Positions 1 to 39,945 of a stretch of DNA of 39,945 bases are shown one piece after another. The stretch spans positions 1 to 39,945 of the forward strand of contig JAUMWL010000005.1 of assembly GCA_030529665.1 (NCBI GenBank), read 5' to 3'. This DNA comes from Coriobacteriales bacterium (lineage in GTDB: Bacteria; Actinomycetota; Coriobacteriia; Coriobacteriales; Atopobiaceae). The translations under genes and the position numbers were made by a program. Below the pieces are notes generated by a model. The model saw nothing but the letters and a program-made list of their open reading frames with translations. It was not told the origin of the DNA and ran no database searches. Position 1 is the first letter of the stretch. Each line of letters opens with the position of its first letter.

Positions 1-34
1 CCAAACGCAGCGTATGCGGGCTGGGTTTCTTGGC

Positions 35-304
35 TCACCACGCCTTGCTCTGGCGGACAAGACCATGCACGAAGACAACGTCTGCGTCTTCGTCGTACTC
101 ATACACGAGGTAGAAGGGGGACATCGCGCATTTGCGCACCTGAGGCCCAAACTCCCGCACCAAAGACTCCGGCACAAGGGTCAACCCACTTTGCGGAAAG
201 GCCTCAATCATTTGCAGCAGACTCCTTAGATGCTTCTCCACTGAAGGAGACCATATTTGCGCAACATCATATGCAAAGCCCTCTGCGTACTCCATCCTAG
301 CCAC
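35..304 (-). CDS. RelE/ParE-family toxin of a type II toxin-antitoxin pair
   Basis: An 89-residue protein with the length and layout of the RelE/ParE superfamily: an N-terminal helical part, then a beta-rich C-terminal half (around residues 55-85) with a hydrophobic VYEYDEDADVVFVHG strand pair typical of these toxins. Members usually cleave mRNA at the ribosome or poison gyrase; which applies here cannot be read from sequence. The start is taken as GTG at 304, preceded by AAGGAG at good spacing. It overlaps the stop codon of the upstream antitoxin by 8 bases, the usual antitoxin-first translational coupling. Family call is fairly secure from the pairing; the target is unknown. Confidence 0.75.
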   Translation of the reverse strand: MARMEYAEGFAYDVAQIWSPSVEKHLRSLLQMIEAFPQSGLTLVPESLVREFGPQVRKCAMSPFYLVYEYDEDADVVFVHGLVRQSKAW

Positions 305-587
305 GAGCGCTCCTTATGGACTCAACCGCTGCAAAGAGGTTCTCGGTACCCACTATTACACGACCCTCGCTACGATCGATCCTTCCCGAGCGTATTGTTG
401 CCCTCATGCGCTCGGCATAGGCAGCCTCCTCACGTGCCTCGGCGAGCTTTTGCTCGTATAGTTCTTCCGAAAGCAGGACAAAGGCAGCATTGCCATTCTC
501 GGTTACGTGTACGACCTCCCTGCGCGCTGCGTCCTTTACTTCGCGTTGGCGCGTCTTCAAAGCCGCAGATGAATAGATGGCTGTCAT
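297..587 (-). CDS. Phd/YefM-family antitoxin
   Basis: A 96-residue protein whose N-terminus (MTAIYSSAALKTRQREVKDAAR) and following VVHVTENGNAAFVLLSEE segment match the Phd/YefM antitoxin fold, which dimerises, binds the operon promoter and neutralises the partner toxin through its C-terminal tail. The C-terminal half (AEAREEAAYAERMRATIRSGR) is charged and probably helical, as expected for the toxin-binding arm. The start ATG at 587 follows AAGAGG. It lies immediately upstream of, and overlaps, the toxin gene, so the two form an operon. Autoregulation is expected from the family; inverted AGGTAC half-sites lie at 589-594 and 615-620. Confidence 0.75.
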   Translation of the reverse strand: MTAIYSSAALKTRQREVKDAARREVVHVTENGNAAFVLLSEELYEQKLAEAREEAAYAERMRATIRSGRIDRSEGRVIVGTENLFAAVESIRSARG

Positions 588-588
588 A

Positions 589-620
589 AGGTACCTCTTT
601 TCGTATCTAATTTAGTACCT
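589..620 (-). promoter_or_regulatory. Candidate autoregulatory operator of the toxin-antitoxin operon
   Basis: Two inverted AGGTAC/GTACCT half-sites (589-594 and 615-620) flank the ribosome binding site of the antitoxin, and an imperfect palindrome GTATCTAA/TTAGTAC lies at 603-618. This is where a Phd/YefM-type repressor would be expected to bind. No convincing -10/-35 pair was identified, so the exact promoter is not assigned. Confidence 0.3.
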
Positions 621-643
621 AATAGCATGCCAAATAACGGCCA

Positions 644-678
644 GGCCGAGCAATGGGGAGTAGCTCCATTGCTCAGCC
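644..678 (-). terminator. Hairpin downstream of the large secreted protein gene
   Basis: A 13-bp stem (GGCCGAGCAATGG with CCATTGCTCAGCC, one G-U pair) with a 9-base loop lies 24 bases after the stop of the large surface protein gene on the minus strand. The tail on that strand is only weakly T-rich (GTTATTT), so termination is plausible rather than certain. It separates that gene from the toxin-antitoxin operon. Confidence 0.5.
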
Positions 679-701
679 CGGGCGTTACTAGGCGACGCGC
701 C

Positions 702-3700
702 TTACCTTACGACGACCTTACCGGTGACGGTCTTGGTCGCCGCCTTGTAGTTGCCGTTGCCGGCGGCGGTAACCTTGATCTTTATGGAGTAGGTCCCCTT
801 CTTGGTTCCCTTCTTTACGGTAACCTTGCCGGTGTTCTTGTTTATGGTGAGTACTGCGGATCCGCCCGCCTTGGCGTAGGTGACCTTGCCCTGAGCCTTG
901 GAGACGGTGACCGGGCACTTGACCGCGACGGCCTTCTTCTTGAGCGTAGAGAAGCTCGCGGTCTTTTTGCCCGCCTTCACCGTCATGGGGTTGGCAGCCT
1001 TGTTCACGACGACCTTGTACGAGACCGCCTTCGATCCCGCCTCGTAGTTGGCGTTGCCAGCCGCCGTAACCTTTACGATGACGGCATACGTGCCCGCCGA
1101 GGTTGCCTTTGGTACCGTGACCTTGCCGGTGCTCTTGTTCACCAAGAACTTCTTCGCCGTCGCGTTCGTGCTGGCGTTCGCGTAGGTCACGGCGCCATGG
1201 GCCTTGGAGACGGCCACGTTGCCGGCCGTGGCGACGGCCTTGGCCGGGCTGTAGGTCGTGGTCACGCCCGCGTGCTTCGCGCTCGCCTTGATTGGGTTGG
1301 ACGCCTTGGCGATGGTTACCTGCGCCGTGACCTTGGCCTCGTTGTAGTTGCAGGTACCAGCCGCCGTAACGGTGATGGTTGCCGTGCCAGCGCCAACAAT
1401 GGCCACCTTGCCGGCTGCGTCCACGGTGGCGACCTTGGCGTTAGAGCTCTTGTACGATATGGCACCGTCGACCGACCAATCAAGAACATCGAGCTCGAAC
1501 GGCTCGTCACCATACGTTGCCCTAAAGACGTCTTCCAGGAGGTCGATGTCTTGGTCTGCCTTGGCGATGGCGAAATCTTTGCGTGCGGTACCGGTATAGT
1601 CGCCACAACCAGTTACGACGACAGTTGCCGTACCGGCGTTGACGTTGTTCTGGTATGCAACTTCGTAGTCAAAAGGCCAGTCTAGCTCAGCACCGTTGAG
1701 CGAAACCGTGACGCCCGGCTCGAGCTCCGACCCATCATACGTGAAGCTCTCTTGGTCCAATTCAATCGTGGCACCCGAGATGTTGGTGGGCTGAGGGCTG
1801 GCAGACCCCACAATCTGGAAGGTGGCGGTCCTCGAACCGGAGAAGTTGCCCTTGCCGGTAATGGTTATCGTGGCGGTGCCCGGCCCCACGTTGTTGCTGT
1901 ACCCGAGCGTGTAGTCGGTACCTTTGTCGAGCGCCTTGCCGCCAAAGGTCACGGCGGGCTCGGGCATGAGCTCCTTCCCCGTCGCCGTCTGGTCCGCGAT
2001 CTGCCCCACCGTCACCGCGTCGTCCGCGATGGACAGCGGCGAGATGGTGAACTGGGTGGAGAGGTTGCTGGGCTGCAGGTAGTTTCCGCTGCTCGCCCCG
2101 CCGAACGAGATGGTCGCGGTCGCCGTGTGCGTGCCGGCGCCCGTCGCGGCGCCCGACACCGTGGCGGTCACGGCCTCGCCGGGGGCGGCGTTGCCCACCG
2201 TGGCGGCGGGCTTCTTCGACGTGCCGTCGTAGGCGAGCTGGGTGCCCGTCCACGCGAGCGTGAGCTGGCGCGGCGAGATGGTGAGGTCCGCGCTCGCGCT
2301 GCCGGTGTAGTCGCCCTGGCCGGTGGCGACCACGGTGACGGCGCCCGCGCTCGCGAGGTCGGACGTGGCCTCGCCGCCGCGCCGGTACGACACCGCGTAG
2401 TCGCCCGCCCCGAGCGCGGTGCCGCCCAGGGTCACGGTGACGGCCGGCTGGTGCGCGGTACCGTCGTAGGTGAAGGAGCTCGCCGAGAGGGTCACGGTCG
2501 CGTCGGAGATGTCATTTTGCCCCAACGGATCCATGTCGCGTGTTTCGGTATCGTGGCATACCGAGCACTCGCGCGTCTCCTCGCCTGCCTGGGTTGCCGT
2601 TGGAGGCGTGGTAACATGCCAGTCTCCCCACGTGTGCTGACCAGTCGCGGGAATCTCAACGTTCTCCGTCTGGGTCGCAAACGCCGCGTTCAAGAAGGTC
2701 GCGGTGTAAGTCAACACGCCCGGTTCCTTACAGGTCGCGGCCGCTGTGACCTCCGAGGTCGTGCTCACGGTCTCGGTTTCTTTATGCGCGGAGTTGTTTG
2801 CGCACACGCGTGTGGCGGTCACGCTACCCTTATTAGCTGCCCACACGTACTCGGCGGCACCCCAGTTGTGGCCGCTTACCGTAATGGATACGGTACCGTC
2901 GCAGGAATTGTAGTTGGTCGTGTCACTAGGCGTGAACGTCCAATGGTAGGTGTTCGTGCCATACGACAAGATCGTCTCCGTAAGGCTTAGGGTTCCCGCC
3001 ACGCTGGTATTGGTACGGCTCAACACAACCTTGGAGACGTCGAGGTCATCCACGACCGAGCCGGCCGTTACCGTTCCCAAATTGGGAGTTGCCTTGGAAA
3101 TTGTAAAGTCTGCCGTCGCAGTACCAGACAAATAGGTGTCCGTCTCGGCTATGGTGGCCCTCACTATGTAGCTGTTTGCGTTGGTGGGAACAGCATTCGT
3201 GTAGGTGTTGTCGTCCGAGCCGGCAACCTTGTACTCAAACGTCACGGTACCGTTGCCAGGGTTGCTGCCCTCGGTTAGCTGCGGCGTGTTGGCGGCTTGG
3301 CCATACGTCCAGCCCTGTATGGTGACCTCGGGAGAGATGCTTTGCTTCTCTGTTGTCGGGTCATTCGCCGGATCATAGTTTGTGCTGGAAAGCTCCAAGT
3401 CAGACTGTGGATATGTCGATTTGGTCTCACCATCGTACATAAAGTAGTTCTTTCCCGTCTTGCTAAGCGTGGTGAAGCCGTAGTAGTTATTGGCATAGCC
3501 GCCTTCCACGTAGCCCTTTAGGAACAAATAGTCGGGATTGCCTGCCGAGCCCTCGTCGCAGTTGGTTACGTCTATTAGGTAGTTCTTGCTATCGGGCATG
3601 CGCACAACGTTCCACATGTGGCCACCCATCTCGCTGGTGTTTAGAACGTTGCCCAGAAGCCCCGTAACCGTTAGACACTCAACGTCGGTCCTGCCCGACA

Positions 3701-4712
3701 GGTCGCACAGATACTTGAACGCCTTGGAGTAACCTTCGCACACCACGTCGGTAGTAATATCTCCGTCAAACACCCACACGAGCTCCCAGGGATTGTTGGA
3801 TCCATAGGTGGCAATGCTGCCAGCCTCCAGAGCGGCATCGTTGTATTCCACCAGATTGCAAATCTCCTGCTTGTAGGACGCCAGGCGCACAGACGCCACC
3901 TCGTTCTTGTGGTCGTTTGCAATGGTAGTCGCACGATTGACGGCCGTTTGAACAGACTGAGCAAGAGTCGTGTCTATATTGTAGTCACCCGCCGCATAGT
4001 TAGAGGCGACCTTGATACGAAGGCTTGCCTTAGTAAATATAAAGTCTTCGCTTGAATAACTGTAGCCAAACGATGTCCCGTAGGCTCTACCGTACCAATA
4101 CATTTCGTAGGGACAGTCCGCCCAAACGGCATCCATCGCCTTGTCTACAATCGTGCCGACCTCTTGTGACCACTTGGCACTAATGGCCTCCTTAGCTTCT
4201 TGCGTAATCACGCCGTTCGACAACGGATTGGCAATGCCAACCTCGGCAAATTTCCACTTATCCTTGCTAAGCACCTCAGACAAGGGCAGCTCGATTACAG
4301 TGCTTGATTGCTCGCCGAGGGCAACCTGCTGCACGACCCCTTTTATGACGTCATATACTGCGTACTCTGATTCTGTGAGATACTCCCCCGCGCTTTGTAT
4401 GGTGACATCAAAGTCATCTGCAGATTCGGGCAGCTTCATATCAAACTGCTGCTGAATGTAGGATTTAAACAACTCGTCGTTACTGACGCCGGAATCCCCA
4501 TCCCGCACTTCTATGAATCCAGAGGCCTGGGAACCTTGGTTGGCAACAGTCCCCTCAGAGTCCCCGGGTTCTACCACGATTCCCTCTTCGACCTCGGTGA
4601 GCATCTCCGCAAGGGCCGGAACAGGCACCGACCCCCAGGCCAACAAGAATGCCAGCAGGACCATAAACGCCGTTCGTGGCACGTTGAAACAATTGGGTCT
4701 ACGCTTGTTCAT
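702..4712 (-). CDS. Large secreted transglutaminase-like protein with Ig-like/MBG repeats
   Basis: A 1336-residue exported protein. The start is ATG at 4712 because AGAGGAG lies just upstream; the longer frame to 4745 has no such signal. Residues 1-35 are a Sec signal peptide (basic start, hydrophobic core, PALA cleavage). A transglutaminase-like core follows with a candidate Cys325 (VCEGYSKAF), His365 (GGHMWNVV) and Asp381 (LIDVTNCD) triad, so it could be a protease or cross-linking enzyme acting outside the cell. From about residue 450 on there are Ig-like modules: FTYDG-type MBG repeats, and near the C-terminus two Lys-rich copies ending in KVTAAGNxNY. No LPxTG, membrane helix or choline-binding motif is seen at the C-terminus, which simply ends VVVR. 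The stretch coding for the middle repeats (about 1980-2490) is far richer in GC than the transglutaminase part. Confidence 0.85.
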   Translation of the reverse strand: MNKRRPNCFNVPRTAFMVLLAFLLAWGSVPVPALAEMLTEVEEGIVVEPGDSEGTVANQGSQASGFIEVRDGDSGVSNDELFKSYIQQQFDMKLPESADDFDVTIQSAGEYLTESEYAVYDVIKGVVQQVALGEQSSTVIELPLSEVLSKDKWKFAEVGIANPLSNGVITQEAKEAISAKWSQEVGTIVDKAMDAVWADCPYEMYWYGRAYGTSFGYSYSSEDFIFTKASLRIKVASNYAAGDYNIDTTLAQSVQTAVNRATTIANDHKNEVASVRLASYKQEICNLVEYNDAALEAGSIATYGSNNPWELVWVFDGDITTDVVCEGYSKAFKYLCDLSGRTDVECLTVTGLLGNVLNTSEMGGHMWNVVRMPDSKNYLIDVTNCDEGSAGNPDYLFLKGYVEGGYANNYYGFTTLSKTGKNYFMYDGETKSTYPQSDLELSSTNYDPANDPTTEKQSISPEVTIQGWTYGQAANTPQLTEGSNPGNGTVTFEYKVAGSDDNTYTNAVPTNANSYIVRATIAETDTYLSGTATADFTISKATPNLGTVTAGSVVDDLDVSKVVLSRTNTSVAGTLSLTETILSYGTNTYHWTFTPSDTTNYNSCDGTVSITVSGHNWGAAEYVWAANKGSVTATRVCANNSAHKETETVSTTSEVTAAATCKEPGVLTYTATFLNAAFATQTENVEIPATGQHTWGDWHVTTPPTATQAGEETRECSVCHDTETRDMDPLGQNDISDATVTLSASSFTYDGTAHQPAVTVTLGGTALGAGDYAVSYRRGGEATSDLASAGAVTVVATGQGDYTGSASADLTISPRQLTLAWTGTQLAYDGTSKKPAATVGNAAPGEAVTATVSGAATGAGTHTATATISFGGASSGNYLQPSNLSTQFTISPLSIADDAVTVGQIADQTATGKELMPEPAVTFGGKALDKGTDYTLGYSNNVGPGTATITITGKGNFSGSRTATFQIVGSASPQPTNISGATIELDQESFTYDGSELEPGVTVSLNGAELDWPFDYEVAYQNNVNAGTATVVVTGCGDYTGTARKDFAIAKADQDIDLLEDVFRATYGDEPFELDVLDWSVDGAISYKSSNAKVATVDAAGKVAIVGAGTATITVTAAGTCNYNEAKVTAQVTIAKASNPIKASAKHAGVTTTYSPAKAVATAGNVAVSKAHGAVTYANASTNATAKKFLVNKSTGKVTVPKATSAGTYAVIVKVTAAGNANYEAGSKAVSYKVVVNKAANPMTVKAGKKTASFSTLKKKAVAVKCPVTVSKAQGKVTYAKAGGSAVLTINKNTGKVTVKKGTKKGTYSIKIKVTAAGNGNYKAATKTVTGKVVVR

Positions 4713-4742
4713 GAGCAGCTCCTCTTCTCGCGCGATGTTGCC

Positions 4743-4761
4743 CATACAACTTCATTGTATG
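4743..4761 (-). promoter_or_regulatory. Inverted repeat and possible -10 region upstream of the surface protein gene
   Basis: CATACAA/TTGTATG form a 7-bp inverted repeat with a 5-base gap about 30 bases before the start codon. On the minus strand it overlaps TACAAT, a good -10 match, but no good -35 lies 16-18 bases upstream. It could be an operator overlapping a promoter that needs an activator; this is a weak call. Confidence 0.3.
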
Positions 4762-4785
4762 TAAAAATCACGTCACAGAAAAGAA

Positions 4786-4811
4786 GAACGCGTCTGTTGA
4801 GAGACGCGTTC
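4786..4811 (-). terminator. Intrinsic terminator after the acyl-CoA thioesterase gene
   Basis: A perfect 10-bp stem (GAACGCGTCT/AGACGCGTTC) with a 6-base loop, followed on the minus strand by TTCTTTTCT. It lies about 60 bases beyond the thioesterase stop and upstream of the surface protein gene, so it insulates the two. Its arms begin TGGAACGC, an end shared with several other hairpins in this window. Confidence 0.75.
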
Positions 4812-4872
4812 CACATATGTAGACGCCAGCGAATCACTTGGCAGAATAGTTTGATTCTTTAAATAACGTTGC

Positions 4873-5367
4873 CTAGATGCCCTGCGCGTGGCGAAGCTTG
4901 CGCAGCTCGGCGCGCTTGCGGGCGTTCTCGCATTCGGCGTGCTCTTCGTCGGTGTCGGCCACAAGTCCCCAGGGTATGGGCTTGGGATGGCCGTCCTTGT
5001 CCACGCACACCTCGGTGAGGTAGGCGTGATTGATCATGGTGCGCTCGCCCGTCTCGGGCTCTATGACGTAGGTGTCCACACGCACCTCCATGGAGGTTCG
5101 CTCCACATGAGTGACCCATGCGTCCAGCACAACGATGTCGTTGAGAAAGGCCGGGTGACGAAACTCGAGCTTGTCGACGGCCACCGTCGTTATGTCGCCA
5201 CCACACTGCAGCCGGGCCGCAATACCCGCAAGGTCATCGATCCACTCCATGAGCCTGCCGCCAAACAGGCGGTTGGACCCGTTGATGTCCTCGTGCCGCA
5301 ACATGTACGTCGACGAAACGTGCGTATCGCACACGTGCTTGTAACCTATGCGCTCTACCTCTGCCAT
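4873..5367 (-). CDS. Acyl-CoA thioesterase, hotdog fold (YciA/BACH type)
   Basis: A 164-residue hotdog-fold thioesterase that hydrolyses acyl-CoA esters in the cytoplasm. The family signature is clear: residues 25-48 read HEDINGSNRLFGGRLMEWID, with the conserved Asn30, the GG turn and Asp44/45 that shape the active site, followed by the long central helix. The later strands VDKLEFRHPAFLNDIV and the MINHAYLTEV strand are also typical. The start is ATG at 5367, preceded by GGAGG; an upstream frame extension lacks this. It stands alone between two terminators, so it is probably its own transcription unit. Chain-length specificity cannot be predicted. Confidence 0.85.
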   Translation of the reverse strand: MAEVERIGYKHVCDTHVSSTYMLRHEDINGSNRLFGGRLMEWIDDLAGIAARLQCGGDITTVAVDKLEFRHPAFLNDIVVLDAWVTHVERTSMEVRVDTYVIEPETGERTMINHAYLTEVCVDKDGHPKPIPWGLVADTDEEHAECENARKRAELRKLRHAQGI

Positions 5368-5416
5368 GAGTCTTCCCTCCGTCGAGGTCCTATGCAATTG
5401 GTTGTGTCAAACGGGG

Positions 5417-5449
5417 TTGGCCAAAAGGGGCTAAGCCCCTTTTGGCCAA
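5417..5449. terminator. Palindromic bidirectional terminator repeat (copy 1)
   Basis: A perfect 15-bp palindrome, TTGGCCAAAAGGGGC with loop TAA. Its core, AAAAGGGGC-TAA-GCCCCTTTT, is a GC stem flanked by A4 and T4, so it looks like a terminator from either side. It lies directly after the HerA-like gene stop. Three related palindromes occur at 13542-13573, 20664-20727 and 38841-38885. Confidence 0.7.
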
Positions 5450-5464
5450 AAGCGTTACGGGTGG

Positions 5465-7075
5465 TTATCGCTTGGTGCCAAAGATGCCGCGCGTGATTTG
5501 GCGACCAGCCTCGCGACCGATGGTGCCCACCACGCTGTTGAAGAGGTTGCCCACCACGCGGTCACGCGCCTTCTTGGCCTCCGCTTCCTTTTGCTCGGCC
5601 TCCTTCTCGGCCTTGAGGCGCAGGCGATCGGCCTCTTTCTCGGCCTTGAGACGCAGACGGTCGGCCTCTTTTTCCTCTGCGATGCGCTTTCGCTCAGCTT
5701 CTTTTTCTTCCTCGATGCGCTGACGCTCGGCCTCCTTTTGGGCAGCCTCCTGCCTCGCCGCCTCCTCTGCGGCTTCCACCGCAGCTGCCCGCGCCTCCTC
5801 TATAAGCTCGAAGGCGCTCTCGCGGTCAAACGCCTCTTCGTACTTGCCCATAAGGTCGTATCCGTTGGCAAGAACGTTGGCAATGATACCTGGGTCCGCA
5901 GCCGCCATGCGACAACCCGGGAACAACACACGTGCACGCTCCACCATGCTGGGACGACCGCTCTGGTCCAAGAAGCTCACGAGCGCCTCACCCGTACCCA
6001 CGTCCTGCAACGCCTCCACGGAGTCGAACGCAGGATTGGCGCGGAAGCTCGCCGCCGCAGCCTTAACCGCCTTTTGCTCGGCTGGCGTATAGGCGCGCAG
6101 ACCGTGCTGCACGCGGTTGGACAGCTGTGCCAAGACCTCGTTGGGGATGTCGGAGGGGGACTGGGTAATAAAGTACACGCCCACACCCTTGGAACGGATG
6201 AGCTTTACCACCTGCACGACCTTGTCGACGAGCTGCCTGGGCATGCCGTTAAACAGGAGGTGCGCCTCGTCAAAGAAGAACACGAAGCGCGGCTTTTCGG
6301 GGTCGCCCACCTCGGGCAGGCGCTCAAACAGCGTGGACAGCATCCAGAGCAGGAACATTGAGTAGATGAGGGGCGTGTTTATGAGCTCGGTCGCATTTAG
6401 GATGTTTACGTAGCCACGACCATAGGAGTCGCACTCAAACCAGTCCATGATGTCGAGGTTGGGCTCGCCAAAGAAGATGTCGCCGCCTTGGTCCTCCACG
6501 GCTATGAGGGCACGCTGGATGGCTCCGACCGACTGGCTGGACACGCGGCCGTAGGTGGTCTCGTACTCCTTGGCGTGGTCGGCAACGTAGGTGAGCATGG
6601 CACGCAAGTCCTTGAGGTCTATGAGCAGCATCTGCTGGTCGTCGGCCACGCGGAACACGATGTTGAGCACGCCCTGCTGCACGGCGGTGAGTCCTAGCAG
6701 GCGGCTGAGCAGCTGCGGCCCCATGTCGCTAATGGTCACTCGAACGGGTATGCCTGACCCGCCCAGCATGTCCCATATGCGGCACGGCGTCCCCTGGAAC
6801 GCAAACTCTCTCTCGTCAATGCCAAACGCCTCCATGCGCGAACGCAGGGAATCCGTAAGCTCGCCAGCTTGGGCCATGCCCGTTACGTCGCCCTTTACGT
6901 CGGCCATGAATACGGGCACGCCCGCGTCGCTAAAGCCCTCGGCCATTACCTTAAGCGTAACGGTCTTGCCCGTACCCGAGGCACCGGCAATCAGACCGTG
7001 ACGATTTGCCTGGTTGAGCAGCAAATAGCAGGGATTCTCTCCCTGGGCCATCCAAATCTTGTTGTCCTGGAGCAT
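5465..7075 (-). CDS. HerA/DUF853-family ATPase (YjgR-like)
   Basis: A 536-residue P-loop ATPase of the DUF853/YjgR group, related to HerA helicases. Walker A is GASGTGKT (residues 31-38) and Walker B is the FVFFFDEAHLLF segment; the conserved VYFITQSPSDIPNEVLAQLSNRVQHGLRA block is the sensor region. The C-terminal 120 residues form a highly charged coiled coil made of near-identical 11-residue repeats (EADRLRLKAEK). The chain ends GREAGRQITRGIFGTKR, typical for this family. The start is ATG at 7075 with GGGGGAGG upstream. The cellular role of the family is not established; no nuclease partner (NurA) is adjacent. Downstream is a palindromic terminator; upstream is a 450-base noncoding region. 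Confidence 0.85.
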   Translation of the reverse strand: MLQDNKIWMAQGENPCYLLLNQANRHGLIAGASGTGKTVTLKVMAEGFSDAGVPVFMADVKGDVTGMAQAGELTDSLRSRMEAFGIDEREFAFQGTPCRIWDMLGGSGIPVRVTISDMGPQLLSRLLGLTAVQQGVLNIVFRVADDQQMLLIDLKDLRAMLTYVADHAKEYETTYGRVSSQSVGAIQRALIAVEDQGGDIFFGEPNLDIMDWFECDSYGRGYVNILNATELINTPLIYSMFLLWMLSTLFERLPEVGDPEKPRFVFFFDEAHLLFNGMPRQLVDKVVQVVKLIRSKGVGVYFITQSPSDIPNEVLAQLSNRVQHGLRAYTPAEQKAVKAAAASFRANPAFDSVEALQDVGTGEALVSFLDQSGRPSMVERARVLFPGCRMAAADPGIIANVLANGYDLMGKYEEAFDRESAFELIEEARAAAVEAAEEAARQEAAQKEAERQRIEEEKEAERKRIAEEKEADRLRLKAEKEADRLRLKAEKEAEQKEAEAKKARDRVVGNLFNSVVGTIGREAGRQITRGIFGTKR

Positions 7076-7157
7076 GTGACCTCCCCCATCGCGCGTAAGT
7101 ACTCGCCCCATTGTATCAGGCAAGAGAGGAAGCGGTGCCGCGAAGGAGCGAACGGCA

Positions 7158-7320
7158 ATTAGTGGCTTTTTTAGAAAATAGTTAAAGTTTTATCTGGGGT
7201 TTTACAAAACATCATTCCAGAATTTACCACTACGTATTTTATGTAGTGGTAAATTCTGGAAATGTGTTTGCACTCTAACCGGTGTTATTTCAGTATTTAT
7301 ATCGGAATTTGCCACTAATT
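7158..7320. promoter_or_regulatory. Nested inverted repeats of an AATTTRCCACTA motif upstream of the HerA-like gene
   Basis: An inner perfect 19-bp inverted repeat (arms 7215-7233 and 7243-7261, 9-base loop) lies inside an outer 10-bp pair AATTAGTGGC (7158-7167) / GCCACTAATT (7311-7320). All four arms carry the same CCACTA core. This looks like a multi-site operator or cruciform-forming regulator upstream of the gene starting at 7075. No binding protein can be named. Confidence 0.5.
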
Positions 7321-7409
7321 ACGAGCTCGGATTCGTCGCCACATCCCTCCACTTTAAAAACCGCCCCCAAAGACGAGTCGCGGCCCATAAATAAGGTGCA
7401 AAGCACACG

Positions 7410-7464
7410 CTGGAGTCTCCTTACGCCCCTCGCCTAAGGCATTTGGGGGTCCAGGGGACTCCAG
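7410..7464. ncRNA. Candidate structured RNA element in the rsmI 3' region
   Basis: An 11-bp outer stem (CTGGAGTCTCC at 7410-7420 with GGGGACTCCAG at 7454-7464), a middle C-rich/G-rich pairing, and an inner GCC-TAA-GGC turn can stack into one long hairpin. Pairing is slightly better for a plus-strand RNA because the one mismatch becomes U-G. It may be a small RNA, a 3' UTR element or a terminator without a U tract. Transcription is unproven. Confidence 0.3.
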
Positions 7465-7524
7465 AACCGGCTAAATCACATGCCCAACATGCGGATGCGT
7501 CGCGCACAGCAGCAAATCAATAAC

Positions 7525-8364
7525 CTATGAGTAATCTATTATGTGATCGTACACCTCGGCACGCGGTATGGAGAACTGCTTGGCCAGCTTTCGCGCCAAG
7601 CGACTCTTTGACTCCCCCGCCTCAAGACCAGCCGCGATGGCCTCTTGGAGCTCGGCACCCCTTTGCGTGGCGTCCTCGCCCTCATCCGCGACGGGTCCCT
7701 CAACTACCAACACGCACTCCCCGCGTACCTCGCCGCGCTCGCGCACGCACTCCAGCAGCGCCGGCGCCACGTCACGCACGACTTCCTCATGCAGCTTGGT
7801 AAGCTCACGCACGAGCGCAACCCGACGCAACGGATAGATCTCGGCAAGTGCCTCGAGTGTTGCAACCACACGATGCGGCGACTCATAAAACACCAACGCA
7901 CCAGGAACCGCAGCCAACTCACGCAAGCGACGTTCCCGGGCTCCCGCTTTTCGCGGCAAGAACCCCTCAAAGAAGAAATGGTCCATGGGGAGGCCGGAGG
8001 CCACAAGCGCGCAGATAACGGCACTCGGACCAGGTATTACCTCCACGGGAAGCCCCTGTTCCAGAGCGGCGTCCACCAGCTTTTGACCAGGATCAGAAAC
8101 GCCAGGCATTCCCGCATCCGAGACAAACGCCACGCGCTCACCGCAATCAACCCGCGCAAGGGTCTCTCCCATGCGCAGCCCAAGCACGTTTTCGTCGCAC
8201 CGCACCAAAGGAACGCGTATGTCAAATCGCGCCAGCAGCTTTGATGTGACCCGCGTGTCCTCGCACAGCAGCACGTCTGCCGCACGCAAGGTATCCAGCA
8301 CGCGCGGAGAAGCGTCCTGCAAGTTTCCTATGGGCGTACCCACCATGGAGAGCATGCCGGCCAT
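7525..8364 (-). CDS. rsmI: 16S rRNA (cytidine(1402)-2'-O)-methyltransferase
   Basis: A 279-residue tetrapyrrole-methylase-fold enzyme that 2'-O-methylates C1402 of 16S rRNA in the ribosomal P site, using SAM. The family motifs are intact: VGTPIGNLQD at the N-terminus, LCEDTR, FVSDAGMPGVSDPG, and VFYESPHRV. The second motif has M-PGV where many homologues have T-PLI. The start is ATG at 8364, 7 bases after the upstream gene's stop with GGGGTGAG overlapping that stop, so it is co-translated with the GH5-like gene. In Firmicutes rsmI sits in the same tmk-holB-ricT neighbourhood, as here. Confidence 0.93.
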   Translation of the reverse strand: MAGMLSMVGTPIGNLQDASPRVLDTLRAADVLLCEDTRVTSKLLARFDIRVPLVRCDENVLGLRMGETLARVDCGERVAFVSDAGMPGVSDPGQKLVDAALEQGLPVEVIPGPSAVICALVASGLPMDHFFFEGFLPRKAGARERRLRELAAVPGALVFYESPHRVVATLEALAEIYPLRRVALVRELTKLHEEVVRDVAPALLECVRERGEVRGECVLVVEGPVADEGEDATQRGAELQEAIAAGLEAGESKSRLARKLAKQFSIPRAEVYDHIIDYS

Positions 8365-8371
8365 ATGCGGC

Positions 8372-9409
8372 TCACCCCAACATGCTACGTTCGAAGCTGG
8401 AGAGGGCAATCCGCGAGTCCCAACCCGAAAGATGCCCGTTTGTCTTCCATGTTTGGAAGAACCATCCAGGAAGCTCCTCAAATGCGGCAATCTGCTCGGC
8501 GCTGTACACGCGCTCGAGGGCCACAAGACCTTCGGGGGTCATGAGGGAGTCCGCAAACGGCAACGCCGACGACCAGGCGCCAACCATAACCGGAAGTCTG
8601 CTCTTCTGTGCTCGCGCAAGGGTCTTTACGGAACGGTTTACAAGCGCCGCCGCACCCGCTGGACCAGTGGCGTCAACATGGTCGGCGTAATGGTATAGGT
8701 GACAGTCGAGCCACACGTTGTGATACCTGCGCGGCGCCATGAAGCTCCGCCACGCACCGGGAATCCCCGCGTCAGGCAAAACCACGCACGGTTCTTCTCC
8801 GCCGCCCGCCCGAATGGCTTCGTAGGCGTCGCGATAATAGTTCCGCAGCACATGGAGCGGAACGCCCTCGCTAATGCTCAGTATGCCCTTGCGTTTTTGC
8901 GCAACGGGCTCGGAGGCCACCTCTATGCCAAAGAGCGCCGACGAGCAGCTAAAGCTTCGGGCCATACCGCTCAGCACATCCAGAATCTCGTCTCGACGTC
9001 CCCACTCTGTATTGGTAATCAAGACCTCGTCCTCATCCACGCCAGGGCTGACGTCAAGCACGAGGAGCACCGCGATTCCGTGACGCTCGGCCCATTCCAG
9101 CGCGGACTCAACGTGCTGCGCACAGCCAACATACGGCCCGGCATCGGGACCTTGGTCTCCAAACACGTACCAAGGAACCGGAATCCTCACGGCGTTGAAC
9201 CCGCGACGTGCTATGAGCCTAAAATCCTCTTCGGTTATAAAGCACGCCCGATGCTCCTCTACAAGGTCTTGGTACAGCTCGACTCCAAGCGTATCTATGA
9301 TTCCTTGCTCGCCGAGCGATCCCGTGCCGGCAAAGAGCTCGGGCGTGACCCAGGACTCAAGGCTCAACCATCCTGTGAGGTTAACACCGTGAAGGGCGTA
9401 GTCTGTCAT
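8372..9409 (-). CDS. GH5-family exo-1,3-glucanase-like protein lacking the nucleophile
   Basis: A 345-residue (beta/alpha)8 protein clearly related to GH5 exo-1,3-beta-glucanases: GVNLTGWLSLESWVTPELF near the N-terminus, FNAVRIPVPW at 71-80, HNVWLDCHLYHY at 230-241 and GWFFQTWKT at 315-323. No signal peptide is visible, so it would act in the cytoplasm. The acid/base motif, normally NEP, reads SEP (Glu167 kept, Asn changed to Ser). The nucleophile motif, normally GEWS, reads GAWS: the position is Ala278 (codon GCC at 8576-8578). As a retaining glycosidase it should be inactive or strongly altered, so a binding or scaffold role is possible. The start is ATG at 9409 with GGAG upstream. It forms an operon with rsmI. 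Confidence 0.8.
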   Translation of the reverse strand: MTDYALHGVNLTGWLSLESWVTPELFAGTGSLGEQGIIDTLGVELYQDLVEEHRACFITEEDFRLIARRGFNAVRIPVPWYVFGDQGPDAGPYVGCAQHVESALEWAERHGIAVLLVLDVSPGVDEDEVLITNTEWGRRDEILDVLSGMARSFSCSSALFGIEVASEPVAQKRKGILSISEGVPLHVLRNYYRDAYEAIRAGGGEEPCVVLPDAGIPGAWRSFMAPRRYHNVWLDCHLYHYADHVDATGPAGAAALVNRSVKTLARAQKSRLPVMVGAWSSALPFADSLMTPEGLVALERVYSAEQIAAFEELPGWFFQTWKTNGHLSGWDSRIALSSFERSMLG

Positions 9410-9444
9410 GAGATTCTCCTTACAGATTCCTAATCTCCACAAAG

Positions 9445-9450
9445 AGTATA
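9445..9450 (-). promoter_or_regulatory. Possible -10 box for the GH5-like/rsmI operon
   Basis: TATACT on the minus strand, about 36 bases before the GH5-like start codon, is the same -10 seen for nhaA. No good -35 was found at 16-18 bases, so this is a partial match only. The 128-base gap to ricT makes an internal promoter reasonable. Confidence 0.35.
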
Positions 9451-9537
9451 GCCCTCATGGAAGACAAGAACTAAGCAAGGAGCGAATTGTTTTTGCGGAT
9501 TGGGGCTTTTATTCCCAAACGGTAGCGTGACGCCTCC

Positions 9538-11064
9538 CTATTGTTGGGTGGGAGAATCGCCAGCGGGCTTGTTGTTGCCACCACGACGGCGTCGGCGACG
9601 GCGCTTGGGTGCCGTGGCCTCCTCGCCGGACGCGGCGTCCTTGGGCTTCTGCATGTGCTGAGGCGGACGGCGCTGCGCCTGCTGCTGTTGCTGCTGCGCG
9701 GGTTTTTGCCCACCACGATCGCCCGGACGACGCCTGTGCTTTGGCGGTTGCTGCTCTTGGTTTTGCTGGGCCTTTGGTGCGGCCGCGTCTCCAGAGGTCG
9801 TGCGATGACGACGCCTGCGACGGGTCTCTTGCTTCTCGGGCTGTTGGTCCGCCGCATTGGCCTTCTTTGGAGCTTCCGCCGCCGTCTGCTGGGGCTGGGT
9901 CGCAACAGCATTGGCGTTTGTGCGCTTGCGACGCCTACGGCGGGATTTCTTCTCGGCCGACTCGCCTGCGGCGCTCGATGCATCAGCCTGGCCCTGCGTC
10001 TGCGCCTTTTGGGCGGACGCCGATTCCGTCGGCCGCGCCGCAGCACTGCGACGGACACGCTTTTTGCGCGTCTTGGGCTCCACAAAGATGTCGGACTCGT
10101 CAAAGACCTCCTCGGGAACCACGCCGTTCTTGCGATCGAGCTCTGCCAGTGCCATCTGCACGTCGGGAGAGTTGAGCTTGTCCAAAGAGGCTCGTACCAC
10201 CGTGTCCGGCCTGCAGGGACAATGCAGGTCCTCGGACTTCTTTCTAGCGGCCTCGGACACCTTCATCTCTGCCAGGGGAATCCTCACGATCTTGCCGTTT
10301 TCGAGCCTGAGTGCCAGCTGCTCCTTGGGCGTGTCGTACTCTGCCACCTTGGCCTTGCCAAGGGGCGTGTCAATGACGGCATTGCGCTTTGGTGCGCGCC
10401 CCTTAAAGTCGCGATATGCCTCAAACTCGTAGCGCAAGCAGCACATAAGGCGCCCACAGGCACCGCTAATCTTGTTGGAGGTAAGCGGAAGGTCCTGCTC
10501 CTTGGCCATGCGAATGGATACGGGCTCGAAGGAGAGGCCAAAGCGCGCGCAGCACAGCTCTTGTCCGCAATGACCAAAGCCGCCCACCACAGCAGCCTCC
10601 TCGCGCACGCCGATCTGCCTCATGTCGATGCGCTGGCGCAGCTCATGAGAGAGGTCGCGCACCAGCTGCCTAAAGTCCACGCGCTCCTCTGCGGCAAAGT
10701 AGCATACGACCTTCTCGCCGCCAAACAAGTACTCCACGCCCACGGGCTTCATGTCGAGTCCGCTTGCGGCAACGAGCTCCCTAAACAGGGGGAAGGCGTC
10801 GTCGCCCATTTGAGCGAGTTCCTCCGCCCGCGCCAAGTCATTGTCGTTGGCAACTCGCAAGACGGGCTTAAGCACGGAATTGCCGATCTTTTGTGCAAGC
10901 TCCTCGTCGCTCACCTCTTTTGCGGGGGCGGTTACCAAGCCTATCTCGGTGCCTCGCTCGGTGGTGCAGATTACGTGATCGCCTTCCTGGGCATAGGACC
11001 TCGCTTGGTCGAACCAAAGGTCACGCACGGCATAGGCAAATTTGACGGGAACGACTGACGTCAT
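9538..11064 (-). CDS. ricT: RicT/YaaT-type PSP1 protein with long basic C-terminal extension
   Basis: The first 290 residues match RicT (YaaT), which in Bacillus forms an Fe-S-containing complex with RicA and RicF that assists RNase Y in mRNA maturation. The conserved cysteines are present: Cys166 (GHCG), Cys171-172 (LCCARFG), Cys203 (GACGRL) and Cys208-209 (MCCLRYE). The usual length is about 275 residues; this one has 508. From about residue 330 the extension is low complexity, rich in Lys, Arg, Gln and Ala with many RRRRR blocks, ending RRRRRRGGNNKPAGDSPTQQ. The ATG overlaps the holB stop (ATGA), so it is translationally coupled to holB. The extension looks suited to nucleic acid binding, an inference from composition. 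Confidence 0.88.
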   Translation of the reverse strand: MTSVVPVKFAYAVRDLWFDQARSYAQEGDHVICTTERGTEIGLVTAPAKEVSDEELAQKIGNSVLKPVLRVANDNDLARAEELAQMGDDAFPLFRELVAASGLDMKPVGVEYLFGGEKVVCYFAAEERVDFRQLVRDLSHELRQRIDMRQIGVREEAAVVGGFGHCGQELCCARFGLSFEPVSIRMAKEQDLPLTSNKISGACGRLMCCLRYEFEAYRDFKGRAPKRNAVIDTPLGKAKVAEYDTPKEQLALRLENGKIVRIPLAEMKVSEAARKKSEDLHCPCRPDTVVRASLDKLNSPDVQMALAELDRKNGVVPEEVFDESDIFVEPKTRKKRVRRSAAARPTESASAQKAQTQGQADASSAAGESAEKKSRRRRRKRTNANAVATQPQQTAAEAPKKANAADQQPEKQETRRRRRHRTTSGDAAAPKAQQNQEQQPPKHRRRPGDRGGQKPAQQQQQQAQRRPPQHMQKPKDAASGEEATAPKRRRRRRRGGNNKPAGDSPTQQ

Positions 11065-12188
11065 TCAAGCGCCTCCTTTATGGCAAAAAGCATGACCTCA
11101 AGGGCCAGCTGAGGTGTTACGTTGTGGGCAATGTCACTCGCCGCCGACTGGCAGGCATCAATCGCAGCCAACACTCCCGAGGTCGACGCGTCTTGCGCAA
11201 GGCGCTCGACGACATCGTCCATGTCCTCGTTTACGACGGGCTCCACTACCTCCTCGCAGCGCACGAGCACATCGCGAAGAAGCGACTCCGCCGCTGCAAG
11301 AACTTCCATCATACCCGAACGCTCGCGTGCCGTAAGCTCTCGCTTGTGCGCCTCCTCAATTTGACGAAGAGCCTTGTTTGAGAGGTACTCCGCCTCGTCG
11401 CTCGACACCGCGCTCTGGCGACCCTTCGCCTCTTCCAACGGTGCCCGCACGGCATCGCAGATCTCTCGCGCCGCATTTATTACGTCCCACGCATCGTCGT
11501 TCTTGAGTTCGCCCAGCACGCGAACCATGGCCCGCCGTGCTCCCCTGCGCCCCGCAGACGCGAGGAGGTCCGACGCCTGCTCGGGCGTAACCGCAATGGA
11601 GAGCGCGATGCGAGCCTCCTGCTCGCTCGCCCCCGTCTTGCGCTGTATTGCGTCCACCGCCGCAGCAGGAGGCACGACCCTAAAGGGCACCTGCTGGCAA
11701 CGCGAGACGATGGTGGGAAGCACGGCGTCGGCCGAGCGCGCAACAAGAATGAACATGACGCCACGCGGGGGCTCCTCTATGGTCTTGAGCAGGGCGTTTG
11801 CCGAAGCACCTCGCAGCTTGTCGGCGCCGTTAATGATGTAGACCTTGCTCTGTGCCCGCACGGGCGTCAGGGCGACGTCCTCCATGAGCTCGCGCACCTG
11901 GCTCACCAGGTAGCCCGATACGCCGCCCGGTTCCAGATGATGCACGTCGGGATGCGTGTGATGCGCCACCCTTACGCACTCGTCGCATGAGGCGTCTCCG
12001 CCGTTGGGGCACACCACGCACTGGGCAAGCGCGTCCGCAGCCTCCAGCATCCCCGAGCCAGGCGCGCCCAAAAACAGATAGGCATGAGAAAGCCGACCCT
12101 CTACGAAGGCCGACGAAAGAAAGTCTCGCACGCGCGGCTGGTTGAGAATCTTCTTGAGTGCTGGAGGCGTAAGGGGAACGTTTGCCAC
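11061..12188 (-). CDS. holB: DNA polymerase III delta' subunit (clamp loader)
   Basis: A 375-residue AAA+ clamp-loader subunit that helps load the sliding clamp at replication forks. Seen: a P-loop-like GAPGSGMLE in which the Walker A lysine is Met, consistent with the non-ATP-binding delta' role; a four-cysteine zinc module (CVVCPNGGDASCDEC); KVYIINGADKLRGASANALLKTIEEPP; and an IVSRCQQV arginine-finger-type SRC motif. The start is taken as GTG at 12188 (VANVPLTPPALKKIL) because AAGGA lies at good spacing; the longer frame runs into an upstream hairpin. It overlaps ricT by 4 bases, the same order as in Bacillus. Confidence 0.9.
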   Translation of the reverse strand: MANVPLTPPALKKILNQPRVRDFLSSAFVEGRLSHAYLFLGAPGSGMLEAADALAQCVVCPNGGDASCDECVRVAHHTHPDVHHLEPGGVSGYLVSQVRELMEDVALTPVRAQSKVYIINGADKLRGASANALLKTIEEPPRGVMFILVARSADAVLPTIVSRCQQVPFRVVPPAAAVDAIQRKTGASEQEARIALSIAVTPEQASDLLASAGRRGARRAMVRVLGELKNDDAWDVINAAREICDAVRAPLEEAKGRQSAVSSDEAEYLSNKALRQIEEAHKRELTARERSGMMEVLAAAESLLRDVLVRCEEVVEPVVNEDMDDVVERLAQDASTSGVLAAIDACQSAASDIAHNVTPQLALEVMLFAIKEALE

Positions 12189-12250
12189 GGATGTCCTTCT
12201 TTGCTTGACGATACCTTGAAGAATGGTACCACGAAGACTCGCCTTGCACG

Positions 12251-12284
12251 GTGGAACACCGTTTTCCCGAAAACAGCGTTCCAC
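12251..12284 (-). terminator. Hairpin between the unknown gene and holB
   Basis: Arms GTGGAAC..GTTTTC and GAAAAC..GTTCCAC pair over about 15 bp around a CCC/GGG turn. It lies 8 bases after the stop of the unknown gene and 60 bases before holB. There is no T tract on the minus strand, so it may stabilise or process the message rather than stop it. It resembles the hairpin at 18931-18959. Confidence 0.45.
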
Positions 12285-12291
12285 GCGCTAG

Positions 12292-12768
12292 CTACGCACA
12301 GGGCGAGAGGTCAATCGACACGCCACCGTCGGAGCCCAGGCAAAAGACTCCCAGCGTGAGCTTGTACGTACCGGGATTCAGGCCATCGATCACGTTGGTG
12401 CTGTACTGCTCCCTCTCCTCCAAGAAGTCGGTGCCCGAGAGCAAGGTGCCGTCGTCCCCTTTGAGGAACCAGTAGGAGTCAAAGATTTCTTGGCCAGCCG
12501 CGTCGCGACCCCACACCTTCCAGCTGTAGGCTATGGCCCCCTCGCCGTCAAGCTTGTAGGTCACGTCCATGCATGCATGGTTTATGCGTCTGTTACCATC
12601 CACGCGATTGAAGCCCGACGCGTGCAGCACGCCGTCATCGCCCCTCGTCCACGGTAGCGAGTCGTCATGGGCCCGGCTGAGGTCCACCACATCCATTGGT
12701 GCCGCCACGTTGCTTGGTGTTGGAACGTTCCAGAGTTGCCCTTGGGCGGGATTTCCCGTCCTTGTCAT
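12292..12768 (-). CDS. Hypothetical protein, 158 residues
   Basis: I do not recognise a family. The start is ATG at 12768 with AAGGAG 6 bases upstream. The protein has no signal peptide or membrane segment. It opens with a Pro/Asn-rich stretch (TGNPAQGQLWNVPTPSNV). It then looks beta-rich with aromatic strands (AIAYSWKVWG, EIFDSYWFLKG, PGTYKLTLGVFCLGSDGG) and a DSLPWTRGDDGV segment, suggesting a compact beta-sandwich or barrel. It sits between tmk and holB, where Bacillus has darA (yaaQ) and yaaR, but it shows no resemblance to either. A 13-bp perfect inverted repeat sits immediately before its ribosome binding site, so its expression is probably individually controlled. Confidence 0.65.
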   Translation of the reverse strand: MTRTGNPAQGQLWNVPTPSNVAAPMDVVDLSRAHDDSLPWTRGDDGVLHASGFNRVDGNRRINHACMDVTYKLDGEGAIAYSWKVWGRDAAGQEIFDSYWFLKGDDGTLLSGTDFLEEREQYSTNVIDGLNPGTYKLTLGVFCLGSDGGVSIDLSPCA

Positions 12769-12782
12769 ATGTCTCTCCTTAG

Positions 12783-12820
12783 TCGATATGGCTATTGACA
12801 CTGATGTAGCCATATCGACA
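12783..12820 (-). promoter_or_regulatory. Perfect 13-bp inverted repeat directly upstream of the unknown gene
   Basis: GTCGATATGGCTA (12783-12795) and TAGCCATATCGAC (12808-12820) are perfect arms 12 bases apart. The proximal arm ends just before the AAGGAG ribosome binding site of the gene starting at 12768. It could be an operator (25 bases centre to centre) or an RNA hairpin controlling initiation. Confidence 0.6.
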
Positions 12821-12880
12821 TGGGTTCAAACACCGCAAATAATAAATGCAACAAGCCTTATGTATGCTTAAGACGAATGC

Positions 12881-13507
12881 TTACAGCTCCACCACATCGC
12901 GGAGCGCATCGAGGGTTCGCGCGTGCACGGTTGCAATCTGGCCACATGCATCCACTATGCGCACGCGCTGGGGCTCGTCTTTTGCAAGCTGCGCATAACC
13001 CGCGCGCACGAGTTGCTGAAAGCCCGTGCCCTCGCCTTCCAGACGGTCCGCACCGTCCTTTACGGCGCGCCCATATGCCCGTGCTGGATCCAGATCGAAC
13101 ACAAGCGTAACGTTGGGAACCAAGCCGCAGCTGCCAAGGCGATTCGCCATGGCAACCAGATCGGGAGAGATTCCGCGACCATATGCCTGATAGGCAAACG
13201 TGGAGTCGTAGAAGCGGTCACACACCACCGTGGCCCCACGCTCGAGCGCGGGAAGTATTACCTCGCGCACGTTTTGGGCACGCGCCGCCTCGTAGAGCAG
13301 CAGCTCGCACTCGTCGCACATGTCGTCGTTGCCGGGATCGAGCAGCATGAGGCGGATCTTCTCGGAAAGGCGCGCGCCGCCCGGCTCGCGCACGCGCACC
13401 ACCTCGTGGCCCGCCGCCTCAAGCGCCTCGACCAGCAGGTTGGCCTGAGTGGTCTTGCCGCAGCCGTCCACACCTTCCAGCGTAATGAACAAACCCTTGC
13501 CCAACAT
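12881..13507 (-). CDS. tmk: Thymidylate kinase
   Basis: A 208-residue kinase that phosphorylates dTMP to dTDP for DNA synthesis. The P-loop is EGVDGCGKTT (residues 11-20), the substrate-binding VREPGGARLSEKIR and the DRFYDSTFAYQAYGRG motif are present, and the lid region follows. Length is normal. The start is ATG at 13507 with AAGGAG upstream. It is followed downstream by the unknown gene and holB, matching the tmk-holB neighbourhood of Gram-positive bacteria. Confidence 0.95.
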   Translation of the reverse strand: MLGKGLFITLEGVDGCGKTTQANLLVEALEAAGHEVVRVREPGGARLSEKIRLMLLDPGNDDMCDECELLLYEAARAQNVREVILPALERGATVVCDRFYDSTFAYQAYGRGISPDLVAMANRLGSCGLVPNVTLVFDLDPARAYGRAVKDGADRLEGEGTGFQQLVRAGYAQLAKDEPQRVRIVDACGQIATVHARTLDALRDVVEL

Positions 13508-13541
13508 GTTGCTCCTTCCCTAGCCAGGCCAAGACCCATTT

Positions 13542-13573
13542 TGGCCGTTTGGGGCCTGGCCCCTTTCGGCCAG
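13542..13573. terminator. Palindromic terminator-like repeat (copy 2)
   Basis: TGGCCG..GGGGCC and GGCCCC..CGGCCA pair with an internal T-T mismatch of three bases. It ends at the topA stop codon and precedes tmk. It is a diverged member of the AAAAGGGG..CCCCTTTT palindrome family; lacking the A4/T4 flanks it may terminate poorly. Confidence 0.5.
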
Positions 13574-16048
13574 TTAGCCCCTTTTGCGGCGTCCGCGACC
13601 GCGTGTGGTGGTCGTGGCGGTCTTCTCCTTTGAGGGACAGTCCATGTTTACGCAGATGCGCCACGGACCGCGCTGCGTGTGGACCTCAACCATGGGTGCG
13701 CCGCAGTCGGGACACACCTCGTCCAAGGCCACGAGCTTGCCGCGTGCCGGCAGCGGATAGCTCGTGCCGCACTCCTCGTAGTTCTGGCACCGGATAAATC
13801 GCTTTCCCGTGCGCTCGCTCTTGTGTGCGATGAGGTCGCCCTTCTTGCCGGCCTCGGCACATGCCTGGCACTCCCCCACCTTGAGGTCGGGCTCAAAGTT
13901 GGTGGCACAAGCGGGGTTGACGCACGTCTCGTAGGCACGCTGACGAAACGGCTGTACCTTGACCCGTGGCGCACCACACTCCGCACACGCCCCCTCAAGC
14001 GGAGAGATGCGTCCCGTGGGCACCGGATACGTAACGTCGCACTCCGGCCAACCCATGCAGCCAATAAACGACCCGCGCGTCTTTGCGGAGGACTTCATAA
14101 CCAGGTCCTTGCCGCACTTGGGACAGGTGCCAACCTTGGCGTCGGCGGTAACGGCGTCCGCGATCTGCTCTCCCAGCTCGTCCACGTGCTCTATGAGCTT
14201 GTCGATCCACTGTGCCAAGGCCGCGCGCGACTGGTCGACCACATGCACCTGCGTGTCGTCTCCCTCGGCCACGCTCGTCATGCTCTGCTCCAGCTCCGCC
14301 GTCATCTCGGGCGTGGTGATGGGCGGCGCGAACTCATGCAACGCCTTAATCACCGCCATGCCCAGCTGGCTCGGCTCCACCGGGTCGTTCTTTAGGTACT
14401 GAACGTCATACAAGCGCTGGATAATGCTCGCGCGCGTGGACTTGGTGCCCAGGCCCCGCTTCTCCATCTCTTGGATGAGCCTACCCTGGCTGTAGCGGGC
14501 GGGCGGCTCGGTCTGCTTTGCCTCAAACGAGAGCGATCGCACGTCGCATACGTCTCCCACTTCTAGCGGCGGCAGCTGGTCGTCCTTTTTGAGCCCATAG
14601 GGATAGATGGCCCTAAATCCCGGCTTTACCAGCACCGATCCCGTGGTCACAAAGGGCTCGCCGCCAATCTGGAGGCTCACCTTGGTGCCTTCGCTCACCG
14701 AAGAGTCCATGAGCGTGGCCAAGAAGCGCCGCGCAACCAGGTTGTAGAGCTTCCACTCGGCCGGTTGCATGTCGTGCGGGCCCGCCGCAGCCGTGGGATA
14801 GATGGGCGGGTGGTCGGTGGTCTCTTCCTTGCCACGGGTTGGGGTGAGCTTTTGCTGCGCCAGCAGTCCCTTGCATACCGGCGCATACTCCGCCACGGAG
14901 GAGAGCGTCCTTACGCACTCGCGCAGATCGAGCGAGCGGGGATACACCGTGTTGTCCACGCGCGGGTACGAGATAAGACCGCGCATGTACAGCGACTCAG
15001 CCAAGCGCATGGTGCGCGCCGGCGACAAGCCCTCGCTCGCCGCAGCCGCCTGCAGCGAGGTGGTGTTAAACGGCGCGGGCGGCTTTTGGGTGCGGGCCTT
15101 CTTTGCCACGTCGGTGACCGTCGCCGTCTTTGCGTCGCGCACGCGCTCGTACGCACGATCGGCCTCCGCCTTATCCTTAAAGCGCGCCGTGGCATGCGTG
15201 GTCTTAAACGGGTCGGAGTCCTTGTGAGTGAGCTCTCCCCCTATGACCCAATAGTCCTCGGGCACAAAGGCGTTGCGCTCCTCCTCCTTCTCCACCACAA
15301 GGGCCAGCGTAGGCGTTTGCACGCGACCGGCAGACCGCACGTTGCCAAAGCCCCCGCGACGCGCCAAGGTGAGGTAGCGCGTGAGGACAGCGCCCCATAC
15401 GAGGTCTATGTACTGACGGCTCTCGCCCGCGTCGGCAAGGTCCTGGTCAAGCTCGACCAGGTTGGAGAAGGCGTGGTCGATCTCTGCCTTGGTGAAGGCG
15501 GAGTAGCGTGCACGGCTCACCGGCACCTCCGGCGCAACCATGCGAATCTGGCGCAGCGCGTCGGATCCAATGAGCTCGCCCTCGCGATCGAAGTCGGTGC
15601 CGATCACCACCGCGTCCGCCTTCTTTGCAAGGTTCTTCAGCGCGCGAATGATCTCCTTCTCGGCCGGGAGCTTCTCTATGGGAGCCCATACCAAATAGGG
15701 CAGGCTGGGAACCTTCCATCCCTTTATGTCCACGCCATCCTTGAGGAATGGCTTGCGCTTGGTGTCAAACGGCGGGTGGGCAAGCGACTTGGGCACGCTT
15801 ACGGGCATGACCTCGCCGTCGCTCGTTATGCCATACCATCCCTGCCCGCGCTTGTACTTAAGCTCACTTGGAAAGTCGGGAGCAAGAATGTGTCCCCGCA
15901 GACCAATGGTTACCCACTCGTCCCCGTTGTGCTTAAAGCGATAGATCGGCGTGTTGTACACCTTGTCCGCCTTTGGCTTGCCCACGTCGCACAGAAGGCG
16001 GGCAATCTGCGTTGCGGCATCGTTCTTCTCGGTAACGACCAGTATCAA
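13574..16048 (-). CDS. topA: Type IA DNA topoisomerase (TopA) with four C-terminal zinc ribbons
   Basis: An 824-residue type IA topoisomerase that relaxes negative supercoils. Toprim motifs are VVTEKND (Glu7) and GTDFDREGE (Asp152, Asp154, Glu156). The catalytic tyrosine is Tyr361 in LISYPRVDNTVYP; RSAGRVQTPTLAL lies at 238-250. These motif spellings are closer to archaeal TopA/TopIII than to the usual bacterial TopA (ITYMRTDS, SAGRVQS). From about residue 650 there are four CxxC-type zinc ribbons (CPKCGK, CAECGA, CQACAE, CPDCGA) and a short basic tail RGRGRRKRG. The start is TTG at 16048, preceded by AAGGAG. A 138-base gap separates it from tatC. Confidence 0.92.
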   Translation of the reverse strand: MILVVTEKNDAATQIARLLCDVGKPKADKVYNTPIYRFKHNGDEWVTIGLRGHILAPDFPSELKYKRGQGWYGITSDGEVMPVSVPKSLAHPPFDTKRKPFLKDGVDIKGWKVPSLPYLVWAPIEKLPAEKEIIRALKNLAKKADAVVIGTDFDREGELIGSDALRQIRMVAPEVPVSRARYSAFTKAEIDHAFSNLVELDQDLADAGESRQYIDLVWGAVLTRYLTLARRGGFGNVRSAGRVQTPTLALVVEKEEERNAFVPEDYWVIGGELTHKDSDPFKTTHATARFKDKAEADRAYERVRDAKTATVTDVAKKARTQKPPAPFNTTSLQAAAASEGLSPARTMRLAESLYMRGLISYPRVDNTVYPRSLDLRECVRTLSSVAEYAPVCKGLLAQQKLTPTRGKEETTDHPPIYPTAAAGPHDMQPAEWKLYNLVARRFLATLMDSSVSEGTKVSLQIGGEPFVTTGSVLVKPGFRAIYPYGLKKDDQLPPLEVGDVCDVRSLSFEAKQTEPPARYSQGRLIQEMEKRGLGTKSTRASIIQRLYDVQYLKNDPVEPSQLGMAVIKALHEFAPPITTPEMTAELEQSMTSVAEGDDTQVHVVDQSRAALAQWIDKLIEHVDELGEQIADAVTADAKVGTCPKCGKDLVMKSSAKTRGSFIGCMGWPECDVTYPVPTGRISPLEGACAECGAPRVKVQPFRQRAYETCVNPACATNFEPDLKVGECQACAEAGKKGDLIAHKSERTGKRFIRCQNYEECGTSYPLPARGKLVALDEVCPDCGAPMVEVHTQRGPWRICVNMDCPSKEKTATTTTRGRGRRKRG

Positions 16049-16161
16049 AAGAAACTCCTTTGTGCTGTCGATGAGTCTTGGGTACGTACGGGCGGTGAAG
16101 AGCCGTCGTCTGCTTTAGCCTGGCAAGGTCGCGATGCGTCGCGCGGACCAGGTGCAGCAAA

Positions 16162-16183
16162 ATAACAGCCTGCCGGTGGCTCT
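16162..16183 (-). terminator. Weak hairpin after tatC
   Basis: A short AGCC/GGCT stem with a 7-base loop, followed on the minus strand by GTTATTTT, lies immediately after the tatC stop. The stem is short, so at most partial termination between tatC and topA is expected. Confidence 0.3.
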
Positions 16184-16186
16184 TTG

Positions 16187-16978
16187 TTAGTCCTTCTCCA
16201 ACTCGTGCTCTGCGTATTGGTCACGCGTCCAGTACAGCGCCTCCTTGCCGTCGCGCAAAACGATGACGCGCCGGGCAACGGCCAAGGAGACCTCGTACAG
16301 GGCAAGCATGACCGCATACATAAGGATCATGGTTATGGGCGATGCGTCGGGCGTTACGGCGCCGCACAGCGCAAGCAGCACGACGTACACGTAGCGCCAC
16401 TGGCTCCTAAACGTGCGATAGGGAACCACGTGCAGAATGGAGAGATAGAAGATGATGAGCGGCAGCTGAAACGCAATGCCAAAGCCCACCTCCAGAAGCA
16501 TCATTATGGAGAGGTAGTCCTCGGCGTTTACGGTTGCCGTAGCAAACTCGGTAATCTGCTCTATGAGCCATCCAAACGCAGCCCTTTGGATCACAAAGTA
16601 GCAAAAGATCATTCCAAGGAAGAACAGGCCCACCATGGCCGCCACCGTGGGCAGGACCCATTTACGCTCCTTGGCGGTAAGCGCTGGCAAGAAGAACCCC
16701 AGCGTCTCCCACAATATGATGGGCGTGCAGGTTATGGCACCAAAGAACAGGGCTATCTTAAAGCGGATGCTAAATCCTCCCAACGCCGAGAGGACCGTGA
16801 GCTCGGACCCCTCCGGCAAGACCGCATTAATGGGGTCGAGCATGATCTCTATGAGCGTTGGCGTGGCAAAGTACACCACCAAGGCGGCGCAGATAACCGA
16901 TACTATAACGATGGTAAGGCGCCTCCTAAATTCGGCCAAGTGGTCGAACAGGGGCATGCGTGCTGGTCCTATGGGCAT
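16187..16978 (-). CDS. tatC: Sec-independent protein translocase TatC
   Basis: A 263-residue membrane protein with six hydrophobic segments, the core receptor of the twin-arginine translocase that exports folded proteins. The N-terminus MPLFDHLAEFRRRL is the family signature (HLxELRxR) that recognises twin-arginine signals, followed by TM1 (IVIVSVICAALVVYF). The conserved PFERVSF-type region and the final cytoplasmic tail (DQYAEHELEKD) are in place. Start at 16978 or at the internal Met8 (16957); the latter gives the more usual N-terminus. It follows the tatB-like gene by 17 bases in one operon. Confidence 0.92.
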   Translation of the reverse strand: MPIGPARMPLFDHLAEFRRRLTIVIVSVICAALVVYFATPTLIEIMLDPINAVLPEGSELTVLSALGGFSIRFKIALFFGAITCTPIILWETLGFFLPALTAKERKWVLPTVAAMVGLFFLGMIFCYFVIQRAAFGWLIEQITEFATATVNAEDYLSIMMLLEVGFGIAFQLPLIIFYLSILHVVPYRTFRSQWRYVYVVLLALCGAVTPDASPITMILMYAVMLALYEVSLAVARRVIVLRDGKEALYWTRDQYAEHELEKD

Positions 16979-16995
16979 GGTTTTGTCGAGAAGGC

Positions 16996-17550
16996 CTAGG
17001 CCTGCTCGCCCTCCTCTCCCGACGGATCGTCCTCACCTTGCGAAGCGGCTTCCTTTGCCTGTGCCCGCGAGCTCCTTTGCGAGCCAAGCGCATAGAGGTC
17101 GGCAGCGGTCGTGCGCACGGGCTCGTCCTTTAGCTCGTCGCCTGCGACGACCTGTGGAGCGGCGTCATCGGACTCTGCCTCCGCAGCCCTTGCAGCCTCG
17201 GCCTCGGCCGCAGCCTTGCGCTCTGCCGTTAGGCGGGCCTTCCGCTCGGCAAACGTCTCGCGTCGAGGTTGCGGCTCTTCGGGCACTTCGCTGGCCTCTG
17301 TCGGCTCGCCGTCGTCCCCATTGAGCGCCGCAGCCTCGCGCTTGCGCTGCTTGGGAGACTTTTCCAGTTCCTCCGACGCGGGGTCCATGATGTTTGTCTG
17401 AACGACCTCCGTAAAGCCGTCGGACGCCTCGCGAAACTGCCGAAGCACCCTGCCCAGCGTCCTTCCCATTCCCGGCAGCTTGTCCGGGCCAAACAGCAAG
17501 AACGCGAAGACCACGATTATTACGAGCTCGGTCTCCCCTATGCCAAACAC
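16996..17550 (-). CDS. tatB: TatA/TatB-family translocase subunit
   Basis: A 184-residue single-pass protein of the twin-arginine translocase. Residues 3-20 (GIGETELVIIVVFAFLLFGPDKLP) give the short N-terminal helix and FGP hinge common to TatA and TatB, followed by an amphipathic helix (GRTLGRVLRQFREASDGF). The Glu in GETE and the length, with a long acidic and Lys-rich cytoplasmic tail, favour TatB over TatA. The start is GTG at 17550. It lies between a STAS protein and tatC with 17-19 base gaps. No second TatA gene is in the window. Confidence 0.85.
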   Translation of the reverse strand: MFGIGETELVIIVVFAFLLFGPDKLPGMGRTLGRVLRQFREASDGFTEVVQTNIMDPASEELEKSPKQRKREAAALNGDDGEPTEASEVPEEPQPRRETFAERKARLTAERKAAAEAEAARAAEAESDDAAPQVVAGDELKDEPVRTTAADLYALGSQRSSRAQAKEAASQGEDDPSGEEGEQA

Positions 17551-17569
17551 ATTGCCTGCCTTTCCGCGC

Positions 17570-17881
17570 CTAGGCGCGCACTCCCAGCTCGTCGCTCACA
17601 CCCAGCATGGTAAGCACTCGAGCCACGTTGCGCTGGGGATGCAGCACGCAAAACGATGCACCGGCATCGGCCGCACGGTGCGCGGCACCAACCAACACGC
17701 CAATCCCCGTGGAGTCGATGTAAGACGTTTGAGCAAGGTCGACCTCAATCGTAGGCTTGCCCGCCTCGGACGCCTCCTCAAGCGCGCGCCGGAGCTCATT
17801 TGCGTTCGACACGTCCACCTCTCCCGCAACGGCCACCACGAACTTGTTGTCTTTTGCCTGGCTGGTCACGTTTACAGACAT
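17570..17881 (-). CDS. STAS-domain anti-sigma factor antagonist (SpoIIAA/RsbV-like)
   Basis: A 103-residue STAS protein. The phospho-acceptor motif YIDSTGIGVLV is intact with Ser57 as the expected phosphorylation site; VVAVAGEVDVSNANELRRAL is the opening beta-alpha unit. Such proteins, when unphosphorylated, bind an anti-sigma kinase and free an alternative sigma factor. No kinase, sigma factor or phosphatase is adjacent; instead it sits between a membrane TPR protein (21 bases upstream) and tatB (19 bases downstream), so the partner must be encoded elsewhere. Confidence 0.88.
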   Translation of the reverse strand: MSVNVTSQAKDNKFVVAVAGEVDVSNANELRRALEEASEAGKPTIEVDLAQTSYIDSTGIGVLVGAAHRAADAGASFCVLHPQRNVARVLTMLGVSDELGVRA

Positions 17882-17902
17882 GCTGGACCCCCTTACTACG
17901 TA

Positions 17903-18793
17903 CTATATGTCGTTATTGTTTGCAATGACTCCCGGCAAGCCCGCCTGCGGCTTGGCGTTGGTGCCCAGCAGCTCCTCGTTGGTGAGCTTGGAGAAGTCTG
18001 CGGAGTAGGAGTTTATGCTGGCGATGTGCTCCTCAGCAAAGCTCTTTACCCCGTACTCGTTATTCGCGTCGGTCTCCGCCGCCTTTTGGTAGGCGGACAA
18101 TGCGTTGGTAAAGTCATACTGCCACTCATAGAACAGACCAAGGTGCGCCCAGGCAAGCGGGTAATCCGACTTCTCCTCCGCGATCTTCTTCATGGCATCC
18201 ACGGACTCCTGGGTCTTGCCCAGGTAGTATTGGGCCGAGATCTTTTGCACCTCCACCGCATCGGAGTCCTGAATCGCCAGGTAGCGGTCAAAGTACTCCA
18301 CGGACTTGTTCAGGAGGTCGTTGGAATACGCCTTCTCCTCGTCCGTGCTGCTGCTGTATTGCGCACTGTAGCCCCAGTTCATATAGGTCTGCCCCAAATT
18401 AAGAAGGGCCGCGAGGTTGTTGGGGTCTTCCTCCAGTCGCTTCTGGAACTTCTTTACCGTGTCCGCATTCTGTTCTGCGAGGTCTTTGAGGGTATCGTTG
18501 TCGGGGACCCCGGCGGTTACGTCGTCGGTGGTCTCCTCCGTTGCGGACTCCTCCGACGCCTTGGCATCGTCATCCGTCTTTTGGGAGTCGTCCGCGTTCT
18601 CGGTGTTCTCCGTGTCCTGGGCATCCTGGGCGTCAGCCTGGTCGGCCGAGTTCGAGTCGCCGGCAAAGATAGGCGCGAGTGAGGGCAGCATCATGGAGAG
18701 CGCCATAATAACCGCAAAGATGCCGATTACGATCTTTGTTCCCTTGGACATTTGCCGCGGGCCACCGAGTTCCTTGTTGGGCTTGTTCGCCAT
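17903..18793 (-). CDS. Membrane-anchored TPR protein
   Basis: A 296-residue protein with one N-terminal membrane segment (about residues 20-43, IVIGIFAVIMALSMMLPSLAP). An Asp/Glu/Ser-rich linker of about 70 residues follows, then C-terminal tetratricopeptide repeats (NLAALLNLGQTYMNWG, AQYYLGKTQESVDAMKK, PLAWAHLGLFYEWQYDFTNALSAYQKA). The start is taken as ATG at 18793 because AAAGGGG has workable spacing to it; an ATG three codons earlier would be too close. The repeats would lie outside the membrane and bind partner proteins. It heads a cluster with the STAS and Tat genes. Function is not known. Confidence 0.75.
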   Translation of the reverse strand: MANKPNKELGGPRQMSKGTKIVIGIFAVIMALSMMLPSLAPIFAGDSNSADQADAQDAQDTENTENADDSQKTDDDAKASEESATEETTDDVTAGVPDNDTLKDLAEQNADTVKKFQKRLEEDPNNLAALLNLGQTYMNWGYSAQYSSSTDEEKAYSNDLLNKSVEYFDRYLAIQDSDAVEVQKISAQYYLGKTQESVDAMKKIAEEKSDYPLAWAHLGLFYEWQYDFTNALSAYQKAAETDANNEYGVKSFAEEHIASINSYSADFSKLTNEELLGTNAKPQAGLPGVIANNNDI

Positions 18794-18864
18794 CTGTTCC
18801 ATCCCCTTTGAGTTGGAAACTTCCTAGGTAGAGAGTTGCAATCTTTAGAGTTATGCGCGCAAAG

Positions 18865-18890
18865 GCCCTTTAGTCAAGCGACCAAAGGGC
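18865..18890 (-). terminator. Small hairpin before the TPR gene cluster
   Basis: GCCCTTTAGTC and GACCAAAGGGC pair with one mismatch around a 4-base loop, in the gap between the aminotransferase stop and the TPR gene start. The tail is CTTTGCG on the minus strand, weak for a terminator; it may also be a leader structure. Confidence 0.35.
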
Positions 18891-18930
18891 ACGTTTGCTC
18901 ATTCTCCACAACTCTGTACGTTTTTTAAGC

Positions 18931-18959
18931 GGCACACGGTTTCCGGGAAATGGTGTGCC
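18931..18959 (-). terminator. Hairpin after the aminotransferase gene
   Basis: GGCACAC..TTTCC and GGAAA..GTGTGCC pair over about 13 bp. It lies 12 bases after the aminotransferase stop. A run of six T lies on the plus-strand side rather than the minus-strand side, so on the transcript it reads as A, not U. It shares arms with the hairpins at 12251-12284 and 20310-20341. Confidence 0.45.
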
Positions 18960-18971
18960 AATGCCACCGGC

Positions 18972-20258
18972 TTACGAGCGAGAGGATCGCTCCATGCGCA
19001 CGGCAACGAGCTTTACCGCCAAGACGAACACGTCGAGCGCGGCATCGAGCTCGTCAAGCGACGGGAAGGTGGGCGCTATGCGAATGTTGGTATCGCGCGG
19101 GTCGTTGCCATAGGGCCACGTGGCACCCGCACCGGTGAGGGTAACGCCAAGCTCTGCCATAAGGGCAACGATGGCCTTGGCCGAACCCTGCGGCCCGTCA
19201 AACGACACGAAGTAGCCGCCCTTGGGATTGGTCCATGTGGCAATGCCCAGGTCACCCAACCCCTCTTGCAGCTTGCGCTGCACCAGCTCGAAGCGCGGTC
19301 GCAGCACCTCGGCGTGCTTTTTCATGTGCGCGTGCACGCCTTCAGCATTCTTGAGGAATCGCACATGCGCAAGCTGCGAGATCTTCTCGGGGCTGACGCG
19401 CTCAATGGCAAATGCCGCGCGCAGCTCTGCCATGTCGGCGGGGCTGGCCGTAACAAAGGCCATACCGGAGCTGGGAAAGGTCACCTTTGCCGTTGAGGCA
19501 AACTCATACACGAGGTCGCACGCGCCGGCCTCCTTGATGGCATCAAAGATGTTTAGAAGCTCGTCACCCTGGTCGTAGAGGTCATGCACCGCATAGGCGT
19601 TGTCCCAAAAGATGCGAAAGTCCGGTGCGGCCGGCTTGAGGGAGGCGAACCTTTTTACCACCTCGTCGGAATAGGTGATGCCAGTGGGATTGGCGTACTT
19701 GGGAACGCACCAGATGCCCTTTATTGACGCATCGGACGCCACCAGACGCTCCACCTCGTCCATGTTGGGGCCATCGTCGCGCATCTGGATGGGTATGTTG
19801 GTAATTCCATATCGCTCGGTTATGGCAAAGTGACGGTCGTAGCCAGGGCTCGGGCACAAGAACTTGACCTCGTCCAGCTTGCACCAAGGCACGTTGCCGC
19901 CAATGCCCTTGGTGTAGGCGTTAACGACCACGTCGTGCATGAGGTTGAGGCTCGATGAGCCGCTTACCACAACGTTTGCAGGATCGACGCCCAAAATCTG
20001 GGCAGCAAGGCGACGCGCGGAAGGCAGGCCGTTTGGCACGCCGTAGTTGTCGGCGGGCATGCCCTCGTCCGTGAGGTCTGTCGTGCTGTCAATGAGGTCA
20101 AGCATGGGCAAAGACAGGTCGGTCTGCTGCTTGCTCGGCTTTCCGCGGGCCATGTCGAGCTTGAGCCCCTTTGCACGTACCTCGGACTCTTGTTGCTCCA
20201 GCTGCTTCAAGGCGGCTTCGAGCTCGGCGTTACTCATGGATTCATATATGCTTGGCAT
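18972..20258 (-). CDS. Aspartate aminotransferase, class I fold, subgroup Ic type
   Basis: A 428-residue PLP-dependent aminotransferase. The early LDMARGKPSKQQTDLS motif (residues 34-49) is characteristic of the subgroup Ic aspartate aminotransferases described from Corynebacterium. GSSSLNLMHDVVVNAY binds the cofactor phosphate, VPKYANPTG and FWDNAYAVHDL are the conserved substrate and cofactor segments, and Lys258 in FASTAKVTF is the expected Schiff-base lysine. It would exchange the amino group between aspartate and 2-oxoglutarate. The start is ATG at 20258 with GAAGGAG upstream. It is divergent from the small plus-strand gene and is flanked on both sides by similar hairpins. Confidence 0.88.
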   Translation of the reverse strand: MPSIYESMSNAELEAALKQLEQQESEVRAKGLKLDMARGKPSKQQTDLSLPMLDLIDSTTDLTDEGMPADNYGVPNGLPSARRLAAQILGVDPANVVVSGSSSLNLMHDVVVNAYTKGIGGNVPWCKLDEVKFLCPSPGYDRHFAITERYGITNIPIQMRDDGPNMDEVERLVASDASIKGIWCVPKYANPTGITYSDEVVKRFASLKPAAPDFRIFWDNAYAVHDLYDQGDELLNIFDAIKEAGACDLVYEFASTAKVTFPSSGMAFVTASPADMAELRAAFAIERVSPEKISQLAHVRFLKNAEGVHAHMKKHAEVLRPRFELVQRKLQEGLGDLGIATWTNPKGGYFVSFDGPQGSAKAIVALMAELGVTLTGAGATWPYGNDPRDTNIRIAPTFPSLDELDAALDVFVLAVKLVAVRMERSSRS

Positions 20259-20309
20259 GTGCTCTCCTTCGCAACTGTTCGGTGCCATGTCCATTTTTGT
20301 CACGCATAT

Positions 20310-20341
20310 TATGGCACACCTTCCCTGTGGGGTGTGCCATA
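20310..20341. promoter_or_regulatory. Perfect 11-bp inverted repeat between divergent genes
   Basis: TATGGCACACC and GGTGTGCCATA are perfect arms with a 10-base gap, in the 129-base region between the aminotransferase (minus) and the small unknown gene (plus). It could be an operator serving both. Its arms match those of the hairpin at 18931-18959 on the other side of the aminotransferase gene. Confidence 0.45.
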
Positions 20342-20387
20342 CGGTTCTGGTACCATAGGTTCTTACACGACACAATGGGAGGACCGC

Positions 20388-20666
20388 ATGAAGTTTTCCT
20401 CGGGACCCATATCGCCTTCGCACCCAGCCGATGAGTTTGGCGAGCTTCAGCACCTTGTTGACGACCTCTACAAGGTAAACCCATCGCAGGCCGTCAAGCG
20501 CGTGGACGTGCTCGTCCGCGCCGAGGTCAACGACCTTTCGGATGACCTCATGGAGGTCGTCAACCTCCTGCCCGCAGGCTCATACAAGCGCTACCGGCTC
20601 TGCGAGCAGCTCAACTCCATCATCACCGCCCACGGATGGGCGTATTTGTACGGCACCGTGGAGTGA
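20388..20666 (+). CDS. Conserved-looking small hypothetical protein, 92 residues
   Basis: A 92-residue soluble protein, start ATG at 20388 after GGGAGG. It is acidic and helical in the middle (FGELQHLVDDLYKVNPSQAVKRVDVLVRAEVNDLSDDLMEVVNLLP), ending YLYGTVE. I do not recognise a family. Its stop codon is the first three bases of one arm of a 26-bp palindrome whose other arm ends with the nhaA stop, so both transcripts probably end in the same structure. The strong ribosome binding site and clean frame support it as a real gene. Confidence 0.7.
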   Translation: MKFSSGPISPSHPADEFGELQHLVDDLYKVNPSQAVKRVDVLVRAEVNDLSDDLMEVVNLLPAGSYKRYRLCEQLNSIITAHGWAYLYGTVE

Positions 20667-20727
20667 GCAGAAAGGGGTTACCCCTTTTGGCTACCTTGAG
20701 TCAAAAGGGGTAACCCCTTTCTGCTCA
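20664..20727. terminator. 26-bp perfect palindrome shared by two convergent genes (copy 3)
   Basis: Arms 20664-20689 and 20702-20727 are perfectly complementary with a 12-base loop. The arms begin exactly at the TGA stop of the small plus-strand gene and the TGA stop of nhaA on the minus strand. Within each arm is a AAAGGGGTTACCCCTTTT block. It should terminate transcription from both sides. Confidence 0.75.
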
Positions 20728-22149
20728 CCCTTCCTTCTTCATGCCAGATAGGACCGCGTCGGCAATACGCACAAACGCCAGGCCCACAGTGGCCGAGGTG
20801 ACCGACCCCGCAAGGATTGCGCACTTGGCCGCCATGACCAGTTCAGGCTCAGGAAACGCCAGGCCCGCAATAAGAATGGACATGGTAAATCCCAGGCCGC
20901 CCATAATGCCCACGGCTATTATCTGCATCGCGTCCACGTGCTTTGGCAGTTTGGCAAAGCCGATCTTTACCAGCCCAAAGGTAACCAAGATAATGCCAAC
21001 GGGCTTGCCCAGCACCGCCCCAAGGTAGGCTCCCAAGGTAACGGAGTTCGTAACGATAGCGCCAATGTCGGCCCCCACCAAGCGCACCTGTGCGTTTACG
21101 AAGGCAAACAGCGGCAGAATAACAAAGTTGACCAAAACCGAAATGTTGCGTTCGGCACGTTGCAGCGGCGGCGTCACGTGATGCATGACACGCTCCACGA
21201 TGTTTGCGTCGTCGGTAAAGTCGTGCTGGCCAAGCACGTGGCTCTCGTCGTTGTAGTCGTTAACGAGCGCCTCGGTCCATTTGTCCAGCCAATCGTGAAG
21301 TGCCGTAAGGCGAATGTCGCTCTTTACCGGCAAAAAGAAGGCAAGGATAACCCCAGCAAGCGTTGCATGGATGCCCGAATTGTACATGCACACCCACAGG
21401 AGCAGCCCCACGGCCGCATATGGCTTGAGGGTGTACACGCGCGCATTTTGCAAAAGCGCCAGGATGAGCACGGTGCCCACCGAAGCCGCGACCCATGACA
21501 CATAGGGCGTCTGCCCATAGCACGAGGCTAGGACCACAATGGCCAAGATGTCGTCTGCGATGGCCAGCGTTTGAAAGAAGACCTTGGTCTCCGGCGCTAT
21601 GCGATCGCCAAGCAACGACATGACGCCTAGCGCAAACGCTATGTCGGTCGCTATGGGTATTGCCCAGCCGCTAGCGGTCGAGCCCTGATTGAGGAGCAGA
21701 TAGATGAGCGCCGGCACCGCCACTCCACCAACGGCGGCCAGCATGGGCAGGGCAGCCTGACGAGGTTTTCTGAGCTGCCCCACGGTCATCTCGTACTTTA
21801 GCTCGATGCCAACCAGCAAAAAGAATATGGACATGAGCCCGTCGTTTACAAACTCCTCAAACGAAATGCTAAACGAGAAGGACCCAATCATAAGGCCGAC
21901 AGGTGTCTCGAGGACCTTTATCACATACTTATGAGCGGGCGAATTTGCCACGATGACTGCCAAGATGGCGGCAAAGACCATAACCGCTGCGGCAATGGTT
22001 CCGTTTGACGTGATCCCCTCAAATACCGAACGCTGATGCAGCCGCCGGATCACGGCAGGATCGTCAATAATGGACTCGCGATTTCCCTCGGAGTCCTCAA
22101 ACTCGGTTACAAGTGCACCGTTTTCCTCGTGAGCCAATATATCTGACAC
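20725..22149 (-). CDS. nhaA: Na+/H+ antiporter NhaA
   Basis: A 474-residue integral membrane antiporter of the NhaA family with about twelve hydrophobic segments, exchanging protons for Na+ or Li+ for pH and salt homeostasis. The key AIPIATDIAFALGV segment carries the ion-binding aspartate region, and FFLLVGIELKYEMTVGQL is also typical. Before TM1 there is an N-terminal cytoplasmic stretch of about 50 residues. The start is taken as GTG at 22149 with GGGGGCGG upstream; an earlier GTG at 22185 lacks a ribosome site. It has its own promoter and a shared palindromic terminator. Confidence 0.9.
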   Translation of the reverse strand: MSDILAHEENGALVTEFEDSEGNRESIIDDPAVIRRLHQRSVFEGITSNGTIAAAVMVFAAILAVIVANSPAHKYVIKVLETPVGLMIGSFSFSISFEEFVNDGLMSIFFLLVGIELKYEMTVGQLRKPRQAALPMLAAVGGVAVPALIYLLLNQGSTASGWAIPIATDIAFALGVMSLLGDRIAPETKVFFQTLAIADDILAIVVLASCYGQTPYVSWVAASVGTVLILALLQNARVYTLKPYAAVGLLLWVCMYNSGIHATLAGVILAFFLPVKSDIRLTALHDWLDKWTEALVNDYNDESHVLGQHDFTDDANIVERVMHHVTPPLQRAERNISVLVNFVILPLFAFVNAQVRLVGADIGAIVTNSVTLGAYLGAVLGKPVGIILVTFGLVKIGFAKLPKHVDAMQIIAVGIMGGLGFTMSILIAGLAFPEPELVMAAKCAILAGSVTSATVGLAFVRIADAVLSGMKKEG

Positions 22150-22195
22150 GCGCCGCCCCCTTTTGACCAAATCACAAGCCTGCACGTACCATTTT

Positions 22196-22224
22196 AGTAT
22201 ACGCCTTGCTCAAAGATGTGGTAA
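22196..22224 (-). promoter_or_regulatory. Sigma-70-type promoter of nhaA
   Basis: On the minus strand TTACCA (22219-22224) and TATACT (22196-22201) are separated by 17 bases, placing the transcript start about 40 bases before the GTG start codon. The -10 is a 5/6 match and the -35 a 4/6 match to consensus. Confidence 0.65.
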
Positions 22225-22308
22225 GGAAGCGCATTGGACTGGGTGGCGTGTTAGCATAGACGCATGACGTTTAACGGCACGCGTTGCGGTAGTAAAGAGG
22301 TGCTTCTT

Positions 22309-23562
22309 ATGGCATGGAACACAAACGTACTCGTAGGACAATCCGGCGGACCAACGGCTGCGATAAACGCAAGCTTGGCAGGCGTGTTTGATACGGCGCG
22401 CGATCTTGGCGCGCATGTGCTGGGCATGCGCTACGGCATAGAGGGGTTCTTGGCGGGACGAATCGTGCACCTCGACCGTACGCTGGGAGACCCCATGGAC
22501 GTTGAGCTGTTGCGGCGCACGCCTGCGAGCTTTTTGGGCAGCTGTAGGTTTAAGCTGCCCCAGCCCGACGAGGATCCCGCGTTCTATGAGAACGCGTTCA
22601 AGAAGTTTGCGGACGCACGGGTCGGCGCCGTCTTCTATATTGGTGGCAACGACTCCATGGACACCATCGACAAGCTCAGCCGATGGGGAAACGCGCACAA
22701 CAGCCCCATTCGCTTTATTGGCATTCCCAAGACCATAGACAACGACCTTGTTGGCACCGACCACACGCCCGGATATGGCAGCGCCGCAAAGTACATTGCG
22801 ACCTCCATGCGTGAGATAGCGCGCGACTCCAGCGTCTATGACCTCAAGAGCGTCACGTTTGTGGAAATAATGGGCCGTGACGCCGGTTGGCTCACGGGAT
22901 CGGCGTGCTTGGCCGGAACGCAGGGCAACCCCTGCCCCGACCTCGTGCTTCTTCCCGAGGTCACGCTCGACCAAGAGGCCCTGCTCAATCGCCTGGCACT
23001 GCTTTTGGACAGAAAGAACACCATCGTGGTCGCGGTAAGCGAAGGCGTGCGGCACCGCGACGGCACGCTGTTGTGCGAGGCGGCTGCCGAGGCGGCGGAT
23101 GGCACGCGTCTGGATGCGTTTGGGCACGTGGCCTCTCTTTCGGGCACCGGACGTTACTTGGCAAGCGTCACGCGTGCCGCGCTGGGATGCAAGACCCGTG
23201 CCATTGAGCTCTCCACCCTCCAACGTTGCGCCAGCCACGTTGCCAGCGCGACCGACCTTGCCGAAGCCTACTCGCTTGGTGGGGCGGGCGTCATCGAGGC
23301 GCACAACGGCAACACCGGCATGATGAGCTCCATCCGGCGCATCTTTGACAAGCCCTATTTGTACGACACCGTTATGACCCCCATTGAGGACGTTGCCAAC
23401 AAGGAGCGCAAGGTTCCGCGCGAGTTCATATCGGTGGACGGAATGAACGTGACGGCGCTGTTTGAGCGTTACGCCAGGCCACTCATTGAGGGGGAGGTGT
23501 CGCCCACCTATCTGGGCGGTGTCCCCCATCACATTACCCCGCTTGACGGCGACCGCGCATAG
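22309..23562 (+). CDS. Phosphofructokinase, probably diphosphate-dependent
   Basis: A 417-residue phosphofructokinase for the committed step of glycolysis. QSGGPTAAINASL is the N-terminal phosphate loop, GGNDSMDT (residues 112-119) stands where ATP enzymes have GGDGS, and PKTIDNDL (140-147) has Lys141 where ATP enzymes have Gly. Both changes are the accepted signs of pyrophosphate use, making it a diphosphate-fructose-6-phosphate 1-phosphotransferase. The MGRDAGWLTGSACLAG substrate motif is intact. The start is ATG at 22309 after AAAGAGG. It stands alone on the plus strand and is followed by a perfect GC hairpin and a repeat array. Confidence 0.88.
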   Translation: MAWNTNVLVGQSGGPTAAINASLAGVFDTARDLGAHVLGMRYGIEGFLAGRIVHLDRTLGDPMDVELLRRTPASFLGSCRFKLPQPDEDPAFYENAFKKFADARVGAVFYIGGNDSMDTIDKLSRWGNAHNSPIRFIGIPKTIDNDLVGTDHTPGYGSAAKYIATSMREIARDSSVYDLKSVTFVEIMGRDAGWLTGSACLAGTQGNPCPDLVLLPEVTLDQEALLNRLALLLDRKNTIVVAVSEGVRHRDGTLLCEAAAEAADGTRLDAFGHVASLSGTGRYLASVTRAALGCKTRAIELSTLQRCASHVASATDLAEAYSLGGAGVIEAHNGNTGMMSSIRRIFDKPYLYDTVMTPIEDVANKERKVPREFISVDGMNVTALFERYARPLIEGEVSPTYLGGVPHHITPLDGDRA

Positions 23563-23581
23563 TACGGCCGCGACAAAGGCA

Positions 23582-23619
23582 GGTTCGCGCGCCTAAACCG
23601 CGGTGTAGGCGCGCGAACC
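23582..23619 (+). terminator. 14-bp hairpin after the phosphofructokinase gene
   Basis: GGTTCGCGCGCCTA and TAGGCGCGCGAACC are perfect arms with a 10-base loop, 20 bases after the stop codon. There is no T tract, so it may be a stability element or a Rho-type pause rather than a classical terminator. Confidence 0.5.
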
Positions 23620-23627
23620 ACAGCGAA

Positions 23628-23893
23628 AACCTCCGCTTTGATGCGCAGCAAAGCGATCGCGCGCAAAAGCGGAGGTTACATAGGCCAAAACGCCCTGCAA
23701 ACCTCCGTTTTGACGCGCAGCGTGCATAGCGTGTGCCAATACGGAGGTTTGGATGCCTCCAAAGGTGATTTAACCTCCGCTTTTGCACACGCCGCGACTT
23801 GCGCGCGTTAATACGGACGTTTCGGCGCCCAAACTGGTCGCGTTACCTCCGGATAAACGCGCGACGCGGTCGCCCGTCTACAGCAACGCCACA
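23628..23893. repeat. 72-bp-period palindromic repeat array, locus 1
   Basis: Four units begin with AACCTCC-type arms at 23628, 23700, 23772 and 23844, a period of exactly 72. The first three are 50 bp long, each opening AACCTCCGYTTT and closing with its complement (GGAGGTT at 23677 and 23749; a mutated GGACGTT at 23821). The intervals are exactly 22 bp and weakly alike (GGNGCC..AAA). The fourth keeps only the left arm (TACCTCCGGATAAACGCG) and runs into the 3' end of the neighbouring minus-strand gene. Related units lie at 28996-29106. Confidence 0.8.
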
Positions 23894-24864
23894 CGTGGCA
23901 CCGCAAATCCACTTGGAATGCCAAAGCTCGACATCAAATGGCAGAACTTCTTTGCATTGAGCACATCCGCATACGAGAACCGCATCACCTTTGCATTCGC
24001 TCCGGTTAGCCGCGACTCTCTTAGCCGTTCATCCGCCAACACGTCCACAACGTCTCGCCCGTTCGTCATCTGTGGGTTGCGGTACTTCTCACGCCCATCG
24101 AGCTCACCCACCACATTCCCACTTGGTAATTTCCAGTAGAAGTCCACATAGTATCGGTCCTCTTTGTCTACTGGATCGCGAATCTCGTATTGCAGCGTCG
24201 GGACCATGTATCCATTTCGGATTATCATGGCCCGGGCAACCGACTCGCCGCCATCCGCAGCCTTTGGATTTGCAAGCATGGCAGTTTCTGCCGCACGCCA
24301 TGAATCCTTGTTTCTGCTGCGTATCGTCTTCATCTGGCTTGCCAAGTCTTCGGATTCCACACCATACATCCGCAACGCAGAGTCCGCAATCGCTAGACCG
24401 GCAGGAAAGCTACAAGAGCATGTGCAGTCATACACCGTTCGAGCCAGCGAGGTCACCCTTATTCCGTCAATCACGTTGGTTTTGTCATTGCTAATAATAT
24501 GGCGCTCAAAGCTCGCATTGCTCCGCGCATGGGATTCTCGACTGCACGCAAGGTGCACTCTGCCATACAAACGATACGACACTTCCAGTCCATACATCGT
24601 AGCAGCACAGAAGGACGCAAACACCCAGCTTGGATGCAGCTGGCTCAATGCACGCAGGCGATGCCTTTCTTGTTCCGCGGGTTTTAGCTGACTCCAGAGC
24701 TCTGGCAGGGCAAACACGCGTGGGGCGGGAGAAATGAGCGCCCCACGCTTGCATGCGTCACGCAACCGATGAGCCTCAGACGGCGACCTTGCAAACAGGC
24801 ACGATCCCGCTCGATGCGCCTCGCACAATCGATTGAACAGATCCTTACGTATGCCTCGTTCCAT
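23878..24864 (-). CDS. AbiEi-like/DUF559-type protein with a PD-(D/E)xK nuclease-like domain
   Basis: A 328-residue protein with the layout of the actinobacterial AbiEi-antitoxin-like plus DUF559 family. An N-terminal winged-helix-like part (LISPAPRVFALPELWSQL), a middle ASFCAATMYGL...RVTSLARTVYDC region, and a C-terminal Vsr-like endonuclease fold. The latter has Asp241 (YYVDFYW), then VVGELDGREKY with Glu254, Asp256 and Lys260, a PD-(D/E)xK arrangement. No AbiEii nucleotidyltransferase partner is adjacent, so a toxin-antitoxin role is not supported here. The start is ATG at 24864 with GGGAGG upstream. Its last codons overlap the degenerate end of the repeat array. Function unknown. Confidence 0.7.
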   Translation of the reverse strand: MERGIRKDLFNRLCEAHRAGSCLFARSPSEAHRLRDACKRGALISPAPRVFALPELWSQLKPAEQERHRLRALSQLHPSWVFASFCAATMYGLEVSYRLYGRVHLACSRESHARSNASFERHIISNDKTNVIDGIRVTSLARTVYDCTCSCSFPAGLAIADSALRMYGVESEDLASQMKTIRSRNKDSWRAAETAMLANPKAADGGESVARAMIIRNGYMVPTLQYEIRDPVDKEDRYYVDFYWKLPSGNVVGELDGREKYRNPQMTNGRDVVDVLADERLRESRLTGANAKVMRFSYADVLNAKKFCHLMSSFGIPSGFAVPRVALL

Positions 24865-25162
24865 GGCACCTCCCGATCGATCCGTATTTGGAAGGGCATG
24901 ATACCCCAAGGCCTATTGCGCACTTTTGCAGCCAGCTCGCAGCCATTTTGCAGATAAAAACATAAGCATGGTAAGAAGCGCCGCGTTTGCAGACGTATAA
25001 CCATGTGTCGCGCATAGGTATTTAAACCAGTCCAAAATGCAGGGAACCGTTTGGGATTTTTTCGATGGACGGCAGCGAGGAACAACGCAGAGCCCAACAA
25101 AACAATGGCACGCGCCCTCATCAAGAGGCGCGTGCCAAAAGCAGTGTTGTTCTTGCCGTACG
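24865..25162. other. 298-base intergenic region
   Basis: No credible gene: the reading frames crossing it lack ribosome sites and family resemblance. The only structured feature seen is the barstar terminator at its right side. Confidence 0.5.
25096..25137 (-). terminator. Intrinsic terminator after the barstar gene
   Basis: A perfect 11-bp stem TGGCACGCGCC/GGCGCGTGCCA with a 10-base loop (25106-25137), followed on the minus strand by TTGTTTTGTT. It lies 25 bases beyond the barstar stop and closes the ribonuclease/inhibitor operon. Confidence 0.85.
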
Positions 25163-25432
25163 CTAGCGAATGACGCAATAGACAAAGTCGCTCCGTCTTG
25201 CCACGTCACGAACCACGTCCTCAAAGCCATCGAACCATTCTTTGCGATGGCCCTTGCAGCGTTTGATGATTATGCGCGTTGGCACATAGACGTCTTCCAA
25301 ACAGTCCTCAAACGCATCGAGGTTTGCACCGTAGTAGTCGGGAAACCCCAGCTCTTGCGCGAGCAGAGCATGCAGCTCTGCAGGAGACTCAAACGACTTC
25401 TCCTTTAACACCACCTTGCGCAGACGCGTCAT
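25163..25432 (-). CDS. Barstar-family ribonuclease inhibitor
   Basis: An 89-residue protein matching barstar in length and motifs: SPAELHALLAQELGFPDYYGANLDAFEDCLEDVYVPT corresponds to the inhibitory helix and loop of barstar (xLHxxLxxELxxPxYYGxNLDALWDCLT), including the Asp in the LDAF-DCL segment that contacts barnase. It would bind and inactivate the ribonuclease encoded 9 bases upstream while that protein is inside the cell. The start is ATG at 25432 with GGAGG upstream. Confidence 0.92.
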   Translation of the reverse strand: MTRLRKVVLKEKSFESPAELHALLAQELGFPDYYGANLDAFEDCLEDVYVPTRIIIKRCKGHRKEWFDGFEDVVRDVARRSDFVYCVIR

Positions 25433-25441
25433 TGTGCCCTC

Positions 25442-26104
25442 CTAATACAGCCGCTCAAACGTGTTGTAATGATCATCGGTGTAGTATATGAGCCCGTCAT
25501 CTGAGTACAGGATGCGCTTGGAATTGCGCGACCTGCCTCCGTCGTAGTCTATGTCGCACTCGTACCACGTGCGTCCGCTGGCTTTTGGCAACCTTCCCTC
25601 GCGGTTGGAGAACCTGTCTCCTCCTATGGACTTGCCCGGACATGCTTGGGCCAGCGTGAGACCCTTTTTCTTCCAGCCAGCATTCTCTGCCTCGCGCTTT
25701 GTGATGTAGTTGCTCGGCAGATGGGCATAGGTATGGATGTACAGCGCCACCTCGTCCTTGGACGTGTACTCGCCGTCCTCGTCAACAAGGACTTCGATTC
25801 CCTCGTCGGCCGATCCCTCCTCTGAGGCAGAGACGTCATCCTCCGTGGCAGCGGGCGCTTGGTCTTCTTGGGCGTCTGCGCCTTTCTCGTCTGCGCCTTC
25901 CTCTGAGGAAGCGTCTCCCTCAATGGGTACCTCCTCGACAACTTCGTCCTGTTGGACCAGCTCCTCTTGCTCGGCAACTGCCGTCTGCGAGTCGGACGCG
26001 CTCTGTTTGTCCCCAGCAGATGCCGAGCACCCTCCGAGCACCAGGTTTCCCGTAAGCACAAACAGCAGCGCGATGAATAATGCCAGTAGCCTTGTCTTCT
26101 TCAT
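25442..26104 (-). CDS. Barnase-like ribonuclease anchored as a lipoprotein
   Basis: A 220-residue protein. Residues 1-26 are a lipoprotein signal (KKTRLLALFIALLFVLTG, lipobox LGGC with Cys26). Residues 27-112 form an acidic, low-complexity stalk (many Glu, Asp, Ala, Ser). The last 105 residues are a barnase domain in which the catalytic set is intact: Lys136 (NYITK), Glu182 (TWYECDI, general base), Arg193 and Arg197 (RNSKR), His212 (DDHYNTF, general acid), with GKSIGGDRFSNREGRLP also preserved. Classical barnase is a freely secreted 110-residue enzyme, so surface tethering on a stalk is unusual. The start is ATG at 26104 with AGAGGTG upstream; barstar follows directly. Confidence 0.92.
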   Translation of the reverse strand: MKKTRLLALFIALLFVLTGNLVLGGCSASAGDKQSASDSQTAVAEQEELVQQDEVVEEVPIEGDASSEEGADEKGADAQEDQAPAATEDDVSASEEGSADEGIEVLVDEDGEYTSKDEVALYIHTYAHLPSNYITKREAENAGWKKKGLTLAQACPGKSIGGDRFSNREGRLPKASGRTWYECDIDYDGGRSRNSKRILYSDDGLIYYTDDHYNTFERLY

Positions 26105-26200
26105 ATGCATCACCTCTCGCCCAGTATGCCATACGCACTTTTGGACCTGCGATCCAACTCGCCGGACGCTACCCCACATGACCCAAGTGGATGCGACGCC

Positions 26201-28552
26201 CTACCACCTCAGCCTAGAGGTGCGCATGAGCCTCATGCCATTAAGAATGACTATTAGGGCAACGCCCGTGTCGGCAAAGACCGCCGCGCCCATGCCCGCA
26301 AGACCAAGCACCACCAGTACGAACACGAGGGCCTTTATACCTATGGCAAAGGCAATGTTCTCGCGCACAATGTTCATGGTCCTCTCTGACAAGGCAAAGA
26401 ACGCCGGGAGCTGCTCGAGGCTGCCGGACAGCAACGCCACGTCGGCAACCTCGAGTGCCGTGTCGGACGCTGCCGCGCCCATGGTGACGCCCAAGTCGGC
26501 CTTGGCCAGCGCCGGTGCATCGTTTATGCCGTCGCCCACCATGGCTACGACCTCGCCGGCGCGCTGGAGCTCGTCAATGCGGGCAAGCTTGCCCTCGGGC
26601 AGCAACTCGCTGCGGACGCTTGAGACACCGGCCTGCGCAGCCACTGCCTGCGACGCATGACGATTGTCGCCAGTCAGAATCTCCACGGTACGCGCGGCCT
26701 TTCCAGACCCAAGCGCAAGCACCATGGCCGGCGCCGAGGTACGAAGGGTGTCCGCAACGCCTATGATCCCAATGATGGCATTGTTACGCGAGACCACCAA
26801 CGCCGTTGCCCCAACCTGGCCCAAACGCTCCACGGACTCCTGAATCGCAAGATCTACGGGGCCGCCATCAACGACAAACCCCACCTTGCCCACCGCGCAC
26901 GGCACATTGTCCACCATGCCACGCACGCCTTGCGCGGCTGTCTCCTCAATCGACGAGGTTGGGAGCGTCTTGAGCCCTCGGTCTTGTGCCTCTGCCACCA
27001 CTGCACGCGCCAGCGGATGCGTGGACGCCTCCTCAAGCGAAGCCGCCGTAAGCAGCACGTCCTTCTGGTTTGCGCCACCAAGGCAGACCACCTCCACCAC
27101 GGAGGGATCTCCTGTTGTCAGCGTGCCGGTCTTGTCAAGCTCGACGTACGAAACACGCGTTGCTATGTCAAAGAACGCGCCGCCCTTTACCAGCACTCCA
27201 TCCTTTGCCGCCCGCGTAAGCGCCGACACAAACGAGACCGGCGTGGAGATGACCAACGCGCAGGGACAAGCAACCACAAGCAGCGAGCACGCGCGGTACA
27301 CCCAGTCATGCCAAAGTCCGCCGTCAAAGCTCCCGCGCATGAGCGAGAGCACAAGCGGCACGCACATGCCCAGCACCAGTGCTCCTATCACAACAACTGG
27401 CGTATAGGCTGCGGCGAACCTATTCACAAAGCTCTCGTAGGGCGCCTTTTCAGCTTGCGCTCCCTGCACCTGGCTTACAATGCGCGCCAAGGTGGAGCAG
27501 TCCTCGTCTGCCGTTACCCGCACGTCAACCACGGCGCTTGTGTTGAGCGTGCCCGCATATACCTCGTCGTCGACGCCCTTGTCTTGCGGTACCGACTCCC
27601 CGGTTACCGGCGCCTCGTTGAACGAGCTGCTTCCTCGCACGATAACCCCGTCAAGGGGGATGCGCTCACCCGCAAGCACGCGTATGGTGTATCCCTCCTC
27701 AACGCCCTTTGTCTGCACATCCACCACAGACCCATCGGGAGCCACAACATGGGCAACGGAGGGAGCAAGCTCCATGAGCTCTTGCACCGAGCCCGCTGTC
27801 TTGCGCATGGACCAGCCCTCCAGCCATTCCCCCACCTGATCGAGAAATATAACAATTGCGGCATCGCCAAACACCGACTCGTCACCCAAGAAGCCCATTA
27901 TGAGGGCACCGATCACCGCTATGCTCATGAGTACGTTCATGTCGGCAGTACGCCGACGCAGGGACGCAAGGGCCATGGGCGCAACAAACACCAAGCCAGC
28001 CACTGCCGCAACGATGTAGAAGGGAATGGCCCTCTGTTCGTTGCCAACAAGGTGCTCGGTAACCAAGCCTGCCACCAGCGCAAAGGCCGACAAGCCCATG
28101 AGCACCTTTTCGCGATTCTGCTCGAACCACGAGCGCTCGGCCTCAAGCAATTGCAGCTCCTCGGCCGAAAGGGCAAGATCCTCGCCGCAGGACCTAACGG
28201 TAAGGAGCACCTCGCGCTTGCAATCCGTTACGTCCTTGTTTGGCCCAACCAGCACGTCGAGCGTTGCCGTGGCATAGACCAAGCGCGCGTCTTCCACAGA
28301 CGGCAAGGCACGCACGGCGTTTTGAACGTTCTGCGCGCAGCTGGGACAATCCACCCCAATCACGCGATACGAGAAGGTCGGGTTTGCAAGCCCCGCTGGC
28401 TCCTGCTCGCAGGCGCAGTGGTCGTGGTCATGGTCGTGGCAGCCGCACCCGCAGGCCCCGTGGTCGTGGTCGTGCGCGTGGTCGTTATGGTCGTGCCCGT
28501 GGCAGCCGCACCCGCAGGCCCCGTGGTCGTGGTGGTCGTGCTCATGTGGCAT
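26201..28552 (-). CDS. P1B-type metal-exporting ATPase (Zn/Cd type) with His/Cys-rich N-terminus
   Basis: A 783-residue heavy-metal P-type ATPase that pumps Zn2+ or Cd2+ out of the cell using ATP. The first 50 residues are almost all His, Asp, Cys and Gly, made of two GACGCGCH..HDHDH repeats, then an HMA domain with VDCPSC (Cys69, Cys72). Core motifs: CPC in VVACPCALVISTP, phosphorylated Asp in DKTGTLTTG, HP in STHPLARAV, and GDGINDAPALAKADLG. CPC plus the His-rich tail fits Zn/Cd rather than Cu. The start is ATG at 28552, four bases after the repressor stop; GAGGAGG lies within the end of the repressor gene. It is cotranscribed with a Zn-type ArsR regulator. Confidence 0.93.
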   Translation of the reverse strand: MPHEHDHHDHGACGCGCHGHDHNDHAHDHDHGACGCGCHDHDHDHCACEQEPAGLANPTFSYRVIGVDCPSCAQNVQNAVRALPSVEDARLVYATATLDVLVGPNKDVTDCKREVLLTVRSCGEDLALSAEELQLLEAERSWFEQNREKVLMGLSAFALVAGLVTEHLVGNEQRAIPFYIVAAVAGLVFVAPMALASLRRRTADMNVLMSIAVIGALIMGFLGDESVFGDAAIVIFLDQVGEWLEGWSMRKTAGSVQELMELAPSVAHVVAPDGSVVDVQTKGVEEGYTIRVLAGERIPLDGVIVRGSSSFNEAPVTGESVPQDKGVDDEVYAGTLNTSAVVDVRVTADEDCSTLARIVSQVQGAQAEKAPYESFVNRFAAAYTPVVVIGALVLGMCVPLVLSLMRGSFDGGLWHDWVYRACSLLVVACPCALVISTPVSFVSALTRAAKDGVLVKGGAFFDIATRVSYVELDKTGTLTTGDPSVVEVVCLGGANQKDVLLTAASLEEASTHPLARAVVAEAQDRGLKTLPTSSIEETAAQGVRGMVDNVPCAVGKVGFVVDGGPVDLAIQESVERLGQVGATALVVSRNNAIIGIIGVADTLRTSAPAMVLALGSGKAARTVEILTGDNRHASQAVAAQAGVSSVRSELLPEGKLARIDELQRAGEVVAMVGDGINDAPALAKADLGVTMGAAASDTALEVADVALLSGSLEQLPAFFALSERTMNIVRENIAFAIGIKALVFVLVVLGLAGMGAAVFADTGVALIVILNGMRLMRTSRLRW
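28436..28533. repeat. Two-copy 35-bp direct repeat encoding the metal-binding tail
   Basis: An identical 35-base segment occurs at 28436-28470 and 28499-28533, a 63-base period (21 codons), encoding the duplicated GACGCGCH block of the ATPase N-terminus. Recent in-frame duplication is the likely cause, and copy number may vary between strains. Confidence 0.8.
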
Positions 28553-28556
28553 GGTG

Positions 28557-28871
28557 CTACACCTCCTCGGCGGCATGCTCAAGGCCTATGCCGATGAGCA
28601 GCCCCACATGGTCATCGGCAAGGGAATAGATCACACGCTGCCCGTCTCTGCGCGCCGTGACCAAGCTTCTGTCGCGCAAGAGCCTCAGCTGATGCGAAAT
28701 GGCAGATTGCGACACGTTACAGGCTTCCTGCAGCTCAGAGACGCTCTTGTCCCCTTCCATAAGCGTGGATAAGATCAGAAACCGCGTGAGGTCCGAGAGT
28801 GCGTCGAATATTTGCGTGGCTCCATACACCACGGCATCGTTGCTCAAAAGCTCCTTGATGCCACTGTCCAT
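28557..28871 (-). CDS. ArsR/SmtB-family zinc-responsive repressor
   Basis: A 104-residue winged-helix repressor. The DNA-recognition stretch VSQSAISHQLRLLRDRSLV (residues 53-71) matches SmtB closely. In the C-terminal helix, Asp86, His88, His99 and Glu102 occupy the four zinc-ligand positions (D, H, H, E) of the SmtB alpha-5 site; the alpha-3 cysteine motif of cadmium sensors (CVCD) is absent. It should therefore repress its own operon and release DNA when zinc is high. The start is ATG at 28871 with GGAGG upstream; longer frames ignore this. It is followed by the exporter gene. Confidence 0.92.
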   Translation of the reverse strand: MDSGIKELLSNDAVVYGATQIFDALSDLTRFLILSTLMEGDKSVSELQEACNVSQSAISHQLRLLRDRSLVTARRDGQRVIYSLADDHVGLLIGIGLEHAAEEV

Positions 28872-28880
28872 ACCGTCCTC

Positions 28881-28906
28881 CATATATGTACATCTGTTCA
28901 TGTGTT
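28881..28906 (-). promoter_or_regulatory. SmtB-type 12-2-12 operator
   Basis: On the minus strand AACACATGAACA-GA-TGTACATATATG is an imperfect 12-2-12 inverted repeat; its left half is the same as the well known SmtB operator half-site with TGAACA. It lies just downstream of the -10 box, covering the expected transcript start, so the repressor would block initiation. Confidence 0.75.
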
Positions 28907-28913
28907 CATGGTT

Positions 28914-28942
28914 AATATACCACCAAGGCCGTGCGTCATCAA
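28914..28942 (-). promoter_or_regulatory. Promoter of the zinc repressor/exporter operon
   Basis: On the minus strand TTGATG (28937-28942) and TATATT (28914-28919) lie 17 bases apart, with the repressor operator immediately downstream. Confidence 0.7.
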
Positions 28943-28995
28943 CCCCACAAACCACAATTGCCAATTGCACGAGGTGCTTGATGTCGCGCGCTAAA

Positions 28996-29106
28996 GCGGA
29001 GGTTAGGAGGCCAATATGGGCACCAAAACCTCCGGATAAACGCGCAACCACCCCGGCGCGCGCAAAAGCGGAGGTTTGGAGCCGCAAACTGGCCTGCTAA
29101 CCTCCG
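28996..29106. repeat. 72-bp-period palindromic repeat array, locus 2
   Basis: Right arm GCGGAGGTT (28996-29004), a 22-bp interval, a complete 50-bp unit 29027-29076 opening AACCTCCG and closing GCGGAGGTT, another 22-bp interval, and a left arm AACCTCCGCTTT from 29099. Spacing is identical to locus 1 (23628-23893). The array lies between the rpoC terminator and the promoter of the zinc operon. Confidence 0.8.
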
Positions 29107-29117
29107 CTTTGGCACAC

Positions 29118-29151
29118 AAAAAGGGGACGCACCCCCTGCGAGCGCGTCCCC
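29118..29151 (-). terminator. rpoC terminator
   Basis: An 8-bp perfect stem GGGGACGC/GCGTCCCC with a 13-base loop, followed on the minus strand by TTTTT. It lies 50 bases after the rpoC stop and ends the rpoBC transcript. Confidence 0.85.
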
Positions 29152-29200
29152 AATCAAGCAATATGGCAGCCAGCCACAGCAACCGCTGGCCGGACCCGGT

Positions 29201-33757
<4,557 letters not shown>

Positions 33758-33762
33758 GTTCG

Positions 33763-36700
33763 CTACTCCTTATCGTTGGAATCGGCGCCGATAAGATCTG
33801 CGCTTGACATGCCTGCGTCGATGCCGGTCGCAAAGCTCTCTACCAGGTCGTCGGCACTTCCTGCTGCCGAGAAGAACCCAACGGTGTCGTAGTTCTCCTC
33901 TTTCTTTGCCGCGGAGCTGCGATCGGGCTCCTGCTTGTACACGAGCGGCTCGATGTCGAGAGCGAGGGAGCGAATCTCCTTGACCAGTACCTTAAACGAC
34001 TCGGGGATTCCCGGCGCAGGCACGTTCTCGCCCTTGACGATGGCCTTGTAGGCTTCGGTACGTCCGGTGGTGTCGTCGGACTTGACGGTAAGGATCTCCT
34101 GCAGCACGTTGGACGCGCCATATGCGTACAGGGCCCAGACCTCCATCTCGCCGAAACGCTGGCCGCCAAACTGGGCCTTGCCACCAAGCGGCTGCTGGGT
34201 GATGAGGCTGTACGGGCCGTTGGAGCGAGCATGGATCTTGTCGTCAACCATGTGGCTGAGCTTGAGGATGTAGGAGGTGCCTACGGTGATGGGGTTCTCA
34301 AACGCCTCGCCGGTGCGGCCGTCGTAGAGCGTGGCCTTGCCGGACTCGGTAAGCTGAGGCACGAAGTCCATGTTCATGTGCTCGCCGTACTCCACCATGG
34401 CCCTGTTTACCAGGTTGATGTTGGAACGACGGATGGCCTCGGCCACCTCCACGTCGGTCGCGCCGTCAAAGACGGGCGTGGAGACAAAGACGTTGCCGGG
34501 GATGTATTCCTTTGAAACATACGTCTTGTCTTCGGGGTTGGTGCGGTCCCAGCCATGGCTGGCAGCCCAGCCCAGGTGGCACTCGAGCAGCTGGCCGACG
34601 TTCATACGGGAAGGTACGCCCAGCGGGTCCAGAAGCACGTCCACCGGGGTGCCGTCGGCCATGTAGGGCATGTCCTCCGTGGGGAGGATGCGGCATACGA
34701 CGCCCTTGTTGCCGTGACGACCACTGATCTTGTCGCCTTCCTGGATCTTGCGACGCTGCGCCACGTACACGTGCACGCTCTCGTTGATTCCGGGCGGCAG
34801 GTCGTCGCCGGCGGCACGGCTGAAGCGCACCACGTTGACCACGCGACCGTAGGCACCGTGAGGCATCTTGAGCGAGGTGTCGCGCACGTCGTTGGCCTTG
34901 GCGCCAAAGATGGCACGCAGCAGGCGCTCCTCGGCGGTAAGCGCAGTCTCGCCCTTGGGCGAAACCTTGCCCACCAGGATGTCCGACGGACCGACCTCGG
35001 CACCAATGCGAATGACGCCGTCGTCGTCCAGGTTTGCCAGCACGTCCTCGCCCAGGTTGGGAATCTCGCGAGTGATTTCCTCGGGACCGAGCTTGGTGTC
35101 GCGCGCGTCGCACTCATGGTGCGAGATGTTGATGCTGGTAAGGAGGTCCTGCTGCACCACGCGCTCCGAGACGATGATGCCGTCCTCGTAGTTGTAGCCC
35201 TCCCACGGCATGTAGGCAACCGTGAGGTTCTGGCCCAACGCGAGCTCGGTCTGGTCTACCGAGGTGCCGTCGGCCAAGGGCTGACCGGCGATCACGTGAT
35301 CACCCACGTGTACGATGGGTCGGTGGTTTATGCAGGTGCTCTGGTTGGAGCGCTGGTACTTGGGAAGCTCGTAGGTCTCGAGCTGACCCGCAGACTCCAC
35401 GATTATGCGACAAGCATCCACGCGCACGACCACGCCGTCGTGCTCGGCGCACACCAGCTCGCCGGAGTCGAGCGCGGCACGAGCCTCCATGCCGGTGCCC
35501 ACCAAAGGAGCATGCGCCTGGATGAGGGGCACGGCCTGGCGCTGCATGTTTGCGCCCATGAGGGTACGCTTTGCGTCGTCGTGCTCGAGGAACGGAATGA
35601 GGTTGGCCGCGACCGAGAGCAGCTGGCGCGGCGACACGTCCATGAAGTCCACGTCCTCAACGGGAATCTGGGCAGGAGCGCCAAAGGTGCCGTCGAAGTC
35701 GGTGGTACGGGCGATTACGTGGTTGGGATGCACGATGTTGCCGTTGTGGTCTACCGCAACGAACTCGCCGGTCTTGGGGTCGAAGGGCACGCTCGCGGGA
35801 GCGATGTTGTGCTCCTCCTCCTGGTCGGCCGTCATCCACACGATCTCGTCGGTAACGCGACCGTCCACCACCCTGCGATAGGGCGCCTCAATAAAGCCAA
35901 AGTCGTTTACGCGGCTGTAGAGCGCCAACGAGCCAATGAGGCCAATGTTGGGGCCTTCCGGCGTCTCGATGGGGCACATGCGGGAGTAGTGCGAGTTATG
36001 GACGTCGCGCACCTGTGCGGGCACGTTGGTGCGGCGGCTCGCGCCAGACTTGTGTCCGGTAAGGCCGCCAGGGCCAAGTGCCGAGAGGCGACGCTTGTGG
36101 GTGAGGCCCGAAAGCGGGTTGTTCTGGTCCATAAACTGCGAGAGCTGCGAGGAGCCATAGAACTCCTTGATGGCGGCAACGATGGGCCGGATGTTAATCA
36201 GCGACGTGGGCGTGATGTCGTCCGGATCCTGCGTGGCCATGCGGTCGTACACCACGCGCTCCATGCGCGACAGGCCAATTCGGAACTGGTTCTGCACCAG
36301 CTCGCCAACCGTGCGCACGCGGCGATTGCCAAAGTGGTCGATGTCGTCAAACTCGTAGTCGGGATCGCTCTCCTTGTTCTCCACGATCTCGTGAAGCCTC
36401 AGCAGGTAGCGAAGGGCGGCCACGATATCCTCGTGCGTAAGCACGCGCTGGTTCTCGTCGGTGTCCAGGCCAAGCTTCTTGTTGATCTTGTAGCGACCAA
36501 CGCGCGCAAGGTCAAAGCGCTGGTTGTTGAAGAAGAGGCCATCAAGTAGGTTCTCGGCGGCGTCGCGCGTTGCGTGGTCGTCGGAGCGCTGCTTGCGATA
36601 GATCTCCAGCAGGGCTTCCTCGCGGGTGAGGAACACGTCGCGGTCCAGCGTGGCACGCACTACGTCGGAGTCACCCAGAAGCTCGATGATCTCCTCGTTG

Positions 36701-37389
36701 GTCTCGGCGATGCCCAAAGCGCGCAGAAGCAGCGTCGCGTTCATGCGCGGCTTGCGGTCGAGGAACATTACCAGACGACCGTACTTGTCAATCTGGAACT
36801 CGAGCCAAGCGCCACGTGCGGGAATAAACTGAACGCGCTCGAGGTTCTTCTCTTTGTCGACCTCGGCCGGCTCCGCGCCATCCTTTACCCTGCGCGCGCC
36901 CTTGGACTTGTCCACGTCCTTTACCTTCTCGGTCTCCAGCGAGAAGTACACGCCCGGAGAGCGCACGAGCTGCGACACGACCACACGCTCGGTGCCGTTG
37001 ATGATAAAGGTGCCGCGAGAGGTCATGATGGGAAAATCGCCCATAAAGACCAGCTGGTCCTTAACCTCACCGGTCTCTTTGTTCATGTAAGTGGCCATAA
37101 CCAAAAGAGCACGCTGATACGTGAGGTCCTTGGCGCGGCATTCTGCTATGCTGTGCGGGGGATCATCGAAGAAGTGTTCGCCAAACGTGAGCTCCATGGA
37201 GTCCGCGGAGTTTACAATGGGAGAAAACTCCTTAAGAGACTCGTGGATTCCATCGGTCATGAAACGCTCGAATGACTCCTTCTGCACTGAGATGAGATTG
37301 GGAAGTTCCATTGCGGGTGCGATCTTTGCAAAGCTCACACGCTCGCGCTTCCCCGTTTGAACGTTGGTGGAAGGCGTTGGAGTAGTCAC
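33763..37389 (-). CDS. rpoB: RNA polymerase beta subunit with altered fork loop 2
   Basis: A 1208-residue beta subunit. Catalytic-region motifs are standard ([56 protein letters not shown]). The segment after GPGGL, almost always SRERAGFE or TRERAGFE in other bacteria, reads [16 protein letters not shown] here (residues 444-459, bases 36013-36060): eight residues longer and without the Arg at E. coli position 540. This is fork loop 2, next to the rifampicin pocket. The frame is clean and [21 protein letters not shown] resumes normally. The start is GTG at 37389 with AAGGAGG upstream. Confidence 0.97.
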
Positions 37390-37453
37390 CAGGCAGTTCC
37401 TCCTTCGAAAAAAGATACGGGAGCGGCAAAAAGTCGATTTGTCGCAATCTAAT

Positions 37454-37482
37454 AGATTAACGAACTCGTTACGTTTCGTCAA
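37454..37482 (-). promoter_or_regulatory. Putative rpoB promoter
   Basis: On the minus strand TTGACG (37477-37482) and TAATCT (37454-37459) are 17 bases apart. The -35 is strong, the -10 moderate. It lies downstream of the rplL terminator, so it would give rpoBC transcription independent of read-through. Confidence 0.5.
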
Positions 37483-37556
37483 TCTTGGGTCTTGACTTTT
37501 AAGTGCTTTTCGAGTAGAACTTCACTTTTTGTACAAAAGTCAGATTGGCCAGGCAC

Positions 37557-37584
37557 AAAAAAGGCCGGACCCAAAGGCCCGGCC
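37557..37584 (-). terminator. Terminator between rplL and rpoB
   Basis: A stem of GGCCGG..CC with GG..CCGGCC and a 4-base loop, followed on the minus strand by TTTTTT. As in other bacteria it probably lets a fraction of polymerases through, setting the ratio of L7/L12 to polymerase subunits. Confidence 0.85.
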
Positions 37585-37608
37585 ACAAGAGTCGCTAAAG
37601 AGCTTTGA

Positions 37609-37983
37609 CTACTTAAGGGTAACGGCGGCGCCGGCCTCCTCGAGCTCCTTCTTGGCAGCCTCGGCGTCCTCCTTCTTGGCACCCTCAAGAATGACCTTGG
37701 GAGCACCCTCAACGGCCTCCTTGGCCTCCTTCAGGCCAAGACCGGTGAGCTTGCGGACGACCTTGATGACGGCGATCTTCTTGTCGCCAAACGAGGTGAG
37801 CTCAACGTCAAAGTTGGTCTTCTCTTCCTCGGGCTCAGCGGCGGCTGCGGGAGCAGCGGCAACAGCCATGGGAGCGGCGGCGGAGACGCCAAAGACATCC
37901 TCCAGCTCGTGAACGAGCTCAGAAAGCTCGAGAGCGGTCATTTCCTTCAAAGCCTCAATAATCTCTTCCTTGGTGACAGCCAT
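37609..37983 (-). CDS. rplL: Ribosomal protein L7/L12
   Basis: A 124-residue stalk protein of the 50S subunit that recruits translation factors. The N-terminal dimerisation domain ([24 protein letters not shown]), Ala-rich hinge, and C-terminal domain with [20 protein letters not shown] are all canonical. It follows rplJ by 80 bases, which contain a short GGGTGC/GCACCC hairpin. Confidence 0.97.
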
Positions 37984-38063
37984 GTCATCCTCCTTTTGGT
38001 TTGGGTGCCCTCTTGCACCCAGAGTCTTTTTTAACTACACGCCGCTTCTTTGCGGCAGAACCG

Positions 38064-38588
38064 CTATGCGGCCTCCTTCTTCTGCTCGGCGATTGCGTCG
38101 AGCGCGGTAACGAGACCACGGGCGGGGCCAGCGCATACGGAAGCGATGCCGCGAATCGGGCTCGCCATAACGTACACAAGCTGTGCGATAAGGTCGTCGC
38201 GGCTGAGCAGGTCGGCGTAAGCCCTTGCCTCCTCGCCATTAAGACCCTTACCATCGGCAATACCGGCAACGAACTCGATCTTCTTCAGCTGATCGCTCTT
38301 GGCCTTGATGGCCTTTGCGGTATCCACAGGATCGTTTGCAAAGAAGACGTAGGCGCAGGTGCCCACCAGGTTCTCCCCAATATCGGGCAGACCCTCCTCT
38401 GCAAGTGCGATGCGCACGATGTTGTTCTTGTAGACCTTCATCTCGGAGTCGACCTCACGAAGGGCCCTACGGACATCCTGGGACTCCTTGACGGTAAGAC
38501 CGCGATAGTCAATTACAAAGAAGCCCTTGGAAGCCGCGAGCGACTCCTTGACCTTCCCCAGCATCTCGACATTGTTCTTGTTTGGCAT
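38064..38588 (-). CDS. rplJ: Ribosomal protein L10
   Basis: A 174-residue protein that binds 23S rRNA and carries L7/L12 dimers to form the ribosomal stalk. FFVIDYRGLTVKESQDVRRALRE and VYKNNIVRIALAEEG are family motifs; the C-terminal helix is the L7/L12 platform. The start is ATG at 38588 with GGAGG; upstream frames run into the leader. The L10 protein, with L7/L12, would repress its own message by binding the leader at 38698-38768. Confidence 0.97.
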   Translation of the reverse strand: MPNKNNVEMLGKVKESLAASKGFFVIDYRGLTVKESQDVRRALREVDSEMKVYKNNIVRIALAEEGLPDIGENLVGTCAYVFFANDPVDTAKAIKAKSDQLKKIEFVAGIADGKGLNGEEARAYADLLSRDDLIAQLVYVMASPIRGIASVCAGPARGLVTALDAIAEQKKEAA

Positions 38589-38654
38589 GCAAAACACCTC
38601 CTTCAAATTCGTTCGGGCACGAGCCGCCAACGCGGGCGGGCCACAAACGAACAA

Positions 38655-38683
38655 GGCCCCGCATGGCGCAGCCAAACGGGACC
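38655..38683 (-). terminator. Attenuator-like hairpin in the rplJ leader
   Basis: GGTCCCG pairs with CGGGGCC around a 15-base loop, followed on the minus strand by TTGTTCGTTT. It lies between the L10-binding structure and the rplJ start, so L10 binding could steer termination. Confidence 0.55.
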
Positions 38684-38697
38684 CCTGAAGGTTTGTA

Positions 38698-38768
38698 TCA
38701 GAGACCACCTAGGCAGGCGGGACGCATCCCATTAAGCCCTCGGGCACCGGCTGTCTTTGGCAGCGGAC
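38698..38768 (-). ncRNA. L10 ribosomal protein leader
   Basis: The minus-strand RNA carries the recognisable core CTGCCAAAGACAGC, then GGTG..TTAAT.., then CCTGCCTAGGTGG, which is the conserved kink-turn and pairing scheme of L10 leaders in Gram-positive bacteria. It controls rplJ-rplL by L10/L12 binding. Confidence 0.85.
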
Positions 38769-38790
38769 GTGCTATTTGATTGACCGAAAT

Positions 38791-38819
38791 ATTGTTGCAG
38801 TGCGCCAACCGCGCGTCAA
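38791..38819 (-). promoter_or_regulatory. Promoter of rplJ-rplL
   Basis: TTGACG (38814-38819) and AACAAT (38791-38796) are 17 bases apart on the minus strand, placing the start just before the L10 leader. Confidence 0.65.
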
Positions 38820-38840
38820 CCCCTTCACAAAGTGAGCAAA

Positions 38841-38885
38841 GGGCGTTTTGGCAAAAGGGGTTTAGCCCCTTTTGCCAAAACGCCC
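38841..38885. terminator. 20-bp palindrome (copy 4) overlapping the rplA terminator
   Basis: Perfect 20-bp arms (38841-38860 and 38866-38885) with loop TTTAG; the core AAAAGGGG..CCCCTTTT is the family signature. Its right arm shares four bases with the left arm of the rplA terminator, so the two cannot be fully paired together. Confidence 0.75.
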
Positions 38886-38910
38886 CTCCCAACACATTGC
38901 TGGGAGGGGC
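38882..38910 (-). terminator. rplA terminator
   Basis: A 10-bp stem GCCCCTCCCA/TGGGAGGGGC with a 9-base loop, followed on the minus strand by GTTTTGG. It lies about 30 bases after the rplA stop. Confidence 0.8.
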
Positions 38911-38942
38911 GCGTCAGTACACTATGTGCTTGACGTATTGAC

Positions 38943-39650
38943 TTACTCGCTCAGGAAGTCGCGGGTGCGCATGGTGTCCACGCGAACGCCAGGACCCATC
39001 GAGGAGGAGACCACGATGGACTTAACATAGCGGCCCTTGGCGCTGGAGGGCTTCACGCGAATGAGCTCGGTAAGCAGAACGCCGTAGTTCTCGGCGAGCT
39101 TCTCGGTGGGGAAGGAGACCTTTCCCAGGGGCACGTGGCAGATGCCGTAACGGTCGGCACGATACTCAACGCGACCAGCCTTGAGCTCCTTGACCATCTT
39201 GGCAACATCCATGGTAACAGTGCCGAGCTTGGGGTTGGGCATAAGGCCACGCGGGCCGAGGATACGACCAAGACGGCCGACCTTGCCCATCATGTTGGGC
39301 GTAGCGATGGCGGCGTCAAAGTTGAGCTCGCCAGCCTGAACCTGAGCGACCAGGTCGTCAGAACCGATGACGTCGGCACCGGCGTCGGCGGCCTCCTGAG
39401 CCTTGGCACCCTCGGCAAAGACGGCTACGCGCACGCTCTTGCCCGTGCCGTTGGGCAGGGAGATGGAGCCACGAACGTTCTGGTCGGCCTTACGGGTGTC
39501 TACACCCAGGCGAATGGAGACCTCAACGGTCTCGTCAAACTTGCCAGGAGCAATCTCCTTAACGAGGTTCAGGGCAGCCATGGGGCTGTAGAACTTGGTG
39601 CGATCCACCTTGGCAAGTGCTTCCTTGTACTTCTTTCCATGCTTAGGCAT
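38943..39650 (-). CDS. rplA: Ribosomal protein L1
   Basis: A 235-residue protein of the L1 stalk, which moves tRNA out of the E site. [58 protein letters not shown] and [19 protein letters not shown] are canonical. The start is ATG at 39650 with AAGGAGG upstream. It follows rplK, separated by a 182-base gap containing a long inverted repeat. Confidence 0.97.
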
Positions 39651-39714
39651 AACTCTTTCCTCCTTGTGGTAGTTGACGGATTCGACAAGAATCCTTCCAC
39701 GGTTTCCCCGTATG

Positions 39715-39808
39715 GGGCTTTGTTATCGACTTCTTCGAAAGGCGAATCGCGAAGCGAGTGAGGCGAAGCCGAACGCTGAGCCGGGCGAAGAAGTCGATAA
39801 CAAAGCCC
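39715..39808. repeat. 23-bp perfect inverted repeat between rplK and rplA
   Basis: Arms 39715-39737 and 39786-39808 are exactly complementary, with a 48-base loop rich in GCGAAGC-like motifs. It lies inside what is normally one operon. It may be a processing site, a terminator without U tract, or a regulatory structure. Confidence 0.75.
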
Positions 39809-39832
39809 AGCCCAGCGGTAAAACCAAAAGGA

Positions 39833-39945
39833 TTACTCGGCGATGGTAACGCCCATGGAACGAGCGGTGCCGGCTACGATCTTCTTTGCAGCCTCGATGT
39901 CGTTGGCGTTGAGGTCGGGCATCTTGATCTCGGCGATCTTGGTAA
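39833..39945 (-). CDS. rplK: Ribosomal protein L11, C-terminal end (partial)
   Basis: The last 37 codons of L11 (..[35 protein letters not shown]) before the stop at 39833-39835. The rest of the gene lies beyond the window. The [18 protein letters not shown] helix is typical of the L11 rRNA-binding domain. Confidence 0.93.

What the first reader, a model, noticed from the sequence alone, without database searches (positions are those of the whole stretch)
25163..26104. Surface-tethered barnase on an acidic stalk with cognate barstar
The ribonuclease has an intact catalytic set but is preceded by a lipobox and about 85 residues of acidic linker. Normally barnase is a small free secreted enzyme. 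A lipid-anchored, stalked RNase could act on RNA or on neighbouring cells at contact, with barstar giving self-immunity. The C-terminus could also be released by proteolysis.
Basis: partly seen in the sequence, partly recalled or inferred. Interest (0 to 1): 0.62.

Follow-up and report, generated by a model that had tools for sequence, protein, structure and literature searches.

The report
Membrane-tethered barnase with its barstar
A gut/rumen bacterium encodes an RNA-cutting enzyme (barnase) predicted to be held on the outside of its cell membrane by a lipid and a floppy stalk, together with its matching inhibitor; it is real, but this lipid-tethered layout turns out to be common and inherited in gut bacteria rather than a one-off, and the acidic stalk is not its conserved feature.

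Summary
On the minus strand, 26104-25442 encodes a 220-aa protein: Sec signal peptide with lipobox (LGGC, Cys26), an 80-residue disordered acidic linker (net -24) and a barnase domain (57% identical to barnase, active site intact). A barstar gene follows 9 nt later (25432-25163), then a terminator-like hairpin. Lgt and signal peptidase II are in the genome. All 15 genus members with the main locus keep the lipobox, the domain and the adjacent barstar, at one chromosomal position (rpoC-arsR-P-ATPase-barnase-barstar). The nuclease domain is under strong purifying selection; the linker is not (28-93 aa, charge +2 to -24). So tethering is conserved, acidity is not. Lipobox barnases are also the majority in an unbiased Lachnospiraceae sample (21 of 29 typed). 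Best explanation: a membrane-tethered extracellular guanyl-type RNase acting at the cell's own surface, most likely for RNA scavenging, with cytosolic barstar as safety catch. Action on neighbouring cells is unproven and, in tethered form, physically awkward. New variant of a known kind; moderate interest.

The parts
25442..26104 (-). lipobarnase CDS, 220 aa, start ATG at 26104, stop TAG
   Evidence: translation; PF00545 E=1.1e-19; genus conservation
26112..26118 (-). ribosome-binding site GAGAGGT, 7 nt before the start codon
   Evidence: read in sequence
26027..26104 (-). Sec/SPase II signal peptide and lipobox LGGC, lipid-accepting Cys26 (predicted)
   Evidence: sequence; Cys column conserved in 15/15 genus main copies; Lgt and LspA in genome
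25787..26026 (-). 80-residue acidic disordered linker (26 acidic, 2 basic)
   Evidence: AlphaFold pLDDT 45-60; fast-evolving
25445..25786 (-). barnase (guanyl-type RNase) domain, catalytic residues intact
25437..25443 (-). ribosome-binding site AGGAGGG of barstar, overlapping the barnase stop codon
   Evidence: read in sequence
25163..25432 (-). barstar (cytosolic barnase inhibitor), 89 aa, no signal peptide
25106..25137 (-). terminator-like hairpin (12 pairs, 9 GC) with T-rich tail, closing the pair

Best explanation
A two-gene unit for a membrane-tethered extracellular RNase. The prebarnase is exported by Sec, lipidated on Cys26 by Lgt, cleaved by signal peptidase II, and stays on the outer face of the cytoplasmic membrane with a folded, catalytically competent barnase domain held out on a disordered linker. 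It cleaves RNA that reaches the cell-wall zone (3' of guanosines, as barnase does) and most likely serves RNA degradation for nucleotide, phosphate or nitrogen recovery near the cell's own uptake systems, in RNA-rich rumen and gut contents. Barstar, probably made from the same transcript, stays in the cytosol and blocks any copy that folds before export. Shown here: architecture, active-site residues, pairing, vertical conservation, selection. Inferred: lipidation, activity, localisation. Least certain: the nutritional role.
For: Domain and fold identity. Catalytic E73/R83/R87/H102 present in 138-139 of 139 relatives. Barstar adjacent in 15/15 genus main copies and 50/51 typed family members; barstar Asp39 in 124/125. 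Lipobox in 15/15 genus main copies; Lgt and LspA present. Same locus through the genus: rpoC-arsR-P-ATPase-lipobarnase-barstar; the barnase tree groups the genus. Domain dN/dS about 0.02-0.10 versus 0.35-0.78 for the linker. No phage match and four distant plasmid-collection records, arguing for a resident gene. In relatives the N-terminal anchor is exchanged (lipobox, hydrophobic segment, hydrophobic segment plus peptidoglycan-binding domain), so surface retention itself may be selected.
Against: No experiment on lipidation, localisation or activity. Many non-lipobox relatives could carry cleaved signal peptides rather than anchors; I did not resolve this. No uptake or nucleotide-salvage gene sits in the unit. 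Barnase-type RNases have also been recruited as toxins (PMC3482391), so a role in competition is possible.
Confidence: 0.6

Rival explanations
1. Antibacterial toxin with immunity: the tethered (or proteolytically shed) barnase enters or is taken up by neighbouring cells, and barstar gives kin immunity.
For: Toxin-then-immunity gene order with barstar; barnase is a recurrent toxin domain in polymorphic toxin systems, and simple barnase-barstar pairs are called an incipient form of these (PMC3482391).
Against: No delivery, repeat, pre-toxin or translocation domain; no C-terminal polymorphism, instead one conserved domain at one syntenic locus in the genus; linkers as short as 28 aa in the genus.
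Confidence: 0.2
2. The acidic linker is an intramolecular inhibitor (RNA or barstar mimic) that keeps the RNase off until it is cut.
For: Linker net charge -24, the most acidic of 11 lipoprotein candidates found in 359 kb of the same genome; among Clostridia loci, barnases without adjacent barstar have more acidic linkers (median -19 vs -7.5, p=0.0017).
Against: Acidity is not conserved in the genus (+2 to -24); no relation between linker charge and domain charge (rho -0.03); the barstar-unlinked acidic loci are largely one Lachnospiraceae clade and 13 of 17 such genomes carry barstar elsewhere.
Confidence: 0.08
3. Ordinary free secreted barnase: the Cys is incidental and the protein is cut by signal peptidase I, or rapidly shed from the surface, so that it acts as a free enzyme.
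For: Bacillus barnase is free, with a signal peptide and propeptide (PMC8294519); lipoproteins of Gram-positives can be shed (general knowledge).
Against: Lipobox conserved in 15/15 genus copies while the signal peptide as a whole is only 37% identical; Lgt and LspA present.
Confidence: 0.1

Closest known systems
Barnase-barstar of Bacillus amyloliquefaciens (PF00545 / PF01337)
   Same: Same fold and active-site residues, 57% identity in the domain, cytosolic inhibitor with Asp39
   Different: The Bacillus enzyme is a free secreted cationic protein; here a lipobox and a disordered linker precede a slightly acidic domain, and Ala74 next to the catalytic Glu is Cys
Surface-attached nuclease Nuc2 of Staphylococcus aureus (PMC3994088) and cell-wall-anchored nuclease of Streptococcus sanguinis (PMC4118848)
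   Same: Nuclease held on the outer surface of a Gram-positive cell
   Different: They are described as nucleases acting on DNA, with other anchors (a signal-anchor transmembrane segment in Nuc2, a cell-wall anchor in S. sanguinis); a cognate barstar-type inhibitor is not part of those reports as read here
Barnase-type polymorphic toxins with Imm-Barstar (PMC3482391)
   Same: Barnase domain at the C-terminus, barstar gene directly downstream
   Different: No trafficking, repeat or processing domains and no polymorphism here

Membership tests
Barnase family (PF00545, bacterial guanyl-type RNases) | Profile match over the curated cut-off and barnase fold | tested here: met
   71.2 bits vs cut-off 24; Foldseek to barnase 1bgs E=3e-14
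Barnase family (PF00545, bacterial guanyl-type RNases) | Catalytic Glu73, Arg83, Arg87, His102 and Lys27 | tested here: met
   alignment to barnase
Barnase family (PF00545, bacterial guanyl-type RNases) | RNase activity with guanosine preference | not testable with these tools
   needs purified protein
Barstar family (PF01337) | Profile match and inhibitory Asp39 | tested here: met
   54.5 bits vs 23.4; Asp39 present
Bacterial lipoprotein | Charged n-region, hydrophobic h-region, lipobox with invariant Cys; lgt and lsp in the genome | tested here: met
Bacterial lipoprotein | Actual lipid modification and membrane retention | not testable with these tools
   needs labelling, globomycin or fractionation
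Polymorphic toxin system | Secretion or delivery N-terminal domains and exchangeable C-terminal toxin domains | tested here: not met
   only PF00545 found; same C-terminal domain and locus through the genus
Polymorphic toxin system | Immunity gene directly downstream of the toxin gene | tested here: met

The most novel reading that the evidence does not exclude
Surface-tethered barnases of gut Coriobacteriia and Clostridia form a widespread contact- or shedding-based antibacterial system with exchangeable anchors, in which barstar gives kin immunity.
Probability: 0.15. Interest if true: 0.6.

Novelty: new variant of a known kind. Interest (0 to 1): 0.38.

Why it matters
Barnase is a textbook free secreted enzyme. 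In the gut and rumen lineages sampled here the usual form carries a lipobox or another hydrophobic N-terminus, which changes the likely biology from release into the medium to RNA cutting at the producer's own surface. I found no paper in the held library that describes this. The charge-swapped barnase/barstar contact in relatives also offers natural, possibly orthogonal, pairs for protein-interaction work.

Tried and rejected
Acidic linker as conserved functional element: rejected, charge and length vary freely in the genus. Linker acidity replacing barstar: the correlation is confounded by one clade, and most of those genomes have barstar elsewhere. Mobile cassette: rejected by synteny and by near absence in phage and plasmid records. 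Repeated independent charge swaps at the 59/76 contact: the tree gives only one supported independent pair, so the swap is mostly shared ancestry, not replicated coevolution. Sigma-70-like promoter directly upstream: none found.

Full report
What is there. The minus strand carries two genes, 26104-25442 (220 aa) and 25432-25163 (89 aa), 9 nt apart, closed by a 12-pair terminator-like hairpin at 25137-25106. Each start has a good ribosome-binding site; the second overlaps the first gene's stop codon, which suggests translational coupling (read in the sequence). The first protein is a signal peptide ending in LGGC at Cys26, 80 linker residues with 26 acidic and 2 basic side chains, then a barnase domain. 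Pfam gives Ribonuclease and Barstar well above cut-off; the closest solved structures are barnase and barstar. The AlphaFold2 model shows a signal helix, an unstructured linker (pLDDT about 45-60) and a confident barnase domain that Foldseek matches to barnase, entry 1bgs.

Is it active? The equivalents of Lys27, Glu73, Arg83, Arg87 and His102 are present; Glu73, Arg83, Arg87 and His102 are kept in essentially all of 139 relatives. In the genus the domain evolves at dN/dS about 0.02-0.10, so it is under strong purifying selection. Activity itself was not tested.

Is barstar cognate? Barstar lies next to barnase in all 15 main copies of the genus, and Asp39 is kept in 124 of 125 relatives. The barnase-59/barstar-76 contact, Arg-Glu in Bacillus (PMC8837141), is Arg-Asp here. 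In about 120 linked pairs the charges match: Arg59 with Asp/Glu76 in 27 of 29, Asp/Glu59 with Arg76 in 50 of 50. On the tree this swap is essentially one event, so it shows that pairs stay matched, not that they were re-matched many times.

Is it lipidated? The Cys column is kept in 15 of 15 genus main copies although signal peptides are 37% and linkers 24% identical on average. Lgt and signal peptidase II are encoded. That makes lipidation likely; it is not shown.

Is the acidic stalk special? In this one genome it is the most acidic of 11 lipoprotein candidates found in 359 kb. But across the genus linkers run from 28 to 93 residues and from +2 to -24 charges, with dN/dS 0.35-0.78. It behaves as a spacer under weak constraint. 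An autoinhibitory role is possible but has little comparative support.

How unusual is a tethered barnase? Not very. PF00545 occurs in 15 of 16 genus genomes, 68 of 140 family genomes and 37 of 296 sampled in the class. Lipobox forms make up 20 of 51 typed family members outside the genus, 43 of 64 Clostridia-type loci found from the query, and 21 of 29 typed in a Lachnospiraceae-family sample drawn by Pfam search rather than from the query. The others start with a hydrophobic segment without a lipobox Cys (anchor or signal peptide, not resolved); L080 carries a PG_binding_1 domain between that segment and the RNase. In the phylum sample two genomes each carry a free and a lipobox guanyl RNase (L202/L210 and L204/L209). 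So the premise that barnase is normally free reflects Bacillus.

History. The order rpoC-arsR-heavy-metal P-ATPase-lipobarnase-barstar is shared by the genus genomes as far as their contigs reach, in some with extra genes between the ATPase and the barnase, and the genus barnases form one group in the tree (SH-aLRT 87). It is a resident gene, not a cassette; phage records lack it and the plasmid collection holds four distant matches. The nearest named locus, L017, is from an Atopobiaceae genome of yak jejunum.

How it probably works. Export, lipidation, surface retention, RNA cleavage near the membrane, barstar as cytosolic safety. The step from surface RNase to RNA scavenging is inference from the enzyme class, the lack of toxin-delivery parts and the fixed locus. 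A fully stretched 80-residue linker is at most about 29 nm and its typical span only several nm (general polymer arithmetic), so the tethered enzyme should mostly work inside the wall zone; acting in a neighbour's cytoplasm would need release and uptake.

Verdict. Observation confirmed; interpretation partly supported. By sequence and fold it is a member of the barnase family; it differs from the textbook member in predicted localisation. New variant of a known kind, widespread in sequence data, and not described in the papers I could search.

Noticed in passing
window 25556-25558 (-), barnase position 74; also L001-L145: A cysteine directly after the catalytic Glu73 (ECDIDY) is present in 137 of 138 relatives, where Bacillus barnase has Ala; a thiol beside the active site.
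   Followed up: partly
L085-L145 (other Coriobacteriia): The barnase-59/barstar-76 salt bridge is charge-reversed (Asp/Glu59 with Arg76, 50 of 50 pairs), opposite to the window and to Bacillus.
   Followed up: partly
L018-L023, L029, L035, L043, L045: A group of very acidic Lachnospiraceae lipobarnases lacks adjacent barstar and is mostly followed by a ~480-aa multi-pass membrane protein; barstar lies elsewhere in most of these genomes.
   Followed up: partly
L080 and L081: Barnase preceded by a hydrophobic N-terminus and a peptidoglycan-binding domain (PF01471, E=3e-18 in L080; L081 judged by eye), another way to hold the enzyme at the wall.
   Followed up: partly
L016 (G014:C9:69384-69692): Second, divergent barnase in one genus member, with an N-terminal hydrophobic segment, no lipobox and no adjacent barstar.
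   Followed up: no
L204/L209 and L202/L210: Two actinobacterial genomes each carry one free secreted and one lipobox guanyl RNase, suggesting division of labour.
   Followed up: no
window 35-587 (-): ParE-like toxin and Phd/YefM-like antitoxin pair, both just under Pfam's cut-off.
   Followed up: no
window 702-4745 (-): Large 1347-aa protein with weak MBG and Big_2 matches, probably a surface protein.
   Followed up: no

Follow-up and report, generated by a model that had tools for sequence, protein, structure and literature searches.

Like the repeats described here, BIMEs sit past gene 3' ends, and we know of no sequence relationship between the two. The likeness extends to regularly spaced repeats of alternating orientation, as set out for BIMEs (PMC2817692), and the difference lies in the arms, which in our family are, by inspection, not themselves palindromic. 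Bertels and Rainey 2011 (PMC3116915) describe REPINs as doublets of REP sequences that form hairpins. Our family resembles them in its conserved inverted arms set at a fixed distance around a variable, less conserved middle, its predicted hairpin, its ordered tandem clusters, its extragenic position (as judged by codon-usage gene prediction) and its dispersal in numbers above chance. It differs from them in that no adjoining RAYT was found, no palindrome was seen inside each arm, and copies are far fewer than those given there for P. fluorescens SBW25 (PMC3116915). GTAG- and CGTC-tagged REPs are similarly short palindromic repeats located mostly downstream of genes, with stems of 5-13 bp and loops of 2-20, and CGTC families also occur without a dedicated transposase (PMC3733652). 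The stem geometry here is different, the arm consensus shows no stem by inspection, and there is no consistent GTAG or CGTC tag: the outer ends read GYGYGY, each facing its complementary end, and CGTC occurs in some arms only. Among the open-licence papers listed, we found nothing on this repeat family itself beyond work on REP, BIME and RAYT.

The window, that is, the whole 39,945-nt stretch of DNA that was analysed, holds two arrays, locus 1 at about 23628-23863 and locus 2 at about 28985-29118 (Table 1). Both are built from a 62-nt unit in which inverted arms, YGYGYGYnAAAnCGGAGGTT and its reverse complement (consensus of 25 units), enclose a variable 22-nt centre, and which recurs in arrays with a period of 72 nt. 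At locus 2, the core CGGAGGTT (28997-29004) is followed after 22 nt by AACCTCCG (29027-29034), and 34 nt further on the pattern repeats with CGGAGGTT (29069-29076), 22 nt and AACCTCCG (29099-29106). Locus 1 follows this metric too and comprises a half unit and three L-R units, of which the third is degenerate. The first-pass annotation, which reported at 28996-29106 an array after rpoC with the arms and geometry of a first one, is thus confirmed at both loci; since each arm runs outward as GYGYGYnAAAn, the array is wider than that interval. Its 22-50-22 spacing is real, the 50 nt being the 34 nt plus two 8-nt arms, but its description of the array as a pair of doublets needs amending, the basic unit being a single L-22-R doublet. 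All eight places that have just two arms and no gap are L-R, with a spacing of 22 nt (six places) or 21 nt (two), and the sole R-L two-arm place has a run of N separating its arms.

Table 1. Arrays, neighbouring genes and signals in the window, and sites of a second dispersed repeat at other loci of the same genome
Feature	Position	Strand	Remarks
Phosphofructokinase gene	22384..23562	+	PF00365, E 3.2e-48; 3' end 66 nt from array 1
Locus 1, half unit (lone R arm)	23628..23645	.	arm scan
Locus 1, unit 1	23658..23719	.	arm scan; 63-nt match to L007, stops at unit edges
Locus 1, unit 2	23730..23791	.	arm scan
Locus 1, unit 3	23802..23863	.	arm scan; degenerate arms CGGACGTT / TACCTCCG
Uncharacterised gene convergent on array 1	23878..24909	-	3' end at 17 nt from array 1; matched in 10 of the 16 genomes of the genus, counting its own
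ArsR-family (HTH_5) regulator	28557..28883	-	PF01022, E 4.9e-11; 5' end towards locus 2 array
Locus 2, unit A (L arm, 22-nt centre, R arm)	28985..29046	.	arms 28987-29004, 29027-29044
Locus 2, unit B	29057..29118	.	72 nt after unit A; arms 29059-29076, 29099-29116
rpoC intrinsic terminator	29123..29151	-	T-run abuts locus 2 array
rpoC	29201..33757	-	3' end towards locus 2 array; C-terminal part has close homologues in genus
Second dispersed repeat	L003 1842-2124; L006 1561-1665; L007 1153-1391; L010 1879-2068; L014 2294-2524; L035 1936-2296; L036 26-369; L157 861-1175

The rpoC terminator and the promoter that were said to flank locus 2 are both where the annotation had put them, the promoter-like site before the ArsR-type gene lying at 28942-28914 on the minus strand (one found vs. 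0.2 expected). Its "zinc operon" stands in part: the neighbour is an ArsR-type regulator with a heavy-metal P-type ATPase, and zinc specificity is unsupported. The product of the gene convergent on array 1 has no match in Pfam, and nothing in the window matched an Rfam family at the gathering cut-offs. A barnase-type ribonuclease (PF00545) is encoded at 25442-26104 on the minus strand, adjoining the metal ATPase gene, and no immunity gene was identified for it. Beside array 1, at 23582-23619, there is a 19-nt inverted repeat, 95% complementary (GGTTCGCGCGCCTAAACCG), unlike the array 1 arms.

A chance pair of arrays was ruled out by counts in shuffled and random windows. AACCTCCG matches the window nine times vs. 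1.35 expected (maximum 4 in 100 shuffles), and 11 arms score above 13.5 bits, vs. a mean of 0.05 and a maximum of 1 in 100 first-order random windows, with an 18-position matrix whose training arms include the window's own. In the genome from which the window comes (G000; 3.18 Mb in 315 contigs, a fragmented assembly, 88% complete), exact units number 27 vs. 1 for a reversed control pattern, a looser unit pattern gives 29 vs. 4, a 46-nt pattern with three mismatches 26 vs. 0, and an exact one-arm pattern 68 vs. 0. When two mismatches are allowed in an 18-nt arm, the excess is nearly lost (60 and 53 matches, the controls giving 52 and 41) because such matches are mostly chance, and old copies can therefore not be counted. 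Scanning the window together with 27 G000 loci by means of the matrix returned 90 matches above 9 bits, some isolated and weak, and clustering of arms above 13.5 bits (for the window, all matches above 9 bits) gave 27 places on 25 contigs. The earlier proposal of a dispersed family is thus upheld, and the genome-wide unit and arm counts exclude that locus 2 is a mere copy of locus 1.

All but one of the 27 places lie outside genes predicted by codon usage, the exception being L160, a single arm of 14 bits that overlaps a weak gene prediction and is probably a chance match; the predictor may miss other genes, since it missed the one at 23878-24909, which was added from genus homologues. One place (L154) contains a run of N, and lone or odd arms occur (L156, L157 and half units in arrays). 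A hand tally that leaves L160 out counts 20 3' and five 5' gene ends no more than 150 nt from an array (two-sided binomial p = 0.004, or 0.007 when one of the paralogous pair L031/L033 is dropped, against a crude 50:50 null). The observation that the arrays lie just beyond a gene 3' end, made for the two window loci and true of both, also applies genome-wide, with 3' ends within 150 nt at 17 of the 27 places; many arrays lie 17-50 nt after a stop codon. Some arrays (L001, L006 and L153) lie between divergent genes.

How widespread is the family? Across 140 genomes of the bacterial family, arms number 68 in G000, 85 in G066, a different species of the same genus in which one array has up to 17 arms with a 72-nt period, and 3 in G065 (one locus). 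All others have at most five, which controls likewise reach. Exact 8-nt arms on both sides, a pattern that misses many units (there are 100 arms in part of G066), occur in 20 units of G066 and one of G065, and in none of 13 of the 15 other genus genomes. Since several units lie near contig ends in the G000 and G066 assemblies, arrays may be undercounted. Genes with related 3' parts were seen at window 702-4745, L005 846-1943, L034 1727-3199 and, in G066, at L119 and L250; the one in the window has weak MBG and Ig-like matches and possibly encodes a surface protein. Arrays come directly after the L005 and L034 genes, near the L250 gene and more than 1 kb from the L119 gene.

Insertion boundaries were checked against relatives, as the first-pass annotation had suggested. 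At the rpoC site of G065, G076 and G074, rpoC and the regulator are kept, other inverted repeats are present and the family is absent, all by inspection, but these sites are too diverged to serve as an empty site, and none with clean insertion boundaries was obtained among the relatives compared. In G062 and G063, further coding-like sequence lies between rpoC and the regulator. In G064, the same position after rpoC is taken by another palindromic array (L141), whose arms are of the CCGAATAACCTCCC / GGGAGGTTATTCGG type. The same geometry with other arms looked promising at first in G065 and G076, with 63 and 40 matches to GTGTGCCCGGTGGGGA at up to two mismatches (controls 2 and 0). In these arrays, however, 64-nt direct repeats flank a single central 29-nt pair; the architecture is thus a different one, and the idea was dropped. 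The L-N-R unit pattern for GTGTGCCCGGTGGGGA-type arms matched in 0 of 16 genomes. An array family with arms GTGYRCNCGGTGGGGA, a central 29-nt inverted pair and 64-nt direct repeats was recorded at L217-L246 (G065 and G076), and G000 has one central pair of it (L247, on C131). The same 8-nt arms also occur in genomes of other genera (G099, G103, G125, G128, G130 and G135), where the hairpins are longer, perfect or nearly so, and of a different kind. A phage origin was dropped, since 18 viral-contig stretches with one 8-nt arm pair each show no flanking arm pattern by eye and were therefore taken as chance matches, and a 201-nt query of locus 2 had no match among plasmids.

The metric of the unit is fixed while its centre is variable. 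In G000, the distance between L and R starts is 40 nt in 31 of 34 units and 39 nt in three, the centre is 22 nt long in 31 of 34, and the distance from R to the next L start is 32 nt in 20 of 24. In G066 (100 arms on 11 loci), the corresponding distances are 37 nt (36 of 40) and 35 nt (42 of 44) with 20-nt arms, their sum being again 72, and four neighbouring arm pairs are in the same orientation. Arms from both species can be aligned in a single register, the clearest difference being at one position, G in G000 vs. A in G066. When 465 pairs of units were compared in both orientations, centre identity was below 0.6 in 895 of 930 comparisons, in which arms average 0.78; in unrelated units, centres are near random (bin means 0.25 to 0.50) and arms still 0.78. 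Because the paralogous flank of three arrays, about 125 nt with 12-16% divergence, already has 5-6 gaps, a free centre length should have varied once identity was lost. In the nine closest comparisons (centre identity of at least 0.9), a small number from a scan that favours good arms, arms are at 0.917 vs. 0.939 for centres, and arms are therefore not visibly protected after insertion. This pattern fits elements that are neutral after insertion, with arms kept only in copies that spread.

Boundaries of common sequence coincide with the unit in several cases. Matches of 61-63 nt ending at unit edges join single units in otherwise unrelated surroundings (L006/L008, L007/window 23656-23718 and L011/L032). 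Between the paralogous loci on C236 and C244, the difference is exactly one 72-nt unit, and between L036 and L007 it is one 73-nt unit; the repeated L arms are identical in both pairs. L006 and L014 have 1.5 units in common, with high identity through one unit, the spacer and the L arm that follows, and diverge inside the next centre. These one-unit differences and this mosaic fit recombination or slippage between arms. Common blocks of one subfamily reach past unit edges at L001, L010, L031, L033, L037, L154, L155 and L158, and the flanks of L007, L036 and L157 are also common beyond the unit, so some of the spread may be duplication of larger pieces. A second dispersed repeat (GTGTGCTGTGATCGC...AGTGTGGCTTGC, in both orientations) was noticed near several G000 arrays, with a period of about 41 nt as judged from 82-nt offsets (Table 1).

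A mobiliser was sought, and none was found in G000, a genome 88% complete, where Y1 transposases are represented by just two fragments and the surrounding 1.9 and 2.4 kb contain no arms. Arm searches of G000 revealed no autonomous element with these ends and no arms bracketing a transposase gene. A link to RAYT was pursued in the genus via arms around its 33 Y1 matches, present in 15 of 16 genomes, and was given up: no L-R unit occurs around the 27 that were examined. The three G066 Y1 loci have no adjoining unit (at L204, a single GGAGGTT lies some 240 nt beyond the gene). Other exact palindromes occur within 300 nt at nine of the 14 loci examined for them. L209, L210, L216 and other genus Y1 loci have RAYT-type genes beside long perfect hairpins (e.g., GGGGGAGTACCCC and GGGGACAGTCCC), unlike the family studied here. 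In G066, one open frame (L203 1737-3095) fuses a Y1 (RAYT-like) transposase domain and a GrpB domain. Since neither a RAYT flanked by the repeat nor a consistent GTAG/CGTC tag was found, we describe the family as one that works like a REPIN, and do not class it as REPIN.

On balance, the arrays are probably copies of a short, non-autonomous REPIN/BIME-like element that spreads as a doublet and expands by recombination between arms. The replicating unit would be an inverted doublet of about 19-nt arms, which when single-stranded would fold into a 62-nt hairpin with internal loops. We infer a protein supplied in trans that would recognise the two arms at their fixed distance and copy or insert the doublet into intergenic DNA, where insertions beyond gene 3' ends would be tolerated by the host. 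Once units stand in tandem, recombination or slippage between identical arms would add or remove units of about 72 nt and mix centres, giving rise to arrays.

Could the units instead act as RNA, as bidirectional terminators or as 3'-end hairpins protecting mRNA? Their placement past 3' ends, with many 17-50 nt after a stop codon, speaks for it, and so does the folding, which is strong on either strand (mean z -5.0 and -5.2, with z < -2 in 28 and 30 of 31 units) but partly built in, the units having been picked for their complementary arms. In the doublet hairpin predicted for these units with RNA parameters, all eight core pairs form in 25 of 31 units. However, arm pairs covary no more than chance: the outer arms change independently of each other (254 complementary pairs, compared with 247.2 after permutation, sd 7.6), position 0/39 pairs in five of 25 units vs. 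9.3 expected, and there is thus no sign of selection on RNA pairing, nor do centres covary (120 complementary pairs vs. 136.4 permuted). Centres do form better folds than their shuffled versions (mean z -1.05, 31 units), which goes with a common weak palindromic consensus, because complementarity within and between units is equal (0.398 vs. 0.401). A scan of 3-8-nt loops, which is blind to a 22-nt-loop hairpin, detected no terminator-like site in array 1 or inside array 2, and some arrays, as noted above, lie between divergent genes. Hence, we consider a role as RNA improbable.

Arrays might also be binding sites of a chromosomal nucleoid or regulatory protein, with the 40/32 spacing reflecting the geometry of a bound oligomer and host selection keeping the arms. 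Spacing that is held while centres diverge would be expected of such sites, and the independence of the outer arm parts (254 vs. 247.2) is what separate double-stranded sites would show. We nevertheless think this unlikely, because the family is numerous in only two of 140 genomes, nearby gene ends are mostly 3' (20 vs. 5 by hand tally) and recent copies keep their arms no better than their centres (nine comparisons). Less probable than either of these is a MITE with the terminal inverted repeats of a DDE-type insertion sequence that was lost or went unassembled, the 22-nt centre being the remainder between the ends. A 62-nt element with inverted ends of about 20 nt that read YG...CR would suit it, TG...CA occurring in only four of 25. 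Against it, arm matches within one mismatch either have a partner at unit distance or sit in arrays, single remnants excepted, no lone arm pair was seen around a gene, and no arms were seen to bracket a transposase gene. There is no consistent target duplication at the eight two-arm places either (a 5-nt direct repeat at L008, a 4-nt one at L002, and none of at least 4 nt at six), and a centre held at 22 nt would be unexpected of a decaying MITE.

Within the favoured reading of a REPIN/BIME-like doublet, a more specific and still doubtful version is that of a RAYT-free family, in which a different, undescribed enzyme would measure the arm distance and copy the doublet, the 72-nt metric being inherited across species and centres left free. 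RAYT transposases are closely linked with REPINs and REPs. A family that follows the REPIN doublet logic in two species, with mostly unlike centres and no RAYT found beside it, would give a test case for whether a fixed arm distance, and not a particular transposase, is the defining feature of such elements.
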